A stretch of DNA of 64,000 nt, from NCBI GenBank assembly GCA_025094145.1, contig JALLLS010000022.1, positions 62,001 through 126,000 on the forward strand, read 5' to 3'. Positions 1 through 64,000 of this stretch are shown here, one piece after another. The notes beneath the pieces are model-generated. The model made no database searches and was not told where the DNA came from. It was given only the letters and a program-made list of their open reading frames with translations. The position numbers and the translations under genes were made by a program. The stretch comes from Spinellus fusiger. Its lineage: Eukaryota; Mucoromycota; Mucoromycetes; Mucorales; Phycomycetaceae. How positions within the stretch are numbered: position 1 is the first letter of the stretch; every line of letters starts with the position of its first letter.

Positions 1-3526
<3,526 letters not shown>

Positions 3527-4277
3527 TTTTAAGTTTTTAATTTTAATAATTACTCTCATCAACAATAAATAAGAAACAAGAAACAATCCTACTTGCCAGG
3601 AGCACATCACCATGACTCTTTATTTTATATGGGTCAACATGGGCCACCTCTGTTGCCATGGTGCTTTGTCCTACGTTACGCCAAAATTTACCTTTTTTTT
3701 TCTTCCCCTGAGAGGATGGGTCGTCAAGGGGATGCAGTAAGAACAGATCATCCGCTGTAGATCCTCTCCCCATCCGTCATGTGCAGCGCAACAGCAATTC
3801 ATTGGACAGTACATCAACTTTCTTTTTCTATACTACTATGGACTTGACTAAGAATTTCTCGGATTCTTCTTGTTACTGCTAATGTCAATGTTCATGCCCT
3901 TTGGACAGTTTATCAGCTTCCTCCACTGTCAATTCCCACGTGCCATGGACACAAACTTGGCGATCGATGGCTGCTAAGAATAACACAGCCTGGAGAAATA
4001 CAAAGAGTGTCTGTATTCTTCTCTTTCTCTTTTCCGCTCTCTTGTACTTTTATAAATTTGTTTATTTATAAGCCATTTGTCCTTACAGTCCTTTTTGTAC
4101 CTGCCCACCTTCATTTGCTCACTTTATATTTATATATATATTTATATATATATATATATTTATTTATTGTGTTGTGTGGTGTGTTGTATGTGTGTGTGTA
4201 GATATCTTTCAATTCCTTTTGCCTACATTCATTCTTTATTTCTCTTGTTGGGCTGGTCCATTTCCTCTTAGTATTGC
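3527..4277. other. Intergenic region between IDI1 and the Ser-rich gene
   Basis: AT-rich region with TA/TATT microsatellite at 4123-4170. On the minus strand, 3880-3990 has one exon-like segment preceded by a good polypyrimidine-CAG acceptor (codes for AVLFLAAIDRQVCVHGTW and onward to a stop). No upstream donor exon is visible, so it is not called as a gene. Confidence 0.5.
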
Positions 4278-5553
4278 ATGACAATGGCCATGGAAACAAA
4301 CGCCACATTACCACCATGGCTCTCTTTACCGCCATCTATTCTTCCTGGACAAAACTCCTTTTCAGACATTATTCAACAGTACGATACTCAAGTCCTGCTT
4401 CTACGTGGGGGAATAACACAGCTCGAGGCAAGTAGAAGATAGGAAAAGAGAAATAAAACACAAGTGAAAAAAGGGGCAAGGAAAAGAGAAGGAAGGAAGG
4501 AAGGAAGGAAGGAAGGAAGGAAAACAGGCAAAGGAAAGGCATGGGCAAAGACCCCAAAAGGAAATTTGACAAGAACGCGTCTCACTGTTTCTATTACAGG
4601 AAGACTCTTCTGTTTTGAGTGGCAATGGGGATGAAGCACATTCCAATGCAATGCCACAAGCACAGATGCAGCCACAAGCACAGACCCCTTCCAAGGATGT
4701 CTTGGAGACAAGTGCAAGGAAAGACACCCCACCTGGAGTGAAAAGTGCTACAAAAGTGCCCTTGTCCAGTTCAGGGGATTCGGCTGATTTGACAAAGCGG
4801 AGATCTGCTGGAAGTCTTTTGCGTAGATCCTCAGCGTATTTTAAGGCTAAGCTCGAGGGATTCAAGACACACACTGCTCCTCTTCCTAATGACATGGGTG
4901 CAGTTCCCGGAAGTGCGTCCAGGAGTGTGCCTGGAAGTGTGTCCAGAAGTGTGTCCAGGAGTGTGTCCAGGAGTGTGCTTGATCCTGTCTTTGGCAGTCC
5001 ACCTTTGGAAGCATCCACCTCCGTGACAGTCCCCAATGCCTCAGCACCCAACACTTCAAGACCAAGTACCTCCCACACCCACCACACCAATCCCACCCGC
5101 ACCCATCCCATCAACAACAAAAAGGGACGCTCCTTCTTCCATTCACTACCAAAGAAGAGCAAATCAAAACATGCTGACGTGCATGCTTTGTTCTCTTCCA
5201 CCTCTCTTCCTCCACCTTCTAAAATTGCAATTAATACGACCATCAGCTATCCTCAAGTGTCCTCAAGTGCACCTCCCACCTCCTACTATACAACCAATGT
5301 GCAGCCACCCATCATCACACAGTACCCACCCAAACCACTCAGATACTCTCCTGTGGAACCATTAGAAGACCCAGTGCTGAGGGGTCGTAGGCCTCTTCAC
5401 AGAATATCACTTCCTCTGCTACGTTCCTATCAGGACATCACAACAGGAAGTGGAGAGTCCCCCTCTGAGAAAGAACGGCGTTTTGGGCCTATTAAAAAAC
5501 AAGCCCGGCGTCTGACTCAATGGCTGATATGTCAACCTTCTAAGAAGACGTGA
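4278..5553 (+). CDS. Ser/Pro/Thr-rich protein of unknown function
   Basis: I do not recognise this protein. Exons are 4278-4427 and 4600-5553, giving 367 residues. The first exon (MTMAMETNATLPPWLSLPPS...) has the look of a conserved N-terminal motif (PPWLSLPPSILPGQ, then DIIQQYDTQVLLLRGGITQLE with helical periodicity). The second exon is mostly disordered, rich in Ser, Pro, Thr and basic residues. It has a short SRSV tandem repeat around residues 150-170, a KKGRSFFHSLPKKSKSK basic patch, and a basic C-terminus. The intron has a GC donor (GAG/GCAAGT) and contains a GGAA microsatellite at about 4491-4520. No membrane segment is seen. A signalling or cortical scaffold is possible, but this is only composition-based. 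Confidence 0.6.
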
Positions 5554-5625
5554 AGACGTGAAGACGTGAAGAGTGAAGAATGAAGAATGAAGAGTGAAGA
5601 ATGAAGAATGAAGAGTGAAGAATGA
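5541..5625. repeat. GAAGACGT / GAAGAATGAAGAGT minisatellite
   Basis: Short imperfect tandem array beginning at the last codons of the preceding gene and running into its 3' UTR. Units are GAAGACGTGAAGACGT followed by GAAGAATGAAGAGT variants. Confidence 0.8.
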
Positions 5626-6089
5626 AAGGAGGCTCTTTCTTCTGTTGTTTTTGTTGCTGTGTTCTTCCTGCTGTTATTACTGTCACCACCGCCAATGACT
5701 GCACATCTCTTGTCATAAGCATAATCCGCCTTTATTATTATTACTATCATCATCACTCCTGCCGCTAATACGATGTTCTCTCTATTCTCATCCTCATCCT
5801 CATCCAATCCTCCCTGCTTGTCCGACTGGCTCGGTCTCTTTTACTATGCAATGACCTGTATCTGGTACTATGCCGTATTGTCCTGTTGTTTTCTTTCTTT
5901 TCTCTTTCTTAATTTAAGCTTATAGATTCTCCCTGTTTTTTTTAATTTATGTTCTTCACCTTACAGTACCATTTACTCAATGCATATTTATAATCCTCCA
6001 CTAGACATAGACTCTATTCATAATAGTAACAACTCTATAAACCCCGCCTCAGTCTTACTGTCTCTTCTCTGTCTCTGTCTCTCTCTCTC

Positions 6090-6122
<33 letters not shown>

Positions 6123-6134
6123 GTTTAGCAAGAG

Positions 6135-7304
6135 ATGGCACTGGTATCCTACGTTGTGTCTGTTGTGATAGTGGTGGGGCCTGTTATTGGCTACTTTCAT
6201 CAGGTAACTCACCTTCAAAACAGCAGACACTGAGCTTCCAAGTACATGATCATCAGAAGAAACCAGTCCAGCAAAGGGTTCAGCTCAAAGACATGTGCTC
6301 TTTTGTTGTTTTCAAAGTAGGCTGTCCACACATCACACCGTACCTTTTCATTCACCGTCCTTTTCTCTCTTCTTCTCTCTCCTCTCTCTCTCTTCTCTCT
6401 CTCTACATGTAGTCTACTGAGAATATATATCTGGTGAGCCAATAGTCTGTTCTGTCTCTTGTCTTTATTCATGTGTTCTGTTGCTGCACGTCTCCCTTAG
6501 GCTGGGGAAGCAGTCCCAACTCATTTGGTTATTGCACTCAGTCACCATGATCTGCACTCAGCTCTTCCTCCTCCACGCCGTCGTCACCTACTCACCCGCC
6601 ACCCACCCTCCCTTCCAGTCTAAGAGTATCAGCTCGGAATCCATTGCTACTTCTATAAATACCTTGGGATCCCAAGAGGCACTGATCTCATGCTCTAGCC
6701 ACCCGCCACACCCATGGCACCGGCAATACTACCGAGGCTATCTCCAGTGTCTTTGTTTTCTGGCTGCTATTCTCACTCTACTCTCTGTTCCCTTTGGGAA
6801 ATCCTCCCTGTTCCTCCAGGGCATGGCATGGATATGTCTTGGATTGGATACTGTCTTGCCGGTGCCTCAATTGCTCTCCAACTACCACCGTCGCTCTACT
6901 GCTGGCTTTAGTGGTGTTTTGCTCAGTGCATGGGTAAGTTGTCTTGGAAATACACCAAAGAGCCACTGATTCAGCCATGGATGCATTCATTGATCTTTCT
7001 TTGGAATGGGCGGGGGAAGAATAGCTGACCAGTGACAGTGCCAAACTCTTTTATTTTCTGTTTACAAACCCATCTCCTCTCTATACTATCTGCAGTGGTC
7101 TCCAACTTCTTGGGGATTCTCTTCTTTTTCTGGAATGGTGTGTCTTGTCTTCTAAAGCAAGGCAGTGGCTGGGGACAGTCCACCCAATGCTACTTGCCAC
7201 CCATGTCAGTGACAGTGACAGTGACAGTGATCCTTATGAGTCTATTCCTTAGGCAATTGAATAAGCGCCTGATCCTTGGCATAGCTATTATTGACATGCC
7301 GTGA
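6135..7304 (+). CDS. ANY1: PQ-loop repeat membrane protein (SLC66A2/Any1-like)
   Basis: Multi-span membrane protein of the PQ-loop family that acts at Golgi/endosome membranes. The yeast member Any1 is linked to phospholipid scrambling and flippase antagonism. Clear exons: 6135-6203 (MALVSYVVSVVIVVGPVIGY), 6243-6316 (YMIIRRNQSSKGFSSKTCA), 6413-6433 (21-nt microexon giving NLLRIYIW), and 6501-6933. The last has LGKQSQLIWLLHSV, MICTQLFLLHAVV and the second PQ motif VPQLLSNYHRRSTAGFSG. The conserved frame resumes after a CAG acceptor near 7097 (VVSNFLGILFFFWNG) and may run to 7304. The exon-4 donor GTAAGT at 6934 is in phase 0 while this last exon needs phase 1, so that junction or the C-terminus is uncertain. 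It could be alternatively spliced or carry a frameshift. The family call is firm; the 3' end is not. Confidence 0.8.
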
Positions 7305-7443
7305 ATAGCTCGCTCATAAAAAAATACACTCCAAACCATCGGAGTTTTTTTTTTTTTTTTTTGGATAATGCATTTTAGACTAAGCAGAATGAAGAATCAT
7401 CTTCAAGTGTGTAGTTTCTTTCAACGATTGCTCCTTTTTTTAA

Positions 7444-7478
<35 letters not shown>

Positions 7479-9090
7479 ATGGGTTGGAGTGTAGTCTCAG
7501 TCTTGTTTCTATGGTTATGGATGCCTCAAGTCACAAGTCAGTCACTACAGACTTACCTTGGCACAAAGACACTTCCCTCTCCCCACGGGCGATTTGTTCA
7601 TTTTACAGATATCCATGTGAGTTTGATAGCTACTCTACATATTGCCGACATGGGTCTGACGTTAAGAGAATGGTATGAGATAGGTGGATCGCTATTACAA
7701 GGCAGGAGCAACCATTGCCTCGAGCTGCCACCAAAGGCCCAAGAAACATATGAAAAAGAAGCAGGGAAATGAGACATTGGCAGGTGTATGGGGTGCTCCT
7801 GCTACGGAATGTGATGCTCCCGAGGCATTGGCCTACCGTAGTTTAGAGTGGATTGGAAATGAATGGAGAGATGCCATTGATTTTGTGCTTTGGACAGGAG
7901 ACAATGCCAGGTAGAAAAGAAGGCTGGAAGGAATCCTTCTGTTTCATTAGCACTGCTTATGCTTATTCTCTTTTGCCTCTTTTCAACGCACACTGATTCC
8001 TAGGCACGACATTGATACTTCTTTGCCACGAGAAGAAAAGGAAATTATTGGCTATAACAAACATCTCATCACAGCAGTAAAAAAGGCCTTTCGCCTAAAG
8101 AACAACGCAACTGTCCCTATTGTGCCTTGCATTGGTAATGCCCTCTTCCATCCATCAAAAAGATGTCTAACAAAACTAGGCAACAACGACATCCACCCCC
8201 ACAATCAGTTAGCAGGCGGCACACTGGAAAAGAAGAACCCCATACTGGAAACCTACAGTGTCTTGTGGAAGGACTTTATCCCTGAAGACCAGCAAACGAC
8301 CTTTCGACTCGGTGGCTATTTCTCAGTGGATGTTGTTCCTGGAATCCGTGTCTTGGCTCTCAACACACTCTATTTCTTCTCTTCTAATAAGCGTGTGCAG
8401 GGCTGTCGTGTACATGAGGATCCTGGACAGATCCACATGGCATGGATAGAAACACAACTTAGCAAGGCAAGAAGAGAGCAGTACAAGGTGTACATGGTGG
8501 GACATGTAGGTCCTTCCCCTAAGACCTTTAGACCCGAGTGTCTTGAGGACTATGTGCAGCTCTCTCTTGCCTACGAAGATGTGCTCCAAGGCCACATGTA
8601 CGGACATGCCAACTACGACCACTTTCAGCTCCTGACCCCTGCCGACAGCACCATTAGCACTGCCTCCAAGGATGTAGATGGGTTTGTTGGAAAGTTACGG
8701 GCCCAGTACGACAGTGTCTTGTTGAGTGATCCATCGGCTGTTGTGGCTGTCCATGTTGCACCTCCTATTCTCCCTATTTTCTATCCAACATTTCGAGTGA
8801 ATACCTTTGAAAAGAATGCCAATTCTCCTTATTATGGGACATGGCAGCAATACACACAGTGGTATTCTAATTTAACATACTGGAACAACCAGGCCAGTCT
8901 ATTCTCCTCCCCCCCTCCTCGCTATGAAATTGAATACTCGACGGAGAAGGCCTATGGTATGTCAAATCTGACCACGACCAGTTGGCTAGAATTCGCAGCA
9001 CGAATGAGGGATCCTTCTCCCAAGGGAAAGGCACTGTGGAAAATGTACCTGGACAATATGTTTGTACAGACGGCCAATGATAGAAACTAA
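7479..9090 (+). CDS. PPN1: Endopolyphosphatase (vacuolar metallophosphatase)
   Basis: Calcineurin-like metallophosphoesterase that cuts inorganic polyphosphate, normally in the vacuole. Exons are 7479-7616, 7684-7910 and 8004-9090, giving 483 residues. The N-terminus has a hydrophobic signal or anchor (VVSVLFLWLWMP). Metal-binding motifs appear in order: HFTDIH (split by intron 1), WTGDNAR (split by intron 2), GNNDIHPHN, YMVGHVGPS and YGHANYDHF. The region WGAPATECDAPEALA and the CRVHEDPG segment fit the PPN1 branch rather than acid sphingomyelinase proper. It is shorter than the yeast protein (about 670 residues), as is common for fungal members. A TTA microsatellite at 7445-7475 lies immediately before the ATG. 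Confidence 0.92.
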
Positions 9091-9578
9091 TATGTTACAA
9101 GTGATCTCTTTTCTCTGGCTCCTCCATCTATACTGTGCTTATTCAATGTACTGTGCTTATTCAATATACTGTGCTTATTCAATATACTGTGCTTATTCAA
9201 TATAATGTGCTTATTCAATATACTGTGCTTATTCAATGTACTGTGCTTATTACCCTACGCTTATTGCGCTAGAATCAACCTACCGATAGAATCACATTCT
9301 CCTTTGCCTACTTCTAGACAGTCAAAGAACAGTAGACATACAACGACACTTATCACTAACCTGCCCCCTCCTTTCTTCTTTCTCTTTTTTTCTTATATTT
9401 TTTTCCCCTTTCTTATCATTTATCCCAATGTTAAAGAACGAAGAATGAAATAAAAATAAAATAGCAAAGTATTCGCCCGTTTTGTAGTGCCTATATTCCT
9501 TATATTCTTTTATTTTTTTTTAAATCAACAATGTAGGGCTGTACGTTTTATTTATTACTCATACAATCCAATTGACTG
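9091..9578. other. Intergenic region with minisatellite
   Basis: Holds the 3' UTR of PPN1, an 18-bp tandem array (9132-9251) and a T-rich tract before the next gene. No other feature is seen. Confidence 0.6.
9132..9251. repeat. 18-bp tandem repeat (about 6.7 copies)
   Basis: Unit ACTGTGCTTATTCAATRT, with copies starting at 9132, 9150, 9168, 9186, 9204, 9222 and 9240. Copies differ only at one or two positions. It lies in the 3' flank of PPN1. Confidence 0.95.
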
Positions 9579-10052
9579 ATGACAAGACAATGTAAAGTAG
9601 TTCTTTCTCTTCACACTAGAGACTCATGTTTAGATCCTACCCATGAAGAGGGCGACAGTATCAATAGCCAGTCTCTTTCCATGGAACCACGCTCCCTTGG
9701 GTTTGGTGCTCACCTCTACGACGACCTACCTCATCCGTCCATTATGAAGCTCCACTACCATCCCTCGCCGCCATGGAAGATCAGTGTGCGTATTTCAACC
9801 ACTGGCAAGGACATCAAGGTGCAGGTCTCTGATATACTGCCGTTTACTACTTTGGCCGAGGTGCGTCAACATGTGCTGTGCCATCTGAACACGCCTTGTC
9901 AGTTTCATTGGGTGTACCGTGGTCGCCTATTGCAGGAGGAGACGTGGATTGTTCCTGATGCGATAGAGGAGAAAGAGGTGGAGCATGCCAATGTGTGTCG
10001 GTTGCCTGAGAATGGTATACTCCAGGCCATGATGCTCAAGACAAATGAGTAA
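9579..10052 (+). CDS. Small protein with a ubiquitin-like domain
   Basis: Single-exon open frame of 157 residues. The C-terminal half (about residues 65-155) reads as a ubiquitin-like fold: a first strand pair KISVRISTTGKDIKVQV, a helix-start region TLAEVRQHVLCHL, then FHWVYRGRLLQEE and a final strand ILQAMMLK. There is no C-terminal Gly-Gly, so conjugation is not expected. The N-terminal ~60 residues look disordered, and translation could equally start at the internal Met in MEPRSLGFG. I cannot assign it to a named family. DSC-complex and TMUB-type membrane UBL proteins are excluded by the lack of membrane segments. Confidence 0.6.
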   Translation: MTRQCKVVLSLHTRDSCLDPTHEEGDSINSQSLSMEPRSLGFGAHLYDDLPHPSIMKLHYHPSPPWKISVRISTTGKDIKVQVSDILPFTTLAEVRQHVLCHLNTPCQFHWVYRGRLLQEETWIVPDAIEEKEVEHANVCRLPENGILQAMMLKTNE

Positions 10053-10290
10053 AGAAGAACAAGAAGAACAAGAGGGGAGGGTGTTTTTTTTTTTTCATTT
10101 TCATTTTCATTTTCATTTTTTCATGAATAAAGAAGGCAGAACAGTGGATCTAAGTTGATGGTGTTATTACTGTTGATATTGTTATAGTTATTGTTCTCTC
10201 TTTCTACCTACCTACATACATGCAAGTAGAACACTTCATACTCATATAATAGTCATAGCCACAACAACTAACAACGAACACAACGAGACC

Positions 10291-11377
10291 CTACTTTGTT
10301 ACGCCTTGCTCCATCCCTGTCTCTTTGCTGGTCTCTGCAGTCTTGGGAGATGGCAGCAACGGCATGCCTAGGCTGGATCGAACCGTAGGCACCTGAAAGA
10401 GACTGTTCTGAAGCACACTGTACCAACTTGATGTCATCCAATACAGTCCAATGGCCATAGGAACCTGGGATGCAATAGGAATAAGCGCCACAGACACGCA
10501 TCTCAATGCATTCGAAATGATTCTCTGTGTACGTGTCGTGGGTCCTCTGTTCCTGACATTCAACTGTTCACACCATTCAATAATAAATAAATAAATATAA
10601 TGACAATGACAATGATAATGATAATGATAATAAAGAATGTCCCTGTGGACATTACCTCTACATTGGCAAGATTCCCTACGCCTATCAGAACAGGGAAGAT
10701 CCACGTGGGATCAGACGCTGTCAAATCCATCCATGGCCCTACACCGCCCTCCACCCATCCATGCACAGGCCCCTCACTCAATGAACCCCACCATGGCAAC
10801 GGAAACCCAGCCATGTGACGCAAAGTGAGTGACATGGAAACAAACAATGGGATCTGTACCCATGGCAACAACAGGAGTTTCCAACGCTCGCAGTGGTGAT
10901 GGGCGTACAGTGCGTTGACTTTGTGGCGGTACTGTTGACATGTCATCAGAGGGTTGATTCTAAATGTAGATTTACCTGTCGATTTAATTCCTTCTGGTAC
11001 TGTTCATACCCCCACTGGAGTCTGTTGCGTTCTTTGGATTCCTTGGCCACCGACACCTTCAGGGTCTCTCCCCAACTCTGGACCATGGGCGCAAGAGACA
11101 GCCTACGACCAAGACTCCTTTGCTGGTAAATAGCAATAGGCAGGGTCATGGATGTGCGGAGAACAAGAGTAGAGGCGACAATAGTGGCCCACCAGGGAAG
11201 TCCTGTGGTGTGGACTGTCTCGAGAATATCTTGGTGGACACTCAAAAGGGCAGGCAATGAGGCTTCTGTGGTGTGGGTTGAGAAGTGTGGTTGGCCATGG
11301 TGGACTGTGCGTGACGTGTGCAGAACGGGTCTTTTGGCTGTGGATAGAAGAAGACGGCCGCTAGACAGGGACGGCAT
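10291..11377 (-). CDS. COX18: Mitochondrial inner-membrane insertase COX18 (Oxa1/YidC family)
   Basis: Oxa1/YidC-type insertase that helps export the Cox2 C-terminus across the inner membrane during cytochrome oxidase assembly. Exons on the minus strand are 11377-10976, 10931-10656 and 10563-10291, giving 316 residues. Residues 1-45 are basic and Ser/Thr-rich, as in a mitochondrial presequence (SGRLLLSTAKRP, LHTSRTVHHG). The first membrane segment, LPWWATIVASTLVLRTSMTL, begins the conserved domain. Then come IYQQRSLGRRLSLAPMV, the hydrophilic coiled matrix segment around YQKELNRQ, PWVQIPLFVSMSLTLRHMAG, and the last hairpin VPMAIGLYWMTSSWYSVLQN. The short C-terminus without a long basic ribosome-binding tail favours COX18 over OXA1. 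It is convergent with the ubiquitin-like gene on its 3' side. Confidence 0.88.
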
Positions 11378-13111
<1,734 letters not shown>

Positions 13112-13335
13112 ATGGACACCCTCAGTGCACACTCTTGAAGAGGAAGAAAGGGCCAACGTGGGGGCTTTCTTTGAAAGAAGAAAGATGAAGGATGAAAAAG
13201 AGAGATATTCTCTATTTGTTATAATGAATAAATGTCTATGACTAGAAGCATGTAAAGAAAAAAGAAAAAAAAAGAATAAGGAAAAGGGGACACCTTTATT
13301 ATGCTATTAAGTGTGTTGTATCTATAGGTGTGTGT

Positions 13336-15096
13336 TTACATACAAACGGAGATCATGTCTTCATCCTCCAGTTCAGTCTCTTGTACTGTAAGATCAGGAG
13401 ACAGTGTTTCCTCCTCAAAAGAGAGTCGAAGCCTGCTCTCCATGCCAGAATCTAGTCTATGGATGCGAATGTATTGCTGGAGAATGGCCTTGATTGTCGT
13501 TGTCTGTAGGAAGGAGTCAGTGGTGTATCGATTAAGGACGAACGGCACCTACTTTCTTCACTCTCAGGTGTGTATCTACATTGTCCTTATCACGCAGAGT
13601 TAAGCAGAGACGTTGGGCTGTGTCAGTCTCTGCGGAGGAATCTGCCTGTTGGTATTCCTCCAATAGCTCCTCTCCTGCTGTTCTGTTCATCTTTCGAAAC
13701 ATTTCTGCCTTAGTTTCTTCCTCCTGCTTGACCTTTTTCTCGTATTCCAGTCTAGTGTAGACCTCTAATTTATAGGGAATAAGTCTTTTTTCTTTTTTCT
13801 TTCTTTCTTTCTTTCTTTCTTCACGTAAGCCAATGGACCCATCCCCACCAACACTTGCCCATCGTATTCACTTGGTCCAGTGACATTTCTAAACTTGCAG
13901 GTGTGGCTCTTAAGAACACATGGACATTCTTATGGGTTAGTATTACGTCTTTCATCAGTAGACATTTGTGTTTACAAAAGTGTGTCAATAGTTTGTCAAA
14001 AGGATCATTCTACAGTATGAGTGACTCTGCCATCAACAGTAGATAAGTTACCTCCAATACCACAAATCCTACGGGCTTCTCCAAAATAGTCAGGGCTGTC
14101 TGTGCCTGTAGTTCTTGCGGCCGACTCACACATACAAACTGGACTTTAATATGTACTTTGGGAGGGTCTTTGGAATAGGGCTCTGAGGTGTTCTCCCCAA
14201 CAGAAGTAGGCGTGGAGGGGCTGTGGGTGGATTGGCTGCTGTTTTGTACAATTAATGCTAGCTCTGGATCCAATTCTTCAATGTCAACCGTGGAGGAGAT
14301 GGGGGCAGAAGGAAGGAGAATGAGATCAGGTTCTTGCTGTGGAGGCATTTGCCTTGATCTGTAGTGAGGAAGATGGATCGGTGTGGCTGAGAAGTGGTGT
14401 AAAGAAGTGTCTAGGATGATGTCTAATGGGTCTTCTGCGGATAGATCCACCAGGTTATGCAGTAAGCTATGCCTAGTGCTCCTTGTAACTCTAGTATCTC
14501 CTGTATCTTTTGTATCTCTAGTACTCCTTGTATCTCTAGTACTCCTTGTATCTCTAGTACTCCTTGTATCTCTAGTATCTCTTAGGACAGGGGCTCTACA
14601 GTAGTGCGTGCTATTTACCTCTTTACAGACTTCCTTGTCAGTGTATTTTTTAAAGTCACTGTAGGGAATGGGTCTATTTCCACAAGGTCCAGGTCATTGT
14701 CTACAGGGTCATTCTGAAGTGTGTTTTGCTCCATAAGAGCAGTATCCGTTAAACTCTTCTTGCGTTTCTTTGCTCTCTTTTCTTCTTCCTCTTCGTCTTC
14801 GTTTCTGTGCTCTTTTTCGTTTTCGTTTTTGTTCTCGTTTTTGTTCTCATTTTCGTTTTCGTTTCCACTCTCTTCAGAATCAGAAGCGTCCAAGCCAAGT
14901 GTTTTTCCTATCACAAGCATCAAGATATGCTCTGTATATCAACAAAGGCCTTGTTACTTTTCTCTAAATAGTCTGCAAACGCATTGACTCTTCTTTTCTT
15001 GGAGTTGTCTGTCTTGCTCTTTTTCTTCTTCTTTAATGAAAAAGACCGATCACGAAAGGAAGCAATATCAAAATCACACATGAGCAAATCCCACAT
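13336..15096 (-). CDS. RAD60: RAD60/ESC2/NIP45-family SUMO-like domain protein
   Basis: Member of the RENi family (Rad60, Esc2, NIP45), which carries two SUMO-like domains and works with SUMO ligases and Smc5/6 in genome stability. Reading on the minus strand: a Lys-rich and acidic N-terminus (repeat of Asn-Glu pairs near 14820-14870); then VDLSAEDPLD; then a first SUMO-like domain from HIKVQFVCVSRPQEL through DPFDKLLTHFCKHKC to ILTHKNVHVFLRATPASL; a long helix (YEKKVKQEEETKAEMFRKMN); and the second SUMO-like domain LCLTLRDKDNVDTHLRVKK joined to TTTIKAILQQYIRIH and ending ELEDEDMISVCM. The last exon is 13503-13336. The start at 15096 and the junction near 14925-14950 are uncertain. One intron carries the 18-bp repeat at 14484-14583. 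It is transcribed divergently from the SCY1-like gene only ~95 bp away. Confidence 0.82.
14484..14583. repeat. 18-bp tandem repeat inside a RAD60-like intron
   Basis: Unit CTCTAGTACTCCTTGTAT and close variants, about five copies, between the donor near 14619 and the acceptor near 14470 of a minus-strand intron. Confidence 0.85.
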
Positions 15097-15190
15097 ACCC
15101 GCCCACTCACTCACATTTTATCCCACACTTGTCTTGTCAGTCACATGATTTGGGTTAGACTTGCCATTTCCGTCGACGTGTTGTGTCTTT

Positions 15191-18100
15191 ATGAGTTCTG
15201 CATTTTACTCTCTTCTTCACTCTATTACGAGTTCCATTACCTCTCGCTATGAAGTCAAGTCGCCCATTTCAACATCAGGACTATGGAAGATATACGCTGG
15301 AGTTCGAAAGACAACAGGGAAACAAGTAGCGATATTTGTATCCTTTTTCTTCTTTCTTTCTTTTATATCTATATCTATACCTTCTAGTCATAGTTCCCTG
15401 CTATTGTTTATGCATTATTAGCCTTGACGGCCTCTATTGACAGATATTTGAGAAGAAAGTGCTGGATGTCACACTAAGAAAGGACAGAGGCAGCTCCAAA
15501 CATAGTAGCGATAGGGTCTATGAACAGCTCAAGAAGGAGGCCAGCCATCTTGCTAGGCTGCGTCATCCGTCTATTCTCGAGGTAGTGGAGCCAGTGACAG
15601 AGTCCCGTTCTTCAATTGTCTTTGTCACAGAGCCATTGGTGGGTGCACTCTCTCACTTGCTCAAGGGAACAGAGTCTTCTCTAGCAGCAGCAGCAGCAGC
15701 AGCAGCAGAGCAAGAAGATGGATTTGCCCTGGATGAACTGGAGGCAAGTGAATGAGTTGGAAGCAGCCGACATTGACTCTACTGTATAACAGATTCAGAA
15801 GGGTCTGTTGCAAGTAGGCAAGGGACTGATGTTCCTTAAGGATGCCAATGTGGTGCATCACAATCTTACACCTGAAGCTGTGTTTGTCAATGCCAAGGTA
15901 GTCTACATAGACACTTCTGTATGACCTTCTGTGGGGCTGATAGACGGGTACTTTTGTGTTATATAGGGAGACTGGAAGATTGGAGGGTGAGTGAGGTGTT
16001 CTTTAGAGTATTTACATGAACCTGCCAGACTTGGTTTTGGGATCTTCCTTAATACTGCAACAGAGGCAGAGAAAGACGATGGACATGATTTCAGTGATGG
16101 ACTACCAGAGCAGTGCTATATTGATATGGATTATGCAGGTAAAGAACCCCTTATCCTTGCTATTCAACAGCATGATCACCCATCTTCTTCACTATGAATA
16201 AGCACCCGAGTTTGTTATGAAGAATGAAATCCATCAGGCCAACGATGTGTTTTCTCTCGGATGTCTTGCTTATACCATCCACAACAAGGGAGTGTCTTTA
16301 CTACAGACATTCAATAACACACGCACTTATGAGAGAAAGATCAAGGCACTGGACAGTCTGGATTATAGTAAGGTGCCTCCTCATTTACAAGGTAAGGCAC
16401 CCTTTCTTTCTTTCATTTTCTTTTCTTTCTTTTTCCTTTCTTATTTGTAGATGCAGACGTAGATTCATACTGTTTCTTCAATAGGTGTCATGCGTCAGAT
16501 GTTGGCCCTCCACCCCTCGCAGCGACTGACATTGGAGGCATTTCAGAACTCAAAGTACTTTGATAATCTGCTGGTGTCCACTATGAAGTTCATGGAGAGC
16601 TTTCCTGAAAAGACACGCGAGGAAAAGGCACAGTTTATGAAGGGATTGGCACGTGTGTTAGGACAGTTCTCTGATCGTGTGGTGAAGCGCAAGGTGGGTT
16701 TTATATATTTATAAATATATATAAACATATATACATTGGAGTCGAGTATTGATGCCTCATGGATTTCTAGATTCTTCCTACACTGCTGGAAGAACTCAAA
16801 GACCATCCCCTGTTGCCCTACACTGTGCCCAACATCCTTCTCATTACTCAACAGCTGACACAAAAGGAGTTTTGTGATTTGATCCTACCTTCTCTTAAAC
16901 CTGTATTTCTTATCAGAGACCCACCACAGAATATGATTGTTCTATTGGAGAAGTTGGATGTGTTTCAACAAAAGACCCCCAGAGAGACCTTTAGAGATGG
17001 TAAGTCAAGCAAAAAGAAAAAGAAGAGTGGTGGTGGTATTGAAGAACAGGGACCATGGCAGATGTGATGCCGTTGATGTATGCTGCACTGGAAACACCTG
17101 TGCCTGCAGTACAGGAAAAGGCATTGAGGATTCTTCCTTCTTTGTGTGATTCTCTTGACTATACCATCATCAAGGGATCCCTCTTCCAGAGAGTGCAGGT
17201 AACATCAGTCCTACAGGCCATGGTCCTACAAAGACTGATATATGATATTAGGCATTGTTTGTCCAAACCACTATCCTATCTGTGAAAGTGAGTACGTTGA
17301 TCTGCTTCCATGCCATGATAAAGACAGTGGATAAGGTAAGAAGGACAGCCAACAGCACAGCATTCATGGGTAGATGCACAGTTTACCATGCAAGAGAAGT
17401 TGCTTCCTCTCTTGGAGAACATAAAGACAAAGGAGCCTGCTGTCATGGTAAGTGGATGGACTAGACACAAGAGAAAGCACGATAAAAGAAAAACACAGCC
17501 TACTCTTTATTAGTTGGCTACCTTGGCAGTGTATGATGAGATGGGCAAGTATCTTGAAAAGGAGCTGATTGCCACCCAAATCCTTCCTCAGCTGTGGAAG
17601 ATGAGCTTTGGACCACTGCTCAATATAGATCAGGTACCCACTTCATAAGGTCAAATTGTTGGCATCTGTCTGTTCCTAGCTAAAAAAAAAGGAAATACAT
17701 ACTCCATGCATATCAGTTTAAGAAGTTCATGAAGACCATCAAAGAGCTTACTCTTCGTGTGGAAGAGGCACATGTCAAACACTTGCAGCAAGTCAGGTCT
17801 TTGGAAGAACAGACCAAGAGTGTGGGTGCCAATGGAGCCTATTTGAATCCATCAGGAGAGGGTGAAGATGCCTCCTTTGAGTCTCTTGTCCAGGGCAAAA
17901 CATCCTCCAACCTCCAACAACAACAACAACAACAGGTAGTGAAAGATTCCTTCTTTCCTAGTACTCCACCCAGTGTATCTTCCACTGTCTCTCCAATGAC
18001 ACCTACTACAGTGCCACTTGTCTCTGCCACTCTTTCTGCCTTTCCTCATCATCAACCCATGGCTATTATGAATCAATTCAACACTTCTTCCTATTCCATA

Positions 18101-18508
18101 AAACCACCACAGCAACAACAGCAACAACAGCAACAGCAACAGTTCCAGTCTACTTCTTCATGGTCTATTCTACCTCCCACGACCAGTTCAACAAAGCCCA
18201 TTGTACCTATGAGCATGGGTATGAATACGGGTATGAGTGGTCTATCCCTACAAAACAAGGCATCTTCAGAGCCCAATTACTCTGCCCTTCATTCGATGAC
18301 TAGCTCGATGAATAGCTCGATGAATAGCTCGATGAAGCCATGGGTGGCTACTCCAATAGGACACATACAGACACAACCAAATCTCCATAGTATGGGATTA
18401 CTACAGCCTACTTCCATCCGGACCACCCACACACCCTCCTTGTCTGGCAATGATCCTTCTAAAGGCCATCGCTCCAATCAAATCAATGCCTTTGATCCCC
18501 TCGGTTAA
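15191..18508 (+). CDS. SCY1: SCY1/SCYL2-like pseudokinase with HEAT repeats
   Basis: Scy1-like pseudokinase linked in other eukaryotes to clathrin/AP and TGN-endosome traffic. Thirteen exons: 15191-15337, 15444-15743, 15793-15897, 15967-15986, 16029-16138, 16203-16391, 16485-16693, 16771-16999, 17050-17198, 17252-17335, 17400-17447, 17514-17633 and 17717-18508. The kinase-like domain lacks catalytic motifs: the HRD region reads VVHHNLTPEAVFV and the DFG position reads GDWKIGGLGFG, while APEF is kept. HEAT-type helices follow (GLARVLGQFSDRV, LRILPSLCDSLDY, TTILSVKVSTLICF), then a helix (FKKFMKTIKELTLRVEEAH). The tail is Ser/Gln-rich with two poly-Gln tracts and ends NAFDPLG. One intron (15744) has a GC donor and exon 4 is a 20-nt microexon. 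Confidence 0.9.
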
Positions 18509-18687
18509 AGACTTATAGACATACTAAAATATAATAAAACATAGTGTGGAGAGATGTCTATCTTGTCTGTCTTTCCTCTCTTCAAAATGTAGTTCAGGTC
18601 TCTTCAAACTCAGAACTACTTCCACTCGAATAAACAAAAGAAAAAGAAAGAATAACACTTCTTTTTTATTATTTTGTTTATTTTACC

Positions 18688-19830
18688 ATGGCAAAACCAC
18701 TCACAAGGAAGCTCTTTGTTGTTGGTGGCAATGGGTCTTTGGGTAATCATCCCATCATAACTACCACTGACAGAAGATAGGCCAGCGTATTTGTCAATTG
18801 TCAGTGGAGAAAGGCTGGGAGACTGTTAGTCTAAGGTAAGCAAAATCCACACCCACTTCCTCTAGCTAGAAGACACTCTATCAAAACAAACAGGACAAAA
18901 GGAGACTCCTCCCCTCCCCCTTTCTCTTTCTCTTCCTTTTCTTTATGAACACAGTATTCTTTTGTTTTTTCTCTCTTTCTCAGTCGAAGGGGCGAACCCA
19001 CCTACGCCACGCCTGCTGCCAAACCAGCCTGGGCCCATAAGGTGAAGTGGGTGACTGGAAACTCCCTTGAACCAGCCACCTACCACCAGACACTAAAGGG
19101 AGTGACGGATGTTGTGCATACAGTAGGCATCCTGCTGGAGAGTGACTACAAGGCACTGGCCCGGGCTACTACGGCTGTGGAGCTGGGAAAGGGACTCCTT
19201 CACCTTGCTTCTGGTGTGTTTGGCATGAAAGACAACGGAAACCCGCTCAGTCCAGCCCACTCTCCTGTCACATACGAACAAATGAACAGAGACACAGGTA
19301 GCGTTGTTGATCCACCCATCCACCCATCCACCCATCCAGACAGTCTGTGACCTCTTCTTTGCTCTAGCTGTTACTGTCGCCCAACAAGCAGCCCAGCAGT
19401 CTACAGTGGATTCCTTTGTGTATGTCTCTGCCACAGACACACTCCCCTTTGTAGACCCACGCTACATAACCACAAAGAGAGAGGCCGAGTCCTTTCTACT
19501 GAGTCTTCCACAGCTACGGCCAATCATTCTCCGTCCAGGTAAGCCCGCTGTCGATGGATATGCACACCCGTAACTTCTTGTCGATCAGCCCTTATGTACA
19601 GTGAAGAACGCCTGGCCTCTGTTCGTCTTGCCTCGGTGCTTCAATGTCTGAACTCTATGACGCGTCCTTTTAGCAGGGACATTGCCAGTCTTCCCCTTGG
19701 CCCGCTCCTGACCACCCCTCCTCTTCTACTCGATACAGTAGCACATGCAGTAGTGTCTGGCATTGATACACCCACAGCACGAGGCCTATTTGATGTAGAA
19801 GGACTGCAGAGACTTGCCTCTCAGTCATAA
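18688..19830 (+). CDS. COQ11: COQ11/NDUFA9-like atypical short-chain reductase, mitochondrial
   Basis: Atypical SDR of the NDUFA9/YLR290C group; yeast Coq11 associates with the coenzyme Q synthome. Exons are 18688-18742, 18781-18835, 18984-19297, 19368-19538 and 19589-19830, giving 278 residues. The Rossmann Gly motif is KLFVVGGNGSLGGQRIC, interrupted by intron 1. Then come WETVSLSRRGEP, WVTGNSLEPATY, DVVHTVGILLESDYKAL, FVYVSATDTLPF, a TKREAE segment in the place of the SDR YxxxK region (YITTKREAE), and RPIILRPALMYSEERLAS. There is no strong presequence (MAKPLTRKLFVV). Complex I NDUFA9 itself is longer, so the Coq11 branch is preferred. Confidence 0.88.
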
Positions 19831-20048
19831 GAAAGAAAGCAATAAACAATAATAATAAACAGTTAGCCATCCGCCATCCTCCATCTTCCATCAACGCACA
19901 GACCCCACACCCCTTTCATCCATCCCACAGGCACAGAGGAATCATCACGTGCTTCTCTCTTTGACTGCTTTCTCTCTCTCTCTCTCATTCTCTCTCATTC
20001 TCTCTCTCCATTTCTTTTACCTTTTCCTCTCATTGCTACTCTCTCACC
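19831..20048. promoter_or_regulatory. THOC7 upstream region
   Basis: A pyrimidine-rich stretch (TCTC repeats, 19960-20040) ends directly at the THOC7 ATG. It probably carries the core promoter or 5' leader. Confidence 0.4.
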
Positions 20049-21211
20049 ATGGACGAAGGTGAACTACTTTGCTTCCTTGGTTCACTCCTTTCTTCTTCTT
20101 TCTGTGTAATACTTATGCAGTCTAACGTCAGAAACAATGCTCAAAACACGACTGGCCATGGATGACCGGCCTGTGAAGAACCTTGAGAAGAAAGTCAGTT
20201 CGTGGTTGGCTCATTTACGCAATGAGTCCATTGAGTCAGCGTAAGTACTTCTAAAAGAGGAGAGAGCCTCCCCCCCCTCCCAGTCTATTCTTCTGTTGTT
20301 GACAACCCACAGACAGAACCACTGCGACGCTCTGTTGATTCAAATATCCAACTACCAGACAAGCATTGAGCGCCACCCTCTGATCCAGGAGGCCAATGCC
20401 AAGGACATCACCAAGTATGCAGAGAGTGTCCATGATACAGGTAGGTTTCTTGTCATGAGATGCCTATAGGAAGCTCATGTCGTGTCCAGTGAGAAAGGAG
20501 CGAGAGGCAAGAGACCAAATCTCAGACTTGAAGCAGGACCTGAAAAAGGCACAGAAGATCAGAGACAATAAACTCCAGTACGATCAAGTGGCCCGTGAGA
20601 TTCTTAAGCTAGAGACACGTGAGGCCTACCATGAGTAAGTGAAAGGGACACATCGTAGGGGCCATGCCTGTCTGTTTCTTTTCATATTATTATTGCATTG
20701 CATGGACTTATGGAAAGAGGGAGAGTAGATCGATTGACCAATTGCAGCAGGACATTGATATGTTGCGCCATGAAAAGGGAAATAAGGAAGAAGCACTGAG
20801 TTCAAGAAAGAGGAAGTTTGGAGAGATGATTTCCATGGTAAAGCAACTCCAGCGGGACATTGAAGAAGAAAGAGCAAGAGGAGTAAGTCGGTTATTAAGA
20901 GAGAGAGAGATCTAGAGAGAGATCTAGAGAGAGAAATGGCGGCTCATCTCTCCTTATAGCACAAGACACAGAAGATTCTTATGGACATGGGAAGAGATTG
21001 CGAGTCTTCGGATGATGAGTCCCTGCATGGAGAAGAGAGATCAAGTTCTCCCGAGGCAGACAGTCTGACCATGACGGGTAATTTCCATCGCTTCCAAGAG
21101 AGAGAAGACGAGGATGATGAAGACGATGAGGGTGAGGATGAGGGTGAGGATGAGGAGGGGATGGTGCCTGATGGAGAAGAGGGTGCAGTGGTAGTGAGTG
21201 CACCCCACTAA
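20049..21211 (+). CDS. THOC7: THO complex subunit 7
   Basis: Coiled-coil subunit of the THO/TREX complex, which couples transcription to mRNP assembly and export. Exons are 20049-20058 (only 10 nt), 20132-20240, 20313-20440, 20490-20634, 20720-20882 and 20960-21211, giving 268 residues. The family signature is the N-terminal block ETMLKTRLAMDDRPVKNLEK followed by a conserved Trp (SSWLAHLR). After that come nearly continuous coiled coils, including LKQDLKKAQKIRDNKLQYDQ, RSIDQLQQDIDMLRHEKGN and KFGEMISMVKQLQRDIEEE. The last exon adds an acidic, disordered tail (runs of Glu/Asp/Gly) beyond the usual family core. The gene is convergent with QCR6. Confidence 0.85.
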
Positions 21212-21415
21212 GAGACTCCAGTAAAGCATAAGAAAAATAAAAGATAATGCCATGGACACATCACCATGGATACATCACCATGGATACATCACACTGAATA
21301 CATCACACTGAATACACAGTCCCCCCTCTCCCTCCCCCTCCCCCTCCCCTTTGCCTGTTTTCTGTAGAGAGAAAGATTTGTTTATTGACACAGCAGCTAC
21401 CGTGAAACGAATGTT

Positions 21416-21944
21416 TTATTTGGTGGCAGCAAACAGCTTGGGAGCAGCCTAACCAATAGAAAGGGTAAGTGGCTCTCATCCACACACACACACTATTGCT
21501 ATGGACACCTACACATTCATCAGCACAGTGCATAAAGTGGAAGAACTCCTCAATGCCTAAGAACAAAAAGTATCAGTCACTTCTGCCCACATCAGCCCCA
21601 CTGCTACTACTGCTGCTGCTGCTACTGCTACTGCTGCTGCTACTGCTGCTGCTACTGCTACTACTACTACTACTGGTACCACTTACAGTTTTCATGAGAA
21701 CCGTTTTCCACGCGTTCATTGCATTCGTCAAGGTGTTTCTTAAGAGAAGAGCATTCCTTGGTGCACTCTATGTCTACTGTCAGACCCTATTGGGTAACTC
21801 TTTTCTTTTACCTTCAAGAATAGCCTCCTTGGGGTCTTCAGGCTCTTCTTCTTCTTCCACGACTACTTCTTCAAACACCACCACTTCCTCCTCCTCAGCA
21901 TAGGCAGTAGGAATGAAACTGGACAAGAATTCAGAAAGACCCAT
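21416..21944 (-). CDS. QCR6: Cytochrome bc1 complex hinge protein
   Basis: Acidic hinge subunit of respiratory complex III, in the intermembrane space, stabilising the contact with cytochrome c1. Minus-strand exons start at 21944 (MGLSEFLSSFIP, a short hydrophobic N-terminus) and run to 21812 with a long Glu/Asp stretch. The second begins at 21776 with VDIECTKECSSLKKHLDECNER. Then comes IEEFFHFMHCADEC, and the last exon AAPKLFAATK ends at the TAA at 21416-21418. The Cys pattern (CxxxC twice, paired with CxxxC in the last helix) matches the disulfide-stapled hinge fold. A CTG/CTA trinucleotide tract at 21598-21672 lies in the second intron. Confidence 0.9.
21598..21672. repeat. CTG/CTA trinucleotide tract in a QCR6 intron
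   Basis: About 25 triplets of CTG and CTA (CAG/TAG on the transcribed strand) within an intron. A long Leu-rich plus-strand open frame across it is an artefact of the repeat. Confidence 0.85.
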
Positions 21945-22300
21945 GGTGTAAGGCAAGTTGTAATGCAAGTGGAGTTAGCTGGGATGACTAAGGTGTTTTG
22001 ATAAGCACCACTCCCACCCCGGCCCATAAAAGCCACTTTTTTGTTCTCCTTTGGGCGATGTGACTGGTTATTCTCTTGCTGTAGGAAGGCCATTAGGTCT
22101 CTTATTGAGGAAAAAGCACACCCCTCCTTCCTAGTATAGTGTAGTATAGTATAGTATGTAGTGTAGCATTGCCTATGGAATAAAAGGCCTCTTTCTTTTT
22201 CTTTTCTCTTTCTTCATTCCCCACCAGAATAGAACAAAACATAAAAACATAAAACAAAAGCAAGAGAAAGAGTATGTTTATCGTGACTGTGAATGTCTCA

Positions 22301-23534
22301 CTAGTCCATGGCCACGGTGGATTGGAGGTAGTCTACAAACTACCAACACTGTGAGCCCTCTTGTAGACAGTGTTATGCTACTCGCTTACTTGGTCAATAA
22401 GAATAGGCCATGCACCGTCTGCATCGTGCGTGTCCACATTAAGATCCTTCTGACTAGCAAACTCATAAAACTAGAATGCAATGGAAAAAAGCAAAAGAAT
22501 AGAAAGGAATAGACATAGTAAGCAGGATGAAGAGGATAATAAAAGAGACACGCTGTGGTTACCAAACTCCATGTATCGCGTGAAATAGCCTTGCCGTGCT
22601 TCTCCTAATGGATGATCAGTGACTGCTACTTAGTGTAGGGAGGAGTCGTACTTGCAAGAACTGGATCCATGAGTCCAAGAGATGGAATCTTCCTGTCAAG
22701 AGCAGCCGCCACAGCTCAATAGCAGCCTCAAGGGCTAGCAACAAACAAACAAACAAACAAACAAGGAACAAGTCACTTTCAAGCACTACGATGCGATCAA
22801 GGGAGAATGACTTACACAGACTCTTCTGTCCTGTCTGCCGCCCAAACAGAAATGCATAGTTGTAGATGCTCCTCAATGCAGTGTCGACGCCAGTGTCCAT
22901 CTGTGTTTTGAGTGTCTGCATGGCCTGTGCGAGTCCCTCCACAGTATCGCAGTGGTGTTTGACACATCCCTCGACAAATCCCTGTCGTGTCATTTCACCC
23001 ATACGCTCAGAGTTCAGTTGATGGGAGACCAACAGAAACTCCAGCGCAGTAGGCTCAATCCCAAGGTCCTGGCAGAGAAGAATGCAGCCGTCCACAGTGA
23101 TGCTATCTCTTTTGTCGGGATCTGGACAGCCACACTAAGCACCCTCTCTTCTTTGCAAGTGAAAGAGAAAAGAAAAGAAAAGACTTGTATTTACCTTGGT
23201 ACTTGTCAAACAGGGTGTTGATGGACTTGGTGTTGATGGACTTGGTGTTGGTCATGCACGGTGTCTGCCCCTGTGGGGTGGCTGGTGTCCGGTAGAAGAT
23301 GTCCACAGCACGGGACACATCCCACTGTGAAGACTGGAGAAGCCGCTGGGCGTCCTTTTCACTATAAGCGAGTGTGGCTAAGTCATGGCCTGGCGTTTTT
23401 CTCTTTCTTTCTCTTTCTTTACCTTTGCCGGGTCAGCTCCACCAGCTGTAGAACCTTTTGCAGTTGAAAGCCTCGCAAGTTTGACTGTAGGAAGCACACG
23501 CCATTAGCTCATGTCAATGTTCACCTCTCACCAT
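22301..23534 (-). CDS. DCN1: DCN1-like cullin neddylation E3
   Basis: Scaffold-type NEDD8 ligase that promotes cullin neddylation. The ATG (23534-23532) appears to be an exon of its own: GTGAGA follows at once, and the frame resumes at 23484 as SNLRGFQLQKVLQLVEL. Further minus-strand exons are 23361-23195 (UBA-like helix SEKDAQRLLQSSQWDVSRAVDIFY), 23121-22816 (DPDKRDSITVDGCILLCQDLGI to NYAFLFGRQTGQKSL), one from 22734 (LEAAIELWRLLLTGRFHLLDSW), then EKHGKAISRDTWSL, then FYEFASQKDLNVDTHDADGAWPILIDQ, and finally FVDYLQSTVAMD. These follow the PONY domain order closely. An AAAC microsatellite (22738-22763) lies in an intron. Confidence 0.9.
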
Positions 23535-23993
23535 GGGAGAACACTAAGAAACCACTGCTACTCCTCCTGGGATGGGCCTTGTCGGTCTTTGGATTCCCTG
23601 GCACCCACCCCCTCTGTTTTTCTTTTTCTCTGCCTCCGCCACTGTGCGTGGTGTGATTGTGGGGCTTAGCTGTGGTGTGATTGTGGTGTGATTGTGGGTG
23701 TAGGGTGCTGGTGCTGGTGCTGGTGGCAGTGAGTTGGGTTTGGGAGAGGGCAGCGGACTTTGTTCTCTATTTTATAGCTTGTATTTTGATGGCTGTGCCC
23801 TGTGCCTGTGCATTGATTATTTCCATTTTGAGTGCCAGGATAGAACAGTAAGTCCAGTTGCTTGTCGTATTTCTCTAGTGTGAGGGTTCTGGGGGAGGGG
23901 TTCTTACTGACAGTGACTGTTGTTATTGCAGTCACCTTGCTCTTCTTGCTTTTGTTCTTCTTCTTCCTCTTCCTCTTCCTCCCACAGCACCTC

Positions 23994-25865
23994 ATGGCTA
24001 CTCGTCTTTTGTCGCTCCACCCCACGTGCCTTGGGACGCGCCTGGGCTATGCACTAGAACAGGGGCTGGGGCCTATTCTTCAGCACCGCGCCTATGTCTC
24101 TGTTACCTTCCACAAGGCGTCCTCCCTCAGCACCAACAAAACCCCCACCATTGACCGCTCCCTGGGCTATTTGGAGTCTACGTTTGCAGGCACCCCCTCG
24201 AGTCAGATTGACTCTGTGGGCCAAGGTACACTGCTCTGTCTATGGAGCCCAGGGTTCATAGGACGCTGTAGATAGAGAAAGAGTTATATATAGTTATAAC
24301 TGTAATGTGTGTGTATGTCTCTCTCTATGCTCTGTAGACACAGCTGCTGTGGACAGCACCAAGCCTTCTTTTGACATCATCTCCTCGGGCGTAGGTACGC
24401 TCTCTCTTCTTCTCTTCTTCTTCTCTTTTGTTTTGTTTTGTTGATTGACGCTTTCTATGGACAGGATCTGCACTGCTGGTCAAAGTAAGCCATTGTGTAC
24501 TCTATCTTTTTGGGAGCTTACATAGACTAGTTGCCTCCAGACACAGAAATCACAGCTGCCATGGGAAGTGCTGTGGCTTCCTCCAGCAAAGTAAGTGGTT
24601 GACCCTTCACCAACAAGAGGAGTCTCAAAGAAAGCCTAGGTTCTCTCTGCATTGACATTGGAAGGGGGTGCTATCAAAGCTACTAGCAAGGCATTGTTAG
24701 GCGATGCACTTTTCTATCAAAAGGTACAGTGCAAAGGGAGAAAAATAGAAAGAAAAAAGACATGCACTCTTCATTGACCTTTATTCTATTTTCCTAGTTC
24801 ACTACCCAGCAGAGGGGTGGAGATGTGTTGCTGGCCCCTCAGCGCATGGGTGACATTGCCATTGTTGAACTGGGCTCCAGTGCAAAATACTGTCTGCGCA
24901 GAGACGCCTTTCTTGCCAAGACAGAAAAGGTGACCCTCTCCTTGGGCATGGAGAAGAGTCAGGGCAGGACACTGGTGAGTGTGTAAGATGTAGAATGCAC
25001 TGGGAAGAAGGGGGAGGCTGATGGGAGTGTGTCTATCCAAGGGACTCTCTTCTGCAGTGATGCACACCGTCACAGGCCCAGGCACTCTTGCCATTACACA
25101 CTACGGCGGTCTCTACCGCTTCTCACTGAGTGCAGGAGAAGAGTACCTGGCCAATCCAAGGTAAGGCCATGGCATGAAGAAAACGAGAAAGACTAAAGTA
25201 CGACTGGGCTGCCCTTTTTTTCTCTTTGAATAAGAAATCTCGTTCTATGGGAGCGCCGCACATCTCCAGTCCAATGCCATCCAGCCCCTCGACTGATACC
25301 TTCGCCCCATTCACCCTTGCGCAAGTATACGCTGGTCCGACATGTAGCAGAAAGTCCTTCCTTCCAAGCTAAACTCCAGACCCTGCGCAAGATGACTCAG
25401 TCAGTGCGTGCTTTTGTAATGGGGACACCGGTAAGAAATAGGAACAGTAGTAGGAACAGGGGTGTGGGCTAATGGTAATGTCTATGGACTATGGATTATG
25501 GACTATGGACTATAGGACTTTGTACGTCTCAAGGGTCCTGGTGATTTCTATGTGGCTTCCCGAGTAGAATCTCGCTGGGAGAAGTCCAGGCTGTAAGTGA
25601 CAAGACATCCCACAGCAAGAACACTCACTCTGCTTGTAGCATGAATGCATTGGCAGCTGTCAATAACTCAGCGGCTCAACTGTTTGAACACTCCACCACG
25701 TTTCCTCATCTCAAAGAGACCCTTGTCCATCAGTCCAAGGCAGTCTCCCCTCATCCTGGCTATGCCACCCACAAGACAGCTCCTGGAGAAGTGACTTACT
25801 ATGCTCAGGTGGTAGGGTCCGAGAAGAAGGTGGTCTTTACACCAAGCACAGCATCAGATCAATAA
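23994..25865 (+). CDS. AIM24: AIM24-like mitochondrial protein
   Basis: Member of the AIM24 family, which in yeast supports MICOS and respiratory complex assembly at the inner membrane. The ATG at 23994 opens a basic presequence-like N-terminus (MATRLLSLHPTCLGTRLGY). Exon 1 ends at 24225; at least eight further small exons follow. Family features in order: SFDIISSGVGSALLVK, PPDTEITAAMGSAVASSS, LSALTLEGGAIKAT, ALLGDALFYQKFTT, GGDVLLAPQRMGDIAIVEL, YCLRRDAFLAKTEKVTLSL, VTGPGTLAITHYGGLYRFSL, and a C-terminal KGPGDFYVASRVESRW. It ends with the TAA at 25863. Individual small exon borders between 24340 and 24600 are by eye. It is divergent from DCN1. Confidence 0.85.
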
Positions 25866-26457
25866 AGACCAGCGCCCTAGAAGAAAAGAAAGAGAAACGA
25901 GTGTGTATGTGTGTGTGTGTGTAATAGGTGTGGATGGAATAAAAGAGGGATTCTATTGGATTAGAATTACACACTGTACAGGGGTCGATGAAAGATATAT
26001 CCTCCCTCTCTTTTCTCATCACAGACTATTCCATTCTCCACAGTCCCGGGTAATAAGTGGACAGTGAACCCACCTTTTCTCTTATTGCCTGAGGTCACTT
26101 TGTAATCAAGCAATAATAATAATAATAAAAAGATGCTCCACTGTGATGTAAGACAAAGGCTTTGCTGCAAGGTACTACGCACTGTCTACTACGCACTGCT
26201 TCTTATAACAAGAATGCAGTTGATCAGTTAAAGAACAACTGTAAATCTTGTGTTATTCTATGCATCCTTTATTATGAACATCTTGGACGGATAGACATGC
26301 CTTTAAAAAGAATGAAATAGAGAATGAAATAGAGAATGAAAAATGAATGGGAGAATCCATGGGACAGAAGACTGTCTTTTCAGTTGCCAATGTAAAGAGA
26401 GTCACTAAAGGATGCTAGCCAGTCACACTGCCCTCCAAGGTGTGGGATCGCTGTTTA
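25866..26457. other. Intergenic region up to transposon copy 1
   Basis: AIM24 3' flank with GT and AAT microsatellites and a short GAATGAAATAGA tandem repeat near 26308-26340. No gene is seen. Confidence 0.6.
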
Positions 26458-27815
26458 CACACCTAAAGATCTTTAGGATATAAAAGGAAATAGTCAAACT
26501 ACAATTGTTTAAGAAATGACATCGATTTGAAAAGCAAAAATAAATTAAGATGTATTCATATTAGTTTTTAAATAAAAACTATGTAGATTTACCTGTAAAT
26601 ATCTGAATCCCGAAGGAAACCACCTTCGATGTGGTGATGTATAATATGAATACAGATATCTATTCTTTTCTACAGAATGGAGCTGGTGGGTGGCGACCCT
26701 TTAAACACTCTTCTGTGATTTTATAGATATTCTTTGATGCATTCACATCTCTGTTCCAAACAATTCTGCAACCTTGGCAAGCGTGGATACTGTTGAAATT
26801 TATGAATACCTCAGTGAGGATATTTGTGTTATAAGTATGGCAGATCTTGAGAACAAAAATAAGAATAACTGTTAGAGGAGCTTTTCATATTGGGTGAGAG
26901 GTCAATCCTGCTTACCCTTGATGTAAAGAACTCATCAACATCAACCACAAGAAGATCTCCACCCTTTTGTCTCTTTTTTCAATGATTGATATAAAATTAT
27001 TGCCAAGCCAACACGATGACCTTTAAACTTGGCAGCATCTTTTACCTTTATTCCTGTGCCATAAGCAATGACTGGCAGCTTGGTAGGATCATACTCCAAT
27101 CCTTTTAGGTGCCAATACCCCTTCTCACTAATAAAACAGTAAAAATAATTAGTTCGAGACGTATCAACGTACTCTATATGTATGTCGTATTACTCTTGCA
27201 CTGGCACCTTCTTCTTGCCTTTGCCTTTGTAACGGATTCATTGGGTTTATTATAGTAAAAGAATATACAATAGAAACTGACCAACATGTCAGACATAATA
27301 AACATATACTCACCATATCACAACTGTTGGTTTATATGCCAGACAAAGGCAAACAAGTTAAAGATGGGTTATGAAGAACAACAGACAGTGTGGTTGGCAG
27401 GTATTAATATCCGAACAGAAGAGAACAATACGAATTTTCACAAGTCATTTACTTAATCAGAACTACCAAAGTAATGCAGACTACAACAACATTTTAAAAT
27501 GAAAAGAATTACTTAAAGAACGGTTGCCTAGTTACCAGTTGTGATCAAATCGTGTGTTGTGTTCCTGTTCATGTACCCTCTTTGATTTCCCTAGACCAGC
27601 CTTTGTATCCAATACTCTATTTTGTTGTCCCTGCTAGAGACCAAACAACTACAGATGTATCTCTCTAGTTGTCCTGTTGATAACCACAGTGCCCTTTATT
27701 ACAGATACTTGCAAACCTTTGATTTTAAACACAGTTTCATAGAAAGCAAAATATTTTTGGACGTAAAAGGAATGATTGTGTCACTGATTAAAAGCCAGAA
27801 AAATATCCTGCTGTT
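26458..27815 (-). mobile_element. Degenerate Fanzor-carrying DNA transposon, copy 1
   Basis: About 1,358 bp, homologous along most of its length to the element at 32017-33072. The left end is TA/CACACCTAAAGATCTTT and the right end, read inward on the minus strand, is TA/AACAGCAGGATATTTTT. The right end is a diverged form of the near-perfect inverted repeat seen in copy 2, and each end is flanked by TA. The cargo is minus-strand sequence with the C-terminal signature of Fanzor/TnpB proteins (described separately). Relative to copy 2 it retains about 300 bp of extra internal sequence (roughly 27094-27395). No intact open frame and no DDE transposase are visible, so it is a fossil or a non-autonomous element. 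Confidence 0.8.
26720..27140 (-). pseudogene. Fanzor/TnpB-like nuclease remnant, copy 1
   Basis: Translating the minus strand gives, in order: YDPTKLPVIAYGTGIKVKD, AAKFKGHRVGLAIILYQSLK, then after a +1 frame offset GGDLLVVDVDEFFTSR. A 70-nt GTAAGC...CAAG intron (26915-26846) follows, then ICHTYNTNILTEVF, SIHACQGCRIVWNRDVNASK and NIYKITEECL. The DEF-x-TS segment, the paired Cys knuckles and WNRDVNASKN are the RuvC-II/zinc-ribbon/RuvC-III block of Fanzor and TnpB. The first knuckle reads CHTY, so its second Cys is lost. The shift between the KKE and GGD segments breaks the frame. The N-terminal part is not recognisable, but a basic KGKGKKKVP segment lies near 27215. It is non-functional as read. 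Confidence 0.82.
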
Positions 27816-28085
27816 TAGAAAGAGAATGAGAAAGAAATAGACTTGCTTTCTATTGGACAGAAGAACCATGGCATCTTTCATTCTTCCATCTCCCTCAGTG
27901 CTCATTAGCCAACAGAAATGAGTCATTGTGACTGCCACATCTGCCTGTCACATCTATAAAAATTTATGACCTTTGATTGGCCTCTCTCTCAAAAGATTTC
28001 TAGAATAAAATAAAAAAATAAAAAATAAAAAAAAACTATAAATAAGCCAGTTTAATGGCGGCCTATTTTTTTTTCTTTTTTCTTT
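27816..28085. promoter_or_regulatory. Spacer with possible RNase P RNA promoter
   Basis: AT-rich spacer between transposon copy 1 and the RNA gene. A TATAAATAA box at 28037-28045 precedes the P1 5' strand by about 45 bp, with a T-rich tract between them. This would suit a Pol III type 3-like or TATA-dependent promoter. Confidence 0.4.
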
Positions 28086-28686
28086 GTGTGGAGGGGGAAA
28101 GGTAGTAAGCTTACGTTTACGGGCAAACATACGATTGGACTTGTTCCAGGATTACATTACCCGTGGGAAGGTCTGAGGAAAACCCAAATGCTCTTACCGG
28201 GCAACTCGCAAAAGTGAGTGTGAGCAACCAGTGATAATATCTCTTGTGGCGCTGCTTTGGCCTATCTTGCCTCTCATCCATCCTCTTCAGTTCGTGTCTC
28301 TCTTACTGGTCGTTTGTTATTTGATCCCTGGTCAGCCCAGCTTCTTGTTGTGTACTGAGTTGGTCAGTCCCGCTCTTTGTTTAGCATTGAGTTGGTAGGG
28401 CCAGGGGCAGTAATAAACGATGGGGAAAAGGGGCTACTTGCTGAAGGGCCGGTGGGTAGAGAAAGTGGGTTCGAGTGGATAGACATAAGCTATTGAAACC
28501 GGCTTGCGGGTGGGAACGCTATGCAGTGCAATACGTAAGACTGGTGACATTGGGAGTGAGAGAGGAAAAATAAAAAAGAGAAGAGGGAGGAGATTTATTT
28601 CTTTCTGATTCTTTCTTTCTTTTCTTTCTCTCTTTTTTGACAGTAACTCAATTCAGACTACTCTTCTTCCTCTCCCCCTCCACACC
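28086..28686 (+). ncRNA. RPR1: Nuclear RNase P RNA (candidate)
   Basis: RNA subunit of the tRNA 5'-processing enzyme. Segment GGGAAGGTCTGAG at 28165-28177 and segment CAATTCAGACTACTC at 28649-28663 match, as I recall them, the conserved CR-I and CR-V regions of eukaryotic RNase P RNA, including human. They can pair to form helix P4. A TGGGAAC...AGTGCAATACG stretch at 28511-28535 resembles CR-IV. The whole unit is closed by a 17-bp P1-like helix: GTGTGGAGGGGGAAAGG (28086-28102) against 28669-28685, with one mismatch. No protein frame is conserved here. At about 600 nt it is long, partly through an intron-like insertion (28556-28643). RNase MRP RNA is the main alternative, but CR-V fits RNase P better. 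Confidence 0.85.
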
Positions 28687-29115
28687 ACCCAATAACAAAC
28701 AAAATGAAAATAACAGTCACTCAGTGGTCTGGTCGGTCGCGTGTAGTAGAAAACAGTCCTGTAGTAGAATCTTTTTTGTTGTTCTTTATGTCTTTGTAGT
28801 TGTGGCTTTTTAAATAAAAAATAAACTTGACTGCTTTACATTTCAACTTTTCACAAGAATTTTTAGTATATAAGATAACATGTCTTGTTATAGTATGTGC
28901 TTTATCCTTGCCACATGAAAGAGATGTGTGTCTATTTTGCCTTGCAAGTGATTCCGTACTGGGGCTATTTTTTATTTTATTTTTCTATTTTTTATTTTGT
29001 TTTTCTATTTTTTAAAAAGTCCCATTTCCTCTGCTCTCCAATAAGAACCTTCTCATTAAAGTCCGATGCTTGACTGTAATATCTATTATCATTTGTTTCC
29101 TCTTCTTCCTCTGCC
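28687..29115. other. RNase P RNA to SIR2 spacer
   Basis: No gene seen. A T6 run at 28772-28777 is the first strong Pol III-type terminator after the RNA gene. TTTTATTTTTC repeats lie at 28970-29010. Confidence 0.45.
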
Positions 29116-30537
<1,422 letters not shown>

Positions 30538-30665
30538 CAAGGCCACACCCATCCACTGTTCTTTTTCTTTGTTTTTCTTTGTAGTGCCTACACTTACTTA
30601 TACATCTACCTTTCTTCTTTCTCTTACACTCCTTCTTTGGACACAAGAGGACTTGTTTATTGTAT

Positions 30666-31319
30666 TTAATCTTCATCCTCAGGATCAGCACCAAACTGCT
30701 TATAATCAATCTTTTTGCCACGCGTCCGTCGGCCTCCCTTGATAATGGCAGATGTATCAATCGCCTGGAGTTCCTCCTCTACACATCCACCCGTCAGCCA
30801 TTGTGTGCGATAAAGGCACAAGCGACTCCTTACCAGAAATAGCATCCTTGTCTTCTTCTGATGCTTCACCGTCACTCTCTTTTGTTGCCTTTTTCTGGAC
30901 TTTTCTATGTTGCGTGGGTTTGCTTTTGCTGGCTCTAGGTTCTATTCAACAAGAGAATGAGACAAGAGAATGAGACAAGAGAATGAGACAACAAGACAAG
31001 TCCCTCTCCACTCACTCTCTTCTTCTTCGTCAGACTCCTCTTCGTCTTCGTCAGAATCCTCCTCTTCGTCTTCTTCGTCAGAAAGAATTTCCTTTGGCTT
31101 GGGTGCCTTTCTAGTGCGCTTTGCAGGCGCTTTTTGGGTGGAGGGACTGATGGGAAGAAGATGAGTTTCTTTTTCTTTTTCTTTTTCTTTATAGAAAACA
31201 AGAGCAAGAGCAAGACTTTACCGGTCAGTGCCCTTGGACCGCTTGGCTGCTGGTGCCTGCTCACTGGTGTTTTTACGCTTGGAGGCAAGGGCCTCTAGTC
31301 TTGCTCTACGGTCTGACAT
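30666..31319 (-). CDS. CHZ1: CHZ1-like H2A.Z/histone chaperone
   Basis: Small acidic nuclear protein with the CHZ motif used to bind H2A.Z-H2B dimers. The minus-strand start at 31319 (MSDRRARLEALASKRKN) is followed by a Lys/Pro-rich exon (KAPAKRTRKAPKPKEILS), a long Glu/Asp/Ser stretch, a basic linker (RASKSKPTQHRKVQKK) and the diagnostic C-terminal segment AIDTSAIIKGGRRTRGKKID, ending YKQFGADPEDED. The order (basic, acidic, CHZ) resembles both Chz1 and HIRIP3. It is short, so Chz1 is preferred. Introns fall between each of these blocks, with borders placed by eye. The purine/pyrimidine bias of the exons makes antisense open frames long but meaningless. Confidence 0.82.
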
Positions 31320-31399
31320 GTGAAAAAGAATAACAAGAGAAAGAAGAAAGAAAGAAGAAAGAAAGAAGAAAAATAAAAGAAAAATAAAAGAAAAAGAAA

Positions 31400-31873
31400 A
31401 ATTAAAATTAAAATTAAAAGGCGTGTGTTTCTTGGGTGGTGCGTTTGGAGGAGGAGGGCTGTTTCAGTGGAGGAAGGTTGATTTGCACCCAGCACAGACT
31501 CCAAGAATACAACCAGAAGAATACACACACACACCAGTGCCCTTGGTATGACGACGACTATAAATCAAAAAGGACAAATGTGTTGGTATTTCCCTGTCTT
31601 TCTTTTTCTATTCCCAAGCGAGTGTCTTTTTTTCTTTGTCACAGAATCACCAAGACAGTTCATTGGATAGAATAGCAACAAGAGAGGAGTGAGTGGAGGG
31701 AGAAAAAAAAAGAAAAAAAAATTAGTCCTTACAGTGTCCTGCCAAGAGACTACTGGAATAGAAGCAGTGGGTGGAGGGGATTGGCTGCCACTGACAGACA
31801 CTTTGGTGAGAGAGTAACGTTACATGCCCGTCACACCCAAGACAGTGCCAATGACAACCCCTCTCTGGTCCAT
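31400..31873 (-). CDS. Possible small membrane protein (weak)
   Basis: Minus-strand ATG at 31873 (MDQRGVVIGTVLGVTG) is followed by a GTAACG donor, an exon-like segment near 31795-31735 and a hydrophobic segment near 31555-31480 (VPRALVCVCILLVVFLES in one frame). Splice phases cannot be fixed and the family is not recognised. It is included only as a weak candidate. The region also holds several AAAGAAA and AAAATTA repeats. Confidence 0.2.
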
Positions 31874-32016
31874 GGCTCCTGTATTCTATTCTACAGAGAT
31901 CAATGGCATATGGCCTTGTTCTGCTGTGAATGTGACTGAAATGTGACTGAAATGTGACTGGGGTGGGGCTGGGGTGGGGCTGTGGAAAAGACAAGGGGAA
32001 GGTGCTCTCTTGCCTA

Positions 32017-33072
32017 CACACCAGGAGATCTTTAGGATATAAAAGGAAATAGTCAAACTACAATTGTTTAAGAAATGACATCGATTTGAAAAGCAAAAAT
32101 AAATTAAGATGTATTCATATTAGTTTTTAAATAAAAACTATGTAGATTTACCTGTAAATATCTGAATCCCGGAAAGAACTACCTTTGATATAGCAATATA
32201 TTATAATATGAATACAAATAAGAATAGATATTATTTTCTACAGAATGGAGCTGGTCTGTAGTGACCCTTTAAACACTCTTCTGTGATTTTATAGATATTC
32301 TTTGATACATTCACATCTCTGTTCTAAACAATTCCGCAACCTTGGCAAGCGTGGATACTGTTGAAATTCATGAATACCTCAGTGAGGCTGTCTGTGTTGC
32401 AAGTATGGCATATCTTGAGAACAACAAAATAAAACAGAGTAACTGTTAGAAGAGCTTTTTATATTGGGTGAGAGGTCAATCCTGCTTACCCTTGATGTAA
32501 AGAACTCATCAACATCAACCACAAGAAGATCTCCACCCTTTTGTCTCTTTTTTCAATGATTGATATAAAACTCTCGTCAAACCAACACAATGACCTTTAA
32601 ATTTGGCAGCATCCTTTCCTTTATTCCTGTGCCATAAGCAATGACTGGCAGCTTGGCAGGTATTTATATCCAAGCAGCAGAGATCAAAACGAAATTTCAC
32701 AAGTCATTTGCTTAATCAGAACTACCAAAGTAATGCAGACTACAACAACATTTTAAAATGAAAAAATTCCTTAAAGAACAGTTGCCTAGTTACCCGTTGT
32801 GATCAAATTGTATACTGTATCCCTGTTCATGTACCCTCTTTGATTTCCCTAGACTGGTCTTTGTAATAATACTCCATTTCGTTGTCCCCACTAGAGACCC
32901 AAATATCTATACATTTATCTCTCTAGTGGTCCTGTTGATAACCACAGTGCCCTTTATTACAGATACTTGCAAACCTTTGATTTTAAACACAGTTTCATAG
33001 AAAGCAAAATATTTTTGGACGTAAAAGGAAGGAGATATCCCCGCCTAAAAGCCAGAAAAATCTCCTGGTGTG
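32017..33072 (-). mobile_element. Degenerate Fanzor-carrying DNA transposon, copy 2
   Basis: 1,056 bp element with near-perfect terminal inverted repeats: CACACCAGGAGATCTTT at the left (32017-32033) and, on the other strand, CACACCAGGAGATTTTT at the right (33056-33072), 16 of 17 matching. Each end is flanked by TA (32015-32016 and 33073-33074), as in Tc1/mariner target duplications. It is collinear with copy 1 but lacks about 300 bp internally; the junction is at GGCAGCTTGG/CAGGTA near 32650-32662. The inverted repeats are better preserved than in copy 1, suggesting later mobilisation or less decay. It lies between the weak membrane-protein candidate and STYX. Confidence 0.85.
32285..32665 (-). 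pseudogene. Fanzor/TnpB-like nuclease remnant, copy 2
   Basis: The minus strand encodes VGLTRVLYQSLKKETKG, then in a shifted frame GGDLLVVDVDEFFTSR. After an intron-like gap come ICHTCNTDSLTEVFMNF, SIHACQGC and NRDVNVSKN. Here both Cys pairs of the zinc ribbon are intact (CHTC and CQGC), unlike copy 1. The Trp of WNRDVN is a TAG stop (32324-32326) instead. The frame offset between KKETKG and GGDLL is identical to that in copy 1. The region upstream of PVIAYG is deleted. Confidence 0.8.
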
Positions 33073-33773
33073 TAGACAGACACGTCACTTTATGCCTCCT
33101 CTCTTGACATGTCTCTCTTTTCAAAGCAGAGAGGGAGCCAAAAGAAAGGCTTCTATTCTTGAAAGTGCGCTCGTATTGGCTCCCAGATGATAGAGCCACT
33201 GCAGTGTTTCCATCTGAATGGAAGACAACACTTGCTATAAAGGGGAAAATGTCCTACAAGGTGTCCTACAAGGCACAGTCCATGGCATAGAGTAGGGTTG
33301 GCTGTTGTGGTGGCTATAACCATGGACAAAAGGACTCTCCAATAGATGGATAGAAAGAATGTTACCGGTTATACTGCTGTCACATCAATAGAAGAGAGAA
33401 TAGAAGAGAGAGATGGAATAAAAGAAAGGGTTCTGTGCTTCATCTGTCTGCCTTGTAACGGTATTCTTACTGACTCTTTTACAGGTAGACTGCTCTGTCT
33501 TTCTACCAGTAATAATAGCACTACTACTACTACTACTAGGAATAATAGAATAGCACTCGTAGTAATAGCACCACTACTACTAGGAATAATAGAATAACAC
33601 CACTCATCATACTATTACATTGGACTCTTTATCAATAAACACTGTAAACATCACACACTATCAAATCACAGCAATGGGCATGGAGGTGTAGAACAGACAC
33701 AGCTTATGAGACACAAAGTAAGGACAATACACACACAGCCAAGCCTTCTATTATTAGAGCACCAAATCAAATC
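33073..33773. other. Spacer between transposon copy 2 and STYX
   Basis: No gene seen. It contains ACT trinucleotide runs at 33519-33590 and short GAATAGAAGAGAGA repeats near 33390-33420. Confidence 0.5.
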
Positions 33774-34775
33774 ATGTATAATGGTACACCTTGCCCACCC
33801 CAAGAATTATTCGACAAGGAATTCCTTGCTCATCATGCGTCCAAAGGTGCATTGGACGACTGGCAGTATGAGATGAGAAGAGACATGCAAGAAATACTGG
33901 TGAGTAGCTCATCAAGACAACTGTCCTCCTGTGCTTATTCTCCTTCTTATCCTCCAACAGCCCGGCCTCTATCTCGGCCCTCTCTCTGTGTGCAAAGACA
34001 TTATCCACCTACAAGCTATAGGCATCACCCATATTCTATGCTTTCTGGACCTCCATGAAGTCAGACTCTTCCAGCGCATACAGTCATTGATCAGTGTTTT
34101 CAATGTTAGCATTAGGGAGGTGTCGGATGACTATTCACAAAACCTGATTTCTCACTTTGCCAGTGTCAGTGCCTCTATCCGAGAGGTGTTATTGGTCCAG
34201 GGCGGTAAACTCGTCGTGTGCTGCAATGGAGGCATGTCGCGCAGTCCCTGTTTTGTGATTGCCTATCTTATGGAGACATTTCATCTGGAAGCAGCTCAGG
34301 CGTATCATTTTGTACAGAGCAAGCGTCTCTGCATCAATCCAAAAGAAGTATTCAAAAGCCAGCTCAAGGTAGACTGGGACGCCTGTTCTAGTGAAGAAGA
34401 CCATTGACATGTGTGTGTGATTGTGTGTGTGATTGTGTGTGTGTGTGTATGTATGTATAAAAGGAGTATGAACCCATCTACCGAGCAAGACATTCTTTGG
34501 GGGCACCTCCAACCCGTGCTGATCATGAACGACAGAGACAGAAGAGGAGATCAGCACCAGAAGCAGAGGGTGAAGAAGAAGAAGAAGCAATAGAGACAAA
34601 GCGTATGATAGTGCAGAATGATGGTGAATGGAAGAGAGGGGGTATGCTGTGTGGTTCCGAGAGCAGTCCTTCCAACAGCAATGACACTAGTGGAATGAGT
34701 CATATTAGCAGGAGAGGAAGTCTAATGATGGATAAAAGAGAGAACAAGAAGGGTTCTGGCAGTGGTAAAACATAG
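33774..34775 (+). CDS. STYX: STYX-like dual-specificity phosphatase with active-site Cys present
   Basis: Ortholog-like match to STYX, a phosphatase-fold protein that in animals is catalytically dead. Exons are 33774-33899, 33961-34368 and 34464-34775, giving 281 residues. Diagnostic STYX segments are WQYEMRRDMQEIL, PGLYLGPLSVCKD, GITHILCFLD, FVIAYLMETFHLEA and RLCINPKEVFKSQLKEYEPIY. The signature loop reads VCCNGGMSRSP. The catalytic Cys and Arg of the C-x5-R motif are both there, while animal STYX has Gly in place of Cys; the preceding His is Cys. The C-terminal exon is disordered, basic and acidic by turns, and Ser-rich. Whether it is an active enzyme depends on this loop and on a general acid that I cannot place with certainty. 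Confidence 0.9.
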
Positions 34776-35023
34776 TAAGATAATATCCAAAGATGGATTC
34801 TATTTGCCACTGTAGACAATAAAGATGAGAATGTCATTGATTGTAGGGTCTGTCTAGACATATACCATTGGACAGAGAGTGTTAATAGTCTATAGTCTAT
34901 TCGGTATAATGAATAGACAGTGAATAGACAGTGAATAGACAATGAATAGACAGCGAGGAGAAATAGGAGAAATAGGAACGTGACTTTTTCTTTTCTCTCA
35001 ACTGTCCCTACTTTGTTCCTCTC

Positions 35024-36971
35024 ATGCTCACCTTGGACTACGAGAGAACTTACATTGTCTGTCATCAGCTACTGTTTCTTCTCACAGGACTATGTACTAC
35101 TCTTGGAATACAGTGGCTCTTTTACAAGGGAGCAGCAAGTAAGTGCACAGAACAGACAGCCAACACGCACTGGACAGAGAGAAGAACTGAAGAGCTGACA
35201 GAAAGTGACAGCGGGCGACAGTTGTTTTGCTCAAGTCATCCAGTATCTAGGAATGGTGTTAGTAGGTCTACTTATTCCTTCTATGCGCAATAAGCGTAGA
35301 AAGGCCTATGCTCCTATTCCTATGCCTGATGAACAAGAGGTAGTTTTGATCCATGTAAAGTAGAGTGACAAGAGCACTCTCACTGACAATACACATCAGG
35401 GAGAGTCTATTCAAATGAATGCACTTGATTCTTCTCCTGCTGTGGATGTATTCGAAGGACCTATCCACCATCGCTCCATTATTCAATTGGTCATATTGGA
35501 TGTTGTGGCCAACTTCTGCGTTACTGTAGGATTCTCCATTGTTGGGAGTGGAGTGAGTACATTGGCACCTATGGATGAATAGACAGATAGACAGATCAGT
35601 AGACAGATCAGTAGATAGATCATTAGGTGAATGTACAGATCAACAGATACACACACAAACACAAACACACACAGCACTTCTTCACTCTATCCCAAATGCC
35701 ACACCACAAGAGCAGTGGACTTATCCACTCACTATTCTCGTTATTCCTGTAGATGTACCAAGTCATCTACAGTAGCGTTGTTATTTGGTGTGCTATTCTT
35801 TCTTATGTATTCATGGGACGCACCCTAAGAAAGTTACAATGGCTAGCTATCTTTGGAGTGAGTCTTGGACTGGCTGTCAGTTCATTAGGAAATCATGGCA
35901 AAGACACTCAAGGTAAGAAGAAGAAAACCAATTAAACTTATCACGGTAGTCTAGTGGTGTCAGTGTATCTCTCTTATAAAAAGATAAAGAGCAAAGCATA
36001 CAATACCTATCTTCACTGTATATTCTCTCTCTCTCTTTCTCTTTCTTTCTCTTTCTTTCTCTTTCTGAATCTATAAAGAAGTGCCCTGTGTTTATATTTA
36101 TTCTATGGGTCTGTCATGGCCCATCATTGCTCTTGTTTTATTCTAGGCACTTCACTGCTAATGCTTGGTACTTTGTTGACATTGGGAGGCACCTTTTTTT
36201 ATTGTAAGGATTTTCCCCTCTTTTTTTTTATATATCCCTCTGTCTCTGTCTCTTTCTTATTGATGTTGCAGGAGAAGAGACAGAGACAGAGAGACAGAGA
36301 GACAGAGAGACAGAGAGACAGAGAGAGTACATGTCAGGTTCTATTGATTAATGACTCTATTCACAATGCCTGCTATCAAAGCATGTGTTTATGTGTACTC
36401 GGATTACATTCTCTCTCGACAAATTCCTCCTCCACTACCTGCCGCCGTATGCTGCTACACTGGCATGTACGCCACCATCACATCACTTGTATGGATTAGC
36501 GTCTACACACTTCCTCGCTATGATAAACTCATCCATATTGATCCCACACTTCCTATATCCTATGTATGGGGAATGTATGCACTGGTGATGGTGGCCAATG
36601 GTACTCATGCATGGAACTACTATGAATTGATTGATAAAACAGGCAGTGTAAGTAGAATCAATGGAGAGAGAAAAGTGGATCCTCAAACCAATGTCTTGTT
36701 ATTTATTATCAACAGGTGGCTACGGGCATTCTTCAGGGGCTTCGTGCTGTGCTTGTTTATGGAATTAGCCATGCATGGTACTGCTCTACAGACTCAACAC
36801 AATGTAAGTAATGTTGGCAATGCTATTTGTTTGTGAGTGAAATGGTTTATTTATGGACTTGATTTCTTCTTTCAAGGCTTTACTACCTACAAGGGCATTG
36901 GATCCCTACTCGTTATCAGTTGTGTCTTACTCTTTACTGTTGGTAGCAAACCCAAAGAACATCAAAAGTAA
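35024..36971 (+). CDS. Drug/metabolite-transporter superfamily membrane protein
   Basis: Multi-span protein of the DMT (SLC35/EamA-like) superfamily; substrate unknown. Exons are 35024-35138, 35212-35339, 35400-35552, 35753-35912, 36147-36203, 36382-36647, 36716-36803 and 36877-36971, giving 353 residues. Hydrophobic segments include LLFLLTGLCTTLGIQWLFY, VIQYLGMVLVGLLIP, IIQLVILDVVANFCVTVGFS, VIYSSVVIWCAILSYVFMG, WLAIFGVSLGLAVSSLG, SLLMLGTLLTLGGTFFY, MYATITSLVWISVYTL, VWGMYALVMVANGTHAWNYY, ATGILQGLRAVLVYGISHAW and GIGSLLVISCVLLFTVG, about ten in all. A cytosolic loop (RNKRRKAYAPIPMPDEQE) separates the first pair. The LxxLQWLAIFGVSLGL and internal repeat symmetry support DMT. A plant-like purine or nucleotide-sugar role cannot be inferred. 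Confidence 0.8.
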
Positions 36972-39064
36972 AACTAAGATGCACTAAAGCACCCTAGATC
37001 TTCTGTATACCAAAAAAGAAAGAAAAAAAGAAAGCTTGGTATAGACAAATCCACAGTCCCTGAGCATAGATGTGTTGATAGAAAAAAAAAGAAAAAAGAA
37101 AAATAAGCCCTATACTTTTAGCTGTTTTCTTTTTCTTTATCTATTCTCTTTTTTATTCAACATCAAAGAACTACACTGGGCAATACAATGATAATAGGCA
37201 GAGATGATTCTATTTTGGGTAGGAACTTTTTATCAGCATAGATAGATAAGAATCCATGAGAGAATAGTCAGTCACTTATCATAAAGAACATGGAGAATAC
37301 CTTTTAAAAACCATCTCTCATTGTTTCTTAAAGTGTAGACTCACATTCTACTCAAATACTATGCTTGTAGGCCAAGTATAGACTCAACCAAGCAGCTACC
37401 ATGAAGGGTTGAGAGAATTAAAATCAGTCCTAAAAGACCTTGTTATCTGCATGGAGAGCCTTCAGAAAATGAATATCATGTTCTCTGTAGATCCATGTGT
37501 TCATTCATAGAGAAAGTCAAATGGTATCATTTCTCATTTCTATTGTTACTTCTCTTATTTATTTATGATGAAGGAAAGAAAGAAACTAATGTCACTTTGC
37601 CTTTCTTGTTATTGTATGAAACGTAAGGAAAATCATAAAGTATAAGTGTATCACATCAGTCACTAGTACAGTGTGTATCAAAAAAGAAGCTCTTATGCAG
37701 ATGAGTGTAGGACAGACATAAGCTGACACTGTATAGCTTGCTTGTTTGCTTGTTATTCTTATAAAGTAGAGAGCGTGGATGTCTTCCAACTAAAGACAAT
37801 AAATACTTCTTTCTATAGATAAGATGTGTTGTGTTTTCCATGCAACCCTTGAATTGCATGGCCAAGCTCTTTGTTTTCTGTAGTAGATTAGACATGAACA
37901 AGCTGTGTGGATCTGTTGTATTGATTCCTTCTTAGCTAATGTGGAGTGCCTAACCAATGACTTTTAACTGATAGCTGATGGTTATCATTTAATTAATAAT
38001 GAGCAGTGATGAGTTAATAGCTAGCCATGAATAACTATTTAGAGGAATCTACCCATTATGATGAATTCAGTTGATAGCTTGTGACAAGGAATAATTAGGG
38101 TGATTCAGGGTTATTAACAATTATCAAGTGAGAGTAGAGGGTTATCAAATGACACCTAGCAACCCAATGAACAGTATAGAATTAGCAACATATAGCTATT
38201 GGCAACCACCTAGCAACATGTAACCACTGACAACCAACTAGCAACATGTAGCTATTGACAACCACCTAGCAACATGTAGCTATTGACAACCACCTAGCAA
38301 CATGTAGCTATTGACAACCACTTAGCAACATGTAACCACTGACAACCACCTAGCAACATGTAGCTATTGACAACCACCTAGCAACATGTAACTAACCACT
38401 AACCACCACTATAAAACATCTCCACTAGCAACAATAAATGTCTCTTTATCTCACACCCTCTCTTTAAAATCATAACCATAGTTCCAGTCATAGCGTCACA
38501 AGAACTTAAAAAACAGACGAGTCCTTCTACCTTTGGGCTAAGCCTAACCCAATCAATTTAATTCTTGTGGATTTGTTCCCAACCAAAAAAATAGAATTCA
38601 ATGTCAGACACCACCCAGCACATCCTTCTGTTGTCTTTGTTCCATTGACCCCCCCAACCTACCCACTGTCTGTAGGCTATCAACACAGAAGAGAGCATAC
38701 TACTTTACCCGTGGCCGACTCCTGAATAGACATGGGTTCTACTTTCTTTTTGTGGAGGTATGATTGGATAGAACTGAGCAGGACTGGCAAATGGGAGCAA
38801 ATGGGTGTTGGACTTGACTACTTTTACAGTGGACGTCTACACTCCTATCAGTTCCCTTTCTTTTTTTGGCTCTATAGATAGGTTCACTGATACACACACA
38901 CTAGACACACTAGACACACAAACTCACCCATCCAACCCATCCACCCCCCAAAAAAATTTTTTTTTTTTATTTTCATTTTCATTTTTATTTCGAGTGCCAT
39001 CGCGGGCTATATTCTGTTCCCCAAAGTTTTCCTCTTTCTTTCTCGCTTGTTCGTTTCTCTTCCT
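36972..39064. other. Gene-poor stretch with 28-bp minisatellite
   Basis: No coding region supported. Contains AT-rich DNA with TTAATAAT/GATTAGC-type short repeats (37930-38160), the minisatellite at 38183-38400 and, near 38860-39064, the promoter region of NAP1 with T-rich tracts. Confidence 0.6.
38183..38400. repeat. 28-bp minisatellite (about 8 copies)
   Basis: Unit of the type TAGCAACATGTAGCTATTGA followed by CAACCACC, starting at 38183, 38211, 38239, 38267, 38295, 38323, 38351 and 38379. Copies alternate between GTAGCTATTGA and GTAACCACTGA sub-types. There are no unique spacers, so it is a plain tandem array. Confidence 0.95.
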
Positions 39065-40736
39065 ATGGATCAGCAACAAGGTAAAAATTTTTCCACGGGG
39101 ACTTTCTGTCCTTTTTATTTATTTGCAGTGAGGGTTCAGTGATTCTTGTTTATCTTTTCTTTCTTTCTGTTTCTATTTGTGTGTGTATTTGTATTTGTAT
39201 TTTTTTTCTTACTCTTTTGTCTGTGTGAATTCTATAGCCTCTGGTGTAGAAATCAAAAATAAGCTCGAACCTTTCACTGCACCCACACCTCAAAACACAC
39301 CCATTAATCCCGCCCCTATTACTTCCAACTACCGTCCTACGATTACTACTATTTCTGAAGATATGGAAACTATTACTACTCCAGGTAAAGAGAGAGAGAG
39401 ATTGAGAGAGAACAGAAAACAGAAAACAGAAAAAAGATCCTTTCTTTCCCTTCATTATCATCATTATCATCATTATCACTTTGTTACTCTATCACTTTCT
39501 ACTATAAAACATACTCACCCACCTTCTTCTTCTTTCCTCTGCAGGAGCCTCTGGCCAGTCCGCTCTTAGTGGTGCATTCACTGGTAACCCTGCCCTTCTC
39601 AGCATGCTCCAAGGCAAACTAGGCAACCTTGTTGGCCGTCCTTCTGGCTATATCGAGTCCCTTCCTTCCTCTGTCCGCCGCAGAGTCAACGGCCTCAAGT
39701 ATTTACAATCTCAGCATGCTGAACTTGAAAACAAATTCCAGGAAGAAGTCCTTGCTCTTGAGAAGAAATTTCTCGAGCTGTACCGTCCCTTGTATGAGAA
39801 GCGTGCACAGGTGATCAACGGCCAGTATGAACCCACCGCCGAAGAGGTGGCTCTGGGTGAAAAGGTCGATGAGGAGGACGAGGACGAGGAAGAAGACGAG
39901 GAGAAAAAGACATCCGAAGAGAAAAAGGAAGACATTGAAGACGACTCTGATGTCAAGGGTATTCCTGAGTTCTGGCTGACACTTCTCAAGAACCACCCCC
40001 GTGTTGCTGATACCATCACAGAGACAGATGAGCATGTCTTGAAGCATCTTGTGGATGTCCGTATGTCCTACATGGAGAAGCCTGGCTTCAAGCTTGAATT
40101 TGAGTTTGCTGAGAATGACTACTTCACTGACAAAGTATTAAGCAAGATCTACTACTACCAGGACCATGCGTATGGCGGTGACTTTGTGTATGACCATGCC
40201 GAGGGATGTGAAATCCACTGGAAGCAGGGCAAGAACCTCAGTGTAAAAGTAGAGACCAAGAAGCAGCGTCACAAGGGTACCAACAAGACCCGTGTTGTGA
40301 AGCTGACTGTGCCTGCTGAGACCTTTTTCTCTTTCTTCAGTCCACCTGCCTTCCCTAATGATGATGATGAGCTGAATGAAGAAGAGGCCGAGGGTCTTGA
40401 TGCCAAGTTGGAGTCTGATTATGAGACAGGTGAAGAGTTCAAGGACAAGATCATCCCTCATGCTGTGGACTACTTTACTGGTAAAGCACTCGAGTACGAG
40501 GACTTTGAGGGCGATGATGACTTTGAAGAGGACTTTTACGATGAGAACGACAATGAAGACGAAGACGACGAAGAAGAAGACGATGATGATGAAGACGACA
40601 ATGCTGTAAGTATAGCCCTTTCTATTAGCCCTCTCTATAAGCCCGCTCTATCCATCAACATCCAGTAACTAATCTCATTCTTCCTTTCTAGCAACCTACC
40701 AAGGGTGAGAATGCTCCCGAGTGTAAACAATCTTAA
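39065..40736 (+). CDS. NAP1: Nucleosome assembly protein 1
   Basis: Histone H2A-H2B chaperone shuttling between cytoplasm and nucleus. Exons are 39065-39080 (16 nt), 39238-39384, 39545-40605 and 40692-40736, giving 422 residues. The N-terminus is Thr/Pro-rich. The dimerisation helix contains LKYLQSQHAELENKFQEEVL and LEKKFLELYRPLYEKR. The earmuff and central domain carry GIPEFWLTLLKNHP, FTDKVLSKIYYYQD, GCEIHWKQGKNLSVK, and ETFFSFFSPPAFP. An acidic tail follows (runs of Glu and Asp, about residues 360-405). The last exon, QPTKGENAPECKQS, ends in CKQS, a possible CaaX farnesylation box like the CKQQ of animal NAP1L1. The ATG opens a very short coding first exon (MDQQQ). Confidence 0.95.
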
Positions 40737-41045
40737 GACACTTTGACAGTGATTGCATTAAAGTATTGCATTTTATTCAATCCCAACTCCCGAAAACACT
40801 ATATCCCACCCATGAATGAATAAAAACATAAAACATAAAAAAGAGGGTGTCTATCACTTAATTTCCAATAGCACTAGCAGACCAGGCATGGACATCCCAC
40901 AGGGAAATAACACCAGCCACTTTCTTAGGCAAAGGGTGGCTTGTACGAATCAGGAGAGTAAAATTCAGATCACTTTTGACCATGTGACTTTCTTGTTCTC
41001 TTCTCTTTTCCCCCAGTGCTTCTTGCTTTCTCGTCACATTTTGTC

Positions 41046-41606
41046 ATGGCACGTCTCGAGAATTACCAAGCTATTGTCAATTCTTGCTATGGCATAGGCA
41101 CAGTCTGTGTTGAGTTTGATAAGAACACACCCAACCACACTGTGCTTGATCTAAAGTACAGGTTGGCTGAGATCACTTCTCATGTCGTAGAACAGCAACG
41201 GATCACGACTTTAGGCGGTCATTTGCTATCCGATGACCATCGTCTGTTCTCAGGCCTAGAGGGACCTGCTGTCTTCAATGTTTCCGTGTGTCTCCGAGGA
41301 GGCAGAAGTCCCTATAGCGCATGTTCTTTGGGAGACTGGCAAGCGTCGAGTGCAAGCGAGGAGATTAATATTGCACTGCCTTTGCTGAGACAGCGCTGTG
41401 ATGAGAATTCCCCCGAAAAACGACTAAAGACAAGTGAGGCGCTAGACTCTGCTTCCTGGGAAATGTGGGAATGCGCCAGAGAACATGGAGCTTCTTCTGC
41501 TCCTCTGAGGTATACAGAAGTAAAGCCTGGGGCAATGTGTCTGCCTGGGCGCAAGGACAAGGGAAAAGGCAAAGAGACCAATAAACGGAAAGACAGAGAC
41601 CTTTGA
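41046..41606 (+). CDS. Ubiquitin-like protein with LRGG motif and C-terminal extension
   Basis: Single-exon protein of 186 residues (ATG at 41046). Residues 1-85 fit a ubiquitin-like fold: TVCVEFDKNTPNHTVLDLKY, a helix region AEITSHVVEQQ, TLGGHLLSDDHRLFSGL and a final strand VFNVSVCLRGG. The LRGG at about residues 83-86 is where ubiquitin-like precursors are cut. Here it is followed by a 100-residue tail (RSPYSACSLGDWQ...), part acidic and helical, ending in a Lys/Arg-rich segment (KDKGKGKETNKRKDRDL) that could be a nuclear or RNA-binding tail. Sde2, which has a similar UBL-GGKGG design, is the closest analogy, but the GGKGG and the Sde2 domain are not evident. I do not assign a name. Confidence 0.65.
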   Translation: MARLENYQAIVNSCYGIGTVCVEFDKNTPNHTVLDLKYRLAEITSHVVEQQRITTLGGHLLSDDHRLFSGLEGPAVFNVSVCLRGGRSPYSACSLGDWQASSASEEINIALPLLRQRCDENSPEKRLKTSEALDSASWEMWECAREHGASSAPLRYTEVKPGAMCLPGRKDKGKGKETNKRKDRDL

Positions 41607-43385
41607 TTGGCTTTACTGTCTTTCTGTAGATGTATAGGTGTGTATATATGTATGTATGTATGTATATGTTTAGGCGGGTCTCTTGCTGGGAAGGTGTGTA
41701 TAAAGTGAGGTCCATAAAAGAATGCATACTTTCTGTTCTTGAAGGATTCATTCAATCTAAATACTTAATAACCATAGTGCTATACTATTATCAATGTGAT
41801 ATTGTAGACTATAGAATCTTATTCAATAAATGTGTTTTGTCCAAAACAAAACAAAAAGACACTTGAGTCTCCAAGAAGCAGTGTTTGTAAAGGCCATCTT
41901 TTGTTGTTGTTACAGTTCAATCTGTCCCACTCTATCCCAATCCTACTAGCCATGAGAAGATGGAAAGATGGGTGTGGTTTTTCTGTAATGTGGGGTCATT
42001 CCAACCCCAATTCCAATGCTGATTCTAAATCCAATTCCAATGCTGATTCTAAATCCAATTCCAATGCTGATTCCAACCCCAATTCCAGTGCTAGTGCTAA
42101 TACCAATGCCAGTCTTCTCTTTTTAATAATTTATACTAATCTTCTTCCTGTATCTAATAATCATGTATCTAATAATATTGTTGTTGATGTTGTTATTACT
42201 AATAGTATTATTATCACTATTATTATTGTTAGTACTATTATTACTATTAAAACCAAACCTAAATAGGATCGATTGAATATAAAACCGGGCTTTGGGATAG
42301 CATTATAGATAGGGTGTCTATGCCATCTACCTTTACTTGTTAGTGTACATCTACTCTTTCTCTTGTAGGCAGTCATTTGCTATTGTTTAGACAAGACCAA
42401 TAGTAGAGCTCAAAATACTTGTCTTCTTCAAGATACAAATCTATAAATACCATTTAAAACAATTCCTATCTGTTCCATTTTAACCAAGTGGCACTGATGA
42501 TGTATGAGTTGATTCAATTATAAATAGATACACTAGGCATGAATGTGTTAGTGGACTATGAATTCATTTAAACATATTATTGTTTATGTATTATAAATAG
42601 AACATGTGAATATAAGTATTCATTCTACTATCCATGCTACTGTTAGTTTAGCTACTATAACCCTTGGTGATAGATAGGTGGTTTAACCTATCAGTTGTAG
42701 AGTGATCCATCGCTTGAATGGCCCACTACTATCTCTACTAAAAAGAAAAAGATGAATAAAGGGCCCTACATGCATAATGGATCTAAATGATTCTTTAGCT
42801 TAGTGATGAAGTGTGTACAAATAACCTTGTCTATATCCTTAGCACATATCAAATTAGTCTTTTTGTATTTGTATTTCTTGGATAGTTATGATTTAAGCTT
42901 AATAATTAGGCTCAAGAGTTTATTGAAATATATAGGATAAGCAATAATGAACCTACATCCCCACATTAGAATGTTAAAATATAGATTAAAAGTATGCCTT
43001 TTTATAAATATCATATTCATCTGATTCTTTATCCATACTATATGTTGATGGCAGTTGATACAGTCTCTCCATCTCTCCTTGTCTATAGTATATTAAGTAA
43101 ACAAAGTGTATAGTGTCTTTTTTTTCTTTTTCTTTTTCATTAGCTATTTGATTCTACTATTGTTTATACAAATGTGTATATGTGTATATATGTGTGTATA
43201 TGTGTATATGTGTATATGTGTATAGATGTATATATGTAGATGTATATGCACACACGCACATATACGCACATACACTTACACCTACACATGCATGCATGCA
43301 TAAGCATATCTACTTATCATCACACAGTTTTACAGAAAGAGACGCACAGAAAATATAGCCCAGGAATAGATCATCTCTTTAAATA
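41607..43385. other. AT-rich intergenic region
   Basis: No gene supported. It holds a 24-bp tandem repeat (42008-42080), AT trinucleotide runs near 42160-42260 and a TGTATA/GTATAC-type purine-pyrimidine repeat at 43170-43250. Confidence 0.6.
42008..42080. repeat. 24-bp tandem repeat
   Basis: Three copies of a unit that begins AATTCCAATGCTGATTCTAA. Its in-frame translation (NSNADSK) is a repeat artefact rather than a protein. Confidence 0.85.
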
Positions 43386-45150
43386 TCACTCCTTGGAAAT
43401 AGTCAATGCCCCACTTTGCCAGCCACCAAATCCAATGCCAAACACAAACTCATTGGCCAAGGCATCTACCCGAGACACAGATTCTTCGTCTCTTTCTCTA
43501 TTATCTCCATGGCCAAGTGCACCTGCACTGAAGCTGCCCCATGTCAGTAATGTCCCTTGGTGGGTGAGAGCACCTGTATGGTAACTTATACCAGCCACAC
43601 GTAGAACAAAAGAGAGAAAGAAAAAGAAAAAGGACACAACCATGTACTGTTAGTTTCTGGTTTATATGGCCCCTACTTCTCACTGCTCTTGTATCTTTTA
43701 TGTCTCCTTCACCCTCCCAATAATAATAAAAGAAGAAACACTCACTCTCCAAAAGAAACATTGCAGATATCGTCTTGCAGTGCCTCTCTCTGTAATGGGA
43801 CAGCATCTGCGTCATTGTTCTGATGCCCCAACATTACAGGACCCTGTGTAGTATATACAGCAAACTGTTTAAATGCACCAGACACACATCTGCGCACACC
43901 CTTATGATGGCGCCGATTGTTCTCTTGTGTTGTAGAACTAAAAGGAGCTAGCAGCGCCACTTGTTCTGATAGAGAGGACTCAAGAAGAGCAGGATTCTCT
44001 GTGGCTATCTTGAATATCTTCCCATACAACGACAAGGCAATGACACACGTCTCTAATCCTGCCACTTGCACAATAAAGTCTCCCTTCTCCACACCTGTGA
44101 CTACTACTTCAGTGGCCTGAGGAGACGTAGGGTCTTGTAATAATCTGTCGAGTGAAAAATAAGCACCCTCCCAGAGTAGATCAGGCACATTGTCTGCTTC
44201 CGTTGCCACATGAGGAGGAAGAGGCACTGTGTACAGTGTCCCTGTGGATGACAAGACGACCGATGCCTTCCAGTTGGCAGACACTTGGGCTATAGTGACA
44301 GCAAAGGGAAAGACAACACGCTGTACCTTCCAGCAGTTGTTCCATTGCCATACATTATTATTGTCATCAAGAGCAATGGCATGGGATCTTCCACAAGAAA
44401 GAGAGAGAATACGCGTGCCTGGAGGTAGCCCCACCAATGTGGGTTTTTCGACACAGTATCTGCTGAGAGAACGGATACCGTCGTATTCTTGCTGCATCTG
44501 AACACACCCAGGGACAGAATACACACAAGTGGATAAGTAGAGTTGACGTTTTTTCTTTACTCTCTCCAAGAAAACTAGAACTTACTGTTCCCCACATCCA
44601 TACTCTTCCTTCTTTATCAAGAGCATGAAAAGACCATCCCCCTGACAATAGAGTAACAATGCCCTTTCCGCGTAGTGATATGAGTTCTTTGGGCGTTGAT
44701 ACACTGTCCACCCCCACCCCACCCCATGCATAGGATGAAGGAAGAAAGAAGAGGACATGCCTACAGGTGAGTTATTTCATTCCACTCCACTTTTACTCTA
44801 TTCTAACAAGGCAAAGAAGACAGAAGGAAGGAATATTACTAGGTCTGGGAGTGTCTGGCATAGTATCCACCACTCAAAGGGTGTCCGAGTCTTCTATCTT
44901 CATTCTGTCCCCATGTATACACCTTGGCATGTTCCAAGCGAGAATAAAGCACTTTCCAGCCTTTGTGGCGGAAACTGAGATCGGTAGAGTAGTTATAGTC
45001 CCAACACACCCGTTGTTTCCATAGATACTCGTCACTCCCAAGCGCATAAAAGGTCCTACATGTGGACTGTAGCTGGAGAAGTGTCTTGACATCCAAGAGC
45101 GGCAGTATGTGCTGGGACAAGACAGTAAGTGGCATAGTGGCAAGTGTCAT
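43386..45150 (-). CDS. SAF1: F-box protein with RCC1-like repeats (SAF1 type)
   Basis: Substrate-receptor type F-box protein with RCC1/beta-propeller repeats; yeast Saf1 of this kind acts in SCF ubiquitin ligase. The ATG at 45150 begins MTLATMPLTVLSQHILPLLD, then the F-box helix bundle (LLQLQSTCRTFYALGSDEYLWKQR). RCC1-like blade signatures follow in order: VYTWGQNEDRRLGHP, ELISLRGKGIVTLLSGGWSF, ALDKEGRVWMWG, PGTRILSLSCGRSHAIAL, VWQWNNCWKVQR, KGDFIVQVAGLETCVIAL, KQFAVYTTQGPVMLGHQ, AGISYHTGALTHQGTLLTWG and the final ALGHGDN. Introns separate these blocks and the large middle exon is about 44.57-43.74 kb. It stops at the TGA at 43386-43388. SCF receptor function is inferred from architecture; the substrate is unknown. 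Confidence 0.82.
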
Positions 45151-47325
45151 TTCTGTGAGAAAGAGTGACGTAGGACAAAAGGAAGAAAGACAAGGCAAGT
45201 TATCCACTCTTTCTTTTTTGTTAGTGCGAGGGCGTGCTAGTGTAAGTGTTCTTATCGGACTATGAAACAAGGGCCAATGATAATTCTTCTTACCATGACT
45301 GCATAACTGTAGTGTCTTTCTTTGGGATTGAATCTGTCCAAAAGAGACAAAGGCCTTGTTAAGAATAGATTTAAGGCAAAGAGAATAGTGGTAGTAGTAG
45401 TGGTATTATTATTATTATTATTATTATTATTAGTGGTAGTAGTATAAGATGGTGATGATGATTGGGTTTATTCTGTGAAAAAGATGACTCCAAGATTATT
45501 TCATTTTTTCATTTAAACTTTTTCATTTTTCTTGTCTTCTCCCTCGTTTTCTCCTTGTAAAAACTCCTTTGCAAGGGAAAGACATACAAAAAACAAAGAA
45601 AAATAAAAGGGCACCTACTATTGTTATTGTTATTAGTGCTATTGTTATTAGTGCTATTGTTGTGGCTATCCTAATGACTGCTATTAGCAGAAGTCCATTG
45701 AATCTAACAGGTAACTGATCATGTAGAGTGGTATAGAATAGAGTATAGCATTAGAAGAGCAGTGTGTGTAATACCGCGTAATAGTCAGATCGTATAAAAT
45801 AGACAAAAAGAAAGAAAATCAGATATTACCTTGAATTATGCACACACCCTCACTACACTTTCAAATACTGCAGCAGTCCACCCGCCCTTATTGCTGCTAC
45901 TGCTCAATGTCACCACACTCATTATAGTTTATGCGCAACACCTCTGCCTTCTTTTCTGTAGACCCTGTGTTACACCCTCAAACACAACCCACCCATCAAT
46001 CTCTTGTCTATAACACACCACCAATAAACACAGTGATGTATTAAAGGAGACCTTGCTGGATCTCCTACAGTCTTTTTGATTTTTGCTTTTTGCTTTCTGC
46101 TTTTTGCTGGCCTGCAGTCAACTTTCAGTTTCATTCGTTGACTGGGCTTGGGTGCATTCACAAGCGATCCAATGTCTTGGTATAGTACCTGAAAACATTG
46201 TATTCCATTGCATTGGAGACAGCCAGAGGGAATGCTTTGAAGGGACAAGGTACATGCGATGGGAAGGTGTTCATCCTAGAAAGTATACCCTACTTCCTAG
46301 GGTTTTCTTCTTTCTTTTAGCGTTAGAATGAACAGCCCCAGTTATCAGCACCATGACATTCTAGGCCGGAATTTAAATTACAAGTGACTTTATCGTAGAC
46401 CTCTTCTCCCCAGGCCTTTGGATTTTATCTCCTCAACTGTCTCTATGGCCGGACACATCAAGTGTGAGGTTTCAAAGGATTTTGTTGAATGAGCAAGATG
46501 TGTCATCTCAAGAAAAAGAAAAAGAAAAAGAAGAGGTTGCCTTTATCGTGTGTGTCCATAGTAGAGATTACCTACAGTCATGTTCTTTATTTATATTTCA
46601 TTCTTCTCTTCCCAGTGTCATTGGCATGCAGAAAAAGAAAAAGGGAAGGGGAAGGCGGGAAGGCGGGAAGGCAGGAAGGTGGGAGGAAGAGAATAGGACA
46701 CATATTGAATGAATAGGCAGACCAGGACCATAACCAGGACCATAACCAGGACCAGGACACAAGAAAAACATTAGACACTCGACATGGACACAAACACAAA
46801 AACACAATAAGAGAAAAACAATAAATGGAATGTGTTTCTAGACCAAGTGGCCCGATCTTTTCAATAAAAAAAACATTCCAATCCTTCTTCCTACGATAAG
46901 CTTTTGAAGTACAAAAAGAAGGGTGATTGAATTCTATGTGGAGGGTGATAGATGTATGGGCCCTTGACGATCCTTGGCGTCCAAAGCACAAGGAGTGCCC
47001 TTTAGGATTCTTGGGATCTCACTCCACATATATCAACCCTAGAGAGATCATTTCTTATCATTTTAAAGACATTTGTTTTTAATGGTAGAATATGACATTA
47101 TATTATAATATTAAAGAGGTATAAAGATAGAAATTGTAATGTAAGGTATGTATATTGTATATATACAATGACAGAGCATCAAGGAAACAGTATCAGTAAG
47201 AAGAGGTAAATAAGAAATAAGAAATAGGAAATAGGAAATAGGAAATAGGAAATAGGAAATAGTAAGAATAAGGCAGTAAGAATTGTAATAATAAAAATGG
47301 CAGGGATAATGGTAATAAAGCTATT
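45151..47325. other. Intergenic region with several repeats
   Basis: No confident gene. Open frames at about 45970-46330 on both strands have no splice partner or recognised motif. TTA microsatellite at 45405-45430, an AAAGAAAAAG run at 46515-46530, GGAAGGCG repeats at 46650-46680 and the GGAAATA array at 47214-47266 lie here. A GACCATAACCAG tandem repeat is at 46725-46755. Confidence 0.5.
47214..47266. repeat. 7-bp (GGAAATA)n array
   Basis: About seven copies of a 7-bp AAATAGG/AAATAAG unit in the 3' flank of the minus-strand gene at 47326-48135. It is the reverse-complement relative of the array at 47582-47742. Confidence 0.9.
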
Positions 47326-48135
47326 TTAATGGGTTTCTTCAGCAAGCCCATCGTATTTTTCCCAGAGTTCGGCAATTCTAGGCTGTGTTTTGGATTGTAA
47401 ATTGCACCGTAAAGTGCTATCGGAAACAACGCTAAGCAAATCCACGTATTTCATTGTAAACTCATCAATGGCTTCTCTTGCTGTAATTCGATCTCCTGAA
47501 TAGTAAGGTGACCCTCGAGAATCCTCTGCACAACGTATCTATAGTGAGTAGAACCAATCGTATGAGTAAATGTCGTTCTTGTTTTTATTTCTTATTTCTT
47601 ATTTCTTATTTCTTATTTCTTATTTCTTATTTCTTATTTCTTATTTCTTATTTCTTATTTCTTATTTCTTATTTCTTATTTCTTATTTCTTATTTCTTAT
47701 TTCTTATTTCTTATTTCTTATTTCTTATTTCTTATTATTTATTTCTTATTATGATCACCACAAGCACTATCATCACTATTAGATAGTCACCTCATACTTT
47801 GCAGAACCATACAATTTTTCCAAATATTCATTTTTTTCATCAATATCAATGTTCATACTTGCAGGTCGAGGTTTTACTCTTTGAAAGAATGTAGGTGGTG
47901 TCATGGTGGGGTCTTGTGTGTCGAGAAGTGAAGTCTCTCCTTGTTGTTGTTGGTGGTGGTAAAACAATCTTCTTTTTGATCGAGTGGACGAACGCTTTGG
48001 TGGACAAGCAGGTACTGACATATCAGAACAAGTGCTGCTTTCTGATCCTCGTCTTCCATAAACATCTCGTGTGAACCAGGTAATTAAGGCTGTCCATTTT
48101 GATTTTTTAGGTCTTTGTGGGTTCATAAATGGCAT
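47326..48135 (-). CDS. Uncharacterised protein of 185 residues
   Basis: Family not recognised. Exon 1 (48135-47791) starts MPFMNPQRPKKSKWTALITW, continues with a Ser-rich basic linker and a HHQQQQG stretch, and ends FFQRVKPRPASMNIDIDEK and YLEKLYGSAKYE. Exon 2 (47538-47326) encodes IRCAEDSRGSPYYSGDRITA, REAIDEFTMKYVDLLSVVSD and RIAELWEKYDGLAEETH before the TAA. The 252-nt intron has a GTGACT donor, a TATAG acceptor, and consists largely of a TTTCTTA array. The second exon has conserved-protein composition and helical periodicity, so a real domain is likely. No signal or membrane segment. The gene is bracketed by complementary 7-bp arrays. Confidence 0.65.
47582..47742. repeat. 7-bp (TTTCTTA)n array inside the intron
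   Basis: About 23 copies of the 7-bp unit, filling most of the intron of the minus-strand gene. A long Tyr/Phe/Leu-rich plus-strand open frame across it is only the translated repeat. Confidence 0.95.
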
Positions 48136-50464
48136 TGTTATATATATATATATAGCAATATATATATATTAATATATGTACAGATTTTTAATAATAATAA
48201 AGTGAATGAGAGATGGATAAGGTTGACGGAATACTTTTATTTAAAAAACATTCCATACCAGCCTATTTATACTGGCTTACAAGGGGATTATCACCACTGC
48301 TATAAAGCAACAGGAGAAATAAGAGTATACTGAATAGGAGAATTGAGTGAAAAATAAATATATAAAAAAGTAGAAGCATTGGTGGTGCAGGGGCCTAGCA
48401 TGAATTGCATAAGTAAGTGGAATAGGTTTCAGTCACCAGAGTGATGTCTACCCAGGTAAACTTGCTCAAGACAGGCTATGGTAAGGATTTTATTATGTTA
48501 TATTCTATTATTTTAATAAAATAAAAAAGAGAAAAAAGACAAGATAATGCAATGAATTGAACTGAGGGCGCCTACCTACAGTCTCGTCTGTATCTCTACA
48601 TACACATACATCTTTTGCATGTATCTTTATCCATCGAACGACACACTACGATGGATATGTGCATCACTATGGACATACACATCAATATGAACATACAGAC
48701 ATAAATACCCTCCATCAAACACGCACTCTATAACAAGCACTTCAAGGGGAGAAGCGGGATAGATGATTTGGTCTTTACTTTGTCTTGCTCTATTATGACA
48801 ACCCCCCATGAAGTTCAAATGGCTTCCAAAGAGGTCTCCTACGAAGAGCACTCCAAGGACAACCTCCTGCATACACACTCAAGGCGTATGCAATTCATGC
48901 AACGCTTTCTATTGGTGAACCCACGTCAAACAACAATCATTGTCATGACAATTGCTCTTCCATGTATGTGTCCACGCAGGAGGTATATAGCTTGTGGATA
49001 CAGTGTACTATAGCCATTGATGTAGTAGAAATGCTGTTGTTTTCCCTTACTTTTTTTGATTTAATTTATATATCTTCACATAAACATAAACATAGACATG
49101 GATATGATATAGACATGGATATAGACATGGATATAGACATGGATATAGACATGGATATAGACATGGATATAGACATATAAACACATAAATACATAAACAC
49201 CATACAAACATAAACACCATACAAACATAAACACCATACAAACACATCTTGAGATGGACTCCCTTCTCACTCTTTCATCGTAAACAATGAAAAGACACTC
49301 GTCATCACAAAACATACTTGACTTGAAACTAATACTGACACTCCTTGCCTACTTTTTTATTTTTATTTTTATTTTTTTTACCTATCCACTTACCCATCTT
49401 TCTCCCTCCCTCCCTTCTTCCTCCTTGATTACTTCATGGCTCTACTTCCACCCAACATTCTCACCATTCTAGGCTACCTTCCTGACCCTGGTGCTACTTT
49501 GTCTCCAATGGACTTTACAAAATGTCCATTTGATAAGTAGAATAACAAATACGCATCTTGTTTCTATTAATTTCGAGTGAAACTATTTAGGGTCAATACC
49601 ATACAAGGTGCAGTGATGATTTCATTCTTTGCAAAGAGTCATTGTAATTCCATGTTGTTTGTATTGTCTTGTTGTGTATTTGTCTTGTTGTATTAGTGTA
49701 TTATTATATAAATGTATCTAACCACTACACTACTGCAATGATATTGTCATCTTTCAGTATTTTATAAATTCCATGCATGATGAGAAATACACTTTTATCT
49801 TTATTATTATTTCTTTATCTTTATCTTTATGGAAACAACTGCCATTCTCACAATCACCATTTTTATACAGCAGAGCATACCATGCTACTCTCTTGGACTA
49901 TTTAAAACTTTATTTACATATCAGTGCAAAGATCTGCTTCTTCCTTATCCAATTTTAGTCAACATGAAAATCCACCCCCATTCCCTTGATCTGTTCATAG
50001 TTTGGTTGATTTGAACAGATCAGAACAGAATAGAGCAGAGCAGAGAAAGGTGGTCAGTGTAGATAGTACAAGTAGTACGGACCTTTGCTTTCAATATCAT
50101 TTGCTGGCATTGAATGCAATATACATTTATTCATCTCAGATTAATGATAGTGACATTGGATAATATTATCTACAATAATAAAATAATATTACTGAGGATA
50201 CTTGGGATAATAATACACAACAACCAAATTAGAATATACAACTCAATGTCTATATTCTATTGATTGTAAGTTTATTTTTGGCGAGAGACCTACATCTCCA
50301 TCTATTGCCAATGCTATTTTTTAACAATGCTATAAACAGACTGTATATGAAAATGAGAAAGAAGCAGAAGCAGAAAGGGACAAAGGGAAAGAAGAAAGAA
50401 GGGAGAAGGAACAGCAAGGAAAAAGGAAGAAAAAAGGAAAAAGGAAGCAGTTCTAAATGACACT
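48136..50464. other. AT-rich intergenic region
   Basis: No supported gene over about 2.3 kb. It has TATA/TAAT microsatellite at 48140-48180 and a 12-bp ATGGATATAGAC array at 49096-49175. A small ATG frame of 34 residues starts at 49436 (MALLPPNILTILGYLPDPGA) after a pyrimidine-rich tract; it reads like a gene start but stops at once. Open frames near 48.65-49.0 kb on both strands have no splice or family support. Confidence 0.5.
49096..49175. repeat. 12-bp (ATGGATATAGAC)n array
   Basis: About six copies of the unit, flanked by CATACAAACATAAACAC repeats at 49198-49240. Confidence 0.9.
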
Positions 50465-51022
50465 TTATGAACGTGTTGTTTTGCCAGTATATCCAAAGGG
50501 TGTATCGTCACAGCGTACAGGCATTGATGCACGGTGATCTCCATATGCTGGAGGAGGCACAGTGTAGAGCATTGGTTTCACGAGATTTGGATCTTCATTG
50601 ACAATGATAGAGGGTACATTTGAATGTGGGTGTACAGTGTACTGCATTGGCTTGAAGGAAGGTTGACGTACGGAACTAGGTCGTGTCACTTTTTCATTCA
50701 CCATCAACTGGGACAAAGGTCTTGCCAGTTGGCTTGCTCGAGAGTTGCTTTTGGTGGGAGGCCGCAACTTCTCCATGACAGAGCCTCTTTTGGAACTCAC
50801 AGGAGCTGGTTGTGCATACAACTGTTTTAATAGAGAGGGACGCATGGCCTCTTGTTGAGAAGCTGTGACCCATTGTAGTTGTGCCATGGCCTCTTCTTCT
50901 ACTTGGCGTTGGCTAGGTCTTGTCACTCTGTTGAATAGACAGACCAGAGAAATGATCACCAAGAAAAATACAATGACCATCATAATGACAAACAAAACTT
51001 CATCCACAGGAACATCAGCCAT
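50465..51022 (-). CDS. Single-pass membrane protein with PPxY motif
   Basis: Intronless minus-strand protein of 185 residues, not recognised. It begins MADVPVDEVLFVIMMVIVFF and continues LVIISLVCLFNR: a short acidic N-terminus and one strongly hydrophobic segment at residues 8-30, then a basic residue cluster, so it is probably N-out/C-in. The cytosolic remainder is disordered, rich in Ser, Pro and basic residues. It repeats a motif: FKPMQYTVHPHSN and LVKPMLYTVPPPAYGDHRAS. The latter contains PPAY, a PPxY-type ligand for WW domains of Rsp5/Nedd4 ligases. A membrane adaptor for ubiquitin-dependent sorting is the simplest reading but is an inference from motif and topology alone. Confidence 0.7.
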   Translation of the reverse strand: MADVPVDEVLFVIMMVIVFFLVIISLVCLFNRVTRPSQRQVEEEAMAQLQWVTASQQEAMRPSLLKQLYAQPAPVSSKRGSVMEKLRPPTKSNSRASQLARPLSQLMVNEKVTRPSSVRQPSFKPMQYTVHPHSNVPSIIVNEDPNLVKPMLYTVPPPAYGDHRASMPVRCDDTPFGYTGKTTRS

Positions 51023-51638
51023 TTTTTCTTTCTTTTTCTTTTAAAAAGAGATATAAAACAAGAGGGAAAAGGTAGTAGAAAGAAAGAGAAAAAGAGAAAG
51101 AGAGAAAGAGAAAAAGAAAGGAGATAAAAGAAAAGAAAAAGAAAGACTCATCAAAATAGATATATATATATATATGTATATATCAGTGTATATTTGTACG
51201 GATATTTGTACAGACACTGATGAAGACTCATGGCTCGATTCATATTTTATACTCGAGAGTAATGTCTCAATTCACACCAACATTCATGGGAGAATGAACC
51301 ATGCATTTGTCTATAGAAGAAAAGAAAGTCTTCATTCTTTGATGAAAAGAAAGAGGTCTTTATCATTAGAGCCATCTGTCCGCCTAATCTCCCACCTGCA
51401 CACACGCACACGCACACACGCACACACGCACACACGCACACCCACATACGACTGCCCATATCGACACCCATATTCATCAACCTACACACATCAACACTAT
51501 GTATTGGAGCTTCAAATGAAAGGGAGTTCTCTCTGCTGGTGTTACAAAATGGACCCAAATGTAGTGAGCCAACATGTGGATTTTAATGGATCTCAACCAG
51601 ACGACCGGTAAAAGTACCAATAAGAAAGAGCTACTTTC
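51023..51638. other. Intergenic region with purine-rich and CA repeats
   Basis: AAAG/GAAA-rich tract (51020-51140), TATATG microsatellite (51160-51185) and CACACG repeat (51398-51445). The apparent plus-strand frame of 145 residues lies across these repeats and is not called. Confidence 0.5.
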
Positions 51639-52857
51639 TTATAATTCAGTATGCAGCAAAGGGGCAGACTCCAGATACTCCACCGTAAATGCACGGAAGA
51701 GAATGGCAAAGTTATGCACAACACCGGGATCCACATGTTCTGGTGTGTCCTACAATGGAGTCCACCAGAGTCAACACAGTAGACAATGCACCTGTAGCAC
51801 ATTCTGATAATACTAATCAACACACTCTAATGCCTCCACTGATAGGCTGTTCCTATGTCCACTTACTTTGCTGTTGTGCCAAACAAATGGAAACGGAAAC
51901 GGAATGATATGTAAGACACGGACACCCCGCTCCAGAAAGGGGAGATGGTCGTCTCCAATCGCATGGCCCTGAAATGTCATGGGAGTGCCTGGGTGGAAGA
52001 CGGGCTTAAGACGAGAACCATCTTTAGCCACCCTTTCTAGCAATGATAACCTGTCAAGCCGACGCTCCAAGTCCACCAAAGAGTAGAAAAGATGATTGGT
52101 CTCTTGGTAGTAATTATGGATCCTCGGGTTTTTTGTGCCTAGTAAGTCTAGCAAGACAAACAGCTCAATTTGATTCAGTCGTGAAAGAGTGTGATGTTCT
52201 GGAGAGGCATTTGACCACGTGGCAGCAAGATGTCTAAGATGGGGCCATTAGCTTCCTTACTACTCTACCCAGTCACTGCTAAAAGACAAGATTCATTTAC
52301 CGTGCGCCATAGATGGAGTCAGTGGCACTCCACTCAATCCACGCTTCTTCACCATCAAAGAATATCATCTGCAGTGTCCTTGTCTGTTTTATCAATATAG
52401 CATCGAGTGAAGTAGCAATGTCCATAAGAATACCACAGGACACTGCAGAATCAACTGCACCAATGAAGTCTTCTCCAGGGAAGTATTTGGAGTCATAGTG
52501 GGCTGCTAATACTAGTTTGTGAGTGGCGTCTGGGTTCTTTGTGACAATAATGTTGGTGAAGTTCTTGGTGCCAAAGGGGGTTGTTTCTGTGAAGCTGTCT
52601 AATTCTATATGCCAGCCCAACTGAACAAAGTGCTCGACAATAAACTCACGGACTTTTGTATTGCCAGGTGTGCTTGATACACGCGGCACAAAAAGAGACG
52701 AGAAAAGAGAGCCCTTCAAGTCAAGTTGTTGCGATGGAAATGACAGTGTCTTTAGTGCCTGGTCTGACAAGGGGTAATAACCATAGACATCAACAAGTCC
52801 AATGGCAATGACAATGATGACATTGATCCAAAGCATAGCAGGAACTGGAGAATACAT
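51639..52857 (-). CDS. QPCT: Glutaminyl-peptide cyclotransferase-like M28 zinc enzyme
   Basis: M28-type enzyme of the glutaminyl cyclase family, which makes N-terminal pyroglutamate in the secretory pathway. Exons on the minus strand are 52857-52301, 52233-51867 and 51749-51639, giving 344 residues. The N-terminus has a signal-anchor (MLWINVIIVIAIGLVDVYGY). Zinc and active-site motifs: LVLAAHYDSKYFPGEDFIGAVDSAVSCG, MIFFDGEEAW, SATDSIYGARHLAATW, DDHLPFLERGVRVLHIIPFP and FPFVWH. The Asp in GAVDSA, the Glu in FDGEEA and the final His in VWH correspond to the single zinc site of glutaminyl cyclases. The tail is HVDPGVVHNFAILFRAFTVE. Aminopeptidase M28 is the alternative, but the GAVDSAVSCG and DDHLPF elements fit the cyclase branch. 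Confidence 0.88.
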
Positions 52858-53259
52858 CTATGTGCTAATAATAATAAAAAGGAGTCACACGAACAAGTAA
52901 GTTATAAAACATAGGCAAGTGATAGAATGATAGAGTGGTCCAATGATAGAAACACTTTATTAAAACAAAACAGCATAAATACCTACATTCTATATATATA
53001 CACTGTATACAAACAGAAGAGGTGTCTTTATTATGTTTATCAATAAAAGTTGTATCTGCAGTGAAACTAAACTCAATAACATCTAAAGGTAGGAAGAGTG
53101 CAAATAGAATAAAAGGGTGAGGAACAAATATAAAAAAAAGGAAAAATGGATGGATCTACTATGAAAGGGGAAAGAGAAAAAGGTAAATAGATAAGCCCCA
53201 GGTTATTTATGCAATAGCCTCTTGCTCTTTCCTCCCCCATAGATACACAGTGATTCATT

Positions 53260-54637
53260 CTATTCATCAGGCATAAAGATCTTCTCCATAAACTGCTCAT
53301 AACTCCTATCATATTGGAATAGACATGTGAATACACAAGAGCCATGGAGACTACACTCACCACGAGGCCACCTTGTGTCGATGAGAGATAGTGCGCACAT
53401 CATTAGCACGCTGAGCATAAACACATTTGTAGAATGAATAGAGATTGGTATGCACAGAAGCACGGAATGCATTGGCAGCTGTGGCCCTTACAAGAGGCCC
53501 AAGAGTAGCACTGGACACCACCATGCGATCAAACAAAGGCCCAAAGTATGGAATCTATAGGATAGATACCAACTCATTCGAATACAACTCCCTAAGGATA
53601 TCCTTTATAATAATAAAATAATAATAATAAAAATAAAAAATAAAAACATTACCTTTGGATCACGGTGTACTTGGATGGCAAACAGATCATTGTCCATGGG
53701 AGTAACAACGATCTGTCCATTACCAAAGTCACCTCCAATGGTACCAATGCGATAATCGCGGTAATGTTCATTCCATACAATATGAACATGATCGTTACCA
53801 ATATGGCGTTTCTAATCTGTATGAGTACAGTAACAAGATCTTTCTCCCTTTCTCCCCCTCAAATGATTCATTTCTTTGTTTACCTTTTTCAGCTGTTTCA
53901 AATCATGCTGATCTGTAGGCATTTGAGTCACATCATGGAAGATAATCTCCAGTGTAGAAGTACAGTAGTAATTGGTGCGTATGCCATTGGTCAGATTCCT
54001 CTCCAGTCCACCAAGATAGCCAGTATGAGTAGCAATATCCACCTCCCAGCCAAGACTCTTTACAAAAGAAGAATACATGGCACTCCCCTTGCTATTGTAC
54101 AGTATACTCTGCTCATCTTCTTGATTGGGACCTACATAGATCACAGCCATCTTCATTGTTTCGCGTCTACTCTGTGTTATCCTACTGTCTTATAGTCGAT
54201 GCCAACTTGCCCATGTTTTCTATCCAACCCACGTAAATCCCGGTAGAGCCCCGATGACTTGTTCAGCATACGAAGTGACCCGTCTTTCAAGTGCTCATAG
54301 TTCATCAATCCCAGATGACTCATCAGCAGACGGCACTGTTGGAAGGGGACATTGGGGTTTTCCGATTCATGTGGAAAAGCAGGTAGAAAGTCCTTTTGTA
54401 AAGAGAAGTTGGCCATGAGGTGAGCATGCATGGAGTCCACACGTTCAGCAACATTTTCTGCTGCCTCCTTTTGGCGCAATACATTCATTTTTGAATACCA
54501 CAGTTGACTAGGAAAAAAGAAAATAAGTCAGAGTGTATTGGCTATGCTCCTTCTCATGGATTTAAAGAAAGAATAATAACACCCATCAGGGAGAGAAAGA
54601 AGAGCCATCCCACACACACACACACATAGATATAGAT

Positions 54638-54674
<37 letters not shown>

Positions 54675-57600
54675 AAGAAAGACAATCCTTACATGTTGGA
54701 TCCATACTGTTCATTATTTTTTGTTTCGTTGGCCAGATACTTGTTCAATTGATGACTCAATTCTCCAACCATGTTTGTTTGGAGAGAAGAAAGTGGAGAG
54801 GGTTGATGAAGTGGCACACGTGGATTCCACACACAGTCAGGATTCTCTTCTCCAATTCTAAATGGATCAATATTAGCGTCTTTCTCTATACATTGACATG
54901 CAATGACAGACACACTTCTTTACCTTGAGAGAAAACTGCTTAAAGCATCTGCCATGGTTGAAGAATCAGGAGATTGTGTTGTAGGAGTGCTGAATGATAA
55001 TAGAGAATAAGAAGCGTTATTTTTTCTTTCTTTCTTTCTTTCTTTCACTTACTTTTCTGCCTCTTCTCGTACTGTCTTATGAGTCCCGAGTTTAAAGCTT
55101 TGATCCTTCAATGGGTCAAGAACACTGTCCTCAGATGAATTGAGTGGACTTGTGTCTAATGCCTTTGAAGGGGGCTCTAGTTGAGAATCCCACACATATC
55201 TTCCTGTCAAATCTCGAATGATCATTCGTGATTGTGGACCTAGATAAGATGATATATGTATATGTATATGTATTTATGTATTTATGTATATATATATATG
55301 CTATAAGGTCAATTGTAGATACTATAGAATTTACCTTTTGTATCAGTAGCGGGTATTTCTACATAAGCAATGATAGTGGTATCGTTCAGTGAAAAGTATT
55401 GGTACTGGTGGAGTTTATCCTGCTTATCATCCACAGCCACACCTGGGCCAATAATAGTGCTGTACAAAGTAGCAGGGCCATAAGGAGGAGGGAAGTTATT
55501 AAAGTGGTGTAGTAAGTGCAATAAAACAGCTTCTGCTGATTCCTAACCATTTATAGATAGTTAGGTGAGGCTTTGTATTGATACTACCTTGATATAACAA
55601 TGATCATTCTCTAGGATCTCAGAGTCTGTTACTATAGTAGCATGATTATGAGAAGCAGAAGGTCCTTTCTCATTCATTAATTTGAACTTGAAAGGAAGTT
55701 CCTTCTTCTTGGATGTATTGGAACGCATCACAGGCCTTGAAGGAAGCATTTTTTCGGGATCTTCCTACAGTTCATGCAATGTAAGGCATTACATCATATC
55801 ATAGAAACATAAAGACATAGATAGAGAGAGAGAAGATGCTTACAGAGGCAATGTGAATGGCATACCCAAGAACCTCAAATACCAATTGATACAGCTCAGT
55901 ATCAGAAAGGATGGCTGGCTCAATGGCCATTACCCACTCCAAGAGACAACTAAATAACTTGGAGACAATGAAGCCTATATGCCCATATATCGTTTATACA
56001 TTAGACACCTGCTCCTTTTCTTTTATCCACTTACCTCTTCCGTTCTTATTGTTGCGTTCATATGATTTAAGATGTACATTAAGAGAATCAATGACTTTGG
56101 TAAGAACCTCTTGCACAATGATCTAATTCTCCCAGTTAAATACAGGCATACTGTGCTATGCTATATCATAAATACCCCCTCTGGATCGAGCTCTTCTTTA
56201 TAAATGTGAGCAATTAGATTAAGACAGTCTACAGCAGTATTCAGCACAGACACACTGCACCAGTAGAGACTATTGCAGATGGCCAGGATGCTTTCATGAA
56301 CACTCTTTTGATCTGGCCTAACATAAAGTGTCAACGATGAAAGAGTAGTAATATTAGTAGCATTAAGATCCTACTTACTCATTACACATCAAGAGTTCAT
56401 CAAGAACAAGTGAGCTCAATGCGCCTAATAACATACAATAGACTTCTGCATCTTCTTCTGTATGTACGACGCTGGTTCCTTGGTCAGTAAGACGCAGAAG
56501 GAGACTCTTTAGTCTTCTTTTAGTCTACAAAAAAACATTTTTTTTAATTCACAAGACAACATATAGTACACCTTACAGTTTTGAACGAGTGTTCTCCAGG
56601 CGGGAAACTTTGAATCCAAGTGATATTATATTCTTCCATGGTGACATTTGTATCTGACAAATGGTTTGTTACTGCCACCAGAGAACCAAGAATAGTAATA
56701 CAGCTCTTTCGAAGACCAATGGGCACCTCTTTTGCCACTGAATTATCAAATAGCTGGCAGGCAAATTAAGAAGAAATGGCATATAAGGGCATAACTCAAC
56801 ACGCTATTCACAAAATACCATTACCTGTTTCTCAATAGCATCTATAAAAGGAGGAACAAGCAGATGAATGCCAGGCAGACAAAATGAAAAGATGCGATCT
56901 GAGTGGGTGAGAATGGCTTGTATGATCACTGTGTCGTTAGAACTCAAGCCCTTTGTTACATAAGAATAGATGAGATGAATAACAAAACAGAAAGAAGAAT
57001 AGTGTTGTTATTGACTTACCTTCAAAATAGCCTTGTAGAAATGGGCATGGTAATCCAAAGGCAGAGGTTCTTCCGGTCTTCTTGACAGTAATCTACACAA
57101 ACAGCCAAAAGCAGCAGCCTTTCCAGCATCATACGCACTAGAGTATTACTATGAGCCCATTGGTCTACTGGCAAAATGTTCACAGAATAGTATTGATCCC
57201 CAAGACACTTGCCTTGAGAGTTTTGTTGATTGCAACAACCAAGGGGTTATTTCGTACAGAGCAGGAATAGGTACATTGCGATATGGTTGTTGAGAACGAA
57301 TCTAGTGTAATGAGCCTTTACTGATAATAATGTCTTCTTACCCAGTTGAGTATATCCCAGAGATCAACACTACACTGCACGGCAACTGCATGGTCTCGAG
57401 GATCCTATGAGTATGAGTACGAGTATAAGTATGATTATATTATCCAACAACAATGTATATATATAACACAGTGTCTTAAAGATGCTTACTTGAATATCAT
57501 TGATATTGCCAACAGCACATAACATATTCTTCCACACTTCTAATACTTCCTGGCCATCCAAATCTAGCCCATGAAGACTAAGAAACTCTTGATTTTCAAA

Positions 57601-60600
57601 CACACCCAGACCATCTGGAAGCTTCTCATTGACAGTCAAAATAGTCGACACAAGTCTAATAGGTTCCTTGGGTACTGCACTCATAGCAAACGCTCTTGCG
57701 GACTGTAGTCATAAACACAAACAAAAAACAAAAAAACAAACAAAAAAACAAAAAAACAAAAAAAAGGAGCCTTGTTCACTCTATATAACAAAAAAAAGAG
57801 CTTACCTTGCCAGAAGGCATGACGCCATCCTCGTGGCCTCTTTCTATGGAGCTTGCTGTACTTCTAGCATCCCACTCAGGTCCTTTCAATTGTTTATTCT
57901 CCTCCTCGTCTTTTCCAGACCCCAGGGCTTTATTTCCATGGACAGATGTGTCTTGATGCTTCTCATGATGAGAAACAGAAGAATGGTGGACAAGGTTAAG
58001 AAACTTGCTGCTAGAATCCTGCCACAGAGAATCGAGCTGATGAATGCTCATAGTTCGACGGCCACTGGACCGTTTGTTATGGCCTGATCCTACCGAAATT
58101 CCGGACGTTGCAGGAAGATGCCCCTGGGCACTACCATTGCTGCTGCTGCTGCTGCTGCTGGTGGTGATGAGGTGAGTGGTGGGAGGAGCAAGAGAGATCA
58201 AAGGTACGGGTGTAGTGTTTGCAGAAAAAGAAGTGGCAGGTAGGATGTGCTTGATGCCAAGCTTGCTACTGGTACTGGTACTGCTATTGCTATTGCTATT
58301 GCTATTACCGTTACCGTTGCTTCCACTCATGCCAGTGCCAGTGCCAGTACTAGGATCAGCAGCTGATCTTCCTGTACTATTGCTGCTAGAAAGCCCTTCT
58401 TCCTGAAGTCCCTCAATCTGAGGAATATCTGTAGTGGAAACATTAGTAGCACGATGATCCCCAGAAACACTTGTTTCAATAAAAGGCATACTGGTCTTGT
58501 GGTGTAGACTGGCAGGTGTTATGGATTCTGAAGGAGTGTCATAGACATCCATGCGGTCCATAATAGCTGATTGTGATTTATCATAGACAGTGGGCTCTAC
58601 TAATTGACCCTCACTGCCACCTGCAGAAAGAGGTCTTCCTGCTGCACGACTAGCCATTGTACGTGAACGATCGCCCTGTATACTGAGATGTCGTGTTCTC
58701 ACTTTGTTTCTGCCACGATGGGTGTTTATAGTGTGTGTGAATTGGGCAGAATGGCGTTTCTTTAAAGGTTCATCCAAAGGCGGCAAAGGTTCTAGTGTAG
58801 GTGAGTCGTAGTTGACTTGGTAAAGACGAAGCGATAGTAATTGAGTAAGTTTATGCATGATTTTCTACGGCATCAACACAAACAAACAAATAAATAAATG
58901 AACAAACAGTAAGAAAAAAAAAGGTTCACACTTGTTGAATCACTTACGATCCACTGAGAAAGTGTTTGACTCCATTGGATGGAAGCCAAAAGATGGTCTT
59001 TGAGTTCTACCCATAAGGACATGTGGGTTATTTGAGCTCTAACAAAGGCATGCAGAAGTGTCTGTGAAGAACATATCAGTAATCCACAGATCAATAGAGC
59101 TATAGATTATATCACCTCGCAAATAAAATCAGCCATATCTTCAGCCAAGGCCTGCATTGGCATTCGGTCCATGGGCTGAGAAGGGTGCATAAACCATGTT
59201 TGTATTTCAAGAAGACAGTGCAAAAGAAGTTCCCTAACCATCCATGCATAGACACACTACTGTTTAATATAAAGAGAACCAATGCATTTTCCTCTCTATT
59301 TCCTCTCTATTTCTCTATCTATTTCTATGTTCTATGTTCTATGTTCTATATCATACATTCTATTTTTCTCTATTTCTATCTGCACACTTACCAACTCTCC
59401 CACTCCATATCTACACCCCCTTGCGCCACTGTAATAGCACGATAGACATTAATTGCATCCTTGTAAAGAGCCAACAGTCCTTCCCCATCCATGATCTGTC
59501 CATTTGCATTCCACCCTTCTTTGCCATAGTGGGTGCCGCCACTTTCAAATAGTAACTTGATCATTAACAAATACCGTCTTAGAAATATGTTAGCATCTGC
59601 ATAATCACTCTCTTGCTTCTCAGCACGAGGAGCTGTGCATGTAGTAGGAGAGACCGTCAGAGGCTTTGGCTCAGTCACTGAATTTTTACACGTAGAAACA
59701 GAAGCAACACTACTGGATCTTGTTGTACTGGTCTGACCTATAGTTCCTGTAGAAGTCCCTCCTGTTCTTCTTAGAAAGGCCGGCCGTTCCTTTTCATTGC
59801 CTAGAATCCACACTCCAATGATATGAAGGGCGCCTCGTGTGATATCACGGTAATAAGGATTACTACAGGGCAATACCATGCATTGTCGAAGCACTTCATG
59901 TAGCATTTCCCGTGTCTCATGTGATGATAGTACAATGGATTTCAAAATAGGTGTTGCTGGAGAGGTCAGGGTGGAGGAGACATGAGGCCAATATGTATGA
60001 GGACTTGAGTTGTTATCAAGACAATAGCCGATAAGAAAACGCAACAAACAACGCAACACACTCGGGGGACATTGTGGAAATCCAATGCCTGTGTGTGTGT
60101 ATTTATATATATAGTAAGAAGAGTGGATCTCAATGTTATCTCTTCTTTCTCTCTTCTATTACCTTGTTCTGCTGCGTCTGTACTTCCCATGGCCAATGTT
60201 CTGGCTACACCCGGCAGAAACTTGGTGAGGTAGTAGGTGCGGAAGATACGAAATAAGAATTTGGCACTGGCGGTGGCTGCATCGATACCAATGCCTGTCG
60301 CAATCCCATCGTCTGACTCTGCATTGTCGCCAGGATATTCATAATCATCAGGAGGAGGAGGGGATCCAGCAGCCACATAGGCCAAGCGTACAAGGTTAGA
60401 GATGAAAATATGAAGGAGCAGTACAGAGTCATTGAAGGAAGGCTGTGTAGGATTAGGGTAAAGAGGAGCCGTCTCATCGCCTACACAGTGTTAGTTGTAT
60501 CCACCTACAGGCTACATTGGCTCACCAAGAATAAAAGACTGGCGAAACTGCAGTGGACTCTTTTTGATGCGTTCGTCTCTTTCCAATCGATGGTGATTCC

Positions 60601-61796
60601 CTTTATCAGAATGACGCTCACCCAACTTTTTCACAAACTGAACACTGCTATGAAGTTTGTTGGTCTCCTTGTCTTCCATCACATGGGCTGTGTCGGGAGG
60701 AGTTGAATTGGAGGGAAATGCTTGGATCTCATCGAGAATAAACAGATCCAATGAAATAGCATTAGAGAACAGTTCCATGCACTCTGGATACTCCACCACT
60801 TGATCGTTCATCCACAGCAGCAAGAGATGGAATCCCAAGGCACGCAGTCGGATGTGGTTGCCATGGTCCAGCAAATGGGCCAATATCTTGGCTAATCTCA
60901 CCATTTATTTATTTATTCTAGTTGTGATTAGGATATATCTTGCTTACCAATGTTTTTTCTTTGCCAGCCATTGCGCATGAGTTCTGGTACAAACAAAAAT
61001 ATCTTTCTCAGTAGAAGAAGAGTCTTTTGCAGGTTGACCAGTTCTTTTGCATTCCATGACTGGGGGCGTTCGCTCTTTTCTGTGATTTCATAAGAGGCAT
61101 GCGTCAATAGAAGATCGATCCATACATGCATGAATCAATGCATTCATCTTCTTACGCTTCATCTTTCCTATTTGGTGAATGCATGTATCATAAAACACAG
61201 CAAAGACTTGTTCTGCGTTCTCCTGGAAGAAGCGTGCTTGGTCAAATGAGTTGGTAGCGTCTATAGACAAGCAGATTTAAAATATAAAAGAGAGAAAGAG
61301 AAAGAGAGAGAGAAGAAGGAATTTAGCGCAGTGTCCATAGAGTGTCTAGGCTCATTATCCGTTACGTGCCAATATAACTCCATAAGCTCTGTGCTCTTGA
61401 TTTCGTCTTTTGTCGTTCATCTAGAAAGTTCTTTGCCTTTTTCTTTAACTTTTCTGGCTTGTCTTCTTTTCCAGCAAGTGTGTAGGTGGAGGTGGAGGGA
61501 AGGACGACTAATTCAGGACCATGGGTGTCGATGGTGGTAGAATTGACTCGAAGAATCTCGTGCATGTCTTCCAAAAGGTGTGAATCGAGGGTGTCTCCAC
61601 TGCTTTCTTTTGTCTCTGCGATGGGACTAATGTAGGAGCTGTTTGTACTGAGGTGTGTGGTAGGGTGTGTGCTAAGAGGTATGGTGGAGGTGGTGGAGTG
61701 GGTGGGTGGTGTGTGTGGTGGAGGTGGTGGAGGTGGTGGAGGTGGAGGAGAACCCGGGTGAAAGGTCTTCTTCATGACGGACGTTGCCTTTCGCAT
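53260..61796 (-). CDS. RALGAPA: Ral GTPase-activating protein alpha subunit-like (RapGAP domain)
   Basis: Very large gene for a RalGAP/tuberin-type protein: an alpha-helical N-terminal region and a C-terminal Rap/Ran-GAP catalytic domain. The N-terminal exon (61796 downward, MRKATSVMKKTFHPGSPPP) has a long poly-Pro/His tract, then LKKKAKNFLDERQK. The next segments match RALGAPA: DATNSFDQARFFQENAEQVF, RLAKILAHLLDHGNHIRLR and ALGFHLLLLWMNDQ. A Ser-rich linker lies at 57.8-58.8 kb. The C-terminal GAP block, on the minus strand, is MKMAVIYVGPNQEDEQSIL, SLGWEVDIATHTGYLGGLER, IFHDVTQMPTD, then the catalytic loop RHIGNDHVHIVWNE, TPMDNDLFAIQVHRDP, and the end YEQFMEKIFMPDE. The loop Asn is the asparagine thumb. 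It has more than a dozen introns; borders are not all fixed. It would act on small GTPases such as Ral or Rheb, with a beta-subunit partner. Confidence 0.82.
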
Positions 61797-63904
61797 AATG
61801 AATACCAGAGAGTGTGGTGGAGTGGAAGGGTGTTTTTAGCTGGGAAGAACGGCACAAACAAAGTCACTGAGTCTTTTTCTCTGTCTTTTGTGGTGTGCAG
61901 GTGTAGAATGTAGATAAGTGTAAGAGAGGTGTAAGATAACCTATATAAATATAAATATAAATAAATATAAATATATAGGTGGGGTTAGCACAGCCCAAGT
62001 GGATGTAGTGACAAGAAGAGGAGCTTACCGGGGCGCACTGAGCATAGTCTTTGATATCAGGCGTGACGTCGTTATGGAGAGATACTTTTTGTCTCTCTTT
62101 TTTGTCTCTCTTTTGTCTCTTTCTTTACACACCCAAGGATTTTTCTGGCCTTTAAGCGGTGATATATCTTTCCTTTTATGTCATAATATAAAATTCCCTT
62201 TTATGGATACCTCAATATCAAATTGTATTATCAATGGAATATATTGTTGATGAATAAAATTGTTGATAGATACAATTGTTTATTATAATAGTATAGCTAA
62301 TAATATACTATTACTATAGCTACTGCCCAAGTATATTCCCTCATAGCAATAGAATCCACACCCTAAAAGCCTTGTACTTTGTTCTTGAAAGATAGATAAC
62401 TATGATCAGGAGTATACCCTAGACATTATTGATAGTATAGAAGACCACCTGAGACTGACTTGAAAGGAGTCTTTAGTTGCCTAATAATAATACAATAAGT
62501 GTCTTGTGGAATACAATGAGCTCAAGCCCAGATGATGACACTGCTTACCTTTTTATCACTAGAATAGTCCTTGATAGTATCTATCACTTCCTTCTATTGT
62601 TTCTCTTTGTCAATAATGGCACATTACCTTGCTCAGTTATGCTCATCTTGACAAGTACTTGGGTGTTAAGTTGTATATGCAGTGTGGGAAATAACAAGAG
62701 GACGGGATTGTCAAAACAAATAATAGTTTCTCTCTCTCTATTCTGATAGTGTATACACTAGCCTCCACTCATAAAATTCTTAAGTCAAATTCACAAGTCA
62801 AACAATTCACACTCTATTTGCCTTGAGCCTAAAGTCCAGTATTAGAACAGTACCTTGTTATCAGTAATTACTATTGTTAACACCAGTTACAATGAGACTG
62901 TTGAAGCAATTATGAATATTGAGTCAATGAATGGCTATAATATTCTTAATGTAAGTGAATTTGGCTCTATTTTATGGACAATGACCACTAGAGTTGATTC
63001 CGTGTGAGTCCTACAATAAATCTTTCTTAAACAGTGTCATATTGCAAATACTGTGGGCTTATGGATAGCACATGTTAAACATTAAATGCAGTGATTGAGT
63101 TGTAATGTCAAGTTCACTTCTCCCTTTTATCCAACTTTATAGTGTTTAATTGGACAGTCAATAGCCAATGCTAAAACAGACAGACAGTGAAAATGTTCTT
63201 TTTAAACACATTAGCCCATAAGAAAAATAGTGTGATTATATTGTTCATGTATTTCCCTTTATATCCCAAAAATTTTCTGTTGCTATGAGACAGGAGACAC
63301 ACAGGACCTTGTAAGGCTGGCTACTCACACAGGAATTGACAGAGAAGAGAAGGGTATGGAGTGACAGAAGGCAAACTAGTGGCTGTAATAATAATGGCAC
63401 CAATGCGGAGATAAAGAAAGAAAAGTCGAGAACAAGAAACAGTCAGCTGTCCAAGTCCTTAAAGCCTATCTTGTTTATACTCTAGGAATCTGCTCAGATC
63501 AAAGTCTATTTTATTAAAAATGTAGACAATTACACTTTTTATGTTAGTTTGGCATTTCTTTTACTATGAATTTGATTATGAATTTGACTATTTTGCTATT
63601 CTCAATTAATAGCTATGGCTTTCATAGAACATCCAAGCAGACTGGGAAAGGTGGCTGCCCTATCCTACAGTGTGTATAATCTTGGTCCTGTATTTCAAGG
63701 CCATAGAATTCAATAAAGTGATTTTATTGTAAATAAAGTTTCTCTCTTCCCTTGAAACATACATAGGACAAGAGAATGAGATCCATCTCTAAATTTACAG
63801 AGATGTTATTATCGTATAGCTTTGATCCTTATAGCTTAAAAATATATAAAAGTAGCCTCAAGATCTATACTATGTAACTTTGTAAAATATATCTTTTATT
63901 CTGC
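61797..63904. other. Gene-free region upstream of the RalGAP gene
   Basis: A short GC-richer segment near 62000-62070 ends, on the minus strand, in a GTAAGC donor-like site, which could be a 5' untranslated exon of the RalGAP gene. The rest is AT-rich with no supported gene. Confidence 0.5.
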
Positions 63905-64000
63905 AATAAAGGGCACTGTGGTTATCAACAGGACAACTAGAGAGATACATCTGTAGTTGTTTGGTCTCTAGCAGGGACAACAAAATAGAGTATTGGATAC
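63905..64000 (+). mobile_element. Third copy (partial) of the Fanzor-carrying element, cut by the window edge
   Basis: The reverse complement of this stretch matches copy 1 at about 27606-27700 (GTATCCAATACTCTATTTTG and onward to GATAACCACAGTGCCCTTTA) almost base for base. It is therefore inverted relative to copies 1 and 2. Similarity stops at about 63905 without a recognisable inverted-repeat end, so this end is truncated or diverged. The rest of the copy lies beyond the right edge. Confidence 0.75.

Follow-up and report, generated by a model that had tools for sequence, protein, structure and literature searches.

Fanzor1 remains in a probable internal-deletion derivative of a TIR element from Spinellus fusiger, and its many relatives

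Structure and coding remains of copy 1

The window (i.e., the whole stretch of 64,000 nucleotides that was analysed, from the mucoralean fungus Spinellus fusiger) contained two related elements with terminal inverted repeats (TIRs), copies 1 and 2, and the left part of a third, copy 3 (Table 1). Copy 1 had been described in a first-pass annotation as TA-flanked, and its ends, TA included, lay no more than 2 bp from the coordinates given then. The right end read TACACACCTAAAGATCTTTAGGATATAAAA, and the terminal ~37 bp on this side were conserved even among elements with an unrelated interior. A nuclear RNase P RNA gene (RF00009, 89.6 bits; 28098-28673, plus strand) started 281 bp past the left end.

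Table 1. Features of the three elements, in window coordinates
Feature	Position	Strand	Remarks
Complete copy 1 including both TA, 1362 bp	26456..27817	-	Ends of fetched copies stop there
Right end (gene 3' end): TIR TACACACCTAAAGATCTTT + GGATATAAAA block	26456..26492	+	
Last exon: zinc ribbon (TNB) CHTY..CQGC + RuvC-III WNRDVNASKN	26660..26845	-	Stop 26660-26662
Putative intron GTAAGC...CAAG, 70 nt, GT-AG	26846..26915	-	Predicted from sequence
Exon piece KKRQKGGDLLVVDVDEFFTSR	26916..26978	-	
DEFFTSR	26916-26936	-	
RuvC-II-side piece EYDPTKLPVIAYGTG...SLKKETK	26965..27096	-	Frame differs by one base from that of the DEFFTSR piece
Deletion junction	27227..27230	.	~2.1 kb missing relative to L052: Fanzor N-terminus and RuvC-I
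Left end TIR TAAACAGCAGGATATTTTT	27799..27817	-	Worn: 3 mismatches to TACACACCNNNAGATTTTT
TC-TA at left end of copy 1	27816..27819	-	Predicted TAM site of insertion
Copy 2, 1060 bp	32015..33074	-	Has lost more of its interior; left end with TC-TA
Copy 3, left part inside window	62126..64000	+	Total length 3031 bp, ending at 65156 when the window numbering is carried on (C113:127156)

The minus-strand series noticed at the outset (DEFFTSR, an intron, a paired cysteine block and WNRDVNASKN) was present in its entirety; the part after the intron formed one open frame that started at 26845 and closed with the stop codon. Read in the direction of the gene, the coding remains comprised EYDPTKLPVIAYGTG..SLKKETK, a frame shift of one base, DLLVVDVDEFFTSR, the intron, and ICHTYNTN..CQGCRIVWNRDVNASKNIYKITEECLKGRHPP. 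Removal of the putative 70-nt intron would produce TSR-ICHTY, which parallels TSK-ICNEC in a protein from Rhizopus delemar (P0016); the sequence DEFNTSKICNEC of P0016 agrees with a Spinellus intron between TSR and ICHTC. The first knuckle of copy 1 was CHTY, as first read. Among 46 distinct aligned stretches, CHTYNTN occurred in 21, a tyrosine at that place in 28, CxxC in 17 and a gap in one; CHTY is thus common across the family and, being shared by many copies, was probably inherited. The frame break between the RuvC-II-side and DEFFTSR pieces was present in 31 of these 46 stretches, and the other 15 were in frame.

The last exon matched PF07282 with E = 1.9e-5 and 25.2 bits, i.e., just under the cut-off of 26.3 bits, while two sister copies, L043 (33.3 bits) and L042 (30.1 bits), passed it. 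It was 38% identical to P0016 over 64 columns. The genome had at least 150 matches to PF07282 with E no higher than 0.001, from the scoring of 150 among 457 first-look candidates. The marginal score of copy 1 by itself would suit an alternative in which the block belongs to some unrelated zinc-ribbon family. However, the exon gave no other Pfam family at E up to 1, the homology reaches past the ribbon, and a profile match to a characterised Fanzor1 (see below) contradicts this reading, which we regard as extremely improbable.

Homology to Fanzor1, a shared deletion and the size of the family

Direct searches of the PDB returned only weak matches (best E = 0.041 for copy 1 and 0.012 for L043). 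Homology ran through intermediate proteins. Of 20 candidates with shared words and a suitable length, two matched the L043 stretch with E no higher than 0.001, and both (P0001 and P0002) were partial proteins of Spinellus fusiger itself. The RuvC-I segment of a longer relative, L052, was 50% identical to P0003 of Rhizopus microsporus (E = 7.7e-32), the sole one of 47 candidate proteins to reach E = 0.001 or lower. P0003 in turn matched P0012 of Mucor and P0016. The characterised SpuFz1 (8gkh) matched P0012 (E = 4.1e-7), P0016 (E = 1.6e-5) and profile A2 (E = 3.3e-13), whose 11 rows include three translated stretches of the Spinellus family; P0003 alone did not match SpuFz1 significantly (E = 0.3). 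The original assignment of a Fanzor-type C-terminus was thereby upheld, through PF07282 and this chain to SpuFz1, and narrowed to Fanzor1; the rival outcome named with it, a better fit to another zinc-ribbon family, was not borne out.

A Fanzor1 motif has been given as [TS]-[TS]-X-X-[C4 zinc finger]-X(5,50)-RD (available text of PMC3627910). This is found at the level of the family, as TSR-ICHTC..CQSCGIVWN-RD in copies such as L043, provided that the intron is spliced; copy 1 departs from the C4 part because its knuckle is CHTY. Fanzor1 is further expected to have a RuvC-I aspartate 125-275 residues upstream. Again, this is seen in the family only, as GVDLGRKH in L052, L084 and P0001, at an estimated spacing of ~200 residues that allows for putative introns; the segment is deleted from copy 1.

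The extent of the deletion was evident from L052 (C164), a relative of 3435 bp from TIR to TIR, which has RuvC-I CGVDLGRKHIFAA as well as the C-terminus and an N-terminal piece. Copy 1 corresponds to positions 1182-1902 of L052 joined to 4017-4616, the two matches overlapping by 4 bp. Copy 3, which was 97% identical to copy 1 over 1.26 kb and has interior sequence in common with elements without Fanzor, had the same junction, as did L040. The best eight of 150 listed TNB loci (L001-L008, some of them near-identical pairs) aligned with copy 1 unbroken across the junction, and so did 29 others (L010-L038), a biased sample in that they were fetched by similarity to copy 1. Since the copies read share the junction, and 31 of 46 stretches are out of frame alike, the sequences indicate that an already broken founder multiplied. 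Minimal forms also exist: L053 (284 bp) and L054 (281 bp) consist of both ends plus ~100 bp from the right-end side, and their left ends show TC-TA.

Copy 1 has the inverted repeats of a Fanzor locus and the conserved right-end region, and lacks a complete Fanzor gene; in these respects it is a 'ghost' in the sense used in the available text of PMC10432273. The initial description of a small TIR transposon with a decayed Fanzor was correct regarding both the TIRs and the decay, and is refined here to a ghost produced by internal deletion, rather than a whole cargo gene rotted in place. Copy 1 alone is a fossil, and can no longer be a source of nuclease.

The ends of the family were very numerous in the 38 Mb genome. 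A right-end pattern allowing up to two mismatches gave 1161 matches, some of which belong to elements (L056 and L057 among others) with an interior unrelated to the Fanzor tail, and a left-end pattern allowing up to three mismatches gave 785; the reversed control gave 0 in either case. Some pattern matches are non-independent, given duplicated assembly loci. Several copies formed equal-score pairs in opposite orientation, ~1-50 kb apart (C133:233397/234544, C172:96007/97923/109277/111193, C112:45603/61092, C131:224921/235993 and others); such pairs are large inverted duplications or else artefacts of the assembly.

The RuvC-I segment produced 41 matches, all 49 candidates having been scored, and these were grouped into 33 loci; the first residues were reached in 12 of the 33, and some matches were short or fell to 28% identity. 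Right ends thus outnumbered RuvC-I-segment loci by about 35 to 1. The search for intact copies with the same TIRs, as first proposed, yielded many sister copies and no intact Fanzor gene among the nine long copies read from the 33 loci: each had stops or missing parts relative to P0003. Introns may account for some of these stops, which recurred at the same place or, in L088, were close to the probable end of an exon.

Transposase relative, left-end signature and right-end structure

A candidate mobiliser was provided by L081 (C114): between its right-type end (at 197) and its left end (at 3197) lay a DDE_3 protein (E = 4.2e-24), its gene broken by at least one stop. The left-end side of the Fanzor-bearing L040 matched L081 over 757 columns at 80%. 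L052 matched transposase loci at the ends only. L081 was the one element found to combine DDE_3 with the family ends, and, judged by these similarities, this Tc1/mariner-type element is likely to be the transposase relative of the family. The best DDE_3 loci, L073-L080, had been taken for the mobiliser since the transposase of L073 sits between family ends; this was rejected when their boundaries revealed a different mariner, bounded by a TIR of its own (TACACCTTTTTCGGAAAG...). Among these eight loci, all six whose ends were read bore the TIR of that other family on at least one side. This separate Tc1/mariner family (TIR TACACCTTTTTCGGAAAGTATTCGCACAACC, ~100-bp ends, TA) was nested inside family elements at L073, L074 and L078; its copy at L080 had a 492-aa open frame with DDE_3.

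TA was present at both ends of the copies, with few worn exceptions, which is consistent with TA target duplication; no empty insertion site was found.

The two ends differed in the bases preceding TA. Among distinct flanks, TC preceded TA at 29 of 48 left ends against 8 of 57 right ends (Fisher, p = 1.3e-6), and C at 39 of 48 and 24 of 57 respectively. The background frequency of TC was 7.8%, from 8455 TA counted on the two strands of the window, the three elements themselves included. Within 34 paired elements the discordant counts for TC were 18 (left) to 2 (right) (p = 4e-4). Pairs with a Fanzor segment had TC at 18 of 27 left and 4 of 27 right ends; for pairs without it the values were 3 of 7 and 1 of 7, too few to decide, and 11 further windows fetched for such pairs provided none. 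The first 100 exact matches of each pattern showed TC at 43 left and 8 right ends, and C alone at 75 and 49 (the cut at 100 was made by eye, as were the counts of 49 and of eight TC at right ends, and these were recounted). Genome-wide, 184 exact right ends had C, 51 of them TC, and 149 exact left ends had C; 120 left ends had TC under a pattern one base shorter, a figure not directly comparable with the 149. Copies 1 and 2 had TC-TA at the left end, while copy 3 had TT-TA. L081 and L082, which are each bordered by a left end on either side, were considered as a counter-test to the TAM prediction given below and rejected, since a right-type end lies between and each locus reads as one element nested in another's left end. 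Both insertions were apparently at about the same distance from the tip of the outer element, 135 bp (L081 62-197) and 128 bp (L082 1119-1247).

In Spizellomyces punctatus, CA is reported to be conserved upstream of the left repeat and the TAM of SpuFz1 is CATA (PMC10432273, text available). In PMC11423790, one sentence names the two motifs CATA and TTAA so that CATA would fall to GtFz1 and TTAA to SpuFz1, but a later passage of the available text assigns TTAA to GtFz1. Because TC is enriched at left ends and not at right ends, in parallel to the addition of CA and TA to give CATA, the TAM of the Spinellus Fanzor is predicted to be 5'-TCTA. The asymmetry could instead be a target preference of the transposase.

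By analogy with known elements, the right end would be the site of the 3' part of a guide RNA. Folding this region gave no stretch of eight that was significantly more stable than shuffled sequences (z = +1.17 to -1.11), and none of six consensus pairs had changed on both sides. A predicted hairpin, UAUAU-CC...GG-u-GUGUA (longest in copy 1, L005 and L014), was discarded, being neither significant nor supported by covariation.

Origin of the family and comparison with known systems

We are fairly confident that copy 1 arose by internal deletion from a Fanzor1-carrying TIR element of Spinellus fusiger that inserts at TA, that it is non-autonomous and would have been moved in trans, and that the Fanzor of the family, when intact, would have cut with a guide RNA at TCTA. 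Under this interpretation, a Tc1/mariner-type transposase from elements with the same ends would have mobilised the copies in trans. Transcription through the right end would have supplied an intact Fanzor with its guide RNA, the flank providing the guide; the nuclease would have cut the corresponding empty site beside the TCTA motif, and repair from the filled copy would then have restored the element.

A simpler account treats the Fanzor tail as a meaningless passenger of ordinary mariner-type MITEs, and the left-end TC as the outcome of transposase site choice at unequal ends. The single deletion of the fetched copies, with one frame break in 31 of 46 stretches, means that they spread without making protein; the right-end fold was not significant; and the preference of right ends for C before TA (49 of 100, against a background of 21.5%) suggests some preference by the transposase. 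Yet TC occupies the side and register of the known SpuFz1 TAM, where CA lies upstream of a TA-flanked left repeat (PMC10432273, available text), and right-end TC was at or near background (8 of 100 and 8 of 57, against 7.8%). On balance this account is a serious contender that we hold to fall a little short of probable.

Alternatively, the ghosts could be a working guide library, with Fanzor from rarer full-length copies using more than 1000 right-end RNAs in trans. The 35 to 1 excess of right ends over RuvC-I-segment loci would accommodate this, and ghost RNAs of S. punctatus do function with SpuFz1 in human cells (PMC10432273, available text). Against it, the nine long copies read of the 33 loci all had stops or missing parts, which is not decisive where some stops may be introns; we think such a library unlikely. 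Equally doubtful is a bolder reading, whereby over 1000 right ends could give guide RNAs, each targeting its own empty site for a TCTA-reading Fanzor, and the nuclease, in addition to the transposase, would explain the growth of the family. If true, the nuclease would help to explain a family that has outgrown every Fanzor family count in the literature compared, as far as its available text extends.

For the question of what Fanzor does for its host transposon, this family is an unusual sample: it comes from a single fungus, with a common deletion in the copies read, more than 1000 right ends, a candidate transposase relative and a TAM predicted from insertion sites alone, ahead of biochemistry. 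Should a TAM screen return TCTA, insertion-site asymmetry would be a cheap, genome-based means of reading TAMs; should it not, the asymmetry has another source, such as the transposase.

Gutted 'ghost' Fanzor elements have been described in Spizellomyces (PMC10432273), as have both Fanzor1-only TA elements and Fanzor1 with mariner transposase (PMC3627910); therefore, this kind of element is already known. The open literature searched, in its available main text, contained no report of the Spinellus family, its size, its left-end TCTA signature or its likely transposase relative. Fanzor elements are said there to reach 'up to hundreds of copies' (PMC10711439), and the Spinellus family is notable for scale.

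The TnpB proteins of IS200/IS605 and IS607 share the TNB zinc ribbon and RuvC-III signature, with weak NCBIfam matches (E = 7.1e-4 to 0.017); these score far below the cut-offs, however, and the Spinellus sequence is a TIR element with an intron, in a eukaryote. ROr-4, PBl-3 and MCi-4 also represent Fanzor1 in Mucorales, but in the available text of PMC3627910 they are MuDR-type with 9-bp duplications, whereas the Spinellus family has TA and a mariner-type relative. Closer are the Fanzor1-bearing Tc/mariner elements PGv-1, PUl-1 and PUl-4, which, in the same text, have TA flanks, a mariner-type transposase in elements with matching ends, and Fanzor-only members beside transposase-bearing ones. 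They differ in that the Spinellus loci read include no element with intact transposase and Fanzor together, and the Spinellus composites have just the flanks of the transposase gene in common. SPu-1 of Spizellomyces punctatus, the source of SpuFz1, resembles the Spinellus family in several ways: Fanzor1 is the sole gene seen in the longest members, the elements have TIRs and are bordered by TA on either side, short copies lacking the gene are numerous, and further conserved bases lie outside the left repeat (CA in SPu-1, TC in Spinellus). Its TIR sequence is different; the Spinellus gene is intron-bearing, its short copies often retain the Fanzor C-terminus and its guide RNA is inferred only, and the 42 Fanzor loci and 134 ghosts of SPu-1 stand against 1161 right ends in Spinellus.
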